Below, in pieces: positions 1-64,000 of a DNA stretch of 64,000 nt. Source of the stretch: Clostridium brassicae (GTDB lineage Bacteria; Bacillota; Clostridia; Clostridiales; Clostridiaceae). The number at the start of each line of letters is the position of its first letter. Positions within the stretch are counted from its first letter, which is position 1. Position numbers and translations under genes: made by a program. The notes beneath the pieces are model-generated. The model had not been told where the DNA came from. It made no database searches and saw only the letters and a list, made by a program, of their open reading frames with translations. The stretch spans positions 1-64,000 of the forward strand of contig NZ_JAPQFJ010000009.1 of the NCBI RefSeq assembly GCF_026738875.1. Reading direction: 5' to 3'.

Positions 1-380
1 CATAACAAAACTGGCAAAACTAATTGCTAACGCACTCTATACCCCTAAATATATACAATTAAAACTTAACATATGAAGTTAAATACAATAAATTAATTAA
101 TGTAATATTATCCAAAACAGTAAATGGTATTTTACTTTTATTTAGTGTTGTCAAATTTAATTCTGTGGAATTATTCCAGTAGGCTCCGCCTAAAAATCTA
201 GGCGACTATGGAATATATTGAATAATATTAACAGGTAATTATATGAAAATATAATTTTTATATTTGTACGAAATCTAGGTAATTAAAAATTTGAAATGCA
301 TAATAATGAAGTTGCTGTGTAGTTAATAGAATTTATAAAGTTAATATAAAATCTAGTCGAAATTAAAGAAGTTATATTTA
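1..380. other. Intergenic region with one hairpin
   Basis: No supported gene. The only clear structure is an imperfect hairpin at 173-214, with ATTCCA/TGGAAT ends and an inner GCCT/AGGC pairing. The rest is A+T-rich and presumably carries the ycaO promoter, which I cannot pin down. Confidence 0.5.
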
Positions 381-2273
381 ATGAATGCAAAAAGTATACT
401 TTATATGACAATAAATAATATGGAGATGGAAAATATTTATATGAATGATTCATTATGTGATAGGGAATATAAAGATGATCTACCATTAAACACAATAAAT
501 AGGATTAGAGATATACTAGGAAATTTAGATATTTTAACTACTGAAAGTGAATGGAAAAATTCCGCAAATGGATTTTATTCTGTAAGAGTATCGGTAGAAA
601 ATACTAATTTAGGAACTAATGGAAAAGGTGTTACTAAAGAATATGCATTAGCTAGTGCCTATGGAGAATTTATGGAAAGATTGCAAAATGGAACTTTTTT
701 TAAACTATCTTTGGATATGAGCGAAGAAGCATTAAAGTATAAAGGATTCTATTATGCTCCTGATGAAAGATATTGTACTATTGAAGAATTATTAAATAGT
801 AAAGATGAGTGGATTAGAATACAATTAAATAACTTAGATAATACAATAGATAAAAAGGAATTATTAGAGAAGTGGTTAGGAGTTTCATATGAAAAAGTAT
901 CTTCTGATTTTGCATGTTTGCCATATATAAATTTAGTAAGTGGTAAAATTTCTTATATACCTATAAAAATGATTTCAAAAATGTATATGTCTAATGGTAT
1001 GTGTGCTGGAAATACTATCGAAGAGGCGCTCATTCAAGGGTTATCTGAAATTTTTGAAAGGGTTGTTAATAAAGCTATTATAAAAGAAAAGATAATACCA
1101 CCAACTATTCCAGTGAGTTATCTAAAAAATTTTCCTAAAATTTTTTCTATGATTAAAGAAATAGAAAGTAGAGGAAATTTTAAAGTTATTATTAAGGATT
1201 GCTCTTTAGAAAAAGGATATCCTGTTGTAGGAATAATATTTATAAATAAAGATAGCCAAGACTATTTTATAAAGTTTGGTTCACATCCTATATTTGAAAT
1301 TGCCGTAGAAAGAACTTTAACAGAACTTTTACAAGGACAAGATATACACAACATGATGGGACTAAAAAGTTTATCTTATAAAAGTGAGATTAAAGATGAT
1401 GAGCAAAATTTAATAAATATACTTACTAATGGATCTGGAATATATCCTACAGAATTGTTTAGCAATGAGTTTACTTATGAATTTAAAAAGCTTCATGATA
1501 TTAAAGTGGATAGTACCAACAAAGAATTATTAAGGTATATGATTAACCTATTAAAAAATAAAGGCTATGATATTTTGATTAGAGATGTGTCATATTTAGG
1601 TTTTCCTAGTTACCATATAATTATTCCAAGATTTAGTGAAATTGAAGTAATAGATGATTTGGATACAATACAACAATATTCTAAATACAATGAAATTAAA
1701 TTGTATATTAGAAATTTAGATAAGATATCTGAAAAAGAGTTACAGGAACTAGTTAGTTACTTTAATGAAATACAGTATAGTAGATATGCTTCTATAACAG
1801 AACTATTGAGTATTCCTGTAAATAAATTATTTTCTTGGTACTATTCAAATATAGATTTATTTTTATGTGCTATATACTATAAAATGGGTAGGTTTTATGA
1901 GGCGTACAAACAACTTGATAAGTATTTAAGTTATGTTAAAACCGATTCTTATAATGATAATATACAAACGTATTATAAATGTGTTAGAGATTATATAGGA
2001 ACACGTATAGATAATCTGAGTGAGAATAGTATACTCGATATATTATGTAAGTTTTATCCAGACATGATGGTTAAAGAGATTATGATGATTTTTAACAATG
2101 AAAAAAATATTTTTACGCAATATGGACAGATAAAATGTTGGAATTGTAAAGACTGTGATTTTAAAAATGTTTGTATGTATCCTTTAATAGAAAAGATTTA
2201 TAAAAATTTGAAAGATAAATATTTAATGAATCAAATAAATCAGAGAAATATTATACAAGAATTAAATGTGTAA
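381..2273 (+). CDS. ycaO: YcaO-family protein, E. coli YcaO type
   Basis: YcaO-fold ATP-dependent enzyme of 630 residues. Two ATP/Mg-binding signatures are intact: S92xxxE96xxE99R100 and Q219xxxE223xxE226R227. From memory the middle of the protein aligns well with E. coli YcaO (for example GNTxxEAxxQGLSE and ERTxTELLQG), and the C-terminal half resembles its TPR-like region. E. coli YcaO is an accessory factor for methylthiolation of ribosomal protein S12 with RimO; RiPP-type YcaOs make azolines. Odd point: the C-terminus carries C586, C589, C592 and C598 (C-x2-C-x2-C-x5-C), which I do not recall in the E. coli protein; this could bind Zn or an Fe-S cluster. The start is uncertain: the ATG at 441 (residue 21) has GGAGATGG 11 bases upstream, while 381 has no good ribosome site. 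The role here is inferred. Confidence 0.85.
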   Translation: MNAKSILYMTINNMEMENIYMNDSLCDREYKDDLPLNTINRIRDILGNLDILTTESEWKNSANGFYSVRVSVENTNLGTNGKGVTKEYALASAYGEFMERLQNGTFFKLSLDMSEEALKYKGFYYAPDERYCTIEELLNSKDEWIRIQLNNLDNTIDKKELLEKWLGVSYEKVSSDFACLPYINLVSGKISYIPIKMISKMYMSNGMCAGNTIEEALIQGLSEIFERVVNKAIIKEKIIPPTIPVSYLKNFPKIFSMIKEIESRGNFKVIIKDCSLEKGYPVVGIIFINKDSQDYFIKFGSHPIFEIAVERTLTELLQGQDIHNMMGLKSLSYKSEIKDDEQNLINILTNGSGIYPTELFSNEFTYEFKKLHDIKVDSTNKELLRYMINLLKNKGYDILIRDVSYLGFPSYHIIIPRFSEIEVIDDLDTIQQYSKYNEIKLYIRNLDKISEKELQELVSYFNEIQYSRYASITELLSIPVNKLFSWYYSNIDLFLCAIYYKMGRFYEAYKQLDKYLSYVKTDSYNDNIQTYYKCVRDYIGTRIDNLSENSILDILCKFYPDMMVKEIMMIFNNEKNIFTQYGQIKCWNCKDCDFKNVCMYPLIEKIYKNLKDKYLMNQINQRNIIQELNV

Positions 2274-2309
2274 AAAATGTGAGCAAAGTAATTTGCTCGC
2301 ATTTTTACA
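2270..2309. terminator. Bidirectional terminator between convergent genes
   Basis: Hairpin with GAGCAAA/TTTGCTC core and a GTAA loop, extended by A-rich and T-rich arms on both sides. It can serve ycaO on + and the Met-rich gene on -. Confidence 0.8.
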
Positions 2310-2327
2310 TAACAATGAAATTAATAT

Positions 2328-2837
2328 TTAATCATCATAATCATCATCATTCATATCCATATCGTATGATCCCATAGCATGCATACAGTGCATTGATTGC
2401 ATAGCATGCATTGGTTGCGTTGGTTGCATAGGACACATAGAATGCATAGCATGCTGCATAGGTTGCGTTGGTTGCATAGGACACATAGACTGCATAGCAT
2501 GCTGCATAGATTGCATTGGTTGCATAGGACACATAGACTGCATAGCATGCATAGATTGCATTGGTTGCATAGGACACATAGACTGCATAGCATGCATAGA
2601 TTGCATTGGTTGCATAGGACACATAGACTGCATAGCATGCATAGACTGCATTGGTTGCATAGGACACATAGACTGCATATTATGCATAGATTGCATTGGT
2701 TGCATAGGGCACATTGATTGTATATCATGCATGGATTGAATTGGTTGCATAGCATGCATTGATGACATACCTTGCATAGAATCCTTTGCTTCTTTAGATT
2801 GATCTGAGTTCATACAATACATGGAGTATGTTTCCAT
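2328..2837 (-). CDS. Met/Cys/Gln-rich tandem-repeat protein, possible spore coat protein
   Basis: Unrecognised 169-residue protein. Almost the whole length is seven tandem units of 15-16 residues built on CPMQPMQSMHAMQSM, giving one Cys and about six Met per unit. It ends in an acidic tail (DMDMNDDDYDD). The N-terminus is not a signal peptide and there is no membrane segment. At DNA level the unit is 45 or 48 bp (starts near 2431, 2479, 2527, 2572, 2617, 2662, 2707). Because the repeat lacks stops, other frames are also open; this frame is chosen because it has a ribosome site (GAGGTG, about 6 bases before ATG) and a sigma-K-like promoter. Inferred roles: mother-cell coat or exosporium protein, metal (Cu/Ag) binder, or oxidant sink. 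A multi-core substrate for the neighbouring YcaO is a weaker possibility. Confidence 0.75.
   Translation of the reverse strand: METYSMYCMNSDQSKEAKDSMQGMSSMHAMQPIQSMHDIQSMCPMQPMQSMHNMQSMCPMQPMQSMHAMQSMCPMQPMQSMHAMQSMCPMQPMQSMHAMQSMCPMQPMQSMQHAMQSMCPMQPTQPMQHAMHSMCPMQPTQPMHAMQSMHCMHAMGSYDMDMNDDDYDD
2431..2716. repeat. Tandem repeat, 45/48 bp unit, seven copies
   Basis: The GGACACATAG-type core recurs at 2431, 2479, 2527, 2572, 2617 and 2662, with a GGGCACATTG variant at 2707. Spacings are 48, 48, 45, 45, 45 and 45 bp. All are multiples of three, so copy number changes keep the reading frame of the Met-rich protein. The central copies are nearly identical, indicating recent duplication. Confidence 0.95.
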
Positions 2838-2870
2838 AAATACACCTCATAAATGATTTTTGTACATTAG

Positions 2871-2899
2871 TATTATATGAGTTCTCCAAAATTTAGTTA
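2871..2899 (-). promoter_or_regulatory. Sigma-K-like promoter of the Met-rich gene
   Basis: Read on the minus strand, AC (2897-2896) is followed after 16 bases by CATATAATA (2879-2871). This fits the mother-cell sigma-K pattern AC-N16-CATAnnnTA exactly, about 35 bases before the start codon. The match is seen directly; use by sigma-K is inferred. Confidence 0.55.
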
Positions 2900-2907
2900 C
2901 TTTAAAA

Positions 2908-4269
2908 TTACAATTCGTAATTATAATATACATTAAGCTTTTTTAGTTGTCTCTTTAATATAGGCAAAGTAATAATAACAGATAATATATCAGCTAAAGG
3001 AAAAGATAACCATACTCCAGTTATGTTGAGATTGTACATTTCGGGTAATATTAAGACTAGAGGAATAAATAATATTACTTGTCTCAATATAGAAAGAATA
3101 AATGAAGTAAGAGCTTCACCTAAAGCTTGTGAAAGGCCTAATCCTGTCATTTGTATGCCTAAGAGAGGTGTTGCCAATATAACTATTCGTAAGGCCTTAA
3201 CACCATGAGAGAGTAGAGAAGGATCATTATTAAATAGTTTGATTATTCCACTAGGGAATAATTCTCCAAAAACAACACCTAAAGAGGTGATAATAGTTGT
3301 ATAAATTATTACAAGTCTAATAGTTTTCTTTATTCTAGGTATATTATTACAGCCAAAATTATATCCAACTATAGGTTGCATACCTTGAATAATTCCATTA
3401 ATGGGCATAAATAATAACAAAGTTACCTTGTATATTATTCCATAAACTGCAATAGCTAAATCGCCACCATATAATCCTAGAATATGGTTTAAAAAAATTG
3501 TAACAATGCTTCCAGATACTTGAACAGCAAACGCGGAAAATCCTATACCTATAATTTCCTTGATAATATTCTTTTGAGGTATAAGGTATTTAGGATGTAT
3601 TTTTAAGCTGGTTTTATTACTTTTTAGATAAGATAGTATATAAATAAAAGAACCTAGTTTAGACAGAATAGTGGCTATAGCAGCTCCTTTGATTCCCATA
3701 TATAATTTAAATATAAAGATATAGTCTAAAAATATGTTTAATAAGAATCCTATTATCATTGATATCATTGCATCTTTTGCATTTCCTTCAGATCTTATTA
3801 TATTGTTGCATGAAACACAAAATGGAAAATATAAGCTTCCAATAAACATTATTTTTGCATAATCTTTTGCATAAGGAAATATATTATCTGTTGCTCCAAA
3901 GAAGGTTATTATTGGCGAAGTGAATGTATAACCTAAGATAGAAAAAATTATACCTAAAATACTTACGCAGAAAAAAGAATTACCTGCTATATAATTTATT
4001 TTTTCTAAGTCTTTTTTCCCAAGGTTTCTTGATATCATTGAAGAAGAACCTATTCCAATTAAAAGAGAAAAGGATAAAATAATTATTTGAATAGGAAGTT
4101 GTATAGCTATTCCAGCTATGCCAAGAGTACCTACTCCTCTGCCTATAAAAATAGTATCTACGATGTTATATAAAGCGTTTACAATCATAGCTATTGTAGC
4201 AGGCAAAGCTAATTTTAAAAGTGAATTATTGATATTTCCTTTTGATAGTAATTCTTCTCTTTTATTCAT
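2908..4269 (-). CDS. MATE family efflux transporter
   Basis: Integral membrane exporter of 453 residues with about twelve hydrophobic segments in two similar halves, typical length for the MATE family (MepA/NorM-like). The N-terminus (ISLLKLALPATIAMIVNALYN-like) and the early IFIGRGVG motif are characteristic. It is expected to export drugs or metabolites using an Na+ or H+ gradient. The start has AGGAG about 9 bases upstream. It is transcribed alone; the Met-rich gene lies immediately downstream on the same strand with its own promoter. Substrate cannot be read from the sequence. Confidence 0.9.
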   Translation of the reverse strand: MNKREELLSKGNINNSLLKLALPATIAMIVNALYNIVDTIFIGRGVGTLGIAGIAIQLPIQIIILSFSLLIGIGSSSMISRNLGKKDLEKINYIAGNSFFCVSILGIIFSILGYTFTSPIITFFGATDNIFPYAKDYAKIMFIGSLYFPFCVSCNNIIRSEGNAKDAMISMIIGFLLNIFLDYIFIFKLYMGIKGAAIATILSKLGSFIYILSYLKSNKTSLKIHPKYLIPQKNIIKEIIGIGFSAFAVQVSGSIVTIFLNHILGLYGGDLAIAVYGIIYKVTLLLFMPINGIIQGMQPIVGYNFGCNNIPRIKKTIRLVIIYTTIITSLGVVFGELFPSGIIKLFNNDPSLLSHGVKALRIVILATPLLGIQMTGLGLSQALGEALTSFILSILRQVILFIPLVLILPEMYNLNITGVWLSFPLADILSVIITLPILKRQLKKLNVYYNYEL

Positions 4270-4469
4270 TTATATACTCCTATATAATTTATAGTAAATT
4301 TAGTACCTTTAAACAAATATAAGTAAATTGGAAATTTTCAAACCATAGTCTAATATTATTATACTTCATATGGTGCATATTCTTAACAGATTACTTTAAT
4401 TTTAAAATTTAATATTTTAAAGTATTGCATAATTATAAAACCTATGTTAAACTAAGTACAATTTAATAA

Positions 4470-4730
4470 AGATTAGTTACCTAGGGTAGAGGTGCTGTAA
4501 TTAATAGTATCTATTTGAAGTCGACAGATGATGATATTTAGAGAAAGGAATTACAGCCGAAGAAAGTAAATTGGTAAATTTACTTTCTGGGGTTGCACAA
4601 AATATGTGTAATGCTGTCATGCAATTAATTGTGTGGAGAGCTACAGGGTACACTGATTGCGGAGATTATATACATATTATTGTTAAATAATTGCAGCAAG
4701 AGTGTTCCTTGCTGCAATTATTTTTTTTTA
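4470..4730 (+). promoter_or_regulatory. Lysine riboswitch (L-box) with terminator
   Basis: Leader of the aspartokinase gene. Conserved aptamer blocks are present in order: GTAGAGGTGC (4486-4495), GCCGAAG, CTGGGGTTGCACAA, GCTGTCATGCA and TGGAGAGCTAC (to about 4643). The aptamer is followed by an intrinsic terminator, TTGCAGCAAG/CTTGCTGCAA plus an 11-base T-run (4689-4729). Lysine binding is expected to favour termination. The downstream genes lysC and lysA fit this exactly. Confidence 0.95.
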
Positions 4731-4834
4731 TTTTCAAAACTAATTTATATTACATTATATGCACGTAATAAATAATTATATTTGAAATGAATTAAGATGC
4801 CTAGGTACATCATATCACATGGGGGGCATAAAAT

Positions 4835-6034
4835 ATGGCTATGATTGTACAAAAATATGGAGGAAGTTCTGTTGCAACTACAGAAAAAATTAAAAATATT
4901 GCCAAAACATTAGTAAATAGAAAAAATAAAGGGGACGATTTAGTAGTTGTTGTTTCTGCTATGGGAGATACTACAGATGATTTGATATCTTTAGCTAAAA
5001 ATATAGCTAATAATCCAGACAAAAGAGAATTAGATGTCTTGATGTCAACAGGAGAAATGATGAGTGCAGCTCTTTTATCTATGGCTATTAAAGACTTAGG
5101 ATATGATTCTGTAAGCTATACAGCATATCAAATAGGTATAAAAACAAAGGGGCAGTATGGTAAATGTTTAATAGATGACATAGAGTCAAAAAAAATAATT
5201 AGTAGTATTAAAAAGGGTAAGATCATAATAGTAGCAGGTTTTCAGGGGATAAATGAATGGGGAGATATAACTACTTTAGGTAGAGGAGGTTCAGATACTA
5301 CAGCTGTTGCTTTGGCAGTAAAGTTAAATGGTATTTGTGAAATTTATACTGATGTTGATGGAATATACAGTGTGGATCCAAGAAAATATAAAAATGCACA
5401 AAAGCTAGATTTTATAGATTATGAAGAGATGTTAGAATTATCAAGTCTAGGAGCGCAAGTTATGCATTCTCGTTCTATAGAATTAGCTCAAAAATATGAT
5501 ATTCCTGTATATGTTGGATTAAGCAATGGCAATATTAAGGGCACAATTATTAAAGGGGGAAATAAAATGAATTTAGAGAGTAAACCAGTTACAGGACTTG
5601 CTACAAGTGATGATGATATTGCAGTAACTTTAAAGGAGATAGATGCTAATATAAATATACTTTCTAGTTTATTTGAAACAGTTGCTAATAGAAAAATTAA
5701 TATAGATATGATAAGTCAGACTTCTCCTGTAAATGGTAAAGTAAATGTATCTTTTACTATACCAAAAGATGAAGAAAAAGAATGCATGGATATAATTAAA
5801 AACTTTTCAGAAGAAAAAAATATTGCAATAGATAGTAATATAACTAAATTTTCTATTGTTGGTATAGGTATGAAAACAACTTCTGGGGTAGCATCAAGAA
5901 TGTTTAAGTTGTTTAGTGAGAATAGCATAGAAGTCAAGATGATAACAACATCGGAAATTAGAATAACATGTACTATAAATCAAAATGATAAAAATAAGGC
6001 AATAAAAATTGTAGCTGAAGAGTTTAAATTATAA
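4835..6034 (+). CDS. lysC: Aspartate kinase
   Basis: Phosphorylates aspartate, the first step toward lysine, threonine and methionine. 399 residues: N-terminal kinase domain with KYGGSS near residue 7 and GRGGSDTTA near residue 149, then two C-terminal ACT domains that normally bind effector amino acids. The start has GGGGGG 8 bases upstream (4821-4826). It lies downstream of a lysine riboswitch and is followed by lysA with a gap of only about 25 bases, so the two form a lysine-repressed operon. Confidence 0.95.
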   Translation: MAMIVQKYGGSSVATTEKIKNIAKTLVNRKNKGDDLVVVVSAMGDTTDDLISLAKNIANNPDKRELDVLMSTGEMMSAALLSMAIKDLGYDSVSYTAYQIGIKTKGQYGKCLIDDIESKKIISSIKKGKIIIVAGFQGINEWGDITTLGRGGSDTTAVALAVKLNGICEIYTDVDGIYSVDPRKYKNAQKLDFIDYEEMLELSSLGAQVMHSRSIELAQKYDIPVYVGLSNGNIKGTIIKGGNKMNLESKPVTGLATSDDDIAVTLKEIDANINILSSLFETVANRKINIDMISQTSPVNGKVNVSFTIPKDEEKECMDIIKNFSEEKNIAIDSNITKFSIVGIGMKTTSGVASRMFKLFSENSIEVKMITTSEIRITCTINQNDKNKAIKIVAEEFKL

Positions 6035-6059
6035 GTATTTTGAAATGGGGGCTAAAAAT

Positions 6060-7361
6060 ATGAGATTATTTGGAAGTATGAAGGTAATAAATGATGAATT
6101 ATACATTGGAGAAATCAGTACAGTTAATTTATCAAAAGAATTTGGAACACCGCTATATGTTATGGATGAACAACTTATACGTGAAAATTGCAGACGATAC
6201 TATAATAGTTTTAAAGCTGTAGATGGAGTTAACAGGGTAGCTTATGCAGGAAAAGCATTTTTAACAATGGCTATGTGTGAAATTATTGCTGAAGAAGGGC
6301 TTTGTCTTGATGTAGTATCAGGTGGGGAACTTTATACAGCTTATAAAAGCAAATTTCCTATGGAAAATATATATTTTCATGGTAACAATAAGACTATTGA
6401 TGAGATTGAAATGGGGATTAAATTAGGTGTTGGAAGATTTGTTGTTGACAATTTTTATGAAATTGAAAAAATAAATGAAATAGCCAAAGAACTTAATAAA
6501 AAACAAAAAATACTTTTAAGGATTACACCAGGAATCGAAGCTCATACTCATGATTACATTAAAACAGGACAAATAGATTCTAAGTTTGGGTTTACTTTAC
6601 TTCAAGATGAAACAATTAAGGCAGTGGAAAGAGCAAACTTACTTGAAAATATAGAGCTTATGGGATTTCATTGTCATATAGGTTCTCAAATTTTTGATAT
6701 TCAGCCTTATCGTGATGAAGTTAATATAATGTTAGAATTAATTAAAGAAGTAAAAGAAAAATTAGGATATGAAATTAAGGAATTAGATTTAGGCGGAGGA
6801 TTTGGAATATATTATCAAGATGGAGATGATCCGAGGGAACCAGAGCAATTTTGCAATGCTATATTAGAAGAAGCCTATAAGAAAGCAGAAGAACTTGATA
6901 TGAAATTACCTATACTTACAATAGAGCCAGGTAGGTCTATTATTGGAAATGCGGGTACAACTTTGTATACTGTAGGTTCTATAAAGGATATACCTGAAGT
7001 AAGAAAGTACGTTTCGGTTGATGGAGGAATGACTGATAATATAAGACCAGCTTTATATAATGCAGGATATGAGTGCTTAGTAGCGAATAAAGTATCTTAT
7101 TCAAATGAAGAGAAAGTAACTATTTCAGGTAAATGTTGTGAGTCTGGAGATATATTATTAAATGATGTGTATATACCGAAAACTGAAAGTGGAGATATAT
7201 TAGCTGTTTTAACTACTGGAGCTTATGGATATTCTATGGCAAGCAATTATAATAAAATACCTAGGGCGGCTGTAGTTTTAATTAAGAATAATGATGCTAA
7301 AGTTATATGTAGACGTGAAACTTATGAAGATTTAATTTCAAATGAAGAAAGTATTTATTAA
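6060..7361 (+). CDS. lysA: Diaminopimelate decarboxylase
   Basis: PLP-dependent decarboxylase converting meso-diaminopimelate to lysine, the last step of the pathway. 433 residues from the ATG at 6060. Seen: the PLP-lysine motif VAYAGKAF, HCHIGSQI, the phosphate-binding GGGFG, EPGRS and CESGD. The frame is open five codons further, to an ATG at 6045, but GGGGG at 6047-6051 sits 8 bases before 6060, and the family normally begins M-K/R-F-G-like, so 6060 is preferred. Co-transcribed with lysC under the L-box. Confidence 0.95.
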   Translation: MRLFGSMKVINDELYIGEISTVNLSKEFGTPLYVMDEQLIRENCRRYYNSFKAVDGVNRVAYAGKAFLTMAMCEIIAEEGLCLDVVSGGELYTAYKSKFPMENIYFHGNNKTIDEIEMGIKLGVGRFVVDNFYEIEKINEIAKELNKKQKILLRITPGIEAHTHDYIKTGQIDSKFGFTLLQDETIKAVERANLLENIELMGFHCHIGSQIFDIQPYRDEVNIMLELIKEVKEKLGYEIKELDLGGGFGIYYQDGDDPREPEQFCNAILEEAYKKAEELDMKLPILTIEPGRSIIGNAGTTLYTVGSIKDIPEVRKYVSVDGGMTDNIRPALYNAGYECLVANKVSYSNEEKVTISGKCCESGDILLNDVYIPKTESGDILAVLTTGAYGYSMASNYNKIPRAAVVLIKNNDAKVICRRETYEDLISNEESIY

Positions 7362-7396
7362 CAAAGTCAGTCAAATTCAATAAAATATATTAAACA

Positions 7397-7447
7397 AATA
7401 AAGGATATATTCTGAGCTTTTTCAGAATATATCCTTTATTTAATTTT
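7397..7447 (+). terminator. Terminator of the lysC-lysA operon
   Basis: Long near-perfect stem AAATAAAGGATATATTCTGA paired across a short loop, followed by a T-rich stretch. Confidence 0.85.
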
Positions 7448-7535
7448 TTGTTTAATATTAGCTATTTCCGGGAACAATATCTTAGGCATTAATTTTTGAA
7501 TTAAATATGATAAAGGTAACAAAGGAGTGACGGAA

Positions 7536-10500
7536 ATGCAGTATATTTTACTAGTTATAGCTATAGTAATAATTGTATTACAGTATATTTTGTTTTATGA
7601 AAATAGCGAAAAAGATGAAAATATTTTATATGATTTTCCAGTAATAGATATAAATAAAGAAGAACTTGATAAACATGCGTTAGACATATCAAACAATTCT
7701 TCTAATGAAAAAAGAGCAAGTTCTAGAAGAAAACTTATTAAAAGTCTAGACAAAAGCTATGAAAATATTATAAAAGGATATGAATACATAGAGGATAATG
7801 CAAAATATAAAAAGGATGTACCACCTGCTGCTGAATGGCTTTTAGATAATTTGTACCTTATAGAAAAAGAATATAAACATATCAAGTATAATATGCCAAA
7901 TAAGTATTATAAACATTTGCCTGTTATTAGTAAAGGAATGATGAAGGGGTATCCAAGGATATATCACATTGCTGTTGAGTTAGTATCTCATACAGATGGA
8001 AGAATAGATGAAGATACCGTTGAAAGATTTATAAAAGCGTACCAGAGCAATACTATTTTATCTAGCGGAGAATTATGGGCTTTACCGATAATGCTTAGAA
8101 TAGCATTAATACAAAACATAGGAAATATAACACAAAATATTGTTTTTTCTCAAGAAGAAAAAAGAAGAGCAGATCATATTTCAAATAGATTAATAGATGC
8201 TTTAGGAGATAATAGAATTGAAGAAGAAATGGAGAATTTGGTTAAGGAAGATGTAAAATTCACAGTTCATTTTACTGAAAGATTATTGAAAATTTTAAGA
8301 GATAATGGTATTGATACTCAATCTGTATATGAGTGGATAGATGAGAAGCTAGAAATTGAAGAGACGAATACAGAAAAGGTGATAAATTTAGAACACCAAA
8401 AGCAAGCTAAATTTCAATTTTCTATAGGAAATTCTATCAATTCCATTAGAGAAATAGAGGCATTAAATTGGAGAGAAAGTTTTGAAAAACTTAGCGTTGT
8501 AGAGAATGTATTAAGAAAAGATCCTGCACAAATTTATCCTAAAATGGATTTTGAGTCTAGAGATTATTATAGACATATGATAGAAATATTATCTAAAAAA
8601 ATAAAAAAACCAGAATCATTTATAGCAAAAAAAGCTATTGAATGTGCTGAAGAGGCAGAAGAAATAAAGGGAGAAGAGTATAGAAAACATGTAGGATACT
8701 ATATTTTTGATGATGGGTTAGAATGTTTAAAGAAAAAATCAGAGTTCTATAAAAAGGGAATATGCACATTTAAAGAAAATATTAAAAAAAATGCTGTTTT
8801 ATACTATATAGGTACGATAGTTTTTTTTACTATTCTTATAATGTCTATATTCATGTCTCTCAGTTATTTTAATGATTCCGAGAGACAACTTTGGAGATAT
8901 ATCATAGCGGCTATAGTTCTTTTAATACCATGTAGTGAGATTGTTATATCAATTCTAAATTGGAGTGTCAATCATTTAATTGATCCTGATTTTATTCCTA
9001 AATTAGAGTTGATAAATGGAATAGGAGAAGAAAATAGGACTATAGTTGTTATTCCTACAATAATAAATAATTCTAAAAAGGCTAAAGAGTTAGTAGAAAA
9101 TATGGAGGTTTATTTTTTAGCTAATTCTGATGAAAATTTATATTTTGCTCTCTTAAGCGATTTTAAGGATGGTAAAAGCAAAGAAGAAGAAGGGGATAAA
9201 GAGGTAGTTGAAACTGCTTTAAAAGAAATAAGGAAATTAAATGAAAAATATGCCCAAAATAGAGATGATATATTTTATTTTTTTAGTAGATATAGACAAT
9301 ATAATGAGAAAGAAGAAATATGGCTTGGATGGGAGAGAAAACGTGGGAAACTTATGGAGTTTAATAAACTCATAAGAGGAGATGAAAATACAAGTTATGA
9401 TGTAATTAGTGGTGATATAAAGGAATTAAAAAAATCAAAATACATTATTACGTTGGATTCTGATACTGTTCTTCCAAGAGATAGTGCAAGAAAATTAATA
9501 GGTGCAATGGCACATGTTTTAAATGTACCTCATATAGAAAAGAATAGAAAGCGTGTGTATAGAGGATATGGACTAATGCAGCCTAGAATAGGAGTAAGCA
9601 CAATAAGTGCAAATAAAACGCTATTCTCAAAAATTTTTTCAGGCGAAACAGGTATAGATATATATACAACGGCAGTATCTGATGTATATCAAGATTTGTT
9701 TAAAGAAGGTATCTTTACTGGAAAAGGTATATACCACATAGATAATTTTAATTATATGATTGATGAAGAGATTCCGGAAAACTCTATATTAAGCCATGAT
9801 TTAATAGAAGGTGAATATACTAGATGTGCTTTAGTTACAGATATTCAATTAATAGATGGTTATCCAGCTTATTATAATGCTAGTTCTAAAAGGCTTCATA
9901 GATGGGTTAGAGGAGATTGGCAATTAATTCCTTGGCTTAGAAATAAAGAGTCTCTTAAACCTCTGTCTAAGTTTAAAATGCTTGATAATTTAAGAAGAAG
10001 CTTAATTGCGCCAGCTATAATAATTCTAATTGCACTATCATTTAATATTTTACCTGATGGAACAGATAAATGGATAATTGCTGCTATATTGGCTTTAATA
10101 ACACCATTACTTTTTGATGTTACTGAAACAGTAACATCTCCAGTAAGAGGTTTAAATTTGTCAGGTCAAATAAACAATCGTAAAATAGCGTTAGAACAAG
10201 TATTTTTAATATTTTGTTTTTTACCATATAGAGCATATTTGATGATTGATGCTATAGTTAGAACTTTATATAGATTGTATATAAGCAAGAAAAACCTTTT
10301 AGAGTGGCAAACTGCTGCTGATGCTGAGGCTAAATCTGGCAAAGAAATAAAGGATTATGTAATGGCTATGTGGCAAGGAAGCTTAATTTCTGTAGCTATA
10401 CTTATTTTAGCTTTTTTAAAGTCGCTAAACTCAGGATTACTTATGATGCCTTCTTGTATTTTATGGTTTATAAGTCCATATATAGCTTATTATATAAGCA

Positions 10501-13500
10501 AGGAATTTAAAGTTAGAAGTGAGAACTTTACAGATGAAGAAGAAAAAATACTAAGAAGAATGTCAAGAAAGATATGGGCCTACTTTGAAGATTTTGTGAA
10601 TGAAGAGGAAAACTGGCTAGCACCAGATAATTTTCAGGAAGATCCTTCAAATGGGATTGCATCAAGAACATCTCCTACGAACATAGCTATGGGACTTACA
10701 TCAAATTTAGTAGCTTATGACTTGGGTTATATAGGTATAAAAGAGAATATTGAAAGACTAAAAAATATTTTAGATGGAATGGATAAGTTAAATAAATATG
10801 GAGGACATTTTTATAACTGGTATGATACTAGGACTTTAGAACCGCTTTATCCTAAGTATATTTCAACAGTAGATAGTGGTAATTTGGTAGGATATTTATG
10901 GCTTTTATCAGAAAATTTACATCAATATAAAAATATGTCTTTACTAAATATGAGCATGGTAGATGGTATAAAGGATACCATTTATTTAGCTAATGAAGAA
11001 TTAGAGAAGGTTTCACAATTAAAAGATTTTTATAAAGAATATATAGAAGAAATTGAAACTAGCAAGTTTGATGTTATTTTTTGGAGAAATTTTCTTTTGA
11101 GGATTTTAGGCAAAATTAACCAATTAGAGAATTCAGATAAATGTAATGAGCTTTATTGGAATGGTAAGTTAAAACATTTTGTTAATATGGCTTTAGAAGA
11201 AATAAAAGAATTTTTACCATGGGTAGATTCTATAGATGACAAAAATGACGAAACAAAAGAATTATGTGAAAGTTTAAGTTATTTAGCATCAAAAACTAGA
11301 TTAAATTACTTTCAGTGCGAAGTTGATAATATATTAAAGACTTATCGTAAATTAAAAAAAGAAACAGGGGCACTATTAAAAAGTAGTAAGGATAAAGTAG
11401 AAAAATTATTGTTAGATATTGATGGCGTTAGAAAAAGAGTTAATGCAATAATTAAGGACACAGATTTTAGGATGCTTTATGATAAAAAAAGGGGACTATT
11501 TTCTATAGGTTATGATATTGAGAAAGATAGTCTTGGAAAAAGTTATTATGATTTATTGGCTTCAGAAGCAAGGCAGGCTAGTTTTGTTGCTATAGCAAAG
11601 GGTGATGTTGATCAGAAACACTGGTTTAATCTAGGAAGAGCTATGGCTATAATGGGAAGAAATAAAGGTCTAGTTTCTTGGAGTGGAACTATGTTTGAAT
11701 ATTTAATGCCTTTACTTATTATGAAGTCCTATCCAGGTACATTGCTAGATGTAACATATAAGTCTGTAATAGAAGGTCAAAAAAAATATTGCAGAAGAAA
11801 GAATGTACCATGGGGAATATCGGAATCGGCTTTTAGAAGTTTTGATGTAAGTAAAAATTATCAGTACAAAGCTTTTGGAATACCTGGAATCGGTTTAAAA
11901 AGAGGCCTTAAGAATGAGCTTGTAATATCTCCTTATTCTACACTTATGGCTTTACAAGTAGATTTAAAATCATCATTAGAGAATATAAAAAGACTTATAG
12001 GTGAGGGGTTGGAAGGAAGATATGGATTATATGAAGCTATAGACTATACTAAAGAAAGAATTCCTAAAGATAACAAAAAACCAATAGTTAAATGTTTTAT
12101 GGTTCATCATGAAGGAATGAGTTTAATGGCTTTAGATAATGTATTAAACAAGAATATTTTACAAGAACGGTTTCATAATATTTCTGAAGTAAAGGCTACT
12201 GAACTATTACTTCAAGAAAAAGTTCCAAATAGAATAATATATGAAAGAGAACATAAATTTGAAGCATCAGATAGAAATTATGATAAACAGAATATAATAT
12301 CAAGAAAATATAATACAGCAAAGACTATTATTCCAGAAGTTCATTTATTGTCTAATGGAAGATATTCTTTAATGGTTTCAAATAGTGGAAGTGGATATGG
12401 CAAAAAAGATGATATGACAGTTTATAGGTGGAAAGAAGATGTAACTTTAGATAGTAGCGGTATGTTTTTTTATATAAAGGATGTTAAAAGAAATGAATAT
12501 TTTAGCGCAGCTTATGAACCGTGTAAAACAGAAGGAGATAGGTATGAAGTTATTTTCTCATTAGATAAAGCAGAATTTAAAAGAGAAGATAAAGAATTTT
12601 CAACTTATATGGAAATTGCAGTATCTAATGAGGAAGATGCTGAATTGAGAAGAATTTCTATTACAAACCATGGAGGAGAGGATAAGATAATAGAAATAAC
12701 TAGCTATTGTGAAATAACTTTAGCTCCATTAAATGCAGATATAGTTCATCCATCTTTTAGTAATCTTTTTATTAGAACAGAATTTGTTTCAAATCCTGAG
12801 TGTATAATTGGAAATAGAAGACCAAGAGCTAAAGGACAAAATAAACCTTTTGTAGTTCAAACTGTTATTGTAGAAGGAAATGAAATAGGAAATGTACAGT
12901 ATGAAACTAGTAGAGTTAATTTTATAGGAAGGGGAAAAAGTCTATCATCCCCAACGTCTATGGAAGGAGATACTCCTTTGCAAAATACAACAGGAGCAGT
13001 ACTTGATCCTATAATAAGTATAAGGAAGAGAATCAAAATAGAACCTGGTAAGACATGTGTAATTGCTTATACTACAGCAGTTACTGACTCTAGAGAAAAT
13101 GCTATTGAAATCTCAAATAAGTATAGAGATATAAATAATGTTAATAGAGTATTTGAACTAGCTTTAACACAAAATACAGTAGATATGCAATATTTAGGCA
13201 TAAAATCTCCACAAGCTAACCTTTACCAAGTAATGGCGTCTAGAATATTATTCTTAAGCCCATTATGCGAAAGGCGTGCTCAATATATAATGAATGTAAA
13301 AAGAGGGCAGCAAGATTTATGGAAGTATGGAATTTCAGGAGATTTACCTATTGTCCTCGTTGTTATAAAGGAAGAGAAACATAAAGAAGCAGTAAGACAA
13401 ATGTTAAATGCTCATGAATTTTGGAGTATAAAAGGGTTAAAAGTTGATTTAGTAATATTAAATTTACAAGAAACAGCTTATACTCAACCTTTACAAGATT

Positions 13501-16145
13501 CTATAAGAGATATTATTGCAACAAGTCATGCTAGGGATAGACAAAATAAACCTGGTGGAATATTTTTATATAACAAAGCTACTATGGAAAAAGAAGATAT
13601 TGAGTTATTGTTAGCTATTTCTAGATTAGTTATAGAAGGAGATAACGGACTTGTTGTAAGTCAGGTAAAATTAGATTGTAAAGAAAATATAGATATTGAA
13701 GAACTTCCTGTTTTAGAGAAAGAATATAAATATAAACCTTACAAATTCCCTATGAATAAGCTTGAGTATTTTAATGAATTTGGTGGATTTGACTTAGAAG
13801 AAGATAAGTATGTGATAAGTATAAAAGGAGAAAAGAATACTCCTGCCCCTTGGATAAATGTTATAGCTAATAAAAATTTTGGTTTTCACGTATCTGAGAA
13901 TGGATCAGCTTATACGTGGTATAAAAACAGTAGAGAAAATAAAATCACAACTTGGTCAAACGATTGGATAAGCGATCCAGCTTCAGAAATAGCTTATCTA
14001 AGAGATGAAGAAACAGGAGATGTATGGACAATTACACCAAAACCTATAAGAGATGATGAGGAATATATAATTGAGCATGGATTTGGATATTCCAATTTTA
14101 AACATTATTATAATGGAATAATTGGAGAAATGGCTATGTTTGTTCCAAAAGAAGAGAATGTTAAATTATGCAAAGTTACTTTGAAAAATAATTCTGATGA
14201 AGATAGACATCTTTCGCTAACTTATTATGCACAAGTTGTATTAGGAGTTGTACCACAGCATACGTATACTCATATAGTAACTTCTATAAATAAAGATAAA
14301 AAATATATTTGGGCTCAAAATCCCTATAGCCAAAATTTTGGAGATTTATATGCCTATTTAAAAATTATAGGTGGCGAAGATGAGAACTTTACAGGTAATA
14401 GAAAGGAATTTATAGGAAGAGGCAATAGTATAGAAAATCCAGAAGCTTTAAAGAAAGTTTCGCTTTCTAATACTTCAGGTGGAGGTTACGATCCATGTCT
14501 TTGTGAAAATACAAAGTTTACAATAAAACAGGGAGAAGAAAAAACACTTTTAATTCTTTTAGGTGAAGATGATAGTTTAGATAAAGTAGAAGAAATAATT
14601 TTAAAATATGAAAATATAAGTAGTGCAGAAAATGAGCTTAAGAATGTTAAAGAATATTGGAGAAATTTACTTCATACTATTAAAGTTAAGACACCTAATA
14701 AACCAATGGATATATTGTTAAATGGATGGCTTTTATATCAGACTATAGTATGTAGAATTTGGGCAAGGAGTGCTTTTTATCAATCAGGTGGTGCATATGG
14801 ATTTAGAGATCAGCTTCAAGATATGATGGCAGTAGCATATGTAGATCCATCAATGACTAGAGAGCATATAAAATATAGTGCTTCTAGGCAATTCTTAGAA
14901 GGAGATGTTCAGCATTGGTGGCATCCAGGAGTTGATAGTGGTATAAGAACTAGATTTTCTGATGATTTGTTGTGGCTTCCATATGTTACAGCAGATTATA
15001 TAAATAGAACTGGAGATTATAGTATACTTGATGAAGAAGCTTATTATTTAGAAGATAGGCCTTTAGAGGAAGGTGAAGATGAAAGATATACTATATCAAA
15101 ACGCTCAGATACAAAAGGATCTATTTATGAGCATTGCATAAAAGCAATAGAAAGAGGATTAAAATTTGGACCTCATAATATACCATTAATGGGATCAGGT
15201 GACTGGAATGATGGTATGAGTGAAGTAGGTAATAAAGGAAAAGGTGAAAGTGTATGGTTAGGATGGTTTTTATATAGTATATTAGATAATTTTGAAGGTA
15301 TATGTAAATGGAAACAAGATTCTTCTAAAGCTGAAAGGTATACTGAAATGAAAGAGTTTATAAGAGAAAATCTTGAGGAGAATGCATGGGATGGAAGTTG
15401 GTATAGGAGAGCTTATTTTGATGATGGTACTCCATTAGGATCAATAGAAAATGATGAATGTCAAATAGATTCATTATCACAATCATGGGCTATTATATCA
15501 AAAGCAGGCAATGAAAATAGAGTTAAAGATGCTATGAATGCATTAGAAAAATATCTAATAAAAGAAGATATAGGTATGGTATTTTTACTTACGCCTCCTT
15601 TTGATAATGGTAGAGAAGAACCTGGATATATAAAGGGATATGTCCCAGGAGTACGTGAAAATGGAGGGCAATATACTCATGCATCAACTTGGGTAGTTTT
15701 AGCTATGACAGAATTAGGTTATGGAGATAAAGCATTAAAAGTATATAATATGTTAAATCCAATAAACCATACAAAATCCTACTATGAATGTGAAAGATAT
15801 AAAGTAGAACCTTATGTAATGACAGCAGATGTATATGGGAGAGAACCTCATATTGGAAGGGGAGGTTGGAGTTGGTATACAGGTACTTCGGGATGGATGT
15901 ATAGAGTTGGTATTGAAGGAATATTGGGATTAAAATTTAAAGGCGAAAAAGGCTTTACTGTAGAACCATGTATACCTAGTGACTGGAAAGAGTTCGAGAT
16001 TGAGTACACTAAAGGAGAGTGTAAATATATTATAAAAGTTATAAAAGGTAATACTAATAAGGTTAAAATTGATGGAAAAGAGTTGTTAGACAAAATAATT
16101 CCATACTTTGAGTCTGGAACTTATGAGGTGGAAATTACAATATAA
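7536..16145 (+). CDS. Cyclic beta-1,2-glucan synthase-like protein (GT84-GH189-GH94)
   Basis: Giant membrane enzyme of 2869 residues, close in size to Brucella Cgs and rhizobial NdvB. Order seen: soluble N-terminus; membrane helices near 426-480; a glycosyltransferase domain about 500-800 with DSDTVLPRD at 641 and HRWVRGDWQLIPW near 788; further helices near 825-990; a middle domain with ASEARQASF and MVHHEGMSLMA that corresponds to the cyclisation domain; then beta-sandwich modules and a GH94-like (alpha/alpha)6 domain with GSGDWNDGM near 2555. Known family role: polymerise UDP-glucose to beta-1,2-glucan, cyclise it and set chain length. A homologue from the Gram-positive Thermoanaerobacter has been studied. 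The true start is the ATG at 7536, with AAAGGAG 8 bases upstream; the GTG at 7527 overlaps that site. Single-gene unit. The product in this organism is inferred. Confidence 0.88.
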   Translation: MQYILLVIAIVIIVLQYILFYENSEKDENILYDFPVIDINKEELDKHALDISNNSSNEKRASSRRKLIKSLDKSYENIIKGYEYIEDNAKYKKDVPPAAEWLLDNLYLIEKEYKHIKYNMPNKYYKHLPVISKGMMKGYPRIYHIAVELVSHTDGRIDEDTVERFIKAYQSNTILSSGELWALPIMLRIALIQNIGNITQNIVFSQEEKRRADHISNRLIDALGDNRIEEEMENLVKEDVKFTVHFTERLLKILRDNGIDTQSVYEWIDEKLEIEETNTEKVINLEHQKQAKFQFSIGNSINSIREIEALNWRESFEKLSVVENVLRKDPAQIYPKMDFESRDYYRHMIEILSKKIKKPESFIAKKAIECAEEAEEIKGEEYRKHVGYYIFDDGLECLKKKSEFYKKGICTFKENIKKNAVLYYIGTIVFFTILIMSIFMSLSYFNDSERQLWRYIIAAIVLLIPCSEIVISILNWSVNHLIDPDFIPKLELINGIGEENRTIVVIPTIINNSKKAKELVENMEVYFLANSDENLYFALLSDFKDGKSKEEEGDKEVVETALKEIRKLNEKYAQNRDDIFYFFSRYRQYNEKEEIWLGWERKRGKLMEFNKLIRGDENTSYDVISGDIKELKKSKYIITLDSDTVLPRDSARKLIGAMAHVLNVPHIEKNRKRVYRGYGLMQPRIGVSTISANKTLFSKIFSGETGIDIYTTAVSDVYQDLFKEGIFTGKGIYHIDNFNYMIDEEIPENSILSHDLIEGEYTRCALVTDIQLIDGYPAYYNASSKRLHRWVRGDWQLIPWLRNKESLKPLSKFKMLDNLRRSLIAPAIIILIALSFNILPDGTDKWIIAAILALITPLLFDVTETVTSPVRGLNLSGQINNRKIALEQVFLIFCFLPYRAYLMIDAIVRTLYRLYISKKNLLEWQTAADAEAKSGKEIKDYVMAMWQGSLISVAILILAFLKSLNSGLLMMPSCILWFISPYIAYYISKEFKVRSENFTDEEEKILRRMSRKIWAYFEDFVNEEENWLAPDNFQEDPSNGIASRTSPTNIAMGLTSNLVAYDLGYIGIKENIERLKNILDGMDKLNKYGGHFYNWYDTRTLEPLYPKYISTVDSGNLVGYLWLLSENLHQYKNMSLLNMSMVDGIKDTIYLANEELEKVSQLKDFYKEYIEEIETSKFDVIFWRNFLLRILGKINQLENSDKCNELYWNGKLKHFVNMALEEIKEFLPWVDSIDDKNDETKELCESLSYLASKTRLNYFQCEVDNILKTYRKLKKETGALLKSSKDKVEKLLLDIDGVRKRVNAIIKDTDFRMLYDKKRGLFSIGYDIEKDSLGKSYYDLLASEARQASFVAIAKGDVDQKHWFNLGRAMAIMGRNKGLVSWSGTMFEYLMPLLIMKSYPGTLLDVTYKSVIEGQKKYCRRKNVPWGISESAFRSFDVSKNYQYKAFGIPGIGLKRGLKNELVISPYSTLMALQVDLKSSLENIKRLIGEGLEGRYGLYEAIDYTKERIPKDNKKPIVKCFMVHHEGMSLMALDNVLNKNILQERFHNISEVKATELLLQEKVPNRIIYEREHKFEASDRNYDKQNIISRKYNTAKTIIPEVHLLSNGRYSLMVSNSGSGYGKKDDMTVYRWKEDVTLDSSGMFFYIKDVKRNEYFSAAYEPCKTEGDRYEVIFSLDKAEFKREDKEFSTYMEIAVSNEEDAELRRISITNHGGEDKIIEITSYCEITLAPLNADIVHPSFSNLFIRTEFVSNPECIIGNRRPRAKGQNKPFVVQTVIVEGNEIGNVQYETSRVNFIGRGKSLSSPTSMEGDTPLQNTTGAVLDPIISIRKRIKIEPGKTCVIAYTTAVTDSRENAIEISNKYRDINNVNRVFELALTQNTVDMQYLGIKSPQANLYQVMASRILFLSPLCERRAQYIMNVKRGQQDLWKYGISGDLPIVLVVIKEEKHKEAVRQMLNAHEFWSIKGLKVDLVILNLQETAYTQPLQDSIRDIIATSHARDRQNKPGGIFLYNKATMEKEDIELLLAISRLVIEGDNGLVVSQVKLDCKENIDIEELPVLEKEYKYKPYKFPMNKLEYFNEFGGFDLEEDKYVISIKGEKNTPAPWINVIANKNFGFHVSENGSAYTWYKNSRENKITTWSNDWISDPASEIAYLRDEETGDVWTITPKPIRDDEEYIIEHGFGYSNFKHYYNGIIGEMAMFVPKEENVKLCKVTLKNNSDEDRHLSLTYYAQVVLGVVPQHTYTHIVTSINKDKKYIWAQNPYSQNFGDLYAYLKIIGGEDENFTGNRKEFIGRGNSIENPEALKKVSLSNTSGGGYDPCLCENTKFTIKQGEEKTLLILLGEDDSLDKVEEIILKYENISSAENELKNVKEYWRNLLHTIKVKTPNKPMDILLNGWLLYQTIVCRIWARSAFYQSGGAYGFRDQLQDMMAVAYVDPSMTREHIKYSASRQFLEGDVQHWWHPGVDSGIRTRFSDDLLWLPYVTADYINRTGDYSILDEEAYYLEDRPLEEGEDERYTISKRSDTKGSIYEHCIKAIERGLKFGPHNIPLMGSGDWNDGMSEVGNKGKGESVWLGWFLYSILDNFEGICKWKQDSSKAERYTEMKEFIRENLEENAWDGSWYRRAYFDDGTPLGSIENDECQIDSLSQSWAIISKAGNENRVKDAMNALEKYLIKEDIGMVFLLTPPFDNGREEPGYIKGYVPGVRENGGQYTHASTWVVLAMTELGYGDKALKVYNMLNPINHTKSYYECERYKVEPYVMTADVYGREPHIGRGGWSWYTGTSGWMYRVGIEGILGLKFKGEKGFTVEPCIPSDWKEFEIEYTKGECKYIIKVIKGNTNKVKIDGKELLDKIIPYFESGTYEVEITI

Positions 16146-16203
16146 TAATGTTGCGACGTAATATTAGAGTAGAGACTAGTGAACAGAGAATAAAGAATAG
16201 TAG

Positions 16204-16618
16204 AGGATGATTTTCCTCCTAAAGTTAGAAAATCTTACAACTAAGTAAAAAATAAGAGCATAATGAAAAATTAATTTTTCATTATGCTCTTTGTAGTTAG
16301 TCTAAATAAAGGAGCTAATAAGCTCTTAAAAGCGGTATCTGGTGGAAACATTACTAAATTTTAAATTAAGCATTTTTATTTATAGTATATTCTACATAAT
16401 AAAATAAATGTTAAGCCGTAGGCTGTAATAAGCTTTAATATTAAAGTAATATTATTGATATTGAGAATATAGATAGATTTATGTACTTTAAAATACTATT
16501 TATATCAGTACAGTATTATATATTATAAACCTTTTAATTTTAAATACTGATAGTTTGTTTTAAAATACTTTCTATTTAGTTTTAAGATTTTCTGACATAA
16601 GGAAGAAAATCATCCTTT
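16204..16618. repeat. Inverted-repeat-bounded element (MITE-like?)
   Basis: Left arm 16204-16243 (AGGATGATTTTCCTCCT...) and right arm 16577-16618 are inverted copies over about 42 bp with few mismatches. The 330 bp between them has no ORF and contains the terminator of the upstream gene. No transposase. It could be a miniature inverted-repeat element or a decayed mobile element. Confidence 0.6.
16254..16293 (+). terminator. Terminator after the glucan synthase gene
   Basis: Stem AAGAGCATAATGAAAAA paired with its complement over a 3-5 base loop, ending in a short T-run. Confidence 0.8.
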
Positions 16619-16676
16619 AGGCTTCCTATCTCTCCCCAATATACATTTTAAACTGTATTATTCATGAAAAATCAAG

Positions 16677-16951
16677 GCATAGGAATAAGGTTTTCTTATA
16701 TATGTAGTTAGTCAATTAAACTTTGAAGTAGCAACTAGAAATACTTAAGGTGTAGGTTTCTAAAAATGCGTAATTGTCGGAACGGACTCCGACAGCCGAG
16801 CTGGGGAATGGACTCCCCATAGCGAGGGTAGCATTTTTAGAATAATACACCTTTAGTATTTCTTTGCCTTCTGAAGGTTTAATGGATAACTACATATATT
16901 TAGAAAAACCTATTTCTATGCCGTTACTCATTCCGTTGTAATATTATTCTA
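16677..16951 (-). repeat. Nested-palindrome element, copy A
   Basis: About 275 bp, homologous throughout to copy B at 46375-46648 in inverse orientation. The ends form an imperfect terminal inverted repeat of about 37 bp (GGCATAGAAATAGG-type). Further inward the arms pair again (CTAAAAATGC/GCATTTTTAG). The core has two tight hairpins with six-base loops: TGTCGGA/TCCGACA (16775-16794) and TGGGGA/TCCCCA (16802-16819). In the trpS sense direction it starts at the trpS stop codon. The two copies differ by compensatory changes in the stems, so the folded form appears to be conserved. Confidence 0.85.
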
Positions 16952-17953
16952 GCGCGGAATAAATCCTATTTTCTTTTGAACTTTTCTAAGAGTTTTATTA
17001 GCGATGTAATTTGCTTTTTCTGCTCCAGTCTTATATATATTTTCAAGGTAAGTTTTATCTGAAATTAAGTCATTAACTTTTTTTTGAATTGGCTCTAATT
17101 CAGAAACTATTGCTTCTGCAACATCATTTTTAAACTGAGCATATCCCTGACCTTCATAATCTTTTTCTATTTTTTCAAAAGATTTACCAGTAATTACATT
17201 TAGTATAGTCATTAAATTCTTTATTCCTGGTTGATCATCAGAGTATTTAACTATACCGATACTATCGGTAACAGTTCTGCTTATTTTTTTTCTAATAACT
17301 TCTGGTGGATCCATAATTAAAATATAAGAATTAGGATTATCAGAAGACTTAGACATTTTTTTACTAGGGTCCTGTAAGTCCATAATTTTTGCTCCTGCTT
17401 CAGGAATGTATGGATCAGGAATCTTGAAAGTAGGGCTATATGCATTGTTAAATCTTTCAGCTATATCACGAGTTATTTCTAGGTGTTGTTTTTGGTCTAC
17501 ACCTACAGGAACTAAATCAGCTTGATATAACAAAATGTCTGCAGCCATTAATACAGGGTAATTGAAAAGACCAGCACTTATATGGTTACCATATCTTTGT
17601 GATTTGTCTTTATATTGAGTCATTCTACCTAATTCACCCATATATGTATTACAGTTTAAAAGCCATCCAAGTTCGCTGTGAGCAGGTACATGAGATTGAA
17701 TAAATAATGTGTTTCTATCAGGATCAATTCCTGCAGCTATATATATAGATAAAAGTTCTAGAGTCCTTCTTCTTAAATTTTTAGGTTCTTGTTTTACAGT
17801 TATAGCATGTAAATCAACTATACAAAAATAACAATCATATTCATCTTGAAGTTTTACCCAGTTTTTTAATGCTCCTAAGTAGTTTCCTAAAGTAAGATTT
17901 CCAGATGGTTGTATCCCACTAAAAATTACTTGTTTTGATTCTTGTTGTTCCAT
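16949..17953 (-). CDS. trpS: Tryptophan-tRNA ligase
   Basis: Class I aminoacyl-tRNA synthetase charging tRNA-Trp, 334 residues, normal length. Seen: PSGNLTLGNYLGA near the N-terminus (HIGH-equivalent TLGN), the GVDQKQHLE tract and KKMSKSSDN (KMSKS loop). The start has AGGAGGT 6 bases upstream. It is preceded by a Trp-specific T-box and its stop codon abuts palindrome element A, which may serve as its 3' end. Confidence 0.97.
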   Translation of the reverse strand: MEQQESKQVIFSGIQPSGNLTLGNYLGALKNWVKLQDEYDCYFCIVDLHAITVKQEPKNLRRRTLELLSIYIAAGIDPDRNTLFIQSHVPAHSELGWLLNCNTYMGELGRMTQYKDKSQRYGNHISAGLFNYPVLMAADILLYQADLVPVGVDQKQHLEITRDIAERFNNAYSPTFKIPDPYIPEAGAKIMDLQDPSKKMSKSSDNPNSYILIMDPPEVIRKKISRTVTDSIGIVKYSDDQPGIKNLMTILNVITGKSFEKIEKDYEGQGYAQFKNDVAEAIVSELEPIQKKVNDLISDKTYLENIYKTGAEKANYIANKTLRKVQKKIGFIPR

Positions 17954-18090
17954 AAGAATACCTCCTATTTTATTTTCAAATTTTCCATATCTGTCTTATC
18001 TATGATATTTGATAATGGATTAATGAAACTCATATTCATATATTTAAATGAATAAGCGATTTACATAAAGTTAAAAAGTTGATTTGTTGT

Positions 18091-18129
18091 CTAAGCTTCA
18101 GATGGAGTAAAACCATTTGCGAAGCTTAG
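18091..18129. other. Hairpin between trpS T-box and trpS
   Basis: CTAAGCTTC/GAAGCTTAG with an inner ATGG/CCAT pairing and an A-rich loop. It lies in the trpS leader downstream of the T-box terminator. There is no T-run, so its role is unclear. Confidence 0.5.
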
Positions 18130-18154
18130 AATATTTTTATTAAAATTAATATTA

Positions 18155-18440
18155 AAAAATAAACACCCTATACAACATTATTGTTGCATAGGGCGTATTA
18201 TATACGCGGTACCACCTAATTTTGAAAAACAAAGGTTTTTCCTCATTAAAGACACTAAATTCGTATCTTGCCTTTATAACATAAGGCTAACGTGTAAAGC
18301 TACTTAAAGTTCACTTTCAATCTCCAAGATCCATTCAGCTTAATCATAATTGTTGTATTTCCACCATCTACAACTCTCTGAAAATCTGTTTTAAAGCCTA
18401 CTTACTTCTCTTCATTGATTAATCTTCTATTTTTACATCT
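18155..18440 (-). promoter_or_regulatory. T-box leader, Trp specific, for trpS
   Basis: On the minus strand: AGAGAAGTA start, Stem I, AGAGAGTTG, then GCTGAA-TGG-ATC with specifier codon TGG (18333-18331), the antiterminator box AGGTGGTACCGCG (18217-18205) and a terminator stem ACGCCCTATGCAACA/TGTTGTATAGGGTGT (18164-18195) with a T-run. Uncharged tRNA-Trp should permit trpS read-through. Confidence 0.95.
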
Positions 18441-18655
18441 AATATATGCTTATTATAAATTTTTGTCAAGATTAATTTTATAAGTAGTGCAAAATGAAAC
18501 TTAAACATAGTTATGTAAGTTTGTAATTATATAATTTTATTAATTTATAAATTGTTGAAGAGATACCATTGAAAAAATCATTTAAAAATCTATAATTATT
18601 TTATTATTTAGTGGAATACTATGAAGGATTGATAATATAGGAGGTACTAATTATT

Positions 18656-18883
18656 ATGAAAAAAAACAAACAAAGAAATTCTAATGAACTAAATCAAAAT
18701 TCAAGTTTATATGGACCTAATGAAAGGGGGTATTTAGAAGAAAAACCTAAAATTATAAAAGCACATTCTCAGGTAGATTATACAGAACTTCCTGATCCTG
18801 TGAGAGATCCTATTGTTTCAAATGATATATCTAATGCAGAATTTGATTATACATACAATGGAGGAGATGATATTTTAGGATAA
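18656..18883 (+). CDS. Small hydrophilic protein of unknown function
   Basis: 75 residues, not recognised. Basic, Asn/Gln-rich N-terminus (KKNKQRNSNELNQNSS), then an acidic, Pro-containing C-terminal half rich in Asp and Tyr. No Cys, signal peptide or membrane segment, so it is probably cytosolic and partly disordered. An AGGAGGT site lies 9 bases before ATG, a good initiation signal, and a hairpin follows the stop. Short charged proteins of this kind are often sporulation products in clostridia, but nothing in the sequence proves this. Confidence 0.65.
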   Translation: MKKNKQRNSNELNQNSSLYGPNERGYLEEKPKIIKAHSQVDYTELPDPVRDPIVSNDISNAEFDYTYNGGDDILG

Positions 18884-18907
18884 TGTTGTATTTTACAACA
18901 TTATCCT
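18877..18907. terminator. Hairpin between convergent genes
   Basis: AGGATAATGTTGTA/TACAACATTATCCT with a 3-base loop, overlapping the stop of the small protein gene. The T-run is weak on +. On - it follows the HAD gene. Confidence 0.65.
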
Positions 18908-18918
18908 TATAATGAATC

Positions 18919-19815
18919 TTATTCTTGTAGTATAAACTTATTTATAACATGAGCGACTCCATCTTCTTCATTTGAAAGAGTTACATAATCAGCAATACTT
19001 TTTACTTCTGGAAATGCATTCCCCATGGCAACACCTAAACCGGCATATTGTAACATGTGAATGTCATTTCCTGAGTCTCCTATGCATATAATATCTTCTT
19101 TTTTTATACCGAGTTTTTCTGCAAGAGAAGCTACGCCTGTTCCTTTATTTACGTTTTTATTTAATATTTCTAATGTATTTGAAGTAGGTTTTAGTACAGT
19201 GAATTTTTTATACAATTCTTTAGGCAGGTTTTCTTTATTAGAAAACAGACTATCATTTTTATTGGATAAACTAATATTTTGTAAGTCATATTTAAGATCT
19301 ACTTTTTTATATTTTAGTATATTTTTCAGCCTATTTATAAAGCTCTCAGTTTCATTAATGAAAGCAATTCTATTTATAGGGATACTCTCATCTAAATTTT
19401 CAAAATCAACTACTTTTACAGGCATATTTGTCATATAGGCTTCAACTTCAGTAGTGAAATTAAAGGATGGAGTTAGAAAATTGTTATGAGTTACGGCATT
19501 CAAATTTATATTTAATTCCTTTGAAAGGTTATATAGATAATTAACTTCATCAAAAGATAAGTTGTTTTCAGATATTATTTCTCCAGAAGCGCATTGAACT
19601 AATGCTCCACTGCAAGATACAATATAAGTGTTTTTATTGTTTAAGTCTAAAAAGTTTAGTGCTTCGCTAACACCTTGAACAGGCCTTCCTGTAGATAAAA
19701 CAATCTTAACACCTTTTTCTTTAGCTTTTTGTATTGCTTCATAGGTTACATGAGATATACTTTTATCTTTTCGTAATAATGTACCGTCCATATCGATAGC
19801 TATCATTCTATACAT
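18919..19815 (-). CDS. Cof-type HAD-IIB phosphatase
   Basis: 298-residue haloacid dehalogenase-like phosphatase. Motif I DMDGTLL with nucleophile Asp is near residue 8, motif II LSTGRP near 41, and motif IV GDSGNDIHML near 248; the C2B cap lies between. Family members dephosphorylate sugar phosphates or flavin and nucleotide intermediates in the cytosol. Strong GGGGAGG site before ATG. It is the second gene of a tandem pair with a close paralogue upstream. Substrate unknown. Confidence 0.92.
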   Translation of the reverse strand: MYRMIAIDMDGTLLRKDKSISHVTYEAIQKAKEKGVKIVLSTGRPVQGVSEALNFLDLNNKNTYIVSCSGALVQCASGEIISENNLSFDEVNYLYNLSKELNINLNAVTHNNFLTPSFNFTTEVEAYMTNMPVKVVDFENLDESIPINRIAFINETESFINRLKNILKYKKVDLKYDLQNISLSNKNDSLFSNKENLPKELYKKFTVLKPTSNTLEILNKNVNKGTGVASLAEKLGIKKEDIICIGDSGNDIHMLQYAGLGVAMGNAFPEVKSIADYVTLSNEEDGVAHVINKFILQE

Positions 19816-19880
19816 TTTTTACCTCCCCACATAGAATATTCCCATTTTAATAGAGATACTATTTTATGTTTTGTTTGAAA

Positions 19881-20732
19881 TTATATAGCTTGAGTGTTCT
19901 CAATTTCATCATCTATAAAAAAAGATAAATCATTTAATATAAATTTATCTATAACATGTGCAACGCCATTTTCTTCATTACTACAAGTGATATAGTTAGC
20001 AGATTTTTTTGTTTCAGGGAAAGCATTTCCCATAGCTACGCCTAAACCAGCATATTTAATCATATGAATATCGTTACCAGCATCCCCAATACATATAACT
20101 TCATTTTGGTTTATTCCTAAGCTTTCAGCAAGAATTTTTACTCCAGCACCTTTATTTACTTCTTTATCTAAGAATTCTAAAAAATAAGGAGCGCTTTTTA
20201 CTATTGTATATTTTTCATATACTTCTTTAGGGAGATTATCAATAACTTTAGAAAGTTTATCTGGTTCATCTACAAACATTACCTTTACTATTTGTGCAGA
20301 TGGATCTAAGTTATAGAAATCTATTTCTTCAAAGTCAATACCATTTATAGAAATTTCTACTTCTGTATATTTACTTAACTTAGGAGAAATACATGAATTA
20401 TAAGTTAAAGCATGTATATTAACATCAAGTTTTTTGCTTAAATCATAAAGATAATGAATATCATTATGAGTTAGTATTTTGCTATAAAGTACTTTATCAG
20501 TGCCTGTATTTACAACTAAAGAACCATTATAAGTTACACAATAATCTTCATTTGAAAGCAAATCTAATTTTTTTAAATATTTTTCTATTCCTTTTTTAGG
20601 TCTTCCAGTAGATAATACTACTTTTACGCCTTTATCTTTAGCTTTTTTTATAGCATTTAAATTTTCTTCTGATATGGTTTTGTCATTTCTTAATAAAGTT
20701 CCATCCATATCTAGTGCAATTAATTTATACAT
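19881..20732 (-). CDS. Cof-type HAD-IIB phosphatase
   Basis: 283-residue paralogue of the next gene downstream, sharing most motifs: DMDGTLLRNDKTIS at the N-terminus, LSTGRPKKGIEK and GDAGNDIHMIKYAGLGVAMGN. The 65-bp gap and shared strand suggest a tandem duplication, probably co-transcribed. It ends with about 15 extra residues rich in acidic side chains compared with the paralogue. Site GGAGGG about 6 bases before ATG. Phosphatase specificity not determinable. Confidence 0.92.
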   Translation of the reverse strand: MYKLIALDMDGTLLRNDKTISEENLNAIKKAKDKGVKVVLSTGRPKKGIEKYLKKLDLLSNEDYCVTYNGSLVVNTGTDKVLYSKILTHNDIHYLYDLSKKLDVNIHALTYNSCISPKLSKYTEVEISINGIDFEEIDFYNLDPSAQIVKVMFVDEPDKLSKVIDNLPKEVYEKYTIVKSAPYFLEFLDKEVNKGAGVKILAESLGINQNEVICIGDAGNDIHMIKYAGLGVAMGNAFPETKKSANYITCSNEENGVAHVIDKFILNDLSFFIDDEIENTQAI

Positions 20733-21013
20733 ATAAACCCTCCGATTTTGTTAATATATAATAATGAATATAAAATTTATTTTAAAATAGTAAGATCAAA
20801 AGATCTATTAAAAGATTACATTAATATATTACATCAAAATTATATTTTATCATAAATATAATTTTCATGTAATAAGTATATTGAAATTTAGTAGTTATAA
20901 ATGAGGATTTATTTTATTGAAATAAATGATATATTTATGTTTGACAGTTAATTATAATAAAGTTAAAATCATAATGGAAAGTTTAAATTTATAACTGGAA
21001 AGAGGAGAAACTA

Positions 21014-22609
21014 GTGGCAGATTTTATTAATGAGATAAAAAGAAGGAGAACCTTTGCTATAATTTCTCACCCGGATGCAGGTAAGACTACACTTACAGAA
21101 AAACTCTTATTATATGGAGGAGCTATTAGAGAAGCTGGTTCTGTAAAGGCTAGAAGAGCATCAAAGCATGCTGTATCTGACTGGATGGAAATAGAAAAAC
21201 AAAGAGGTATTTCTGTTACATCTTCTGTGCTTCAATTTAAATATGCAAATCACTGTATAAATATATTAGATACTCCTGGACATCAGGATTTCAGTGAGGA
21301 TACTTATAGAACTTTAATGGCTGCTGATAGTGCAGTTATGGTTTTAGATGGAGCTAGGGGTGTAGAAAATCAGACAAGAAAATTGTTTCATGTATGTAGT
21401 TTAAGAGAAATTCCTATTTTTACTTTTGTAAATAAATTAGATAGGGAAACTAAAGATCCTTTTGAATTAATGGAAGAATTAGAAAGTGAGCTTGGAATAA
21501 AATCATATCCTATGAATTGGCCTATAGGTTGTGGAGCTCATTTTAAAGGAGTATATGATAGAGAGAAAAAACAAATATTATTTTTTGAAGGCGGAAATCA
21601 CGGACAAAGTCAGGTAAATATTGTAGAGGTCTCTTTAGAAGATGAGAAAACTGAAGAATTATTAGGTGAAGATTTATATGAAAAATTGCTTATGGAAATA
21701 GAACTTTTAGATGAAGCTGGCGAAGAATTCGATATGGAAAAGATAAGTAATGGAGAATTAACACCAGTATTTTTTGGTAGTGCTTTAACTAATTTTGGGG
21801 TAGAACCATTTTTAGAAAAGTTTTTAAAGCTTACATCATCTCCACTTCCAAGAAACTCAGATAAAGGTAAAATTGATGTTTTCAATGAAGAATTTTCAGC
21901 TTTTGTTTTTAAAATTCAAGCGAATATGAATAAAGCACATAGAGATAGAGTTGCTTTTATGAGAATTTGTTCAGGTAAGTTTGAAAAAGGTATGGATGTA
22001 TATCATGTACAACAAGGGAAGAAAATTAAGCTATCTCAACCACAACAATTCTTAGCAGAAGATAGAGAGATAGTTGAAGAAGCATATGCAGGTGATATTA
22101 TTGGTGTATTTGATCCAGGTGTTTTTGGAATAGGAGATACTTTATGTCCTAATTCTAATAAGTTTAGATTTGAAGGTATACCAAGTTTTGCTCCAGAACA
22201 TTTTGCAAGAGTAAGAACAGTAGATACTATGAAAAGAAAGCAATTTATAAAAGGTGTAACTCAAATTGCTCAAGAAGGAGCTATTCAGGTATTTAAGGAA
22301 CTTCATATAGGAGTAGAGGAGATAGTTGTTGGTGTGGTTGGTGTACTTCAATTTGAAGTTTTAGAATACAGATTAAAAAATGAATATAATGTTGATATAA
22401 AAATAGAAAGATTACCTTTCAAAAATATTAGATGGATTGAAAAAACTGAAATAAAACCAGAAAAATTGAATTTAACAAGTGATACTAAAGCGGTAACTGA
22501 TTTGAAGGATAATTCATTATTATTATTTACTAGTGACTGGGGCATTAATTGGGCTCTTGAACATAATAAAGGACTTGTTTTATCTGATATAGGTAAAAGC
22601 GAAGAATAG
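21014..22609 (+). CDS. prfC: Peptide chain release factor 3
   Basis: Translational GTPase that recycles RF1/RF2 from terminated ribosomes. 531 residues, standard RF3 length. G1 SHPDAGKTTL near residue 19, switch RGISVTSS, G3 DTPGHQDF and G4 NKLDRE are all present, followed by EF-Tu-like and RF3 C-terminal domains. The start is GTG at 21014, with AGAGGAG 6 bases upstream; the following residues (ADFINEIKRRRTFAIISHPD) match the family start. Monocistronic, closed by a terminator. Confidence 0.96.
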   Translation: MADFINEIKRRRTFAIISHPDAGKTTLTEKLLLYGGAIREAGSVKARRASKHAVSDWMEIEKQRGISVTSSVLQFKYANHCINILDTPGHQDFSEDTYRTLMAADSAVMVLDGARGVENQTRKLFHVCSLREIPIFTFVNKLDRETKDPFELMEELESELGIKSYPMNWPIGCGAHFKGVYDREKKQILFFEGGNHGQSQVNIVEVSLEDEKTEELLGEDLYEKLLMEIELLDEAGEEFDMEKISNGELTPVFFGSALTNFGVEPFLEKFLKLTSSPLPRNSDKGKIDVFNEEFSAFVFKIQANMNKAHRDRVAFMRICSGKFEKGMDVYHVQQGKKIKLSQPQQFLAEDREIVEEAYAGDIIGVFDPGVFGIGDTLCPNSNKFRFEGIPSFAPEHFARVRTVDTMKRKQFIKGVTQIAQEGAIQVFKELHIGVEEIVVGVVGVLQFEVLEYRLKNEYNVDIKIERLPFKNIRWIEKTEIKPEKLNLTSDTKAVTDLKDNSLLLFTSDWGINWALEHNKGLVLSDIGKSEE

Positions 22610-22613
22610 AACT

Positions 22614-22650
22614 ATAAAAACCTGTGTAGAAATTACACAGGTTTTTATAG
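22614..22650 (+). terminator. Terminator of prfC
   Basis: AAAAACCTGTGTA/TACACAGGTTTTT stem with a short loop and T-run. Confidence 0.85.
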
Positions 22651-22756
22651 TTTTATCGGATGATAAGAGTGTACAATATAAAACTACATAAGTATATACA
22701 AATATAATTATTTACTGATTCGAGAAAATTACCAAGTAATTATTATAATCGATGGA

Positions 22757-22912
22757 CTACATAGATTTTTTTTTAGTAAATAAGGCATCTAATATAAAGA
22801 CTATGGCAGCGAAAACAAGCAAGAAGTTTATTAAAGCTCCTCCAATGCTGAATATTAAAGCAATTAACCAAAATAAAATTACAAATCCACCTAACCATCT
22901 AAGAAAATTCAT
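22757..22912 (-). CDS. Small membrane protein, lmo0937 family
   Basis: 51 residues, beginning MNFLRWLGGFVILFWLIALI, with two hydrophobic segments split by a Gly-containing turn (SIGGA) and a basic tail (TKKKSM). This is the typical form of the lmo0937 family of tiny membrane proteins with unknown role. AGGAGGT stands 6 bases before ATG. The overlapping plus-strand frame has no ribosome site and is a shadow. Integral membrane location is clear; function is unknown. Confidence 0.85.
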   Translation of the reverse strand: MNFLRWLGGFVILFWLIALIFSIGGALINFLLVFAAIVFILDALFTKKKSM

Positions 22913-23199
22913 ATTAATACCTCCTGTTATACTTATACTAATTTAGTATTAACTAAAATTAATTTTATTATTTAAGAGTTGATTTGTATAATTTAAAATT
23001 TGTATCCATACATTTGCTCAAAATTTGTATTTAAATATAATTATATATAAGGATTATTTTTAAATAAATTTACCTATATAAAGTTTTAAGAAAATTAAAA
23101 ACTTACTAATTTAAAACATATAATTAGATTAATAAGTAATAATTGTTACATGTTTAAAAACTGAAATTAATAATTGCTTAATTTAAGAGGAGGAGAGTT

Positions 23200-23775
23200 A
23201 TGGAGGGACACAGCAAAAATGTAACGGTTGGTTTTAAGGGAACAAGAGGTGTTATACAAATAGGTATAATGGCTGCTATAACTTATGTTGCTACATTTAT
23301 GTTTCATATTCCGTCTTTTATGGGAGTAGTACATTTAGGAGATTGCATGGTATTTTTAGGAGCTATAGTATTAGGAAAGAAAAAAGGAGCTATTTCCGCT
23401 GCTATAGGGATGTCTCTGTTTGATATTTTGACAGGATATACTCAGTGGGCACCTTTTACTTTCATCATAAAAGGATTAATGGCATATATTGCTGCAAGTA
23501 TTGCTTATAGAAAAAGTTACAAAGGAGAAAATGTATGGAATAACTTGTTAGCTTTTTGTATAGCAGGAATATTTATGATAGTAGCATATTATATTAGTGG
23601 AGCAGTTATAGCTAGATTTCTTATGGTTAGTACAGCTACTTTACAACAAGCATTTATTATAGCTATAAAAGATATACCAGGAAATATCTCTCAAGCTACT
23701 GCAGGAATAGTAATAGGTTTACCTTTAAGTATAAGTGTAAAGAAAGCTTTAAAAAGAGCAAATTTAAACTTATAA
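23200..23775 (+). CDS. ECF transporter S component
   Basis: 191-residue membrane protein with about six hydrophobic segments, the size and layout of substrate-binding S components of energy-coupling factor vitamin transporters. The first helix is preceded by the basic segment RGVIQIGIMAA, and VHLGDCMVFLGAIVLG is typical of the family. AGGAGG is placed 6 bases before ATG. No ATPase or T component is nearby, so it would share a general ECF module encoded elsewhere. No known vitamin riboswitch is seen in the 250-bp leader, so the substrate stays open. Confidence 0.85.
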   Translation: MEGHSKNVTVGFKGTRGVIQIGIMAAITYVATFMFHIPSFMGVVHLGDCMVFLGAIVLGKKKGAISAAIGMSLFDILTGYTQWAPFTFIIKGLMAYIAASIAYRKSYKGENVWNNLLAFCIAGIFMIVAYYISGAVIARFLMVSTATLQQAFIIAIKDIPGNISQATAGIVIGLPLSISVKKALKRANLNL

Positions 23776-24210
23776 TTTAATTTTAATAAAAAGATATGTC
23801 TTAAGAAACTATTTGTATTTATTTTGTAATAATATAAAAAGAATTAATTTGTGTTAAGTAGAGTACTAATTGAGGTATAATTAGATTAATAAAGATACAG
23901 AATATGCGGTATGATATATAGCCTAATATTTTGTATCTTTATTTGTGTTATATGTGTTATATAAATAAATATTATTTAAATGTAAGGAGTTAATTAAAGT
24001 AACCTATTAAGAATTTATTAAGAATTAAATATAAATTATTCTATATAAATAATTGTGGAAATACATTATAATAATAATTGAGTGTAGATAAATCTACTGG
24101 AGGAAATTTATATTTTGGTGTAGAATGTTATATGTATTTTAATTTTCAAATTAAGCTTTTGTTAAAGCAGAACTATAGTTATAAATGAATCTAGAGGAAA
24201 GTGATAATGT
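23776..24210. other. Intergenic region with one long hairpin
   Basis: No gene. It contains a 15-bp stem AAAGATACAGAATAT (23891-23905) paired to 23926-23940 around a 20-base loop; it may terminate the ECF gene, though the T-run is poor. I see no c-di-GMP riboswitch before the following GGDEF gene. Confidence 0.6.
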
Positions 24211-25308
24211 ATGGATGTGTATGATACTGTTTGTGACAATATAAGCTATAAGGAAAAGTATTTAAGATTGAGGAGTGAGTTCGAGACATATCAAAATTTT
24301 GCTGAAAGTACGATTCAAATTATGAGTGAGAAGAACTCAAATTTAGAAAAAAAGCTGGATTCAATGACAAATATAGTTGAGATTAGTAAGTATATAAATT
24401 CTTATTTAAGTGATAAAAACTTAATTCCAATGATAAATGATATGATATTAGGAATACTGGGAGCAACATACTCTTCAATATATATAATGGAAGACAGTAA
24501 ATTATCAATAAAGGCAACTAATTATAAATATAAAAAAGCTAACTTGTGTACAGAAGAATGTTACAAGGAATTAGTAAATGGAAATCCATTTATTATAAAT
24601 TCAAAAACTCCTTTATTTTCCCAAGGTTTAAAAACTAATGAAATACATTCTATGATAGGAGTACCTATAGATTTAAGAGAAAAATTCATAGGCTATATTA
24701 TAGTTGAACATGAGTTGAACAATTTTTTTGGATATGATCATATAAAGTTTATATATACTATAGCTAATCAAATAGCTATAGCATTAGAAAATAATGCACT
24801 ATATAATCAAATAAGGGAAAATTCAATAAGGGATCCATTGTTAGGAATATATAATAGAAAATATTTTTTTGATAATATAGAGGGTAAAATAAACAGAAAT
24901 CAAAAAAGAAATTTTGCTATAGTTATGATGGACATAGACAATTTTAAGGATGCTAATGATTCATATGGACATCAATTTGGAGATATTGTATTAAAAGGAA
25001 CGACACAAATTATACAAGATAACATAGATAAACATGATATTATTGCGAGATATGGTGGAGAAGAGATTGTAATATATATAAAGGATGCATTCGATTCTAA
25101 AGATGTGTATAGTAAAATTAATAATATAAGAAGTAAGATAAGTAACAATAAAATTAATTATGGAAAAGTAAGTGATAAAATTACTGCAAGTTTTGGAATA
25201 AGTTATTATCCTAAAGATGGCAATACACTGCAAGATGTTATAAGTGTAGCAGATGCTAGATTATATGTTGCTAAGAAAACAGGAAAAAATAAAGTTATAG
25301 ATAAGTAA
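24211..25308 (+). CDS. GAF-GGDEF protein, predicted diguanylate cyclase
   Basis: 365 residues, cytosolic. N-terminal coiled-coil-like stretch (about 10-60), GAF sensor domain (about 65-195), and GGDEF domain (about 205-360). The active-site signature is RYGGEEIVIY, a GGEEF variant compatible with catalysis. DIDNFKDANDSYGHQFGD is intact. It should make cyclic di-GMP in response to a GAF ligand. No clear I-site RxxD pair before GGEEI. The ribosome site AGAGGAAAG is at slightly long spacing. Stand-alone gene followed by a terminator. Confidence 0.92.
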   Translation: MDVYDTVCDNISYKEKYLRLRSEFETYQNFAESTIQIMSEKNSNLEKKLDSMTNIVEISKYINSYLSDKNLIPMINDMILGILGATYSSIYIMEDSKLSIKATNYKYKKANLCTEECYKELVNGNPFIINSKTPLFSQGLKTNEIHSMIGVPIDLREKFIGYIIVEHELNNFFGYDHIKFIYTIANQIAIALENNALYNQIRENSIRDPLLGIYNRKYFFDNIEGKINRNQKRNFAIVMMDIDNFKDANDSYGHQFGDIVLKGTTQIIQDNIDKHDIIARYGGEEIVIYIKDAFDSKDVYSKINNIRSKISNNKINYGKVSDKITASFGISYYPKDGNTLQDVISVADARLYVAKKTGKNKVIDK

Positions 25309-25335
25309 AGACGATGTTCATTTCATCGTCTTTTT
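25309..25335 (+). terminator. Terminator of the GGDEF gene
   Basis: Stem GACGATG/CATCGTC, six-base loop, then TTTTT. Confidence 0.8.
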
Positions 25336-25553
25336 GAATAGTATAGTATAAACAGGACTTTTGGTTTCAGGAGGAGTTTTTGTCTATATGAAAGTTATTA
25401 ACAGAATTTTTAGGAGTTTTACTTATTAGAAGTTGTTATCTTTTATGAGAAATCGTTATCCAGGGTGGTGCCATTCTTTACTTCCACTTAAAAAATATCG
25501 TAGTAAAGAATGCTTAGATATCGGATAAAGAGGGGAGTGAGAAAAAAGTATTT

Positions 25554-26702
25554 ATGAATAAGAAAAAATTTTTAAGTCTTCTTAAAAAAAATGAAGGTGT
25601 AAAGTTAGACTTTAAAAGGGAAATAGATCTAAGTATAGAAAGTGGTAGAAAAGAATTTGCAAAGGATGTTTGTGCAATAGCAAATTCTAGAGGGGGAAGA
25701 GGATACCTTATTATAGGAATTGAGGATAAAAGTAAAAAGGTTGTAGGAATTTCTGAACTATGTTTTACAGAAGAACAAATACAACAAATTATAAGTTCTC
25801 GATGTGAGCCACCTATTCCAATCTCTTTAGAATTTATAAACTATCAGAATAAGAGACTGGCAATAATAACTATTTATCAGAGTAATCAAAAGCCTTATCA
25901 GTTTAGGGAAAATGGTGCTTTTTATATTAGAAGAGGGTCTACTACAGATACAATGAGAAAGCAGGAATTAGTTACTTCTTTTCAAGAAAATATGAATTTA
26001 AATATAGAGCTTACACCTATGGTTAAAAGTAGAATAGAACATCTAGATTATGAGATTGTAGATAAATACTTTATGTCTCATGGAATAGAGGTAAGTGAAG
26101 AAAATAGAATTTCTTTTATGGAAAGTAGTAAGATAGTATATTTAGATGAGGAAGATAAGGAATATTATATTACTTTAGGTGGACTATTAGTGTTTTCAAG
26201 AATAAATTATTTATATTACCCTAATAATATGATTAGAATAGTAAATAAGATAAATAAATCGTTAGATGAGGTAAAGATAATACAAGGAGATTTATTATCT
26301 ATGCTAGACAAGAGTGAAAAACATATTTTAGATATTTTACCATCTTATTATCCTTGTCAAGCAGTATATGAAGGTATAAAAAATGCTGTCTTATATAGAG
26401 ATTACACTATTATAGATAAGGAGATAGAGGTAATTATAGATTTTAATAGTGTAAGAATTATAAGTCCTGGTATACTGATAAAAAACAGTAAAAATGAATT
26501 GGGTAATAATTATATAAAGAGAAATATGTGGATTTATGAAAAACTCATAACATTAGATGAAAATAAAAGATTTCTTCAATCGGGTAGAGGATTCTCAAGA
26601 ATGAAAAAGTCTTTTAAAAATCATGGGAACGTTATATTTATAAATTCTTTAAGAGAGAATTATTTTAAAGTTATTTATCCAGGCATAACCAATTTTAAAT
26701 GA
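25554..26702 (+). CDS. AlbA_2 (Schlafen-like) putative DNA-binding/ATP-binding protein
   Basis: 382 residues. The N-terminal 120 residues match the AlbA_2 fold (E-x-LDFKRE, FAKDVCAIANSRGGRGYLIIGIED, then FYIRRGSTT). The C-terminal half contains a putative ATP-binding region common in such proteins (EGIKNAVLYRDY). Proteins of this class are usually called transcriptional regulators or accessory factors, some near defence genes. The weakly spaced ribosome site GGGGAG lies about 16 bases upstream. Transcribed in the same direction as the small P-loop gene that follows. Precise function unknown. Confidence 0.8.
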   Translation: MNKKKFLSLLKKNEGVKLDFKREIDLSIESGRKEFAKDVCAIANSRGGRGYLIIGIEDKSKKVVGISELCFTEEQIQQIISSRCEPPIPISLEFINYQNKRLAIITIYQSNQKPYQFRENGAFYIRRGSTTDTMRKQELVTSFQENMNLNIELTPMVKSRIEHLDYEIVDKYFMSHGIEVSEENRISFMESSKIVYLDEEDKEYYITLGGLLVFSRINYLYYPNNMIRIVNKINKSLDEVKIIQGDLLSMLDKSEKHILDILPSYYPCQAVYEGIKNAVLYRDYTIIDKEIEVIIDFNSVRIISPGILIKNSKNELGNNYIKRNMWIYEKLITLDENKRFLQSGRGFSRMKKSFKNHGNVIFINSLRENYFKVIYPGITNFK

Positions 26703-26799
26703 ATAATTTTACTATAATGTAAAAGTAATATTGAAAGAAAATTTAGAATATTATATAATTAAGTAAAGATTATTATAAAAATAAAAAGGAGTGGTTAAC

Positions 26800-27210
26800 A
26801 TGCTTCGTGTTTTTTGTGACAAGAAAGGTACAGGTAAAACTAAAGCATTGATCCAATCTGCAAATGAAAGTGTTAGAAAGGCTAAGGGTAATGTAGTTTT
26901 TATTGATGATGATGATAGACGTATGTTTCAGTTAGATAGAAAGATAAGGTTTATTTCTACAGATGATTATGAAATAAAAGATTATAGTAATTTTTATGGA
27001 TTTTTGTGTGGTATTCTTTCAAAAGATTATGATATTAGCAGTGTGTATATTGACGGTCTGTTTAATATTGTAAGCTCAGATATTGAAGGTGCTGCACATT
27101 TATTTTATAATCTAGAAAAGTTATCTAGAAAACATGATATAGACTTCTATATAAATATAAATTATGAAAAGGATGCCATACCTGAATTTATCAAGAAATA
27201 TGTTGCTTAG
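26800..27210 (+). CDS. Small P-loop-like protein
   Basis: 136 residues from the ATG at 26800, which has AAAAGGAG 8 bases upstream; the in-frame GTG at 26791 overlaps that site. Begins MLRVFCDKKGTGKTKAL, a Walker A-like loop lacking the first Gly, followed by VVFIDDDDRR and a Walker B-like VYIDGLF. Clostridial relatives are sometimes labelled PilT-like, but no pilus genes are nearby and the protein is far too short. Probably a minimal nucleotide-binding protein; function unknown. Confidence 0.75.
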   Translation: MLRVFCDKKGTGKTKALIQSANESVRKAKGNVVFIDDDDRRMFQLDRKIRFISTDDYEIKDYSNFYGFLCGILSKDYDISSVYIDGLFNIVSSDIEGAAHLFYNLEKLSRKHDIDFYININYEKDAIPEFIKKYVA

Positions 27211-27229
27211 TTAACTAAAATTGAATAAT

Positions 27230-27272
27230 AACTGCATACAAATTGTTTTAATATTTGTATGCAGTTTTTGAT
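27230..27272 (+). terminator. Terminator after the small P-loop gene
   Basis: AACTGCATACAAA/TTTGTATGCAGTT with T-run. Confidence 0.85.
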
Positions 27273-27354
27273 TTGTCAGATAAATAATATTGAATTTAGG
27301 TATTGCATTTATTAATTATTATTATATAATAGTATATAAAATGTATATGTTAAA

Positions 27355-27600
27355 GATAATGATGGAAAGAAGTACTTTTGTAAATCATAAAGAGAGCTAG
27401 TGGTTGCTGAAAACTAGTTGATGAGCATAAGGAAATACATTCCTGAATCGTATTCTGAAAAATTCTAGAATTTAGTAGGTTGTTACGTGTTTCTCTGCGT
27501 TATAGGGGAAGAGTGGAAATATATAATATTTCAATTTGGGTGGTACCACGGAAATTTTTCGTCCCATATATCCTTGTTTAGGATGTATGGGACTTTTATT
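27355..27600 (+). promoter_or_regulatory. T-box leader, Tyr specific, for tyrS
   Basis: Stem I with AGAGAGCTAGTGG, specifier TAC at 27436-27438 (Tyr), antiterminator GGGTGGTACCACGG (27538-27551) and terminator GTCCCATATATCC/GGATGTATGGGAC (27561-27592) followed by TTTTATTTT. It should sense uncharged tRNA-Tyr. Confidence 0.94.
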
Positions 27601-27744
27601 TTATGCATTTTTTAAATTTGTAGTTTATATTTAATAATTAGGTTTTACTTTGAAAAATATTGATTTAAAGGTGTAATAAAGCAACAATTAATTAAAATAT
27701 AGTTAATAGTCAATAATACATAATAATGGTTGGAGGTATGAATT

Positions 27745-28965
27745 ATGACAAATGTATTTGATACTTTAATGGAACGTGGGTACATAAAACAAACAACTCA
27801 TGAAGAAGAAATAAGAGAATTATTAGGTAAGGAAAAAGTAACATTTTATATAGGCTTTGATCCAACAGCAGATAGTCTTCATATAGGACATTTTATTGCA
27901 ATGATGTTTATGTCCCATATGCAAAAGGCTGGACATAGACCGATAGCTTTAGTTGGTGGAGGAACAGTTAGAATTGGAGATCCAAGCGGTAAGACAGATA
28001 TGAGAAAAATGCTTTCAAAAGAACAAATTGATCATAATGTAGCTTGCATAAAAGGACAGCTTTCAAAGTTTATAGATTTTAGTGATGAAAAAGCTATTTT
28101 GGTAGATAATGGAGATTGGCTTTTAAATCTTAACTATGTTGAATTTATAAGAGATATTGGAATACATTTTTCAGTAAACAGAATGCTTACAGCAGAATGT
28201 TTTAAGCAAAGATTAGAAAGAGGTTTATCATTTTTAGAATTTAACTATATGCTAATGCAAGGATATGATTTCTATGAATTAAATAAGAGATATGGTTGTG
28301 TAATGCAATTAGGTGGAGATGATCAGTGGTCTAACATGATTGCAGGTATGGAACTTATAAGAAGAAAAGAAAGAAAAAATGCTTATGCAATGACATGTAC
28401 ACTATTAACAAATAGTGAAGGACAAAAAATGGGTAAAACAGTTAATGGGGCTTTATGGTTAGATCCTGAAAAAACTTCACCGTATGAGTTTTATCAATAC
28501 TGGAGAAATGTAGCCGATGCAGATGTGGAAAAATGTTTAGCATTACTTACTTTCTTACCAATGGATGAAGTTAAAAGGCTTGGTTCACTTAAGGATGCTG
28601 CAATAAATGAAGCTAAAAAAGTGTTAGCATATGAAGTTACTAAGTTAATTCATGGAGAAGAAGAAGCTAAAAAAGCTCAAGAAGCAGCAGAAGCATTATT
28701 TGGTGGTGGAGCAGATATGAGTAATGTTCCAGCTATTGAAATAACAGAAGATATGATTGGGGAAAAGCTTCTTGATATATTAGTAAATGGAAAGGTTGTT
28801 CCGTCAAAAAAAGAAGGAAGAAGATTGATAGAACAAGGTGGACTTTCTATTAATGATGAAAAAGTTGAAGATGTTAATGCTATCCTTTCACAGTCTGATT
28901 TTAAAGATGGAAATGTTCTTGTTAAAAAGGGAAAGAAGAAATATTACAAGGTAGTTATAAAATAG
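27745..28965 (+). CDS. tyrS: Tyrosine-tRNA ligase
   Basis: Class I synthetase of 406 residues. [13 protein letters not shown] gives the HIGH motif, [10 protein letters not shown] and GGDDQWSNM shape the Tyr site, QKMGKT is the KMSKS equivalent, and an S4 RNA-binding domain ends the protein (about 340-406). TyrRS of the TyrS1 type. GGAGGT 7 bases before ATG. Expressed behind a Tyr T-box and closed by a terminator. Confidence 0.97.
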
Positions 28966-28968
28966 GTT

Positions 28969-29004
28969 AAAAGAAAATGCCTGTAATTAGGCATTTTCTT
29001 TTTT
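28969..29004 (+). terminator. Terminator of tyrS
   Basis: AAAAGAAAATGCCT/AGGCATTTTCTTTT with T-run. Confidence 0.85.
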
Positions 29005-29265
29005 ATCCATCAAGTAATTCTAAGTCATAGATGAAATTTGCTTAAAGATAATACTTTAATCTATATACGAGTCTTAGAATAAATTGCACAGGTGGCATAG
29101 CTATAAGAGAAAATATTTTGTATAATAAACAAGAAAAGCAAAAGGTTATTTAGATAAAGTAGTTTTTTACGATAAATAATATAATGTAAGTTTTTTATAT
29201 TGATTGCGTAAATGAAGAAATTATAGACTTGATATAATATTGATGAGAATGAGAGGGGAGTAAAT

Positions 29266-30933
29266 TTGGGTGGAATTTTAAATATAAATAGTGCTAATAA
29301 TGTAGACTTAAAAAAGATGCACAAAAAATTGAGTTTTGAGATAGGAGAAAAGTTCTCTGCAAGAATTATTGATTTTGATGACCTTTCTAGTGAAATTATG
29401 TTGAAACTCTTAGATGGATGGCAATTCTCAGCACAAATAGATAAATCTTTTAAATTTACTCCAAATGCATTTTTAAGATTTCAAGTAGAGGGATATGAAG
29501 ATGGTAAGTTAGTATTAAAGTTATTGGAAAATGATTCAAATGATGAGACGAAAAGTTTGTTTGAAGATATTCTAGAAAAACAAGGCATAAAAGTCAATAA
29601 AGAAGATTTTCCTCTTCTTGAAAAGATGCTTAAACATAAGATGCCTTTAACTAAAGAGAATATTTCTAATATAAAAACCCTAACTGATTTTCAAGATAAG
29701 ATCATTAAAGATGCTTCTGAAGAGGATGCGTTTATTTTAAAATATCTTGATAATAAAGGTATTAACTTAAACAGTGATAGAGGACAAAATATAAAAAATA
29801 TACTGAAGGGATTTTTTAGCCAATTTAAAAAATTAACATCAGAAGAATTATTTACGTTAATTGAAAATAATATTGATTTGACTGAGTCTAATATATCAAG
29901 TTTTAATAAAATAGTAAAAGAACCTATGGCTTTATATAAAGAAGTAATGGAACTTAAAGATGAAATTCCATCTAAAGAAGTTACTAAAATCAATAGTGAT
30001 GGAGAAGTTTTAAATAATAAATCTTTAGATTTAGTAGATAAAGATACTAATATAGAAGACGTGAAGGTTAATCTTCGAGATAACGAGGCAAAAGTAAATA
30101 AGGAAAAAGTTAATATTGAGGACAAAAGAGGTTTATCTTCAAATGATGAGGCGGGAGCTTTAAAGGAAAACAATGAAAGCAGTAATTCTAAAAATACTAG
30201 CTCATATATTGAGAAGATTTATAATTCAGCTGAAGCAAAGGAAGCAGATGGAAAGGAAATATTAAACAAACTTTTAGGAATAGATTCAAGTGAAAAGGAA
30301 AACAATGAAAGTGTGAAGAGTTTACTTTTTAAAGATAAAGAAATAGAACATTTAAAATTACAGAATAAAAATGTTAATGATGATAGCAATAAAATCAAAG
30401 AGCAAATAAATGATAAATTAGATGAAATAAAAGATGTAATAAAACAAATTGTTAGAGAAGAACTTGATGGTAAATCGGAGGTTCTTAATAAATTAACCAC
30501 TGCATTACAAAGCAAAATTAATAATTTTAAAATTTATAATTCTATTTCAAATCAATACTATTACTTAGATGTGCCAGTGAATTTAAATGAAAAAGAATAC
30601 CCATGTAAACTGATTATTAAGGATGAGAGAAACAAAGGGAAAAAAATAGATTCTAGTAACGTAAAACTTGTAGCTTCAGTTAAAACAATTAATATGGGGG
30701 TTGTGGACGCTTATATAAAAGTATTTAATAAGAATTTAGATATTAAGATAAAGTGTGAGAAAGAATGGATGAAACTTATTGATACGAGTAAAAATGAAAT
30801 AATTAATAAGTTAAACTCTATAGGATATATCTCTAATGTGAATGTAGAAAAGAATGTGGAGAAAGCAGATATAGTTAAATGTAGAAGTTTTTTTGAAGAT
30901 GATGACTTTACAAGTATAGATACAATGGTTTAA
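29266..30933 (+). CDS. FliK-like (YlqG-type) protein
   Basis: 555 residues, TTG start with GAGAGGGGAG 6 bases upstream. The N-terminal module of about 85 residues (SFEIGEKFSARIIDF, LLDGWQFSAQI) and the folded C-terminal domain (YYYLDVPVNLNE onward) flank a long charged, low-complexity middle (about 230-400) full of Glu/Lys/Asn. This is the layout of FliK-like hook-length or YlqG proteins. The next gene is an FlhB C-terminal homologue, the same pair as B. subtilis ylqG-ylqH. No other flagellar genes are in the window. Role in secretion control is inferred; the assignment is from context more than motif. Confidence 0.65.
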   Translation: MGGILNINSANNVDLKKMHKKLSFEIGEKFSARIIDFDDLSSEIMLKLLDGWQFSAQIDKSFKFTPNAFLRFQVEGYEDGKLVLKLLENDSNDETKSLFEDILEKQGIKVNKEDFPLLEKMLKHKMPLTKENISNIKTLTDFQDKIIKDASEEDAFILKYLDNKGINLNSDRGQNIKNILKGFFSQFKKLTSEELFTLIENNIDLTESNISSFNKIVKEPMALYKEVMELKDEIPSKEVTKINSDGEVLNNKSLDLVDKDTNIEDVKVNLRDNEAKVNKEKVNIEDKRGLSSNDEAGALKENNESSNSKNTSSYIEKIYNSAEAKEADGKEILNKLLGIDSSEKENNESVKSLLFKDKEIEHLKLQNKNVNDDSNKIKEQINDKLDEIKDVIKQIVREELDGKSEVLNKLTTALQSKINNFKIYNSISNQYYYLDVPVNLNEKEYPCKLIIKDERNKGKKIDSSNVKLVASVKTINMGVVDAYIKVFNKNLDIKIKCEKEWMKLIDTSKNEIINKLNSIGYISNVNVEKNVEKADIVKCRSFFEDDDFTSIDTMV

Positions 30934-30952
30934 AATAGCTGAGGTGTGAAAT

Positions 30953-31231
30953 ATGAATAAAAATGAGATGGGAAGAAAAAGAGCTGCCGCATTAAAATAT
31001 GAAATGGGTTATGAGGCGCCTATAGTTACGGCTGCAGGAATGGGTTATATAGCGGACAAAATTATAGAAGAAGCTGAAAAAAGTGATATTCCAGTAGTTT
31101 ATAATAAAGAACTAGCTAGTTTACTTACTAATGTAGATATTGGAAGCTGTATACCAGAAGAGTTGTATGAAGCAGTAGCAGAAATTATAGCTTATATAAT
31201 GGATGTAGATAATAGGCTAGATAGGAAGTGA
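30953..31231 (+). CDS. FlhB C-terminal domain-like protein (FlhX/YlqH type)
   Basis: 92 residues matching the cytoplasmic tail of the type III export protein FlhB: APIVTAAGMGYIADKIIEEAEKSDIPVVYNKELASLL, then IPEELYEAVAEIIAYI. The N-terminal membrane domain is absent and the NPTH autocleavage site that precedes this region in FlhB is missing; the protein begins right after it. In B. subtilis YlqH can partly replace the FlhB tail. Lies 19 bp after the FliK-like gene, so co-transcribed. GAGGTG before ATG. Confidence 0.88.
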   Translation: MNKNEMGRKRAAALKYEMGYEAPIVTAAGMGYIADKIIEEAEKSDIPVVYNKELASLLTNVDIGSCIPEELYEAVAEIIAYIMDVDNRLDRK

Positions 31232-31236
31232 TATGA

Positions 31237-31923
31237 TTGGGACTTTTTGCAATATCAGATCTGCATTTATCATCTACAAATGATAAGCCAATGGATATCT
31301 TCGGAGAAAAATGGTGTAATCATGATGAAAAGATAAGACAAAATTGGATTAATAAAATACAAGAAGATGATATGGTTTTAATAGCTGGGGATATATCTTG
31401 GTCTATGAAAATGGAAGATGGGATTAAAGATCTTGAGTGGGTTCATAGTCTTCCGGGGAAAAAGATTATTTCTAAGGGGAACCATGATTATTGGTGGGGA
31501 AGTATAAAAAAGTTAAATGCCCTATATGATGATATTAATTTTGTTCAAAATAATTTTTTTGTATATGAAGATTATGCTATATGTGGAACAAGAGGATGGA
31601 ATCCACCTAGCAGTGATAAATATTCTGAGCATGATAAAAAGATATATAGTAGAGAGCAAATTAGATTAAAACTTTCTTTGGAAAGTGCAGTAAAGGCTGG
31701 ATATAAAAAAATTATTGTTATGATACATTTTCCACCTGTTAATGATAAGTTTGAGGAATCAGAGTTTACAAGAATTTTTAAAGAATATAATGTGGAGAAA
31801 GTTATATATGGACATTTACATGGATATTCTTTAAAAAGGGTTTATGAAGGTATTCATGAAAATGTAGAATATATAGTTACTTCTTGTGATTATATAGATT
31901 TTAATCCAATAAAAATCCTGTAA
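31237..31923 (+). CDS. Calcineurin-like metallophosphoesterase
   Basis: 228 residues, TTG start 5 bases after the previous stop, so translationally coupled. Two-metal phosphoesterase motifs: ISDLHLS (D-x-H), AGDISW (GD), KGNHDYWW (GNHD), MIHFPPV and YGHLHG (GH-x-H). The family hydrolyses phosphodiesters or phosphomonoesters; substrate unknown. Last gene of the FliK-like/FlhX operon, followed by a strong terminator. Confidence 0.93.
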   Translation: MGLFAISDLHLSSTNDKPMDIFGEKWCNHDEKIRQNWINKIQEDDMVLIAGDISWSMKMEDGIKDLEWVHSLPGKKIISKGNHDYWWGSIKKLNALYDDINFVQNNFFVYEDYAICGTRGWNPPSSDKYSEHDKKIYSREQIRLKLSLESAVKAGYKKIIVMIHFPPVNDKFEESEFTRIFKEYNVEKVIYGHLHGYSLKRVYEGIHENVEYIVTSCDYIDFNPIKIL

Positions 31924-31962
31924 AATGAGTTAGATGATGTATAACTCATTTTACAGGATTTT
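31914..31962. terminator. Bidirectional terminator
   Basis: AATCCTGTAAAATGAGTTA paired with its complement over a 9-base loop. A/T runs on both sides serve both convergent genes. Confidence 0.85.
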
Positions 31963-32830
31963 ATTTTCCTAATAAAGATGAAAAAAAACCTTTTTTCTTT
32001 TCAGAAGTATCTTCAGGATTAGTTAATTCTGGAGTGTTATTTTTTTGCGTTTCTTTAATTAAGTCTTTTTGATCTCTAGCAAGGTCTTTTAATCTTTTAT
32101 GGATTCCAGGAGTAGTAACAACTTTACTAAACCAAATTAATGCATCATCAGTATTACCTATTCGTCTATTTAATTCTCCAATTAAATACATTGTAGCATA
32201 TCTATCCATCCCATATAAGGGAAAATCTTCATTTAAATAGGCCTCGTCAAATCCTTTTACAGCTTGAGTTAGGTAATTTATTTCAGAAGTTGAATCTTCT
32301 TTTAATCTGCACATCCATGCTAACTTTAAACAATTCATAGCTTTTTTGCTGGGCTTAGATTCTATATAGTAGTAATTAAGTAGAGCGATTTTATATCGCT
32401 CTATGGCGGTATTAATGTCATAAGGAACCTTGTATTCTCTTCCTTTCCATTTATGAGATACATTTTTTTTTACTAAATCAATTTGGTAATTTCTAATTCT
32501 ATTAAAATCTGACTTCATAGCAGCATAACCACAATTATTACATAACCATACATCATAAAAATAAGGATTTATTATGTTATATCTTATAAAAAAGTCTGTA
32601 TCTTTAGATTTCATTCTGTAGGAAGAGGTTTTTATTGCTTTTGTTGTAAATTCAGTACCGCATACAGGACAAGTTAGTTTTTTATCATATAAACAATCTT
32701 TTTCATCAATTTCAGGTTTGTTTTTTAATGAAACATCATTTGTAGATTCATCATTTATCCTATAAAGGTCTATATCATTTATGTCATTAAATCCTAGTTT
32801 TTCTAGTCCTGAAAAAATATTTTTATTCAT
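31961..32830 (-). CDS. DUF2225 protein, zinc-binding
   Basis: 289 residues. N-terminal zinc-ribbon-like pairs CPVCGTEF (about residue 54) and LCNNCGYA (about 96) fit four-Cys metal binding. The remainder is helical with TPR-like character (AIERYKIALLNYYYIESK, ALIWFSKVV). C-terminal tail is charged. DUF2225 proteins are common in Firmicutes; function is unknown. GAGGTGATT 6 bases before ATG. Single gene facing the alarmone synthetase. Confidence 0.88.
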   Translation of the reverse strand: MNKNIFSGLEKLGFNDINDIDLYRINDESTNDVSLKNKPEIDEKDCLYDKKLTCPVCGTEFTTKAIKTSSYRMKSKDTDFFIRYNIINPYFYDVWLCNNCGYAAMKSDFNRIRNYQIDLVKKNVSHKWKGREYKVPYDINTAIERYKIALLNYYYIESKPSKKAMNCLKLAWMCRLKEDSTSEINYLTQAVKGFDEAYLNEDFPLYGMDRYATMYLIGELNRRIGNTDDALIWFSKVVTTPGIHKRLKDLARDQKDLIKETQKNNTPELTNPEDTSEKKKGFFSSLLGK

Positions 32831-32982
32831 GCAATCACCTCTAGTAGAGTAATTATATATTAAATTATATCAAAGAAACAAACAAAAAACATTTATTTTG
32901 GTAAATAATGATTTATGTATAGTATAATTATATAGTATAATTACATATTATCAAATAGTATAGTTATGGGAGGGTGAATTGT

Positions 32983-33771
32983 ATGGCGGTTATAGAATGG
33001 AAAAAGTTTCTCATACCATATGAGCAAGCTGTAGAAGAATTAAAAGTAAAATTTAAGAGTATAAGACGTGAATATAGAAGAAAAAATGAAAATTCACCTA
33101 TTGAATTTGTAACCGGTAGAGTTAAAGAATTATCTAGCATATTAGAAAAAGCAAATAAATTTAGCATACCTCTAAATAGAATAGAATATGAGTTAGAGGA
33201 TATAGCTGGTATAAGGGTAATGTGCCAATTTGTAGATGACATATATAAAGTGGTTAACCTTATCAGACAAAGAAAAGATATGCAGATATTATATGAAAAA
33301 GATTATATTACTGATGTTAAAGCCAGTGGATATAGAAGTTATCATATAATAATAAAATACCCTGTTAATATGGCAGATGGAGTTAAGGAGATATTGGCGG
33401 AATTCCAAATAAGAACATTAGCTATGAACTTTTGGGCTACTGTTGAACATTCTTTAAATTATAAGTATAAACATCAAATCCCTGATGAAATAAGGAGAAA
33501 ATTAAAAAGTTCAGCTGATGCTGCATTTAAATTAGACCAAGATATGCTTGAAATAAAAGATGAGATTATGGATGCACAAAAATTATTTGAGGTAAAATCA
33601 AGTCTTGTATCAGATATAATGAATAATGTATTTACATTATTATCTGCTGGAAGAAACAAGGAAGCTGCTAATTATAGAAATCAATTAAATAAATTGATTT
33701 CTGAAGGAGAAACATATGAGCTTACTAAGCTTTTAGAAGCTACGGAAAAAAGCATTAATATGTATAAATAG
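32983..33771 (+). CDS. Small alarmone synthetase (RelQ/YjbM type GTP pyrophosphokinase)
   Basis: 262 residues with only the RelA/SpoT synthetase domain and no HD hydrolase, TGS or ACT domain. Seen: EYRRKNENSPIEFVTGRVK, DIAGIRVMCQFVDDIYKV, KASGYRSYHIIIKYP and FQIRTLAMNFWATVEHSLNYKY. It transfers pyrophosphate from ATP to GDP/GTP to give (p)ppGpp. Start at the ATG 32983 with GGGAGGGTG 7 bases upstream; an in-frame GTG at 32974 falls within that site. Monocistronic. Confidence 0.93.
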   Translation: MAVIEWKKFLIPYEQAVEELKVKFKSIRREYRRKNENSPIEFVTGRVKELSSILEKANKFSIPLNRIEYELEDIAGIRVMCQFVDDIYKVVNLIRQRKDMQILYEKDYITDVKASGYRSYHIIIKYPVNMADGVKEILAEFQIRTLAMNFWATVEHSLNYKYKHQIPDEIRRKLKSSADAAFKLDQDMLEIKDEIMDAQKLFEVKSSLVSDIMNNVFTLLSAGRNKEAANYRNQLNKLISEGETYELTKLLEATEKSINMYK

Positions 33772-33778
33772 AGTAAAA

Positions 33779-33830
33779 AAGAAGCATGAATAATATAATA
33801 AAAATATTATATTATTCATGCTTTTATTTA
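33779..33830. terminator. Bidirectional terminator between alarmone synthetase and leuS
   Basis: Long perfect stem AAGCATGAATAATATAATA with its complement and a 2-4 base loop, T-rich on both sides. Confidence 0.85.
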
Positions 33831-33851
33831 TAAGTACTTATTAAAATGATA

Positions 33852-36305
33852 TTATTTTGCAACAATGTTAACAAGTTTACCTTTAACAACTATTACTTTA
33901 ATTATGTTCTTTCCTTCTAAGTGGTCTTTAATAGTTTTATCGTTAAGAGCTATTTCTTTTATTTCATCATCAGTAAGATTAGTAGGAATGTTTATTCTAG
34001 CTCTAATTTTTCCGCTTATTTGTATAGCTATTTCTACTTCATCCTTAATTAATGCTTTAGGATCTAATGTTGGCCATGACTCATTGAATACTGAGAAATT
34101 CTTTCCAAGGAGTTCCCATTGTTCTTCAGCAAAGTGAGGAGCAAATGGTGCTAAAAGTTTGATGTAGTCAATTAATGTTTCTTCTAAGAAAGATATATTT
34201 TTGTTGTTTTCATCATTTAGATATTTAGATAAAGAATTTGTAAACTCCATTATTCTTGCAATAGCAGTATTAAATTGTAATTTCTCAGTATCTTCTGTGA
34301 CATGTTTAATAGCATAATGTCTAGCATAGTTTAATTCTTTCTCAGTTTTATCCATTGAAGTTTTAGTATTTTCTTTATTAGATATTTCTTCTCTACATTC
34401 TTGCAGAATTCTTTCAGAACGATCTACAAATCTAGCCATGGATTTTATTCCGTCATCACTCCAAGCACCGCCTTCAGTATAAGCAAATCCAAACATAAGG
34501 TACATTCTAAATACATCAGCACCAAATTCTTTAATATAATCGTCTGGAGCTATTGTATTTCCTTTTGATTTACTCATTTTTAATCCATCTGGTCCAAGTA
34601 TTAATCCTTGATGAGTAAGAGAAGTAAATGGCTCATCAAATTTTAAATAACCCATATCACGAAGAGCTTTTGTTATAAATCTTGCATAAAGTAGGTGCAT
34701 GCAAGCATGTTCAGGGCCTCCAACATATTTATCTACAGGAAGAAGAGAATTTACTTTATCTATATCAAAAGCTTTTTCAGTATTTTTGTTATCGACATAT
34801 CTTAAATAGTACCAAGAGGAACAAACAAAAGTATCTAGTGTATCAGATTCTCTTACTGCATGACCTCCACATTTTGGACAAGTAGTATTTAAGAAATCTT
34901 CACTTTTAGATAATGGTGATTTACCATCTGGAGTAAATTCAATGTCATAAGGAAGCTCTACAGGAAGCTGACTTTCTGGTACAGGAACTATTCCACATTT
35001 ATCACAATAAACAACAGGAATAGGAGCTCCCCAATATCTTTGTCTTGAAACAAGCCAATCACGAAGTCTAAAGTTAACTTTCCATCTTCCAAGACCTTTT
35101 TCTTCTAGACTTTTAACAATAGCTTCTTTAGCATCTTCAGTAGTAAGACCATCAAATTCTCCACTGTTAACTAAAACACCGTATTCTGTAAATGGAAGAG
35201 TGTCATCACTATTATTTTTACTTTTTATAACTCTTTCTATAGGTAAGTTAAATTTTGTAGCAAATTGGAAGTCACGTTCGTCATGAGCAGGAACAGCCAT
35301 TACACATCCAGTCCCATAAGTTGCAAGGACATAGTCTCCAACCCAAACAGGAACTTTTTTACCATTTACAGGATTAATGGCATAAGATCCTGTAAATACA
35401 CCTGTTTTTTCTCTTGTTGTTGATTGCCTTTCTATCTCCGATTGTTTTGCAGCTAGATCTTTATATTCTTCTACTTTAGCTTTATATTCGTTAGTTGTAA
35501 GATTATCAACATAAGGACTTTCAGGAGCTAAAACAACATAAGTAACTCCATTTAAAGTATCAACCCTTGTTGTAAATACATCAAAGCTTATATCAGAATT
35601 ATCAATTTTAAAAGTAACTTCTGCACCTTTAGATCTTCCAATCCAGTGTTTTTGCATTGATTTAGTTTTTTCAGGCCAATCTAAAGTATCTATTTTGTCA
35701 AGTAATTCATCAGCATAATCAGTTATTTTAAAAAACCATTGAGTCAAGTCTTTTTTCTGAACTTCGGACTCACATCTTTCACAAAGTCCTTCTATAACTT
35801 GCTCATTAGCAAGAACTGTATTACAACTAGGACACCAATTAACAGGAGCTTTTTTTCTATATGCAAGGCCTTTTTCATATAATTTTAAAAATAGCCATTG
35901 AGTCCATTTATAGTAATCTGGAAAGCAAGTTACGACTTCATTTTCCCAGTTAAACATTGCTCCCATTGCTCTTAATTGTTCTTCCATATTTTTTATATTT
36001 TGCATTGTTGAATCATTGGGATGTATTCCGGTTTTTATCGCATAGTTCTCAGCTGGTAGTCCAAAAGCGTCAAATCCCATAGGTTGAAATACATTATATC
36101 CTTTCATTCTTTTAAATCTTGCCCAAGAGTCAGTAGGACCATAGTTAAACCAATGTCCTGCATGAAGTTTTGCACCTGATGGATAAGAGAACATTTCAAG
36201 TACATATAATTTTTCACCTTTAGCATTTTCATCAAATTTGTAAAGTTTAGAATCTTCCCATTTGTCTTGCCATTTTCTATCTATTGATGTTCCATAATTA
36301 GACAT
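33852..36305 (-). CDS. leuS: Leucine-tRNA ligase
   Basis: Class I synthetase of 817 residues. KLHAGHW is the HIGH motif, a CP1 editing domain follows (about 220-420, with [14 protein letters not shown] and [11 protein letters not shown]), two zinc-type CxxC pairs are in the sequence (CPSCN/CERCE and CPKCG), and LKMSKSKGN is the KMSKS loop near 575. C-terminal anticodon domain complete. GGAGGTT 9 bases before ATG. Preceded by a Leu T-box. Confidence 0.97.
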
Positions 36306-36379
36306 ATGAGTTAACCTCCTTTTGTGTTTTTTATATTTTTGAGTAAGTTATATCTTAACATATGATTTTATTGAAAATA

Positions 36380-36640
36380 AAAAAAGCTTTCATCTCAAGA
36401 TAAGAGACGAAAGCTATAATTCCGTGGTACCACTCTAATTAGGTATAGACCTCACTTTATAATATAACGGATTAACCGTATCTGTTTTTCACAGATAAGC
36501 TCAAAGGCAAGTTCATATTCTATCAATACTGTTTTCCACCTAACAACAGCTCTCTACAATTGAATCAAATATTACTACTCCTTATCAATGCAATACTAGA
36601 TTTATTCTTTTGCGTCTAATTATAGATTAAATAAAGATGA
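36380..36640 (-). promoter_or_regulatory. T-box leader, Leu specific, for leuS
   Basis: On minus: AGAGAGCTGTTG, specifier CTT in TATGAA-CTT-GCC (36511-36509; Leu), antiterminator GAGTGGTACCACGG and a terminator with AGCTTTCGTCTCTTA pairing TGAGATGAAAGCT followed by TTTTTTT. Uncharged tRNA-Leu should antiterminate. Confidence 0.94.
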
Positions 36641-36651
36641 CTGTCAAGATA

Positions 36652-37053
36652 TTATTTTACTAGGTCGTAAGGCCAGTTTCCTATTGAGCCAAGATTATAT
36701 ACGTTAGTATAACCTAAATCATCTAAGATTTTAGCAGCTCTTGAGGAACGATTACCCTTCTGACAATATACTACAATTTGTGTGGTCTTAGGTATACTTT
36801 TATCTTTAATTTGGCTTTCGAATATTTCTATAGGTATATTTATACTTGTAGGAATTTTTCCTGAATAATATTCTTGAGGACTTCTAACATCTACGATTAT
36901 GACAGGAGAAGAAGTAGTAATTAAGTCTCGCACATCAGATGCAGATATGTTTTTATAAGCTTTTGCTGTATAAGGCATTATAAATCCTATAGTTAATATG
37001 AATACTACGAAAAAATTGAATGTTTTATTGGAAAAAGTCTTTTTTACATGCAT
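36652..37053 (-). CDS. Exported/anchored rhodanese-like sulfurtransferase
   Basis: 133 residues. The N-terminal hydrophobic segment (FNFFVVFILTIGFIMPYTAKA) with Lys before it is a signal peptide or anchor, with a possible AKA cleavage site. The rhodanese domain follows: VIIVDVRSPQEYYSGKIPTSINIPI and the active-site loop CQKGNRS with catalytic Cys. It would act outside the membrane in persulfide transfer or thiol chemistry. GGAGGT before ATG. Single gene; partner unknown. Confidence 0.9.
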   Translation of the reverse strand: MHVKKTFSNKTFNFFVVFILTIGFIMPYTAKAYKNISASDVRDLITTSSPVIIVDVRSPQEYYSGKIPTSINIPIEIFESQIKDKSIPKTTQIVVYCQKGNRSSRAAKILDDLGYTNVYNLGSIGNWPYDLVK

Positions 37054-37447
37054 GTTTTTACCTCCAAGCTAAAATTTAAGGCTTTCTTTAGTAGTCCAAT
37101 GCTATGTTTTAAATTATTTTTTTAATTATACAAAATCAATAATTTACTAAAACATAGCCAAATTTAACTAAGTATAGTTTGCGTTTAAATGTGAAAGTAT
37201 ATACTTAAATATTAGGATATATTAATAAATTGTTGATAAGAAATCTAATAATATATTATACATACATTTTTAAGGTAATTGAGAAACTTGCATTACGTAT
37301 TTGGATTTTTTAATTATGCAATTTTCTCAATTAAATATTTTAAGACCTTTATTGTAAGGTAAGGATGGAGGAATATATTGCTTTGTTATAATTTGTTATA
37401 CTATAATAAGAATGATAATTAATATAACATATTAGGAGATGAGGGAT
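37054..37447. other. Intergenic region upstream of the S1 gene
   Basis: No gene. A strong inverted repeat TAATTGAGAAA-TTGCAT (37276-37293 with 37317-37334, 17 of 18 pairs) precedes a sigma-A promoter: TTGCTT at 37378-37383, an 18-base spacer and TATAAT at 37402-37407. Confidence 0.65.
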
Positions 37448-38611
37448 ATGACAAATAATAATTTAGAAGAAAAGTCTATGAGCGAAATCATGGATGAAAT
37501 TGATAAATCTATGAAGCCTATCTACAGTGGAGATTTGATTGACGGAGAGGTTATATCTATAACAGATAGTGAAGTTTTAGTTAATATAGGATATATAACT
37601 GATGGAATAATAAAAAAAACTGATGTATGTGATGAAGAAGGTAATTTAAAAGAATTTTTTAAACCTGGAGATAAGATAAAGGTCTATGTGGTAAAACTAA
37701 ATGATGGTGAAGGAAATGTAGTTTTATCAAAGAAAAAAGCAGATGAAATAATTGTTTGGAATGAATTAAAGAAACTATTTAATGAAGGGGCTACCTTCGA
37801 AGTTAAGGTTCATGAGATTGTTAAAGGTGGAGCAATTACTTATTTTAAAGGAGTTAGGGCCTTTATACCAGCATCTCATATGTCTAATTCCTTTGTAAAA
37901 AATTTAAATGATTATATTAATAAAATGCTAAAGGTAAAAATAATTGAGTTTGATAAAGAGAAAAATAAAATTGTTTTGTCAAGGAAAGAAGTTGAGAAGG
38001 GTGAAATAGAAATAAAAAAGAAGGATTTGTGGCAATCTCTAAAAAAAGGAGAAAAAAGAACAGGTATAGTAAGAAGACTTGTGAAATTTGGTGCTTTTGT
38101 TGATTTAGGAGGAATAGATGGTCTTATTCATAATTCAGATTTATCATGGAAAAGAGTTAATAATCCATCAGAAGTAGTATCTATAGGCGATAAAGTTGAA
38201 GTATATGTCTTAGATTTTAATAAGGAAAATGGAAAAATCTCTTTAGGATTAAAAGATGTAGAAGAAGATCCTTGGAATAGTTTAAAGTATAAGGTTCAGG
38301 ATATAGTTGAAGGTAAAGTTGTAAGGTTACTAGATTTTGGTGCCGTTATAGAAATGGAAGATGGATTAGAAGGCTTGGCACATATTAGTGAGATTAGTGA
38401 AGAAAACATATCAAAACCTTCGCAAATATTAAATATAGGGGACAAGGTAAAAGTAAAAATATTAGATATAAAAGAAGATGATAGAAAAATGAGTTTAAGC
38501 ATTAAAGATGCATCAAAGGGTAGTTTAGAAGACTATAGTAAATATAATGATAGTGATGAAGGAAACTTTATTTTTGCAGAGTTGCTAAAGAATTTTAAGG
38601 ATAATAAATAG
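37448..38611 (+). CDS. 30S ribosomal protein S1 homologue, four S1 domains
   Basis: 387 residues with four OB-fold S1 RNA-binding repeats at about 14-85, 100-170, 185-253 and 270-340 (e.g. GAFVDLGGIDGLIHNSDLSW, GAVIEMEDGLEGLAHISEIS). In several clostridia the S1 region is fused to IspH; here it stands alone. Start at ATG 37448 with AGGAG 9 bases upstream, since the ATG at 37439 nearly overlaps that site. Sigma-A promoter and terminator are both visible, so it is monocistronic. Expected to bind mRNA at the ribosome; essential RpsA function is inferred. Confidence 0.9.
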   Translation: MTNNNLEEKSMSEIMDEIDKSMKPIYSGDLIDGEVISITDSEVLVNIGYITDGIIKKTDVCDEEGNLKEFFKPGDKIKVYVVKLNDGEGNVVLSKKKADEIIVWNELKKLFNEGATFEVKVHEIVKGGAITYFKGVRAFIPASHMSNSFVKNLNDYINKMLKVKIIEFDKEKNKIVLSRKEVEKGEIEIKKKDLWQSLKKGEKRTGIVRRLVKFGAFVDLGGIDGLIHNSDLSWKRVNNPSEVVSIGDKVEVYVLDFNKENGKISLGLKDVEEDPWNSLKYKVQDIVEGKVVRLLDFGAVIEMEDGLEGLAHISEISEENISKPSQILNIGDKVKVKILDIKEDDRKMSLSIKDASKGSLEDYSKYNDSDEGNFIFAELLKNFKDNK

Positions 38612-38656
38612 TAAAAACAAGTAAGTACAAGTATATTGTGCTTACTTGTTTTTGAT
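38611..38656 (+). terminator. Terminator of the S1 gene
   Basis: AAAACAAGTAAG/CTTACTTGTTTTT with a loop of about 15 bases and T-run. Confidence 0.8.
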
Positions 38657-38806
38657 TTTAAAAGAGATTTAGTCTCTAAAAAGAACTAATAAATATAAAT
38701 AAAAATGTATAAATATTGAATTAAATGTAAAATTTATTTTGAGAAAAACATGAATAAATGTCCATACTATGTTAAAAAATAAACATTTTAAAATATTCAT
38801 AATTTA

Positions 38807-38875
38807 TTGCAAAATCATGAATAAAAATGGTATATTATATTTAAGTGGCGTTGTATTTTCTATGTGGTCATACCA
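38807..38875 (+). promoter_or_regulatory. Promoter and TGGT/ACCA operator of the racemase gene
   Basis: TTGCAA (38807-38812), an 18-base spacer, TATATT (38831-38836). About 22 bases after the predicted start point lies the palindrome TGGTCATACCA (38865-38875), the half-site pattern recognised by FadR-type GntR regulators such as lactate regulators LldR/LutR. A downstream repressor site is inferred. Confidence 0.5.
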
Positions 38876-38909
38876 ATTTGAAAAAATTAACACACACAGG
38901 AGGGATTTT

Positions 38910-40187
38910 ATGTTAAAATTCGATTTGCCTTATGGAAAAGGACAGATGAAAATAAATGTTCCTAATGATAGAGTAGCTGGAGTGTTAGTATCTAAAGCTC
39001 ACCATTTTAAACCAGAAGGAACAGAAGAGGAAATTGTAAGAACAGCTTTAGAAAATCCTATTGAAAGTAAACCTTTAAGAGAATTAGTAAGAGGAAAAGA
39101 AAACGTTGTTATAATTTCTAGTGACCATACAAGACCAGTTCCAAGTCATGTAACTATGCCTATTTTATTGGAAGAGATAAGAAGGGGTAACCCTGATGCA
39201 AAAATATCTATTTTAGTTGCTACAGGTATGCATAGACCAACAACTAAAGAAGAACTTATAAATAAATATGGTGAAGAAATTGCAAATAATGAGAATATTA
39301 TAATCCATGATAGCTGTGACGAGACTTCTTTAGTTAAAATAGGAATTCTTCCATCAGGCGGAGAACTTATAATAAATAAACATGCAGTAGAAGCAGATTT
39401 ATTGATTTCAGAAGGATTTATTGAACCTCACTTCTTTGCAGGTTTTTCAGGAGGAAGAAAATCTGTATTACCAGGAATAGCTAGTAAAGCAACTATTCTT
39501 GCAAACCACTGTTCAGAATTTGTGGGAAGCAATAAGGCTAGAACAGGAAAATTAGAAGGAAATCCAATACACAAAGATATGTTGTATGCTGCAGAAAAAG
39601 CTAATTTAGCATTTATTTTAAATGTTGTAATAGATGCTGATAAGAAGGTTATAGCAGCTTTTTCAGGAAATCGTGAAAAAGCTCATTATACTGGATGTGA
39701 ATTTGTTAAAGACCTTGCTGGAGTAGATGCTGTAAAAGCAGATATTGCAATTACTACTAATGGAGGATATCCATTAGATCAAAATATGTATCAAACTGTT
39801 AAAGGATTAACTGCGGCAGAAGCTACTTTAAAAGAAAAGGGTGTTATAATAATGGCATCAGAATGTAGTGATGGTCATGGTGGACAAGAATTCTATGAAA
39901 CATTTAAAAATGCACTATCTGTTAAAGATGTAATGAATGAAATTACAAGTCGAGGCAGAAAAGAAACAATATCTGACCAATGGGAATCACAAGTTTTATC
40001 CAGAGTATTACTTAAATATAAAGTAATACTAGTAACAAGTGCACCAAAACAAATGATAGAAGATATGCATATGACAGTAGCTCCAAGTGTAGAATCCGCT
40101 ATTGAAATGGCAGATGAGTATTTAGGAAGTAAAGATGGTAAGATCACAGTTATACCGGACGGAGTTTCAGTAGTAGTTAGAGGTTAG
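38910..40187 (+). CDS. larA: LarA-family nickel-dependent hydroxyacid racemase
   Basis: 425 residues from ATG 38910, with AGGAGGG 6 bases upstream; the frame is open about 140 bases further but has no ribosome site there. LarA hallmarks: SSDHTRPVP near residue 70, GMHRPTT, the cofactor-anchoring Lys region GFSGGRKSVLPG, GNPIHKDM and DQNMYQTVKG. LarA racemises D/L-lactate (relatives act on malate or other 2-hydroxyacids) with the nickel-pincer cofactor made by LarB, LarC and LarE; none of those genes is in the window. Exact substrate uncertain. Confidence 0.88.
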   Translation: MLKFDLPYGKGQMKINVPNDRVAGVLVSKAHHFKPEGTEEEIVRTALENPIESKPLRELVRGKENVVIISSDHTRPVPSHVTMPILLEEIRRGNPDAKISILVATGMHRPTTKEELINKYGEEIANNENIIIHDSCDETSLVKIGILPSGGELIINKHAVEADLLISEGFIEPHFFAGFSGGRKSVLPGIASKATILANHCSEFVGSNKARTGKLEGNPIHKDMLYAAEKANLAFILNVVIDADKKVIAAFSGNREKAHYTGCEFVKDLAGVDAVKADIAITTNGGYPLDQNMYQTVKGLTAAEATLKEKGVIIMASECSDGHGGQEFYETFKNALSVKDVMNEITSRGRKETISDQWESQVLSRVLLKYKVILVTSAPKQMIEDMHMTVAPSVESAIEMADEYLGSKDGKITVIPDGVSVVVRG

Positions 40188-40226
40188 TTAGTTGAAAATA
40201 TTATGTGCTTTAAAAATATATATAAT

Positions 40227-40263
40227 AAAAAATCCAAAACCTTAAAAGGTTTTGGATTTTTTA
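40227..40263 (+). terminator. Terminator of the racemase gene
   Basis: AAAAAATCCAAAACCTT/AGGTTTTGGATTTTTT with AAA loop. Confidence 0.85.
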
Positions 40264-40264
40264 T

Positions 40265-40339
40265 TGGCTGCCCAAGCAGGATTCGAACCTGCGAATGCCT
40301 GAGTCAGAGTCAGGTGCCTTGCCGCTTGGCTATTGGGCA
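40265..40339 (-). tRNA. tRNA-Gln (anticodon CTG)
   Basis: Reading the minus strand gives a 75-base cloverleaf: acceptor TGCCCAA/TTGGGCA, D arm GCCAAGCGGCAAGGC, anticodon stem CCTGA/TCAGG with loop CTCTGAC (anticodon CTG, codon CAG), T arm GCAGGTTCGAATCCTGC, and an encoded 3' GCCA. The T of the first pair with A fits tRNA-Gln. Confidence 0.96.
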
Positions 40340-40430
40340 ATAAGGCTAACAATAAAATTATAGCACTTTTCAAGTAGTTGTCAATATGTCAATGATTTAT
40401 TTTGATATATTATAGATTTTTTACTAATAA

Positions 40431-40976
40431 TTACATAGTAGCATTATTGTATTCTTTAATAATATCATAAATGGTTTTAGATGTAGTGTCTTTTAAAGAG
40501 TATCCAAGTAATTCAACAACTTCTTTTAATTCATCTTCTCTTGAAGTCTCAATTTCTATATAAGGAAATGGACAAAAATTTTTTTCATTTATATCAATTT
40601 CAATTAAGGTATTTTTATATTTGTAACTTTCCCTATATTTTTTTATGGATTCTATAAGCTCTAGTCCTAAAGATTTAAATATATTTTCTCCTTCAATATA
40701 ATCGCTTATCTCTATTTCATTTTCTTCCATAACTTTATACTTTTCTTGACTAAGCATTTTTTTAGTTGTCATGTAAATACGTGTCACCTTGAGAAGTTCA
40801 TCATCAACTATCCTAATTCTAGCATAGCCCTTATCATTTAATAATTTCTTATCTGGAAAGTCATATATGTTATTAATTTGATTTTCTTGTTTTACTTTCA
40901 ATGCTTTTATGTTTTTTAGTTTTCTACGGATATCATTAATGTCTATATCTATTATTCTGGTTTCAATCTCATTCAT
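40431..40976 (-). CDS. CYTH domain protein (class IV cyclase/ThTPase fold)
   Basis: 181 residues. The N-terminal signature EIETRI fits the CYTH pattern ExEx(K/R), and the triphosphate-tunnel charged residues follow (YARIRIVDDELLKVTRI, ENEIEISDY, LIEIDINE, PYIEIETSRED). Such proteins bind organic phosphates as thiamine triphosphatases or class IV adenylate cyclases; the activity here is unknown. Start ATG 40976 with GGAG 8 bases upstream; the upstream GTG 40985 overlaps the site. Divergent from the nucleoid-protein gene through a shared palindromic promoter. Confidence 0.88.
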   Translation of the reverse strand: MNEIETRIIDIDINDIRRKLKNIKALKVKQENQINNIYDFPDKKLLNDKGYARIRIVDDELLKVTRIYMTTKKMLSQEKYKVMEENEIEISDYIEGENIFKSLGLELIESIKKYRESYKYKNTLIEIDINEKNFCPFPYIEIETSREDELKEVVELLGYSLKDTTSKTIYDIIKEYNNATM

Positions 40977-41007
40977 TATTATCACTCCTAATTAGTTTAT
41001 CAATAAG

Positions 41008-41062
41008 ATTATAACACAATAGAAAAATGTTGAGATGCAACATTTTTCTATTGTGTTATAAT
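41008..41062. promoter_or_regulatory. Palindromic divergent promoter region
   Basis: A perfect 24-bp inverted repeat (41009-41032 with 41038-41061, loop AGATG), built on ACACAATAGAAAAATGTTG. Each outer end creates a TATAAT box, facing left at 41013-41008 and right at 41057-41062, about 30-45 bases from the two divergent genes. Neither has a good -35 at 17 bp. A dimeric regulator bound to the palindrome could control both genes. Confidence 0.7.
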
Positions 41063-41108
41063 AAGTTTTAAAGTTTATTTTTATATGATATTAAGAGGTG
41101 GTTAGAAA

Positions 41109-42143
41109 ATGGAATATATAAATGACATTACAGTGAATGAAGCTATCATTCATATTTTAGATAATAATTCCGATGAAGCTATTTTAAATGAATACACGTT
41201 GGATTTAAATGAAGAAATATACGCTTTTTTAAATAAACATGTGCAAAAGTGTCTCAATGATGAAGAACTTAAATATGCTATTTTTAATGAAGAAAGAAAT
41301 ATAGTGAAGGACCTATCTAAGGAATTTTTATATGGAGAGTGTGATTTTTTAGAGGTTTCTAAAGAACTTGCAAGGCAACTTTTTTTATTAATGAGGTCAA
41401 AAGGAAATATCCCTTCTTGTGATCTTATAATTTTATCAATATCTACAGAATATGGACCCCTTCTTGGAATTTTGAAGATGGATTATATAAAAAATTATGT
41501 TCACGCTGTTGATTTTATAGATAATAAAATAGGTATAAATATAATACCTCAATATACGGGGTTACCAGGAAGTGGTCAGAGACTTCAAAAATGTACTTTC
41601 ATAAAGCCAATTAGCGATGAAGCTAAATTTGATCTTATGGTTATAGATAAACAAAATAAAAAGGATAAAGAAGAATATGGATCGAATTATTTTATAAATA
41701 ATTATCTTGGATGTAAGGTAATTGATAATGAAAGAGATATGACAAAAAGTTTTGTTCAGGCAGCAGAAAAATGGACTAGAACTAATCTTAAAGAGAATGC
41801 AGAAGCTCAAGAAGTAGTAAGAAGCACTATTAAGAAGAAATTAAGAGAAGAGGAAAAAATAGATGTAAAGTCTGTTGCTGATGAAATTTTTGATGAGCAA
41901 CCAGAAACTAAACAAAGCTTTGTTGAATTTGTTAAAGAGCAAGGTGGAGTTGAGAATATTGAAGTTGATAAACAGTGGGTTGAAAAAAAATTGAAGAGAA
42001 TAAGATTAAAGATAGATAAAGATATTGATCTATATATAAATGAGGAAGCTTATAGTGATAATAGTAGATTTGAGATTATTAGAAATGGTGATGGTACAAT
42101 AAATATGACAATAAAACATGTTTCTAATTATGTAGAAAAGTAA
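41109..42143 (+). CDS. Nucleoid-associated protein, NdpA/YejK family
   Basis: 344 residues aligning with the NdpA (YejK) family from end to end: INDITVNEAIIHILD at the start, SILSISTEYGPLLGILKMDY-like core, and DNERDMTKSFVQAAEKWTR in the middle. The C-terminal half is charged and helical. YejK associates with the nucleoid in Gram-negative bacteria; some Firmicutes carry homologues of unknown role. GAGGTGG about 10 bases before ATG. Shares a palindromic promoter with the divergent CYTH gene. Confidence 0.88.
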   Translation: MEYINDITVNEAIIHILDNNSDEAILNEYTLDLNEEIYAFLNKHVQKCLNDEELKYAIFNEERNIVKDLSKEFLYGECDFLEVSKELARQLFLLMRSKGNIPSCDLIILSISTEYGPLLGILKMDYIKNYVHAVDFIDNKIGINIIPQYTGLPGSGQRLQKCTFIKPISDEAKFDLMVIDKQNKKDKEEYGSNYFINNYLGCKVIDNERDMTKSFVQAAEKWTRTNLKENAEAQEVVRSTIKKKLREEEKIDVKSVADEIFDEQPETKQSFVEFVKEQGGVENIEVDKQWVEKKLKRIRLKIDKDIDLYINEEAYSDNSRFEIIRNGDGTINMTIKHVSNYVEK

Positions 42144-42177
42144 CTCATAAATTTTAGAATATTATTTAAGATTGAAT

Positions 42178-42214
42178 TAAGAGGTATATTGAAGTGGGCA
42201 ATATACCTCTTAAT
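42178..42214. terminator. Terminator after the nucleoid-protein gene
   Basis: TTAAGAGGTATATT/AATATACCTCTTAA with a 9-base loop. It may also end fba transcripts from the other strand. Confidence 0.75.
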
Positions 42215-42280
42215 TATAAGAATATGTTTTAAATTATATGAAATAAACAATTTATTAAAACATAATTAAGTACAAATTAA

Positions 42281-43207
42281 TTAAAGAGTATTGGCAGAAC
42301 CTAAGATATTTTCAATTTTATCTTCTACAAGTTTTTGAATAAGGTCTCTTCCAGCTCCGCAGTATTTTCTTGGATCAAATTCTGATGGTTTTTCACCAAA
42401 TACTTTTCTTACACCTGCAGTCATTGCAAGTCTTAAATCAGTATCCATATTTATTTTACATACAGCCATTGAAGATGCTTTTCTTAACATATCAGCAGGT
42501 ACGCCTTTTGCTTTTGAAGGAATTTCTCCACCATATTTATTGCAAGTTTGAACTAATGAAGAATCAACAGCAGAAGCACCATGAAGGACTATTGGGAATC
42601 CAGGTAATTTTTGTTGGATCTCTTCTAAAATATCAAATCTTAACTTAGCTTCTCCTTCAAATTTGAAAGCACCATGACTTGTTCCTATAGCTATAGCTAA
42701 AGAATCAACACCTGTTCTATTAACAAAATCAACTGCTTGATCTGGATCAGTATAAATGTGTACATCACTTTTAACATCATCTTCTATACCAGCTAAAACA
42801 CCAAGTTCAGCTTCTACAACTACGCCATGTGCATGAGCATAATCAACAATTTCTTTAGTTTTAGCTACGTTTTCTTCATATTCGAAATGAGAACCATCAA
42901 ACATAACTGAAGTAAAACCGCTTTCCACACATAATTTTACAGTTTCAAAATCTGGGCCATGATCTAAATGTAAAGCTACATCTATTCCAGTATCAGCTAC
43001 TGCAGCATCTACCATAGCTTTTAAATACTTAGGGCCAGCATAATTCAATGCTCCCTTTGAAACTTGAAGAATAACAGGAGACTGTTTTACTTTAGCTCCA
43101 TTAACAACACCTTGAAGAATTTCCATATTGTTAATGTTAAAAGCTCCTATTGAATATTTTCCTTCGTAAGCTTTTTTAAACATTTCTTTAGTAGTTATTA
43201 ATGCCAT
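42281..43207 (-). CDS. fba: Fructose-bisphosphate aldolase, class II
   Basis: Zn-dependent aldolase of glycolysis and gluconeogenesis, 308 residues. Metal and substrate motifs: ALHLDHGPD, FTSVMFDGSH, AELGVLAG(I)ED, GTSHGAF, VLHGASAV and NMDTDLR. Start ATG 43207 (MALITTKEMF) with GGAAGGTGG upstream; the open frame continues 34 codons with no ribosome site, through the leader palindrome. Single gene. Confidence 0.95.
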   Translation of the reverse strand: MALITTKEMFKKAYEGKYSIGAFNINNMEILQGVVNGAKVKQSPVILQVSKGALNYAGPKYLKAMVDAAVADTGIDVALHLDHGPDFETVKLCVESGFTSVMFDGSHFEYEENVAKTKEIVDYAHAHGVVVEAELGVLAGIEDDVKSDVHIYTDPDQAVDFVNRTGVDSLAIAIGTSHGAFKFEGEAKLRFDILEEIQQKLPGFPIVLHGASAVDSSLVQTCNKYGGEIPSKAKGVPADMLRKASSMAVCKINMDTDLRLAMTAGVRKVFGEKPSEFDPRKYCGAGRDLIQKLVEDKIENILGSANTL

Positions 43208-43245
43208 ACAAATTCCACCTTCCAAATAAAATATTAACGGGATTT

Positions 43246-43268
43246 TTTTTGTCCATGTGGGACAAAAA
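43246..43268 (-). promoter_or_regulatory. Palindrome in the fba leader
   Basis: Perfect TTTTTGTCC-ATGTG-GGACAAAAA, about 40 bases upstream of the fba start. It is not followed by Ts on the fba strand, so it looks like an operator rather than a terminator. Regulator unknown. Confidence 0.5.
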
Positions 43269-43363
43269 CGCTCACGTTTATTATAACCTAAGATCTTTAA
43301 TTTTACCATACCAACCTACAATATAATTATATATTAGATAACAAAAAAATTGAAACAAAAATG

Positions 43364-43744
43364 TTAAAATATATTTTGTATTGTTAATTTTTCAAAATTT
43401 ACTATATCATCCATTAAAAATTTCAAAGTATGTACTGAAGCTAAAGAATTACTTTTGTCTTTACATTTTGTATATTGAGTTAATTTTAAAGCTTCTGTAT
43501 AAACTGTATCTATATGATTATGATCTACGAAAATTGCAATGATTTTAGAATCTTTTTTCCAGTTATCTAAAAAAGTATTAGATAATTCATAAGCATTTTC
43601 CCAATCATTATTTATGAGTACATTTTCTAGATTAGATGCTTCAATTTTATAAAAATTACATGTTTTCTCAACATAATTTATGGAAAATACTATACTAAAT
43701 ATTAAAAATATAAAAATAGTAAAAGAAGCTATCACGTTTTTCAT
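43364..43744 (-). CDS. DUF4363 family protein
   Basis: 126 residues: one N-terminal membrane segment (NVIASFTIFIFLIFSIVFSINY) acting as anchor or uncleaved signal, then a helical extracytoplasmic domain with a conserved-looking WENAYELSNTFLDNWKK. Fits DUF4363, often found next to DUF421 genes as here (same strand, 124-bp gap). Function unknown. AAAGGAG before ATG. Confidence 0.85.
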   Translation of the reverse strand: MKNVIASFTIFIFLIFSIVFSINYVEKTCNFYKIEASNLENVLINNDWENAYELSNTFLDNWKKDSKIIAIFVDHNHIDTVYTEALKLTQYTKCKDKSNSLASVHTLKFLMDDIVNFEKLTIQNIF

Positions 43745-43868
43745 TTATTTAAACTCCTTTTCATTAAAAGTATTCATCAAATTTAAAACTTATGGTCCAA
43801 GAAAATATTAGCGATTACCATAATATGTTTAGGAAATATATTTTAAATCATGAAATTATAGAAAAATT

Positions 43869-44540
43869 CTAATCTTTTAATTGAAAATAAAATTTGCTTT
43901 TAGAATCTAAAATACCTATGAAAACCTTATTTGCATTTTCAATCTTATTACGTTTAAGTTGACTTTCTAACCAAGATATATCTTTATCTATTACTTTTAA
44001 ATTTTCTTTGCATATTTGTCCGTCTAAGATTAAAGTTACAGGAAGTTTTTCTTGCTGAGATTGTATATTTAAATCTTTTTTTGTAGCTGGGATAGTGTCT
44101 GTTCTTGGTAATACTGATAATTCTCCACTGGTTTCTAAAACTGCGTATTCTACATCTTGTAGATTATAAAAGCCTTTTAGACGAAGTTCTTCCATTAAGT
44201 CATTAAAGCTTAGTCTTTGATGTCTTAATTCATTTACATCAATTTTACCCTTATTTATTAATACACTAGGTTTACCACATATTATTCTTCTAAATAAATC
44301 ACTTTTTAATTCGAGAATTGTTATTATAGTTTGAAGAATTAATAAAGTTATGATGGGTATTATTCCATGGATAAGTGGAATACCTAAGTCTTGCATAGGT
44401 AAAGATGCTAATTCTGAAACCATGATAGCTATGGCGAGTTCAAAAGGTTCTAGTTCGCCTATTTGTCTTTTGCCCATCAAACGCATTGTTAGAAGTACTA
44501 ATGAATATAATATGGCAGTTCTTATCATTACGGTAAACAT
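43869..44540 (-). CDS. DUF421 family membrane protein (YetF-like)
   Basis: 223 residues. Three membrane helices at the N-terminus (MIRTAILYSLVLLTMRLMGKRQIGELEPFELAIAIMVSELA is the family hallmark) followed by a cytoplasmic alpha/beta domain with the paired DUF421 halves (KPSVLINKGKI, LEVSGELSVLPR-like). B. subtilis YetF/YdfS and related proteins are spore or envelope membrane proteins without a firm biochemical role. GAGGTGATT before ATG. Probably co-expressed with DUF4363. Confidence 0.92.
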   Translation of the reverse strand: MFTVMIRTAILYSLVLLTMRLMGKRQIGELEPFELAIAIMVSELASLPMQDLGIPLIHGIIPIITLLILQTIITILELKSDLFRRIICGKPSVLINKGKIDVNELRHQRLSFNDLMEELRLKGFYNLQDVEYAVLETSGELSVLPRTDTIPATKKDLNIQSQQEKLPVTLILDGQICKENLKVIDKDISWLESQLKRNKIENANKVFIGILDSKSKFYFQLKD

Positions 44541-44715
44541 TTAATCACCTCTTAAATAAACTTCTTCAATTATTTATTTTTTTCAAAAAATCTTTAAATA
44601 TGAGTGGTAATAACACACTTTTTTGTATATATAAAGTATAATAACAATATGATTAAATTTTTATTATAAAATCTATAATAAGTACTAGGAAACAATATGC
44701 AGTAGGAGGAACAAT

Positions 44716-46374
44716 ATGGAGAAAATAGAGTTGGTTTTAAAAAAAGAAAAGAAAATTGAAGTAGAACAAGGAACGACTTTTCACAAAGTAATACAAGATA
44801 ATAACTTAAATGAGAAAAATACCTGCATACTTGGAAGTATCAATGGTAAGTTAAAGGAACTTGGTGAAATTATAGAAGAAAATGGTGAATTTAAGTGTGT
44901 GGACATAAGTAATGGAATTGCTAGATTAGCTTATTTAAGAACTGCTCAATTTGTATTAATTAAAGCTGTACATGAATTATATCCAGAAGCTTCTATAACT
45001 ATTGAACACTCAATAAGTAAGGGGATTTTTGGAGAAGTCCATAAAGAAACTCCTCTTACAATAAATGAGGTAGAAAGTATAAAGAATAGAATGTGTGATA
45101 TTATAGATAAAAACATACAAATAAAAAAAGTGTCTGTTTCAAAAGAAAAAGCTATAGAAATTTTCCAAAATTATAAAATGGATGATAAAATAAGGTTATT
45201 AAAGCATATTAAAGCTGATGATGTTAAGCTTTATGAATTAGATGGAAGATATGACTACTTTTATGGGCCAATGGCTTATTCTACTGCAGCAATTAAAATT
45301 TTTGATTTAATGTACTATGAGCCCGGCTTTATATTAAGAATCCCAGCTTCTGACAATCCGGATAAACTCCCTAGTTTTATAGATCATCCTAAATTATCTA
45401 AAATATTTTATGAAACAGAACAGTGGGGAAAGATACTAGGTATTGCTGATGTTGGAGCATTAAACAATATGGTTGTTAATGGAGAAATAGGAACTATGAT
45501 AAGGGTAGCAGAAGCTCTTCATGAAAAAAAAATAGCTTATATAGCGGATATGATTGCTAGAAGACAAGAAATTAAAATAGTATTGATAGCAGGACCATCT
45601 TCTTCTGGAAAAACTACTTTTACTAAAAGATTAGGGGTACAATTAAGAGTTAATGGACTAATACCTATAGAAATTTCTTTAGACGATTATTTTGTTGATA
45701 GAGAGCATACTCCAAGAGATAAAAATGGAGAGTATAATTTTGAGTCTATTTATGCTTTGGATTTAGAGCTTTTTAATAAAAATCTATGTCAACTTATGTC
45801 AGGAGAAGAAGTAGTTATACCTACTTATGATTTTTTAACAGGTAAGAGAAAGTGGGATAAGAAATCTTTTAAACTTCCCGATAATGGTATTTTGTTAATA
45901 GAAGGAATTCATGGACTAAATGAAATGCTTACAGCATCAATTAATAAAGATAATAAATTTAAGATATATATAAGCGCATTAACCCAATTGAATGTGGATA
46001 ATCACAATAGAATTTCTACTACTGATGTTAGAATAATAAGAAGAATAGTTCGAGATTATCTTTCTAGAGGTTATCTAGGAGAAGATACTTTAAAAATGTG
46101 GCCTTCAATAAGACGGGGAGAGGAAAATAATATATTTATATTTCAAGAAGAAGCGGATGTTATGTTTAATTCTAATTTAGTATATGAACTTTGTATTCTA
46201 AAAAAATATGCTGAAAAGGAGCTTGCTAAAGTTAAGGAAGACAGCCCCGTATATTACGAAGCCATGAGATTAAAAAGTTTTCTAAATTTCTTTAAGGATG
46301 TAGATAAAGACTTAGTTCCAGAAAATTCTATATTAAGAGAATTTATAGGAGGAAGTTGTTTTTATAAGTATTAA
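44716..46374 (+). CDS. Nucleoside kinase with N-terminal TGS/ThrRS-like domains
   Basis: 552 residues. Residues 1-60 form a TGS domain, about 60-220 resembles the tRNA-synthetase second additional (editing-like) domain, and the C-terminal half is a uridine kinase-like P-loop domain with GPSSSGKTT near 293, LDDYFVDR and EGIHGLNE. This fusion is typical of clostridial nucleoside kinases; cytosolic salvage of uridine/cytidine is likely. AGGAGGA 6 bases before ATG. Its stop codon is directly followed by palindrome element B. Confidence 0.9.
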   Translation: MEKIELVLKKEKKIEVEQGTTFHKVIQDNNLNEKNTCILGSINGKLKELGEIIEENGEFKCVDISNGIARLAYLRTAQFVLIKAVHELYPEASITIEHSISKGIFGEVHKETPLTINEVESIKNRMCDIIDKNIQIKKVSVSKEKAIEIFQNYKMDDKIRLLKHIKADDVKLYELDGRYDYFYGPMAYSTAAIKIFDLMYYEPGFILRIPASDNPDKLPSFIDHPKLSKIFYETEQWGKILGIADVGALNNMVVNGEIGTMIRVAEALHEKKIAYIADMIARRQEIKIVLIAGPSSSGKTTFTKRLGVQLRVNGLIPIEISLDDYFVDREHTPRDKNGEYNFESIYALDLELFNKNLCQLMSGEEVVIPTYDFLTGKRKWDKKSFKLPDNGILLIEGIHGLNEMLTASINKDNKFKIYISALTQLNVDNHNRISTTDVRIIRRIVRDYLSRGYLGEDTLKMWPSIRRGEENNIFIFQEEADVMFNSNLVYELCILKKYAEKELAKVKEDSPVYYEAMRLKSFLNFFKDVDKDLVPENSILREFIGGSCFYKY

Positions 46375-46648
46375 TAGAATAATATTATGACGTAATGAAT
46401 AATGGCATAGAAATAGGTTTTCTAAATATATTCAGTTATCTATTAAACATTTAGCATGCAAATAAGTATTAAAGGCACATTCTTCTAAAAATGCTACCCT
46501 CACTATGAGGTGTCAATATTTCAGTTCAGTTGCCGGAGTTCATTCTGGCAATTATGCACTTTTAGAATCTTACCCCTTAAGTACTTTTAGGTGCTACTTC
46601 AAAATTTACTTAGATAACTGCATACATAAGAAAACCTTATTCCTATGC
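46375..46648 (+). repeat. Nested-palindrome element, copy B
   Basis: Second copy of the element at 16677-16951, inverted relative to it on the chromosome but in the same orientation relative to the gene it follows. TIR-like ends GGCATAGAAATAGGTTTTC and its inverted partner near 46630-46648. Inner hairpins: TGAGGT/ATTTCA (46506-46523) and TTGCCGGA/TCTGGCAA (46530-46551), both with six-base loops. Stems differ from copy A by paired changes such as T-A to C-G and A-T to T-A. Confidence 0.85.
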
Positions 46649-46819
46649 TCTAGTTTTTTTATAAGTAAACTGATTATTACATCTACATACTGAAAAAACA
46701 TGATTTGTGGACAAGATATGTACTATTTAGTGAAAATAGTAAGTTTATAATGTTATAATATTTATATGAAAAATAAATTTTGTATAGCAATATATTAGAT
46801 ATATAAAGGAGGAATATAT

Positions 46820-47770
46820 GTGTACATAGGAGTTGATTTAGGAGGAACTAATATAGCGGTTGGAATAGTAGACGAAGAGGGTAATTTAAAACATAAAGAC
46901 AGTACTCCAACTAAAAGAGAAAGGCAGCCTAATGAAATAATAGGAGATATAAAGAGATTAATTCTTAAGGTTATAGAGGAGTATGGTATATCTAAAGATG
47001 ATATAAATGCAATAGGAATAGGAATTCCTGGACTTGCAGATAAAAAGACAGGAGAGGTTATATATTGTGTAAATCTTAATTGGACTAATATACCTTTAAA
47101 GCAGCCTTTAGAAGAAGAGTTGGAAATACCTGTTTATATAGATAATGATGCAACACTGGCTGGATTAGCAGAATATGAGGCTGGAGTCATGAGAGGTGCC
47201 GAAAGTGGAATTTTTATAACTTTAGGAACTGGTGTAGGTGGTGGAATAGTTATAAATGGCCGTATAAATTCAGGTTTTAATGGGGTTGGATCAGAAATAG
47301 GGCACATGGTTGTAGGAGAAAATTACTATGATTGTAGTTGTGGTAAAAATGGATGTTTGGAAACGTTTTGCTCAGCTACTGCTTTAATTAATTATACAAA
47401 AAAACTTATAACTGAAGAAAATTGTAAAACAATAATAATGGAAAAAATAAACGGAAATCTAGATAATTTAGAAGGAAAAATAATATTTGAAGCTGCATTC
47501 GAAGAAGATGAGCTTGCAAATAAAGCAGTTAATAGACTTATTAAATATTTAGCAATTGGTATAGTTAATTTAATATGTATAATAGATCCTGAGATTTTTG
47601 TTATAGGTGGAGGAATTTCAAAAGCTGGAAACTTCCTTTTAGAAAAACTAAGGGAAGAGGTTTCAAAAAATAAATTTTATAAGTCCCTTCCAATAGGAAA
47701 AATAGTTTTAGCTACATTAGGAAATGAGGCCGGCATTATTGGTGCAGCTATGCTTCCTAAACAATATTAA
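46820..47770 (+). CDS. ROK family glucokinase
   Basis: 316 residues, GTG start with AAAGGAGG 6 bases upstream. Actin-like ATPase fold: GVDLGGTNIAVG (phosphate 1), DNDATLAGLAEYEAG, GTGVGGGIVINGRI, and the ROK zinc signature CSCGKNGCLETFCS. C-terminal GGGISKAG binds adenosine. Phosphorylates glucose to glucose-6-phosphate; other hexoses possible. Single gene. Confidence 0.92.
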   Translation: MYIGVDLGGTNIAVGIVDEEGNLKHKDSTPTKRERQPNEIIGDIKRLILKVIEEYGISKDDINAIGIGIPGLADKKTGEVIYCVNLNWTNIPLKQPLEEELEIPVYIDNDATLAGLAEYEAGVMRGAESGIFITLGTGVGGGIVINGRINSGFNGVGSEIGHMVVGENYYDCSCGKNGCLETFCSATALINYTKKLITEENCKTIIMEKINGNLDNLEGKIIFEAAFEEDELANKAVNRLIKYLAIGIVNLICIIDPEIFVIGGGISKAGNFLLEKLREEVSKNKFYKSLPIGKIVLATLGNEAGIIGAAMLPKQY

Positions 47771-47988
47771 GATTAGATATGTATTACAAAACTATTAATT
47801 AGGAATAAGTTAAGAATAAAATTTTTAATGGAGTATAAATGCATATAATGATATATATTAATTTAGTCTATTATTAGGGTAGAAACTTATAACAAGTTAT
47901 ATAGTTTTCAAATTATACAATTTCCCTAGGTATGAAAATATAGTATTATTAATATATTTATTATGATAACAATTGCTAGGGTGATTAA

Positions 47989-48318
47989 TTGGGACATAGA
48001 AAAGTAATTGAAAGTTATTACAGTGATGTTAATAATCTCGCTGATTTATTAGGAAAATTAGTTAATTCATATAGATTACTTGTAGGTGGTGCAGATGAAC
48101 TAAACAAGATTGCTTTATCTAAAAAAGGTGATGTTAAAGATGCACTTAAAAGAGCTGATAAATTAGGAGATATTATAGATAAGGTAATAAAAGATTTAGA
48201 TGAGGCTTCTTTTTATTATGGTGAATACTGCAATATTAAATCTAGCATAATTAAAGAGAAAATACATGTAGATAGTATTTTAAAAGAAATAAATGAGGAA
48301 TTAAGATTTAAAGAATAA
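47989..48318 (+). CDS. Conserved-looking helical protein of unknown function
   Basis: 109 residues, not recognised. TTG start with a modest TAGGGTGAT ribosome site. Predicted almost fully helical, with heptad-like Leu/Ile (NNLADLLGKLVNSYRLLVGGADELNK, LGDIIDKVIKDLDEA), so coiled coil is likely; no signal or membrane segment; one Cys. Codon use is like its neighbours. Stands alone between glk and pssA. Confidence 0.65.
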   Translation: MGHRKVIESYYSDVNNLADLLGKLVNSYRLLVGGADELNKIALSKKGDVKDALKRADKLGDIIDKVIKDLDEASFYYGEYCNIKSSIIKEKIHVDSILKEINEELRFKE

Positions 48319-48330
48319 TGTGTATAAAAA

Positions 48331-48366
48331 TAAAAAAGTGTGAATTAGAATCACACTTTTTTTATT
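48331..48366. terminator. Bidirectional terminator
   Basis: AAAAAGTGTGA/TCACACTTTTTTT with a short loop. It overlaps the 3' end of pssA. Confidence 0.8.
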
Positions 48367-48872
48367 CTGAGTTTACTAACCATTAAGTAAGATAATACAA
48401 TCATAAGAATAGCAGTTCTAATAATATAAGATGTATAGTTGATAGTAAAGAAACAATATATTGCTAACAACATACCTGCTAAAGTTATAGGTATTCCCAT
48501 AAATTCTCCGTCAAAGGCTGTGCAATTATATCTAGCCAATCTGTATGCACCACATAGTGGAAATATTAAAACAAGAAGATAGCCATTTAGTCCTAAAGAT
48601 ATAAAATCATATAAATTAAAAGCTAAAAGTGCAGGTGCAACACCAAAGGAAACTAAATCTGCTAAAGAATCCAATTCTTTTCCAAGATCACTAGATACGT
48701 CTAAATATCGAGCAATTCGACCATCGTATCGGTCCATGACACTTGCTAATAAAATAAAGATACAAGATAATCTATAATCCCCATTAAATGTCATTATTAA
48801 TGATATAAGTCCGCAACAAAGATTACCTAAAGTAAAAGCATTGGGTAGTGCTTTTTTTGTTATTCTTGCCAT
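48351..48872 (-). CDS. pssA: CDP-diacylglycerol-serine O-phosphatidyltransferase
   Basis: 173-residue membrane enzyme making phosphatidylserine. The CDP-alcohol phosphotransferase motif is complete: D-RY-DGRIAR-x8-G-KEL-D-SLA-D. Hydrophobic segments follow, consistent with the six-helix fold. The short Gram-positive form. AGGAGTGAT upstream of ATG. No psd gene beside it. Confidence 0.94.
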   Translation of the reverse strand: MARITKKALPNAFTLGNLCCGLISLIMTFNGDYRLSCIFILLASVMDRYDGRIARYLDVSSDLGKELDSLADLVSFGVAPALLAFNLYDFISLGLNGYLLVLIFPLCGAYRLARYNCTAFDGEFMGIPITLAGMLLAIYCFFTINYTSYIIRTAILMIVLSYLMVSKLRIKKV

Positions 48873-49084
48873 TGCTGTATCACTCCTAAAAATACTTTAA
48901 AATTTTATGAAAAAAATTAGTATATTTGTATAGGTAAAAGATAAAACTATACATTTATATAATTATATATTATATATTATTTTACATAAATAATTAAGTA
49001 TAAAAATTAAAATTTAAAAAAAAATTAATATTTATAATAGAAAACATTCTAACTGGTTAGAATAAATTTAGGAGGTGTATTGGG

Positions 49085-49516
49085 ATGAAAATTAAAGATA
49101 TAATGACTAAGACAGTAGCAAGTGTAAATCCTGATGATTCTGTAGAACGTGCAGCTAAGGTTATGAGAGAATATAACATAGGTGCTATTCCAGTATGTAA
49201 TGGAGAAGAAGTTGTTGGAATATTGACAGATAGAGATATCGTTCTTCGTTCTTCTGCTGATGGACAAAATACAAACAATCAAAAAATTAGAGGTATTATG
49301 AGTTCAAATCCAGTTTTAGGTACACCAGACATGGAGGTTAAAGACGCTGCTAGGATAATGAGTGAAAGACAAATTAGAAGATTACCTATAATTGAAAATA
49401 AAAATTTAGTTGGTATGGTATCCTTAGGAGATATAGCAGTGCAACCACATGCAGATAGTGAAGCGGGTAAGGCTTTAACTAATATATCAGAGCCATGTAG
49501 CCCAGAATTATCATAA
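49085..49516 (+). CDS. Tandem CBS domain protein
   Basis: 143 residues made of two CBS repeats (about 6-60 and 72-125): MKIKDIMTKTVASVNPDDSV, IGAIPVCNGEEVVGILTDRDI, then IMSSNPVLGTPDMEV, QIRRLPIIENKNLVGMVSLGDI. CBS pairs bind adenosyl nucleotides and regulate partners; as a stand-alone cytosolic module its partner is unknown. AGGAGGTG 8 bases before ATG. Monocistronic. Confidence 0.93.
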   Translation: MKIKDIMTKTVASVNPDDSVERAAKVMREYNIGAIPVCNGEEVVGILTDRDIVLRSSADGQNTNNQKIRGIMSSNPVLGTPDMEVKDAARIMSERQIRRLPIIENKNLVGMVSLGDIAVQPHADSEAGKALTNISEPCSPELS

Positions 49517-49589
49517 TTTAAAAGTTATGCTTCATTTCATTAGATTATTAATAAAGAGTCAATTCTAAAATACTAAATATAGTTTAATA

Positions 49590-49632
49590 ATAAAGGACAG
49601 TAATATATTTTAGAGTATTACTGTTCTTTTAA
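49590..49632 (+). terminator. Terminator after the CBS gene
   Basis: AAAGGACAGTAATA/TATTACTGTTCTTT; located about 75 bp after the stop. Confidence 0.75.
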
Positions 49633-49770
49633 GTTATTTATAGTATATTTGGTTTGAATTTTATTCTATTGTAAAGTATATTTATTTATGGGGATAATAT
49701 GTTAAATAAATAATATATAATTAAACCTAAATAATAAATTTAAAAAAAGTAGAGTAAATAGGAGGCAAAT

Positions 49771-50655
49771 ATGGATAAAGTTAAATTTATATACAATCCT
49801 TATTCTGGAGAAAATACGATTTTAGACAATATTGACACAGTAATTAGGGTACATCAAAAATATGGTTATTGGGTTGTGCCTTTCAGGATAAGTAAGGATT
49901 TTGAACTCATAGATGCCTTTAAGGATATAGATGATAGTTATAAATATGTATTAATAGCAGGGGGAGATGGAACGGTAGATAATGTAGTAAATGTAATGAA
50001 AAAAATAGGGATAAATATCCCTATTGCAATACTCCCAGTAGGAACTGCTAATGATTTTGCAAAATTTATTGGTATGCCGTCTAATATAGAAAAGGCTTGT
50101 GAGCAAATATTAGAAAGTGAGCCTTGTGAGTTAGATTTAGGAAAGGTAAATGATAAATATTTTATAAATGTAGCCAGTACAGGATTATTTACTGATGTAT
50201 CTCAAAAGACAGATGAAAATCTTAAAAATACTATAGGGAAACTTGCTTATTATGTAAAAGGAATTGAACAGATACCTAATTTTAGGAAATTGAATGTAAA
50301 GGTAACCTCAGAAAATATGGTTTTTGAGGGAGATATGTATTTGATTTTAGTATTTAATGGGCAGACAGCAGGAAATTTTAAATTGGCATATAAAGCTGAT
50401 GCATCGGATGGGTTGTTAGATGTTATAATTATAAAAGCTGGTATGATAAAAGATATAATAACTTTATTTATAAAAATGTTAAGAAGTGAACACCTTGAAG
50501 ATTTTAAAGGATTAATTTATTTCAAAACGGATAAACTTCAAATAGAGTGCTATGAAGATATACTAACAGATATAGATGGGGAAAGAGGACCTGATTTCCC
50601 TCTTACAATAGAATGTATAAAGGGTGGATTAAAAGTTTTAGGAATAATAAATTGA
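49771..50655 (+). CDS. Diacylglycerol kinase-like lipid kinase (YegS/BmrU family)
   Basis: 294 residues. The catalytic-domain hallmark GGDGTVDNVVN is near 70 and LPVGTANDFAKF follows; the C-terminal half is the beta-sandwich typical of DgkB/YegS with TDIDGERGPDFPLTIEC. Phosphorylates diacylglycerol or a related lipid at the membrane surface. AGGAGGC before ATG. A membrane protein gene follows after 70 bp and may be co-transcribed. Confidence 0.93.
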   Translation: MDKVKFIYNPYSGENTILDNIDTVIRVHQKYGYWVVPFRISKDFELIDAFKDIDDSYKYVLIAGGDGTVDNVVNVMKKIGINIPIAILPVGTANDFAKFIGMPSNIEKACEQILESEPCELDLGKVNDKYFINVASTGLFTDVSQKTDENLKNTIGKLAYYVKGIEQIPNFRKLNVKVTSENMVFEGDMYLILVFNGQTAGNFKLAYKADASDGLLDVIIIKAGMIKDIITLFIKMLRSEHLEDFKGLIYFKTDKLQIECYEDILTDIDGERGPDFPLTIECIKGGLKVLGIIN

Positions 50656-50725
50656 AAAATGTGAATAAATAAGTCTTCTACAAAATAATTATTAATAACA
50701 TCAATTTTTGTGGAGAAGATAAATT

Positions 50726-51385
50726 TTGAAAATTTATATTTATTTCTGTTTATTAGTTATTGTTACTGTTTTAATATTTAGAAATTTAAGAATCAATAAG
50801 ATATACTCACCTTTTAAAATAAAAGTTTTGTGTGGTTGTGTTTTAGTGGCAATGTTATTAAGGTATGTATCCTTATTTTTAATGCTTATAGTACAAAATA
50901 TAAAGTATTTATATTTATTAAAATCAGTTTATTTTTTAAATTTTATGACTATACCTATAGCAGCTTTGATTATACTGTATATAGTTATTAGAAGAGATAA
51001 AATCAATTTTTCTTATGCTTTTTTTATTAGTGCAATAATATGTGTATTATATATTTTATTGATTTATATATTTTCTGTTGATATAAATGCAGATTTTATT
51101 TGTGGATACTATATGAATTTTATAAATATAGAATATGTATATGTTTTTTATATGGTAATTTTTGTGTTGGGAATAATAGTAGCTTTAAATTTTTATAACA
51201 AGACCATTTATAAAATAGGAATAATATTGTTTATCATTTCTTCTAGTGTTTTATTGATAGAGTGTCTATTTGTTTTAATAGGTAGAGGTATTTTTGTAAC
51301 GCCTATAATAAGTGATTTTTTATGGATGGTATCTTTAAATTATGTATTACAGAAATTAAATAAAGTGAATAATAAAACCAGGTAG
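50726..51385 (+). CDS. Multi-pass membrane protein of unknown function
   Basis: 219 residues, TTG start with TGGAGAAG upstream. About seven hydrophobic helices across the whole length and small basic loops; no catalytic motif or known family seen. The seven-helix layout and N-terminal position relative to nothing else recall sensor membrane modules (for example the histidine-kinase N-terminal 7TM type), but no signalling domain follows. It may work with the upstream lipid kinase. Confidence 0.7.
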   Translation: MKIYIYFCLLVIVTVLIFRNLRINKIYSPFKIKVLCGCVLVAMLLRYVSLFLMLIVQNIKYLYLLKSVYFLNFMTIPIAALIILYIVIRRDKINFSYAFFISAIICVLYILLIYIFSVDINADFICGYYMNFINIEYVYVFYMVIFVLGIIVALNFYNKTIYKIGIILFIISSSVLLIECLFVLIGRGIFVTPIISDFLWMVSLNYVLQKLNKVNNKTR

Positions 51386-51407
51386 AGTTTAACTACCTGG
51401 TTTTATT
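51371..51407. terminator. Bidirectional terminator
   Basis: AATAAAACCAGGTAG/CTACCTGGTTTTATT with a short loop, overlapping both convergent gene ends. Confidence 0.85.
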
Positions 51408-53378
51408 CATTTTATTTGTCCTACGTGATTTTGAATGGAAACTACTTTTATTATCAGGTTTAGGTGTACTTTTTTTCTTTATTTTGGATTTGGTTTCAAT
51501 ATGAGATTCAGAATTATTTTTTTTATTAATTTTGGTGTTAATGTTGTTAGCATATAGTTTACCTTTTTTATTTTTAGGGGGGTAAGGAGGTATTAAACAA
51601 GTACTACCAAAACCTATTAAGTCCTCTCTGTGAGCTTTTATTAAAGCTTTTTTTACTAAATTATAATTTTCAGGAATACTAAATTGTAAAAGAGCTCTTT
51701 GCATAGATTTTTCTTCAAAGGTTTTAGGTATATACACATTTTCACCAGTGAGTGGGTTAATACCAGTGTAATACATTGCAGTTGAAAGACTTCCTGGGGT
51801 TGGATAAAAGTCTTGAACTTGTTCAGGAGTATGTCCCATATTTTTTATATATATAGCTAGCTCGATAGCAATACTTAAATCGCTTCCAGGATGACTGGAT
51901 ATTAAGTAAGGCACTAAAAATTGTTTTTTATCTAGTTTTTTATTTATTTCAAAATACGTTTTTTCAAATTTTTCATATACATTATTTTTAGGCTTTCCCA
52001 TTAATTTAAGAACTTTATCATTTATATGTTCTGGAGCAACTTTTAATTGACCACTAATATGGTGTTCACATAATTCGCGGAAAAAAGTATTATTTTTATC
52101 TGCCACTAAATAATCGAATCGTATACCTGAACGTATAAAAACTTTTTTTACGTTAGGAAGCTTTCTTACTTTTCGTAATAAATCTAAGTATTCTTTGTGA
52201 TTAACTTTTAAGTTTTTACATGGAGTAGGAAAAAGGCACTGTCTATTTTTACATACCCCTTTTTCTTTTTGTTTTTCACAAGCTGTATGTCTAAAATTTG
52301 CAGTAGGACCTCCAACATCGTGTATATATCCCTTAAAATCTTTTAGTGTAGTTAAAAGTTTTGCTTCTTCAATTATAGAATTTTGACTTCTATGTTGAAT
52401 AGTTCTTCCTTGGTGGAAGTTTAATGCGCAAAAGGAGCAACCACCAAAACATCCTCTATGGCTAGTTATAGAAAATTTAACTTCACGAATGGCAGGTATT
52501 CCTCCTTTTGATTCATATATAGGATGATATGTTCTAGTATAGGGAAAATTATAAACAACGTCCATTTCTTCTTCAGTTAATGGAACTTGAGGTTTATTTT
52601 GAATAATATATCTATTACCATGTTTTTGTGCAATGTTTTTTCCATTAATGCTATCTTGTTCGAGGTATTCTAATTTAAAACTTTCAGCAAAAGCTTTCTT
52701 ACTTTCTATACATTTTTCAAAAGAAGGAACTTCTATATAATCATTTGTATTTTCTAATGAGTTTGTTGCATAAACTGTTCCACGTACATTAGTTATATTT
52801 TTAATATTCATTCCGTATTTTAGTAGGTTGGCTATTTGAGAAATGGTTTTTTCACCCATACCATAAATTAATAAATCGGCTTTAGAATCTATTAAAATAC
52901 TGCGTCTAAGTTTATTATCCCAATAATCATAATGTACAAAACGACGAAGACTGGCTTCAATACCACCTATAATTATAGGAACGCCTTTATATGCCTGACG
53001 AGCTTTACTACAATAAGATATTACTGCTCTATCTGGCCTATGACCAATTTCTCCACCAGGTGAAAATAAATCTGTATTTCTTTTTTTCTTAGCAGCGGTA
53101 TAATGATTAACCATTGAATCCATATTGCCTGAATTTATTAGAAATGCATATTTTGGTTTTCCAAGGACTCTAAAAGATTCAACATCATTCCAATTAGGTT
53201 GTGATATAACTCCTACTGTAAAACCCTCATATTCAAGAGTACGACCAATGATAGCAGTTCCAAAAGAAGGATGATCAACATATGCATCTCCTGTTATTAT
53301 AATAAAGTCCAATTGTTCTATATTTCTTTCTTTTAAATCTTGCTTACTTATGGATAAAAATTTGTTGTTTAATTTCAT
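51393..53378 (-). CDS. YgiQ family radical SAM protein
   Basis: 661 residues from ATG 53378, with GAGGT about 9 bases upstream; the frame is open 35 codons further without a ribosome site. N-terminal YgiQ domain ([36 protein letters not shown]), central radical SAM core with the 4Fe-4S motif [11 protein letters not shown] (C-x3-C-x2-C), and the DUF3362-type C-terminal region ending in a Lys/Ser-rich tail. Substrate of the family is not known. Monocistronic, divergent from the MgtE-like locus. Confidence 0.93.
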
Positions 53379-53468
53379 AAAAAGTATACCTCCAAATCTA
53401 GTAATAATATTAACATAAGGAAGGAATTTTATAAACAAAAGAAAATATTGCAATGTAAATTTATTTTG

Positions 53469-53496
53469 TTGCATTTTCAACAAAGTATAATATAAT
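53469..53496 (+). promoter_or_regulatory. Promoter of the MgtE-like leader
   Basis: TTGCAT (53469-53474), 16-base spacer, TATAAT (53491-53496). Predicted start point near 53503, giving a leader of about 380 bases. Confidence 0.6.
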
Positions 53497-53519
53497 TTAT
53501 AGTAGGAGACGAAATATTG

Positions 53520-53592
53520 AGCAGTCTTTTAGAAAAACTAAAGAAGCTAAAACAAGTATAGTTTTAGCTAAAAATCTAAAAGGCTTTTTTGT
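53520..53592 (+). promoter_or_regulatory. Structured leader RNA ending in a terminator-like T-run
   Basis: Outer stem GTCTTTTAGA (53524-53533) pairs with TCTAAAAGGC (53575-53584), enclosing an inner hairpin AGCTAAAAC/GTTTTAGCT (53545-53569), and is followed by TTTTTT. It begins about 20 bases after the promoter. Could be an attenuator of the downstream gene or a small terminated RNA. It does not match the M-box consensus I know. Confidence 0.5.
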
Positions 53593-53612
53593 CTTGAAAA
53601 GAGGTGGAATTA

Positions 53613-53756
53613 ATGGAAGGTGATCCCCTTAGTCGGAGGTCAAACAAAAATCTAAAATTGAATATGGTGTATAGAGGAAGGTTTCTAGCAAAGTTCAGAG
53701 TTTACAGTTTAGAGTTTACAGATTTAACTAAATTAAATTTATATAGTTTATTCTGA
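53613..53756 (+). CDS. Possible 47-residue leader peptide/small ORF
   Basis: ATG at 53613 with GAGGTGG 6 bases upstream, a better signal than many real genes here. Starts MEGDPLSRRSNKNLKLNMVYRG and is basic. The last 20 residues run into the left arm of the inverted repeat, so the gene may be truncated by that element. No known family. Either a regulatory leader peptide or a broken gene. Confidence 0.35.
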   Translation: MEGDPLSRRSNKNLKLNMVYRGRFLAKFRVYSLEFTDLTKLNLYSLF

Positions 53757-53875
53757 GTAAATGAAGTACATTTGAAATGAAGTTCAAAACTGTAATTATT
53801 TAATTTATGATTTAGAATGTAAATTGTAAACTGTAAATTATGAATTTTACATGGGATTCCTCTATATACAAAAGG
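53655..53875. repeat. Inverted-repeat element with TTTACAG motifs
   Basis: The left side has GTATAGAGGAA then AGTTTACAGTTTAGAGTTTACAG (53698-53720); the right side has TTGTAAACTGTAAATTATGAA (53824-53844) then TTCCTCTATATAC (53857-53869). The two sides are imperfect inverted copies around about 100 bp of A+T-rich DNA with no ORF. Looks like a MITE-like insertion in the leader. Confidence 0.55.
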
Positions 53876-53885
53876 AGGAATGTCC

Positions 53886-55148
53886 ATGAAGAAACTTAAT
53901 AGTTTTTATTTAAGTGAAATACTACACAAGAGCGTTTACGACGAGTACAATGACTGTATAGGTAAGTTGAGTGACATTTATGTAACTACAGGAGATGTAT
54001 ATCCTAAAGCTATAGGATATAAGATAAAAAAGGGTAGTGAAGTTTCTCATTATGAATTTAGAAATATAGAATTTTATGATGATGATGGCAGGATATACAT
54101 TAAGGTGAGAATGGTTAAGGACATAATACCAAGGGCATACTCATATTTATTATCTAAAAATCTTCTTGATAAACAGATTGTAGATGTTAATGGAAAAAAG
54201 GTAGTAAGAGTTAATGACTTGAGGATAGCTGATATATGTGGAGAAATAAGAGTTATAGCTGTTGAAACAGGCATTTTAGCTTTAAGCAGACGTTATAATA
54301 TGGATAAAATTGTTAAATTTATCTTTAAATTACTACACAAGGCACCACATGATAAGGTAATTATGTGGGATGATGTTGAGTCCTTAGAGATGGTAGATGA
54401 CGGTTTGAAAATTTCCGTTCCTTATAGAAAAATATCAGAACTTCATCCGGCAGATATTGCAGATATTTTAGAGGAAGTAGATTTAAAGTATAGAAATAAG
54501 ATATTCGAAAGTTTAGACGAGCATTTAGCAGCAGATACGTTAGAAGAAATAGATCCTGAAATTCAGGCAGATATTTTAGAAACTCTTAGTCAATCTAAGG
54601 TTGTGGATATTTTAAACAACATGTCTAATGATGAAATTGCAGATGTTTTGGAAGAGTTAGATGAGGAAACAGCAGAAAAATTTCTTATTAATTTGGAAAG
54701 TGAAGATGAAGAAAAAGTAAGAGATCTTATGAAATATGAAGATGAAGCTGTGGGAAGTATAATGAGTACAGAATATTTATCTTTTAATTTGAATATTACT
54801 GCAGGCGAAACGCTAGAACTTTTAAAGGAAATAAAACCGGAAGATAGAATAGCTCATTATATATATATAGTTGATCAAAATGAGAGATTGGAAGGAGTTA
54901 TATCATTTAATGAGATTGTTTTTTCAGATTGTAATGTAAAGTTAAGAGATATAATGAAAAGAGAAGTAATTAAATTAAATGATGATGAAAATTTAGAAAG
55001 TGCTATAACAAAGTTTATTAAATATGATTTTATTAATATACCTGTTGTTGATGAAGAAGACAAATTTCAAGGTATTGTAATCATTAATGATATTATTGAA
55101 GAATTATTTTCAGAAAAATTTAAGAAAAAATTTAAAAGAGCTGTTTAG
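53886..55148 (+). CDS. MgtE N-terminal/CBS domain protein without membrane channel
   Basis: 420 residues from ATG 53886 (AAAGGAGG 7 bases upstream; the ATG at 53880 is too close to that site). N-terminal half has two PRC-barrel-like segments (about 1-75 and 80-165), then an MgtE N-domain of helical repeats (HPADIADILEEVD, ADTLEEIDPEIQ, VDILNNMSNDEIADVLEELDEE) and two CBS domains (about 290-410). It ends with a basic tail where MgtE would begin its membrane pore; no hydrophobic segment exists. Probably a soluble Mg- or nucleotide-sensing regulator. Leader structures upstream suggest attenuation. Confidence 0.85.
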   Translation: MKKLNSFYLSEILHKSVYDEYNDCIGKLSDIYVTTGDVYPKAIGYKIKKGSEVSHYEFRNIEFYDDDGRIYIKVRMVKDIIPRAYSYLLSKNLLDKQIVDVNGKKVVRVNDLRIADICGEIRVIAVETGILALSRRYNMDKIVKFIFKLLHKAPHDKVIMWDDVESLEMVDDGLKISVPYRKISELHPADIADILEEVDLKYRNKIFESLDEHLAADTLEEIDPEIQADILETLSQSKVVDILNNMSNDEIADVLEELDEETAEKFLINLESEDEEKVRDLMKYEDEAVGSIMSTEYLSFNLNITAGETLELLKEIKPEDRIAHYIYIVDQNERLEGVISFNEIVFSDCNVKLRDIMKREVIKLNDDENLESAITKFIKYDFINIPVVDEEDKFQGIVIINDIIEELFSEKFKKKFKRAV

Positions 55149-55159
55149 TAAAGTGTTTA

Positions 55160-55202
55160 AAGTGGAGAATTAATAAGGCTTAATTTTCCACTGATTTTTT
55201 TT
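55160..55202 (+). terminator. Terminator of the MgtE-like gene
   Basis: AGTGGAGAATTAA/TTAATTTTCCACT followed by T8. Confidence 0.85.
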
Positions 55203-55278
55203 GTGTATTTTTATCAAAGCTGCACAAAATAACTGTAAGTATATTACTTAACTTATTTTTAGGAGGTGTAGCTATATT

Positions 55279-55989
55279 ATGACGGAAAATCTAAAATTTA
55301 AAAGGATAGGCGTTTTAATAATGTCAGTGATGGTTACATATATTGTTTTGACAGAATGCGTTTATCCGTATTTTAATTCTATAAATACAGTTAGTTATCA
55401 GTATGGATCTAAAGGAGAAGTAGTAAAAGAAATTCAGAGAAGATTAAAGAATTGGGGCTATTACTTTAATGGTGTAGATGGTATTTATGGATATAATACT
55501 TTTTTAGCTGTAAAGGGATTTCAAAGAAAGAATGGGCTTTCAGTTGATGGAATAGCAGGAGATAGAACTTTAGCGGCATTAGGAATAAATCCTAATAGTG
55601 TATCGCCAACATCAAAACCCTCTAGTTCTGCAAGTAATAGTCAAGATGTACTTCTTCTTGCAAGGCTTATTAATGGTGAGGCAAGGGGAGAGCCTTATGA
55701 GGGACAGGTTGCTGTAGGGGCTGTAGTATTAAATAGAGTAAGAAATTCTAAATTTCCATCTAGTGTTGCTGGAGTAATTTATCAACCGGGGGCTTTTACT
55801 GCAATAGTAGATGGTCAAATACATGCTAATTTAGAGGAAAATTCAATTAGAGCGGCCAAAGATGCATTAAATGGATGGGATCCATCAGGTGGAGCTATAT
55901 ACTATTTCAATCCTGCAACAGCCACTAGCTCATGGATTTGGTCAAGGCCACTTATTAAAATTATAGGAAAGCACAGATTTTGCAGATAA
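55279..55989 (+). CDS. sleB: Spore cortex-lytic enzyme
   Basis: 236 residues. N-terminal membrane/signal segment (IGVLIMSVMVTYIVLTECVYP), a peptidoglycan-binding domain (about 43-98: GSKGEVVKEIQRRLKNWGYY, DGIYGYNTFLAVKGFQ), a Ser-rich linker, and the Hydrolase_2 lytic transglycosylase domain (about 115-236: LLARLINGEARGEPYEGQVAVGAVVLNRV, with the catalytic Glu in NGEARGE). Degrades cortex peptidoglycan at germination. No ypeB follows, which is the usual partner in Bacillus. AGGAGGTG before ATG. Confidence 0.93.
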   Translation: MTENLKFKRIGVLIMSVMVTYIVLTECVYPYFNSINTVSYQYGSKGEVVKEIQRRLKNWGYYFNGVDGIYGYNTFLAVKGFQRKNGLSVDGIAGDRTLAALGINPNSVSPTSKPSSSASNSQDVLLLARLINGEARGEPYEGQVAVGAVVLNRVRNSKFPSSVAGVIYQPGAFTAIVDGQIHANLEENSIRAAKDALNGWDPSGGAIYYFNPATATSSWIWSRPLIKIIGKHRFCR

Positions 55990-56084
55990 ATTATATAAAA
56001 ACATGTTGACAATTAATTAGGATATTCATATAATATAAATATGAAATAATTCTTAGTGAAATAGTCAGAAATACTGTGAAAAAG

Positions 56085-56370
56085 GAAAGTAATATAAATT
56101 AGATATTCAGAGAGGAAATCATAGGCTGTGAGATTTCTATATTAGGTTTATATGAAGTGCCCTTTGGAGTTTTGCACCGAATAATAGTAGGCTGCAGCGG
56201 GTTCACCCGTTATAGTGATAGAGTATAAGTCTAAGTACATTTTAAGATTAACTAACTTATTATGTAATAGAAAGTGCTTGAAGGGCGAGTGGGATTTTTA
56301 TATCCAATTAGAGTGGAACCGCAGAGTTATAGCTTTGCCTCTATATTAAATAGAGGCAGGGCTTTTTTTA
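56085..56370 (+). promoter_or_regulatory. T-box leader, Cys specific, for cysE
   Basis: CAGAGAGGAAATCAT start, Stem I, specifier TGC at 56173-56175 (Cys), antiterminator AGAGTGGAACCGC (56311-56323) and terminator AGCTTTGCCTCTA/TAGAGGCAGGGCT (56331-56362) plus T-run. The T-box sequence is TGGAACC, a frequent variant of TGGTACC. It ties serine acetylation to tRNA-Cys charging. Confidence 0.92.
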
Positions 56371-56515
56371 TTGCTTATACGAAAAAATAATAATTACCAT
56401 GATTTAAGATAAAAATTCTCTAGAGATTTGTATTAAATAATATGTAAATTTAGTTTTATTTTAATTAAAGGATATTCTGTTCTTTAGTGAAAGTTTCAAG
56501 ATGGAGGGATAAACA

Positions 56516-57100
56516 ATGATAAAATTTTTTAAAACAATAAAATATGATATTGATAATATAGTTAAAAATGATCCGGCAGCAAGAAATGGGCTTGAAGTAC
56601 TATTTTTATATCCTGTAGTTCATGCAATGATATTTTATAGGATAACGCATGCTTTATACAAAAAGAATTTATTTTTCTTAGCTAGACTTCTCTCGCAATT
56701 TGCTAGATTCCTTACTGGAATAGAAATACATCCTGGTGCACAAATTGGCAAAGGTTTTTTTATAGATCATGGAATGGGTGTTGTTATAGGTGAAACAGCA
56801 GAGGTTGGTGACAATGTTACTTTGTATCATGGAGTAACTTTAGGTGGCACTGGTAAAGATACAGGCAAGAGACATCCAACTGTAGGAAACAATGTAATAA
56901 TAGGTTCAGGTGCTAAAATATTAGGACCTATTCTAATAGGAGATAATTCAAAAGTAGGTGCTAATTCTGTAGTTCTTAAAGATGTTCCAGAAAACTCAAC
57001 AGTAGTAGGTATACCAGGGAAGGTAGTTAAAAAAAAATCTAATTTAGTAAATATGGAGAAATATGAAAAAACATTAAACTACAACAGTGTAAGCAGTTAA
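56516..57100 (+). CDS. cysE: Serine O-acetyltransferase
   Basis: 194 residues: makes O-acetylserine for cysteine synthesis. N-terminal helical domain (about 1-60), then left-handed beta-helix hexapeptide repeats ([59 protein letters not shown]), with the catalytic His in DHG and H in LYHG. Short EpsC-type form. ATGGAGGGA before ATG. Controlled by the Cys T-box; cysK is not in the window. Confidence 0.95.
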
Positions 57101-57235
57101 GTTTAGATATGATAAAATTTTATTATTTTAGAAATTAGTTCCACTTACTAAAAATAATACAATAATTCACTTTTTCAAAATTATAAGTTGTGATATAGTA
57201 TACTAAGGAGAATTATGTGAAAGGTGGAATTAAGT

Positions 57236-57937
57236 ATGATATCACCCTTTGTTACTAAAATTATAGGGCTTTTACCAAAAAAATTTGTTAAGTCTATATC
57301 TTATAAAGTCATTAATGGATATGTTGATAAGTATGCTAAAATAAATGTTAAAAATAAAGAAAATTTAAAAGATATTAAGAAACCAGTGTTATATGTGTGT
57401 AATCATTTAAGTAACTCAGATGCACTTATACTTAAGAGAGTAATTGAAGATGATGATGTAACTTTTGTTGCTGGTATAAAATTAAATAGTAACTCTCTTA
57501 CTAGTATGGGAATAAGCATTGTGAAAACAACTCCTATTCATCCAAATACCGCAGATAAAGAAGGTATAAAGAAAATTATATCTATAATAAAAAATGGTGG
57601 AAGTGTAGTTGTTTTCCCAGAAGGAACTAGAAGTAGAACTGGTAAATTAATTGAAGCCAAAAGGGGCATAATTTTAATAGCTAAGATGTGTAAAGTTCCT
57701 ATAGTACCTATAGGTATGACTGGAACAGAAAAACTTCTTCCAATAAATGAGGAAGGACAGATGGAGAAAGAAAAGTTCCATTACTCTGATATTAATGTGA
57801 ATATAGGACAGCAATTTCTTTTACCAAAGAAAAAAGAAGAAGAAACAGGAAAAGAATATGAAATTAGAGCACTTGAGTTTTTAATGAAAAAAATAGCAGA
57901 TCTTTTACCAGAAGAGTATAGAGGAGTATATCTATAA
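57236..57937 (+). CDS. plsC: 1-acyl-sn-glycerol-3-phosphate acyltransferase
   Basis: 233 residues from ATG 57236, with AAAGGTGG 8 bases upstream; the in-frame GTG 57224 falls inside that site. Acyltransferase block I NHLSNSDAL (HX4D), block III FPEGTRSRTG, block IV VPIVPIGMTG. Makes phosphatidic acid from lysophosphatidic acid at the membrane. Monocistronic so far as seen. Confidence 0.92.
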   Translation: MISPFVTKIIGLLPKKFVKSISYKVINGYVDKYAKINVKNKENLKDIKKPVLYVCNHLSNSDALILKRVIEDDDVTFVAGIKLNSNSLTSMGISIVKTTPIHPNTADKEGIKKIISIIKNGGSVVVFPEGTRSRTGKLIEAKRGIILIAKMCKVPIVPIGMTGTEKLLPINEEGQMEKEKFHYSDINVNIGQQFLLPKKKEEETGKEYEIRALEFLMKKIADLLPEEYRGVYL

Positions 57938-58090
57938 AGTCAATTGTAATCTTGGCTTTTGATTATTATTTCCTTTAGAGGGTAAAATTTCTCATGCAGG
58001 TTTATAGTGAAGTTTAACTCACCTCATTTAGTATGTTATATGTAATGTACATGGGATGAATTAAAATATGTTTATGTATAGGGGATAAAT

Positions 58091-58726
58091 ATGAGTGAAG
58101 ATGATATAAAAAATGTTATTGATATATTGAGTAAAACTTATAGTGGAGCAAAATGTGGGCTTGAATTTAAATCTGCTTATGAACTTCTTATATCTACTAT
58201 GTTATCTGCTCAATGTACAGATGAAAGAGTAAATTTAATTACAAAAGAATTATATAAAGAGTATAATACTCCGGAAAAAATAGTAACTTTAAGTGAGGAT
58301 GAGTTAGGAGAAAAGATAAGAAGTTGTGGACTTTATAAAAATAAAAGCAAAAATATTTTAGCGACTTCAAAGGTCATTTTAACAAAACATGGTGGAAAAG
58401 TTCCTAATACAATGGAAGACTTGATAAGTCTTCCAGGGGTAGGAAGAAAGACGGCTAATGTAGTGCTTTCTAATGCTTTTGGTATTCCAGCTATTGCAGT
58501 GGATACTCATGTATTTAGAGTATCTAATAGAATCGGGCTTGCTCATGGTAAGAATGTAGAAGAGGTAGAAAAACAACTTATGAATAATATACCAAGAGAA
58601 ATATGGAGTGATACACATCACTATATAATATGGCATGGAAGAAATATTTGTAAAGCAAGAAAACCTCAATGTGAAGTGTGTCCAATCGCACCATATTGTG
58701 AATCATTTAATATTAACAGCAAATAA
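58091..58726 (+). CDS. nth: Endonuclease III
   Basis: 211-residue DNA glycosylase/AP lyase for oxidised pyrimidines. Helix-hairpin-helix LPGVGRKTANVV with catalytic Lys, VDTHVFRVSNRIG with catalytic Asp, and a C-terminal 4Fe-4S loop C-x6-C-x2-C-x5-C (CKARKPQCEVCPIAPYC). Normal length. ATAGGGGATAA before ATG is a modest site. Confidence 0.96.
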   Translation: MSEDDIKNVIDILSKTYSGAKCGLEFKSAYELLISTMLSAQCTDERVNLITKELYKEYNTPEKIVTLSEDELGEKIRSCGLYKNKSKNILATSKVILTKHGGKVPNTMEDLISLPGVGRKTANVVLSNAFGIPAIAVDTHVFRVSNRIGLAHGKNVEEVEKQLMNNIPREIWSDTHHYIIWHGRNICKARKPQCEVCPIAPYCESFNINSK

Positions 58727-58760
58727 AAAACAGTTGCTTATAGTAACTGTTTTTTATTTG
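58724..58760. terminator. Bidirectional terminator
   Basis: AATAAAAAACAGTT/AACTGTTTTTTATT with an 8-base loop, between nth and the kinase gene. Confidence 0.85.
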
Positions 58761-60222
58761 CTGTTAATTCTTTATTATTTAGAACATTATTTAAGGTAGA
58801 ACTTAAGTCCTCAATGGTATAGGGTTTATTTATAGCTCCTTTAAATCCGTAAGATTCATAATTATCAATTATACTTCCAGAAGAATATCCGCTGGAAATT
58901 ATAGCACATACATTGGGATCTATATTTAATAAGAGGTTAATTGTCTCTTCACCGCCCATACCACCTGGTACAGTTAAGTCTAAGATTACTGCATCAAATG
59001 GACATAAAGATAATAAAGCTTTTTTATATATATCTATGCATTCGATTCCATTTTTAGCTAGTATCACTGTATACCCTAAGGATTCTAGCATTGAATATAA
59101 AATTTCCCTTATCTTAGGATCATCATCCATTACTAATAGTTTATTTTCTCTTCTTATTAAATGAGAATTGTTTTTTTGTAACTTGGATGGAGTACTTTCA
59201 CAAGCTGGTAAATATATAGTGAAAGAAGTTCCTTTACCAGGTTTTGATTTTACATATATATGCCCATCATGTTTTTTTATTATTAAAAATGATGAGGTTA
59301 ATCCAAGGCCAGTGCCCATTTTTTTTGTAGTAAAGTAAGGATCAAATATTTTCTTTAAATTTTTTTCACATATACCAATTCCAGTATCTTTTATGGTAAT
59401 AGTGATATATTTACCAGGTTTTAATGAGTTAATTTCATTTTTTAATAACTGTGTATTTCTACAACGTATTTTGATTAATCCGCCTTTTGGCATAGCTTGA
59501 TAAGCATTTATTATTAAGTTACTTATTACCTGACTAAATTGACCTTCATCAACTTCTACAGGCCATAAATTTTTAGGAATATTAAATTCACATAGTACAT
59601 TAGAGCCACTTAAAGTTAAAGATACTGTATCTTCTATTAAATTATTAATGTAAATTTTATCTTTTAAAGGTGATTTATTTTTTGAAAAATTAAGCATTTG
59701 TTTTGTTAAGGATTTTGCGTGAATAGCTGTTTTTTCTATATTAGTAATAGTGCTGTTGATTTTAGGAGGATCATTAAGATTATTTTTAATTATATATGCA
59801 TTTCCTAGAATTATAGTAAGTATATTATTAAAATCATGAGCAATACCAGCAGCTAGTGTGGAAATACAATTTTCCTTAAATTTTATACTAGTAATGTCAT
59901 TTATAGAAAGTAAAGCTGAGCTTATATTATTATAAATTATTTTTGAAGCTTGAATATGTAGGTAAATAGTTTGAGATGATATTAGAACTTTTTTGTGAAA
60001 ATCCATTTTTGTTAAATCACTTTTGAAAAATTTTTCCATTTTATCTTTTATAAATTTAGGAATGTATATATTATTTGAGTAATTATTACTATTAGAAATC
60101 AGTTGTTCTATAATATTTTCACCAGAAATATTTAAATATTCAATATCGAAATTTTCATTAAGAATAATCATAGGTGTGGATAAGTTCTGAAAAAGTGTAT
60201 AGAACTGCTTATAATCGTTCAT
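58738..60222 (-). CDS. Soluble hybrid histidine kinase with C-terminal receiver
   Basis: 494 residues, no membrane segment. PAS-like domain (about 8-112), HisKA with GIAHDFNN (H129), HATPase with NLIINAYQAMPKGG (N box), DTGIGI and GTGLGLTSS, then a receiver domain (about 355-480) with acidic DDD pocket, VILDLTVPGGMGG (phosphoacceptor Asp) and a conserved Lys in NKPYTIED. It likely senses a cytosolic signal and passes phosphate to its own receiver. No response regulator with a DNA-binding domain or phosphotransfer protein is adjacent. GAGGTG before ATG. Confidence 0.93.
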   Translation of the reverse strand: MNDYKQFYTLFQNLSTPMIILNENFDIEYLNISGENIIEQLISNSNNYSNNIYIPKFIKDKMEKFFKSDLTKMDFHKKVLISSQTIYLHIQASKIIYNNISSALLSINDITSIKFKENCISTLAAGIAHDFNNILTIILGNAYIIKNNLNDPPKINSTITNIEKTAIHAKSLTKQMLNFSKNKSPLKDKIYINNLIEDTVSLTLSGSNVLCEFNIPKNLWPVEVDEGQFSQVISNLIINAYQAMPKGGLIKIRCRNTQLLKNEINSLKPGKYITITIKDTGIGICEKNLKKIFDPYFTTKKMGTGLGLTSSFLIIKKHDGHIYVKSKPGKGTSFTIYLPACESTPSKLQKNNSHLIRRENKLLVMDDDPKIREILYSMLESLGYTVILAKNGIECIDIYKKALLSLCPFDAVILDLTVPGGMGGEETINLLLNIDPNVCAIISSGYSSGSIIDNYESYGFKGAINKPYTIEDLSSTLNNVLNNKELTANKKQLL

Positions 60223-60428
60223 ATTAACTTAACACCTCACAAAATTCATATAATAAAAGCAATAAATATTAATATTCTACATATTTCAAATAAAACCTTT
60301 TAATAGTATATAAAAAGATACTTAGGATTGTCTTATATTTGTGTTAATGAAGCTCTACAAATGTTTTACTTGTAAAGTATATTTAATTAATCTATTTAAA
60401 GAACATTTATTAAATTAAGGAATATAAT

Positions 60429-60458
60429 ATATTAGGTATTGATAAAAATACCTAATAT
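60429..60458 (+). promoter_or_regulatory. Palindrome upstream of the surface-protein cluster
   Basis: ATATTAGGTATT-GATAAA-AATACCTAATAT, perfect 12-bp arms, about 37 bases before the start of the first gene. No T-run follows; operator or leader hairpin. Confidence 0.5.
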
Positions 60459-60494
60459 TAAAAATCTAAATACTGTTAACGAGGAGGATACATT

Positions 60495-60950
60495 ATGGGA
60501 AAAAATAATGAGCAATATTATGAATGTGGGCAATGTGAAACTGATAATATAAATAAACAAGGGGAATTTGTACTTGGTAACGTAACAAAAGAAATAGAAG
60601 TAACAAAAGATATAGAGTTCAGCGAAATAAGAGCTGATATAAATGTAAAAAAAGTAAAGACATTAAGAGTATGGGGACAGGTCAAAGATTGTGATGGAAA
60701 GCCTGTAAAAAATGCTTTATTGAAATTAGTACGAGTGGTTAAGGATCAATGTGGAAAAGTAGAATATGTAGGAGTTGCTCATGGAGTAAGCGACTGCTTA
60801 GGTTTTTATCAATTTGATATTTGTGTTCCACACAGTTGTAACGCAAATGTATATAGGATTTTTGTAAGTAAGCAAGCTTTAGGAAAAGAAGGATATATTA
60901 CAGCAACTGAATGTAATCCATGCTTAGATAATTTAGAGTGTGCAAAGTAA
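60495..60950 (+). CDS. Cys-containing small beta-domain protein, unknown function
   Basis: 151 residues, not recognised as a named family. N-terminal CxxC (ECGQCETD), a linker, then a carboxypeptidase-regulatory-like/Ig-like beta domain (RVWGQVKDCDGKPVKNALLKLVRVV ... DCLGFYQFDICVP), and C-terminal CNPC plus C. Nine or so Cys in total. No signal peptide. It resembles the one-domain proteins found in clostridial spore or surface layers. The next gene is a diverged paralogue. AGGAGGA before ATG. Confidence 0.7.
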   Translation: MGKNNEQYYECGQCETDNINKQGEFVLGNVTKEIEVTKDIEFSEIRADINVKKVKTLRVWGQVKDCDGKPVKNALLKLVRVVKDQCGKVEYVGVAHGVSDCLGFYQFDICVPHSCNANVYRIFVSKQALGKEGYITATECNPCLDNLECAK

Positions 60951-60974
60951 TCCCTTGTTAATTGGGGGGGAAAT

Positions 60975-61346
60975 ATGAAAAATAGTATGAAATATAAAAT
61001 ATATGATAGAATAATTGTTACAAATAATGTAGAGAAACGTGATTTGATCTTAGGTGATTTTTCGCCTAAGATTAAGTTGTGGAAATTTAAGGATAATGAT
61101 GAACTAAGATTAGATTTTACTGTTAAAGCTGTACAATTGCTACAAATTAAAGGTAATGGAAAACAAGATAAATGTATGAAAAACAAACCCATAAAATTAT
61201 TTCAAGAATATATGGATAAAAAAGGGACTGTAAGATTAAAAGAAATAGAAAGTTCAATGACTGAAGAAGATGGATCTTATAATTTTGATGTGTTGATACA
61301 GGAAAAGTATTTTCCTAAGTATTATACAGTATTAATTAAAATTTAA
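60975..61346 (+). CDS. Small beta-domain protein, diverged paralogue
   Basis: 123 residues. Shares the plan of the preceding gene: a LILGDFSPKIKLWKF segment aligning with FVLGNVTKEIEVTKD, then KAVQLLQIKGNGK...KPIKLFQEYMDK and EEDGSYNFDV aligning with the beta domain, but with a single Cys. No signal peptide. GGGGGG 5 bases before ATG and a 24-bp gap from the previous stop, so co-transcribed. Function unknown; probably part of the same structure as its neighbour. Confidence 0.65.
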   Translation: MKNSMKYKIYDRIIVTNNVEKRDLILGDFSPKIKLWKFKDNDELRLDFTVKAVQLLQIKGNGKQDKCMKNKPIKLFQEYMDKKGTVRLKEIESSMTEEDGSYNFDVLIQEKYFPKYYTVLIKI

Positions 61347-61372
61347 AAAATAGGTAATATTAAAATTTATTA

Positions 61373-61411
61373 TGACATACAATAAGTTTTTGCTTGTTGT
61401 ATGTTTTTTGT
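61373..61411 (+). terminator. Terminator of the two-gene unit
   Basis: ACATACAATAAG/CTTGTTGTATGT with TTTTTT. It separates the pair from the large surface protein gene. Confidence 0.85.
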
Positions 61412-61586
61412 TTATGAGTGAACCTTATGTATAAATTTACTATGAACACAAATAAACATTATAAATATTATATATAGTAGGCTAGTAGTTTATTTAGGTC
61501 AATTAAGTATATTTATTTTAATAAAAATTGTAAAGTTATAAAGATTTATTTAGATGATGAAAAAATATTAGAATGGAGGAAATTTT

Positions 61587-64000
61587 ATGGCTGCAACAAT
61601 TACAGGAACAGTCTTTGACGACTTAAATCATAATGGTGTATTAGATCCAGGTGAACCCGGGATACCTAATGCCTATGTTGTTTTAAGAGATCCTAATGGA
61701 GTATGTACTACAGTACAAACAAATGCATCTGGAGTATATACCTTTACACCTATTAATTTAGCTGGTAGTTATACTATTTATGAAACAGCAGTAGATCCAG
61801 GAGGTACTTGTCCACCAACAACTTTTGGACAACCGGCAGGATACACTAATTCAAGTACTTTTAGAACAGATACAGTTAATGTAACATCAACACAAATAAT
61901 CAATAATGTAACAATAAATGCTGCAAATTTTGGTCATGATAATCCAGACACTTTTTTTTGTGGACCTATTGCATATCAAGTTGCGGTAGAAGCAGGAGCT
62001 ACCAATAGTGAATTTATAGAGATTAACTTAGTAACAGGTACTGCAACTGTAGTTAATCCTGATATTGGAGTTAACATTAATGCAATTGGATATAATATTT
62101 TAGATGATATGATATATGGTATAGAAGATAATAGTACAAATCTTGTAAGGGTGGCGCAAGATGGAACTACAACTAATTTCGGACCTATTACAGGATTACC
62201 ATCACCATCACCAGGAAGGTATAATGTAGCTGATATAGATGATCAAGGGAATATGTATTTATTTAGACAAAATCAGACAACAATATATGTAGTTGATGTG
62301 AATCAAGACTCACCAACCTTTGGTCAAGTAATAAATACAGTACCATTATCATCAAGCGTTAATGTAGCTGATTGGGCCTATAGTGTAAGTGACGGTATGC
62401 TTTATGGTGTAGACGGCTCTACTGGTAATGTAGTAAGGGTTAATCCAGCAACAGGAGCTGTCACAGTATTAACAACAAATGGTATTCCTACTGGAAGCGC
62501 TTATGGAGCCACCTTCATGGATGCTGATGGTGTTTTGTATGCAATAAATAATAATACCGGAGTTGTTTATCGTATAACAATTTCAGGTAATAACGCTACA
62601 GGTGTGAATTTTTCCCAAAGTATACCAGCAGAGCTAAATGATGGGGCATTATGTGGCAATGCTAGAATTGAAGTAGATTATGGTGATGCTCCAGATCCAA
62701 CAGCAGGAACTGGACCAGACGACTACAACACATTATTTGCTAATAATGGACCTAGACATTTAATATTAAATCAATTAACTTTAGGAACTCAAGTAACAGG
62801 TGAACCAGATGCTTATGCAAATTTAACTACAGATGCTACAGGAGATGATATACCACAGGGAATACAAGATGATGGTGTTACTTTACCACTTACGCCCTTA
62901 TTAGCAACAGACACCACTTACTCCTTAACAGTAGATGTAGTAAATAACACAGGGTTACCAGCAAATGTATATGGATGGATAGATTTTAATAAGGATGGTG
63001 TATTCCAGGTAAATGAGGCTGCACCAGTTGTAGTAGTACCATCAGCCCCAGGAGTGCAACAAGTAGTATTAAACTTTACAGTACCTGCAGGGGTTATTTT
63101 AACACCAGATCATACCTTTGTAAGAGTTAGACTTACAACAGATGAGTTAGTAAATCAAAATCCTTCACCAACAGATGAAGATACAAGAAGTATAGGACCA
63201 GCGTCAGATGGAGAAGTTGAGGACTATTATTTAGAAATAATTCCAGAAGCGGATGTATCAGTAGTAAAGACATCAAGCCCAGACCCAGTAGCAGCAGGAG
63301 AGTTGCTAACCTATACAATTACAGTAACCAATGCAGGACCATCAGATGCAGAAAATGTAAGCCTGCAAGATATAGTACCACCAGAAATGCTAAATGCTGA
63401 ATTCTCAATAGATGGAGGATTAACCTTTAATCCATGGGTAAGCCCTTATAATATAGGAAGCTTAGTATCAGGATCAAGTGTAACTATATTAATAAGAGGA
63501 ATAGTAGACCCATCTTATACTGGAGGCAGTTTAAGTAATACAGCAACAGTAAGTAGTACAACACCAGATCCAGATCCAACAAACAATACTTCAACAGTAG
63601 TGACACAGGTAGAAACATCAGCAGATTTATCTATAACTAAAACAGTAAATCCAGATCCAGTGGTAGCAGGAGAAGAGGCCACCTATACAATTACAGTAAA
63701 CAATGCAGGACCATCTGATGCATTAAATGTAATATTAACAGATGTAATACCAGCATGTATATTAAACCCAGAATTTTCACTAGATGGAGGAGTAACCTTT
63801 AATCCATGGGTGAGTCCTTATGTTATAGGTATAATAGCGGCGGGAGCTACAGTTACTATATTAATAAGAGGAACAGTAGACCCATCATGTACCGGAACAA
63901 TAACAAATACAGCAAGAGTAGATAGTACAACACCAGATCCAGATCCAACAAACAATGAAACAACAATAGTAACCCCAATAGATACTTCAGCAGATTTATC
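61587..64000 (+). CDS. Large surface protein: SdrD-B, DUF6923-like, GEVED and DUF11 repeats (partial)
   Basis: Open from ATG 61587 (GGAGG 7 bases upstream) to the window end with no stop: 804 codons, C-terminus missing. Order: SdrD B-like domain (1-120: GTVFDDLNHNGVLDPGEPGIPNA), a propeller-like DUF6923 region (about 125-360) with repeated LYGVD/LYAIN strands, GEVED domain (about 365-550: DYGDAPDPTAG, WIDFNKDGVF, DGEVEDYYL), then DUF11 repeats of 124 and 123 residues starting near 63249, 63621 and 63990. No signal peptide at the start, unusual for a secreted protein. Pro/Thr-rich codon use differs from neighbours. Probably a spore- or cell-surface fibre. Confidence 0.85.
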   Translation, partial: MAATITGTVFDDLNHNGVLDPGEPGIPNAYVVLRDPNGVCTTVQTNASGVYTFTPINLAGSYTIYETAVDPGGTCPPTTFGQPAGYTNSSTFRTDTVNVTSTQIINNVTINAANFGHDNPDTFFCGPIAYQVAVEAGATNSEFIEINLVTGTATVVNPDIGVNINAIGYNILDDMIYGIEDNSTNLVRVAQDGTTTNFGPITGLPSPSPGRYNVADIDDQGNMYLFRQNQTTIYVVDVNQDSPTFGQVINTVPLSSSVNVADWAYSVSDGMLYGVDGSTGNVVRVNPATGAVTVLTTNGIPTGSAYGATFMDADGVLYAINNNTGVVYRITISGNNATGVNFSQSIPAELNDGALCGNARIEVDYGDAPDPTAGTGPDDYNTLFANNGPRHLILNQLTLGTQVTGEPDAYANLTTDATGDDIPQGIQDDGVTLPLTPLLATDTTYSLTVDVVNNTGLPANVYGWIDFNKDGVFQVNEAAPVVVVPSAPGVQQVVLNFTVPAGVILTPDHTFVRVRLTTDELVNQNPSPTDEDTRSIGPASDGEVEDYYLEIIPEADVSVVKTSSPDPVAAGELLTYTITVTNAGPSDAENVSLQDIVPPEMLNAEFSIDGGLTFNPWVSPYNIGSLVSGSSVTILIRGIVDPSYTGGSLSNTATVSSTTPDPDPTNNTSTVVTQVETSADLSITKTVNPDPVVAGEEATYTITVNNAGPSDALNVILTDVIPACILNPEFSLDGGVTFNPWVSPYVIGIIAAGATVTILIRGTVDPSCTGTITNTARVDSTTPDPDPTNNETTIVTPIDTSADL
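63249..63989 (+). repeat. DUF11 tandem repeats, 372/369 bp
   Basis: Two full units and the start of a third (63249, 63621, 63990). High similarity at DNA level in blocks such as CCAGATCCAGATCCAACAAA and CTTTAATCCATGGGT. More units probably follow beyond the window. Confidence 0.85.

Follow-up and report, generated by a model that had tools for sequence, protein, structure and literature searches.

A multi-copy palindromic gene-end repeat of Clostridium brassicae with a divergent TwoAYGGAY RNA core

A modular element after genes of the window

The stretch of 64,000 nucleotides of Clostridium brassicae analysed here (the window) holds two copies of a long palindromic element (Table 1), copy A reaching on its right side the stop codon of trpS and copy B starting at the stop codon of a gene for 552 aa. 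Copy A consists, from left to right, of a left end, a first arm, a second arm and a right end, and the list of open reading frames shows none of 80 aa or more between positions 16138 and 16951. Its left end is a degenerate form of a 19-bp head palindrome, AATGTTGCGWCGCAACATT, which is complete in a number of other copies of the element, while the stem of the first arm encloses a middle that differs among copies.

The second arm is the nested palindrome of the original prediction, which described an element of about 275 bp whose two copies fold around covarying hairpins. Indeed, in a BLAST comparison positions 16677-16951 (+) and 46375-46648 (-) are alike along the full 275-bp query (81% identity, E 7.6e-71). 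These 275 bp are therefore a true repeat, but only a part of the element, since copy A extends over 814 nt. The predicted fold was also confirmed: as RNA, the copy-A element has a minimum free energy of -258.6 kcal/mol on the + strand (z -17.5) and of -234.9 kcal/mol on the - strand (z -12.6; 20 shuffles each). The G-T wobbles ascribed to copy B are found on the + strand of the window only; the GGA loops of this copy are carried by the - strand, where the same pairs read A-C, and for this reason we regard copy B, which is also a shorter relic, as partly decayed.

Table 1. Positions of the two copies, their parts and the adjoining genes in the window
Feature	Position	Strand	Basis or detail
Copy A, composite element, 814 nt	16138..16951	+	BLAST extents against other copies; ORF list; fold
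Copy A, left end (degenerate head palindrome)	16143..16166	n/a	pattern match 16144-16162
Copy A, direct repeat D2	16151-16166 / 16931-16946		left end / right end
Copy A, arm 1	16186..16634	+	stem 16186-16254 / 16566-16634, 77% complementary over 69 nt
Perfect 19-bp inverted repeat in arm 1	16254..16291	n/a	spacer 0
Copy A, arm 2 (nested palindrome)	16663..16922	+	
Copy A, TwoAYGGAY-type core	16750..16851	+ (RNA strand)	covariance model R1, 122.8 bits; among the model-building copies, hence a match by construction
Copy A, hairpin 1	16775..16794	+	stem TGTCGGA/TCCGACA, loop ACGGAC 16782-16787; helix 7 of the pair count
Copy A, hairpin 2	16802..16819	+	stem TGGGGA/TCCCCA, loop ATGGAC 16808-16813; helix 9 of the pair count
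Copy A, right end (half of head palindrome)	16924..16951	n/a	reaches trpS stop codon
trpS	16949-17953	-	ORF
Gene for 552 aa	44716-46374		
Copy B, arm 2 and right end only	46371..46668	-	copy-A positions 521-814
Copy B, TwoAYGGAY-type core, decayed	46474..46575	- (RNA strand)	R1, 92.6 bits; also among the model-building copies

Some other features of the region deserve mention. Copy B is bordered on both sides by the 12-nt direct repeat TTTTTATAAGTA (46359-46370 and 46656-46667), which overlaps the element on one side and may be due to chance. The trpS block (window 16138-18900; L107/L111 of G005 and G003:C22) is inverted with respect to its neighbour gene when G003 and G005 are compared with the window's genome, G000, and its sister genome, G006, and a faint element is present at the junction of the inverted block in G005. 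Finally, the 64 kb include four T-box leaders and one lysine riboswitch (window 27350, 36400, 18186, 56067 and 4479).

Copies, gene-end sites and turnover between two species

The two copies of the original prediction were a gross undercount, and the further copies on which it had staked its interpretation are many. The 275-bp query gave 71 BLAST matches in G000 (4.10 Mb in 71 contigs), a figure that differs from the copy number because palindromic copies match on both strands. When copies with a full second arm were counted (at least 226 of 294 nt), 16 were found in G000 and 32 in G006, together with 25 partial matches, all three numbers being lower bounds taken from the retrieved loci. Since the assembly of G000 breaks within copies of the element, where contigs C20, C26 and C37 end, the true number is probably higher. 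The copies are modular, some missing the second arm and others most of the first. Some match was obtained in 5 of the 8 genomes of the genus, a strong one in G000 and G006 only.

A scan of genome contigs with the exact core pattern returned no match, the pattern being narrow and the own genome and its near relatives perhaps lying outside the set. The 19-bp head palindrome, scanned likewise, was found in 24 stretches, from Haloimpatiens lingqiaonensis (10), Clostridium sp. ZS2-4 (9), C. ganghwense (2) and unrelated MAGs (3, probably chance matches), none of which matched covariance model R1; solo palindromes are also present in relatives. The head palindrome often adjoins runs of a seven-base repeat (L192, L197, L201, L203, L210, L194, L196 and others), which is of the ATTGACA type in Haloimpatiens, of the AGTAACC type in ZS2-4 and of the GTGAACA type in the own lineage. 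A match to RAGATH-18 RNA lies near one G006 element (L129:614-677).

The elements sit at gene ends. The 69 sites scored in G000 and G006, which exclude 5 edge fragments and clusters below 90 bits and are partly orthologous and hence not independent, lie in 29 convergent, 37 tandem and 3 divergent gaps (11, 16 and 1 for the 28 sites of G000 alone), whereas 44 background gaps of at least 80 nt, defined with an ORF limit of 100 aa instead of 70 and including those occupied by copies A and B, comprise 6 convergent, 25 tandem and 13 divergent ones. No start codon was found within 10 nt of an element end at any of the 69 sites, and between tandem genes the element points with the genes 18 times and against them 19 times. 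At 47 of the 69 sites one element end is no more than 10 nt away from a stop codon (20/28 in G000 and 27/41 in G006). This last count, the scarcity of divergent gaps (3/69 versus 13/44), and the solo palindromes, one of which, with A/T-rich ends, occupies the copy-B site in G006, would all agree with an element kept as a two-way transcription terminator or as a stabiliser of mRNA 3' ends, its RNA core being incidental. However, insertion targeted to hairpins, as observed in the genome G210 (see below), would by itself give a gene-end position, and 800 nt with a conserved core exceed the needs of a terminator; we consider this explanation possible, if somewhat doubtful.

How stable are these sites? 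Among the G006 stretches retrieved, 25 of the 28 G000 copies have a counterpart with an orthologous flank on one side or both, and 24 of these 25 counterparts contain an element, a proportion that has to be read knowing that all but two of the G006 stretches were chosen for carrying one. Out of 26 site pairs tried for orientation, 6 were without a flank; the 20 with both flanks comprise 9 with the same orientation, 9 with opposite orientation, 1 without common content and 1 empty in G006, with C18d and C18_7282 relying on weak matches. The empty site is that of copy B, where G006 has only a short perfect palindrome, AAAAGAAAAATGTTGCGACGCAACATTTTTCTTTT, with A/T-rich ends. Thus, both species have the element at the same sites, but mostly differ there in its orientation and content.

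The opposite orientation of the element at 9 of the 18 sites that could be scored, between flanks that are mostly 87-96% identical in G000 and G006, is what a DNA-inversion switch would produce, with the same element flipping in place between its terminal repeats. Against this, at none of the 9 sites tested is the same-site G006 copy the closest one (it ranks 8 to 32 among 32; the 9 pairs have full arms in both species, with C1a and C1b matched by one flank). Nor does the tree group copies by site: some clades are specific to one genome (three G000 copies, support 99) and others are mixed. As, in addition, no promoter or gene was identified inside the element, we regard a switch as very improbable. 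The failure of same-site copies to be closest or to group by site indicates instead that replacement or exchange has affected many copies since the species split, and the roughly 50:50 ratio of orientations is compatible with a symmetric, palindromic site at which copies insert or are exchanged. One partial pair, C8/L159, has the same orientation and 91.7% identity over 229 nt and looks as if it had been inherited by site.

A structure kept by compensatory change and its RNA family

The structure of the second arm is kept by compensatory change. In an alignment of 48 second-arm copies with a predicted structure of 79 pairs, 97.8% of the 3780 pair cells pair. Double changes affect 20 of the 79 pairs and 186 cells, against means of 11.6 and 74.9 after shuffling (neither value is reached in any of 500 shuffles) and against 3-9 pairs and 3-32 cells when the structure is slid by 1-3 columns. 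Counted as events on the tree, 33 double changes keep pairing and 3 break it, while the eight slid controls keep 0-5, so that the covariation originally read from the hairpin stems of copies A and B is borne out. Non-compensatory changes in many copies would have refuted the same prediction, and here the outcome was in its favour: the double events speak for compensation, although the single ones are divided, 68 breaking a pair and 62 keeping it. As for its reasoning that paired changes show the shape to be kept, two copies alone could not prove it, because intrastrand templating can also produce paired changes in palindromes.

Conservation is highest in the loops and joints (0.90-0.99) and lowest in the stems of hairpin 2 (0.73-0.74). 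Loops of the ANGGA type, most commonly ATGGAC and ACGGAC, are present in hairpin 1 of 44 of the 48 copies, in hairpin 2 of 44 and in both of 41. As these loops are not palindromic and lie on the copy-A strand, this is the likely functional strand. G-U cells outnumber A-C cells on it by 157 to 43; counted by events the ratio is 50 to 32, for which reason the strand bias gives moderate support for an RNA.

Could the element be selfish or inert palindromic DNA, its paired changes being due to intrastrand template switching, which perfects imperfect palindromes, and not to selection for an RNA? Long palindromes readily undergo such events, several of the stem changes are multi-base blocks (in hairpin 2, from TGGGGA/TCCCCA to TGCGTC/GACGCA), and copies lose either arm. 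However, palindrome correction is unable to preserve loops and joints, and it is these that are most conserved; other genera have the same GGA loops and GUAAUU, AGC and GGUAG joints together with stems that differ; and the core has matches to an Rfam family, RF01731. Intrastrand templating may therefore explain part of the paired changes, the conserved loops and joints arguing that it does not explain them wholly, and as an account of the whole element this explanation is in our opinion unlikely.

The covariance model R1, built from a 102-nt core in 44 copies, had matches, under strict filters, in 7 of the 206 genomes searched in the family, which belong to 4 of 46 genera, namely the own genus and three others. 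The distant loci have different stems but largely retain GUAAUU, the GGA loops, the AGC joint and GGUAG, and 2 of the 8 loci reach the gathering score of RF01731, the TwoAYGGAY RNA (43 bits; L226 with 49.8 and L219 with 43.9). Copy A, compared with Rfam at gathering and permissive settings, matched no credible family, and RF01731 not even at E<=10; since Rfam alone gave nothing for this copy, the link became visible only with the many-copy model and the distant homologs. When 20 relatives were searched with RF01731, G000 had 5 matches, all below the cut-off (best 39.9); of the 10 in G006 one exceeded it, as did the single match in G005. G102 had 14 matches and G210 had 35 (many above the cut-off), and the 14 control genomes had none. 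Therefore, 1 of the 15 matches in G000 and G006 exceeds the cut-off, and the same holds for 1 of 18 own-lineage loci with a full second arm scanned at the Rfam threshold. The copy that passes is G006:C1:1717462-1717614 (43.9 against a cut-off of 43).

With one copy scoring at least 43, two adjacent hairpins with AYGGAY loops and a structure kept by covariation, the core of the element is a divergent TwoAYGGAY RNA. The assignment is carried by the passing G006 copy together with homology, and not by copy A on its own. The original prediction had offered a structured RNA family or a mobile palindrome as alternatives, and the element is both at once, a TwoAYGGAY RNA within a multi-copy palindromic repeat; what did not stand is that the RNA family would be a new one. 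In sum, its observation was confirmed and its interpretation partly supported.

TwoAYGGAY was published in 2010 (Weinberg), where it is presented as a probable RNA that is probably not cis-regulatory and the Clostridiales are given among its taxa (PMC2864571), and Gardner and Eldai proposed it in silico as a CsrA-binding RNA (PMC4333381). In the genus studied here csrA genes are found in 8 of 8 genomes, including those without the element, and their presence is thus compatible with this proposal but not diagnostic. The RNA of the element possibly binds CsrA.

Probable mobility and relation to known systems

In G210, a genome of another family of the same order, the TwoAYGGAY core lies in an element of about 287 bp (283-289 bp). 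Of the 21 distinct copies with two flanks, 18 lie between direct repeats of 16-30 bp, each of them a complete, terminator-like hairpin; when flanks of different copies were paired as a control, 0.05 such cases were obtained per shuffle of 21. The ends of this element, TCAGAYTGTWGAMAAA, recur on an insertion sequence of the same genome that encodes a transposase of the IS1182 family (NF033551, 484 bits, cut-off 270) and of which 5 of 6 ends inspected by eye also border a hairpin. The G210 element thus has its ends in common with a resident IS1182-family element, as an IS1182-derived MITE does, and there is good evidence that TwoAYGGAY repeats are mobile in this one relative. A separate observation comes from G101, which has TwoAYGGAY elements too: all 10 examined copies of its 1611-bp IS1182-family insertion sequence (L312, L317, L322, L327, L330, L332, L334, L336, L338 and L340) lie between perfect duplicates of a terminator-like hairpin (18-45 bp, 45 bp being the limit of the search). 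The IS1182-family gene of G101 is in two pieces, one of them with a stop.

The element of the own lineage resembles a MITE in its terminal inverted repeats, its lack of coding capacity and its many copies. A target duplication of at least 12 bp was seen at 0 of the 28 G000 copies, the left boundary being uncertain in about a third of them. Its ends differ from TCAGACTGTTGA and are thus not those of an IS1182-derived MITE; G000 yielded one fragment of an IS1182-family gene, with a stop (77 bits), and no intact one, nor was any transposase matching the element found there. What links G210 to the own lineage is the common RNA core and the gene-end position, not the ends. A broken DDE transposase gene lies between the left end and the second arm of one G006 element (L135:2010-3300, G006:C1 ~2935.7-2937.0 kb); being a single broken copy inside an element, it was not accepted as a parent.

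The original prediction had also considered a REP/BIME-like element, which would be moved by a Y1 (RAYT) transposase. The element is palindromic and intergenic, and RAYT-like genes do exist, one in G000 and two in G006; but the RAYT loci examined, including that of the sole Y1 transposase gene found in G000, are flanked by different palindromes of the GGGACGGTT type and not by those of the element, and G002, G004 and G007 have RAYT-like genes with no head palindrome at one mismatch or less. We have accordingly rejected RAYT as the mobiliser, and such an origin seems barely conceivable. Palindromes of the GGGACGGTT type occur at L186:1227-1361 (AGGGACGGTTAATTC), L185:1164-1380 (GGGACGGTTAAT) and L189:2897-2963 (AGGGACGGTTCT).

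Taken together, these results make it probable that we are dealing with a non-autonomous, MITE-like mobile element in the form of a long palindrome, which occupies the terminator position after genes and whose right arm carries a divergent TwoAYGGAY RNA. If the mechanism of G210 is carried over by analogy, a transposase acting in trans would have spread the element of G000 into palindromic terminator sites, in either orientation with equal likelihood because the target is symmetric, and element copies would later have been exchanged or replaced. Read from the flanking gene, the RNA strand would display paired ANGGA hexaloops of the kind bound by CsrA/RsmA, and the elements may act as dispersed CsrA-binding RNAs at 3' ends. 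Against mobility, recombination instead of transposition could account for both copy number and turnover. A broader idea, which we put forward as speculation and think rather unlikely, is that TwoAYGGAY is a mobile regulator-binding RNA, the cargo of hairpin-targeting elements that give host transcripts CsrA-type modules at their 3' ends, in which transposition measures its target by fold; the duplicated target would then be one hairpin, of any length.

These findings bear on both the RNA and the insertion sequences. An RNA listed in 2010 without a function now turns out to form the core of elements that are amplified at gene ends in two bacterial families, which alters what its function could be and provides dozens of natural copies to test. 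Moreover, judging from G210 and G101, entire stem-loops of 16-45 bp may be duplicated by transposition into hairpins, and hairpin targeting would be a simple reason for the presence of such repeats at gene ends. Whole-hairpin duplication makes directly testable a branch of the IS1272 model that Wan et al. (2017; PMC5678879) only sketched, as a possible 'pathway b' in which the entire stem-loop is duplicated.

The element shows similarities with, and important differences from, several known systems: (i) Like TwoAYGGAY RNAs as known, it has a larger stem enclosing two hairpins with AYGGAY hexaloops, and the same joints, but it lies inside a long palindrome and is amplified (16 full copies in G000 and 32 in G006), and the copies of the own lineage mostly score under the Rfam threshold. 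(ii) With the CsrA-sequestering RNAs of the CsrB/RsmZ type, a class that Gardner and Eldai proposed for TwoAYGGAY, it has in common paired hairpins with GGA hexaloops; in contrast to these, it is dispersed as dozens of gene-end copies and not confined to one locus. (iii) The bcr-type repeats of Bacillus are also palindromic and intergenic and can fold as RNA. The element is much larger than these, modular and endowed with an Rfam RNA core. (iv) REP/BIME sequences, as described in PMC3733652, are likewise palindromic intergenic repeats able to fold as RNA, from which the element differs in its much larger size, its modular build and its Rfam RNA core, and no linked RAYT was found for it. (v) IS1272, a member of the IS1182 family, targets hairpins and terminators by their structure, inserts in both orientations at one target and reportedly deletes the target stem-loop without duplicating it, according to Furi (2016; PMC4923244) and Wan (2017; PMC5678879). 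The G210 element has similar targets and the ends of an IS1182-family insertion sequence, but in G210 (18/21) and G101 (10/10) the whole hairpin is duplicated and not deleted, and the ends of the own-lineage element are not IS1182-like. In the open-access literature we found no report linking TwoAYGGAY to mobility or to whole-hairpin duplication. Each ingredient of the element therefore has a known relative, and what is new is an orphan RNA family as the cargo of amplified gene-end repeats.
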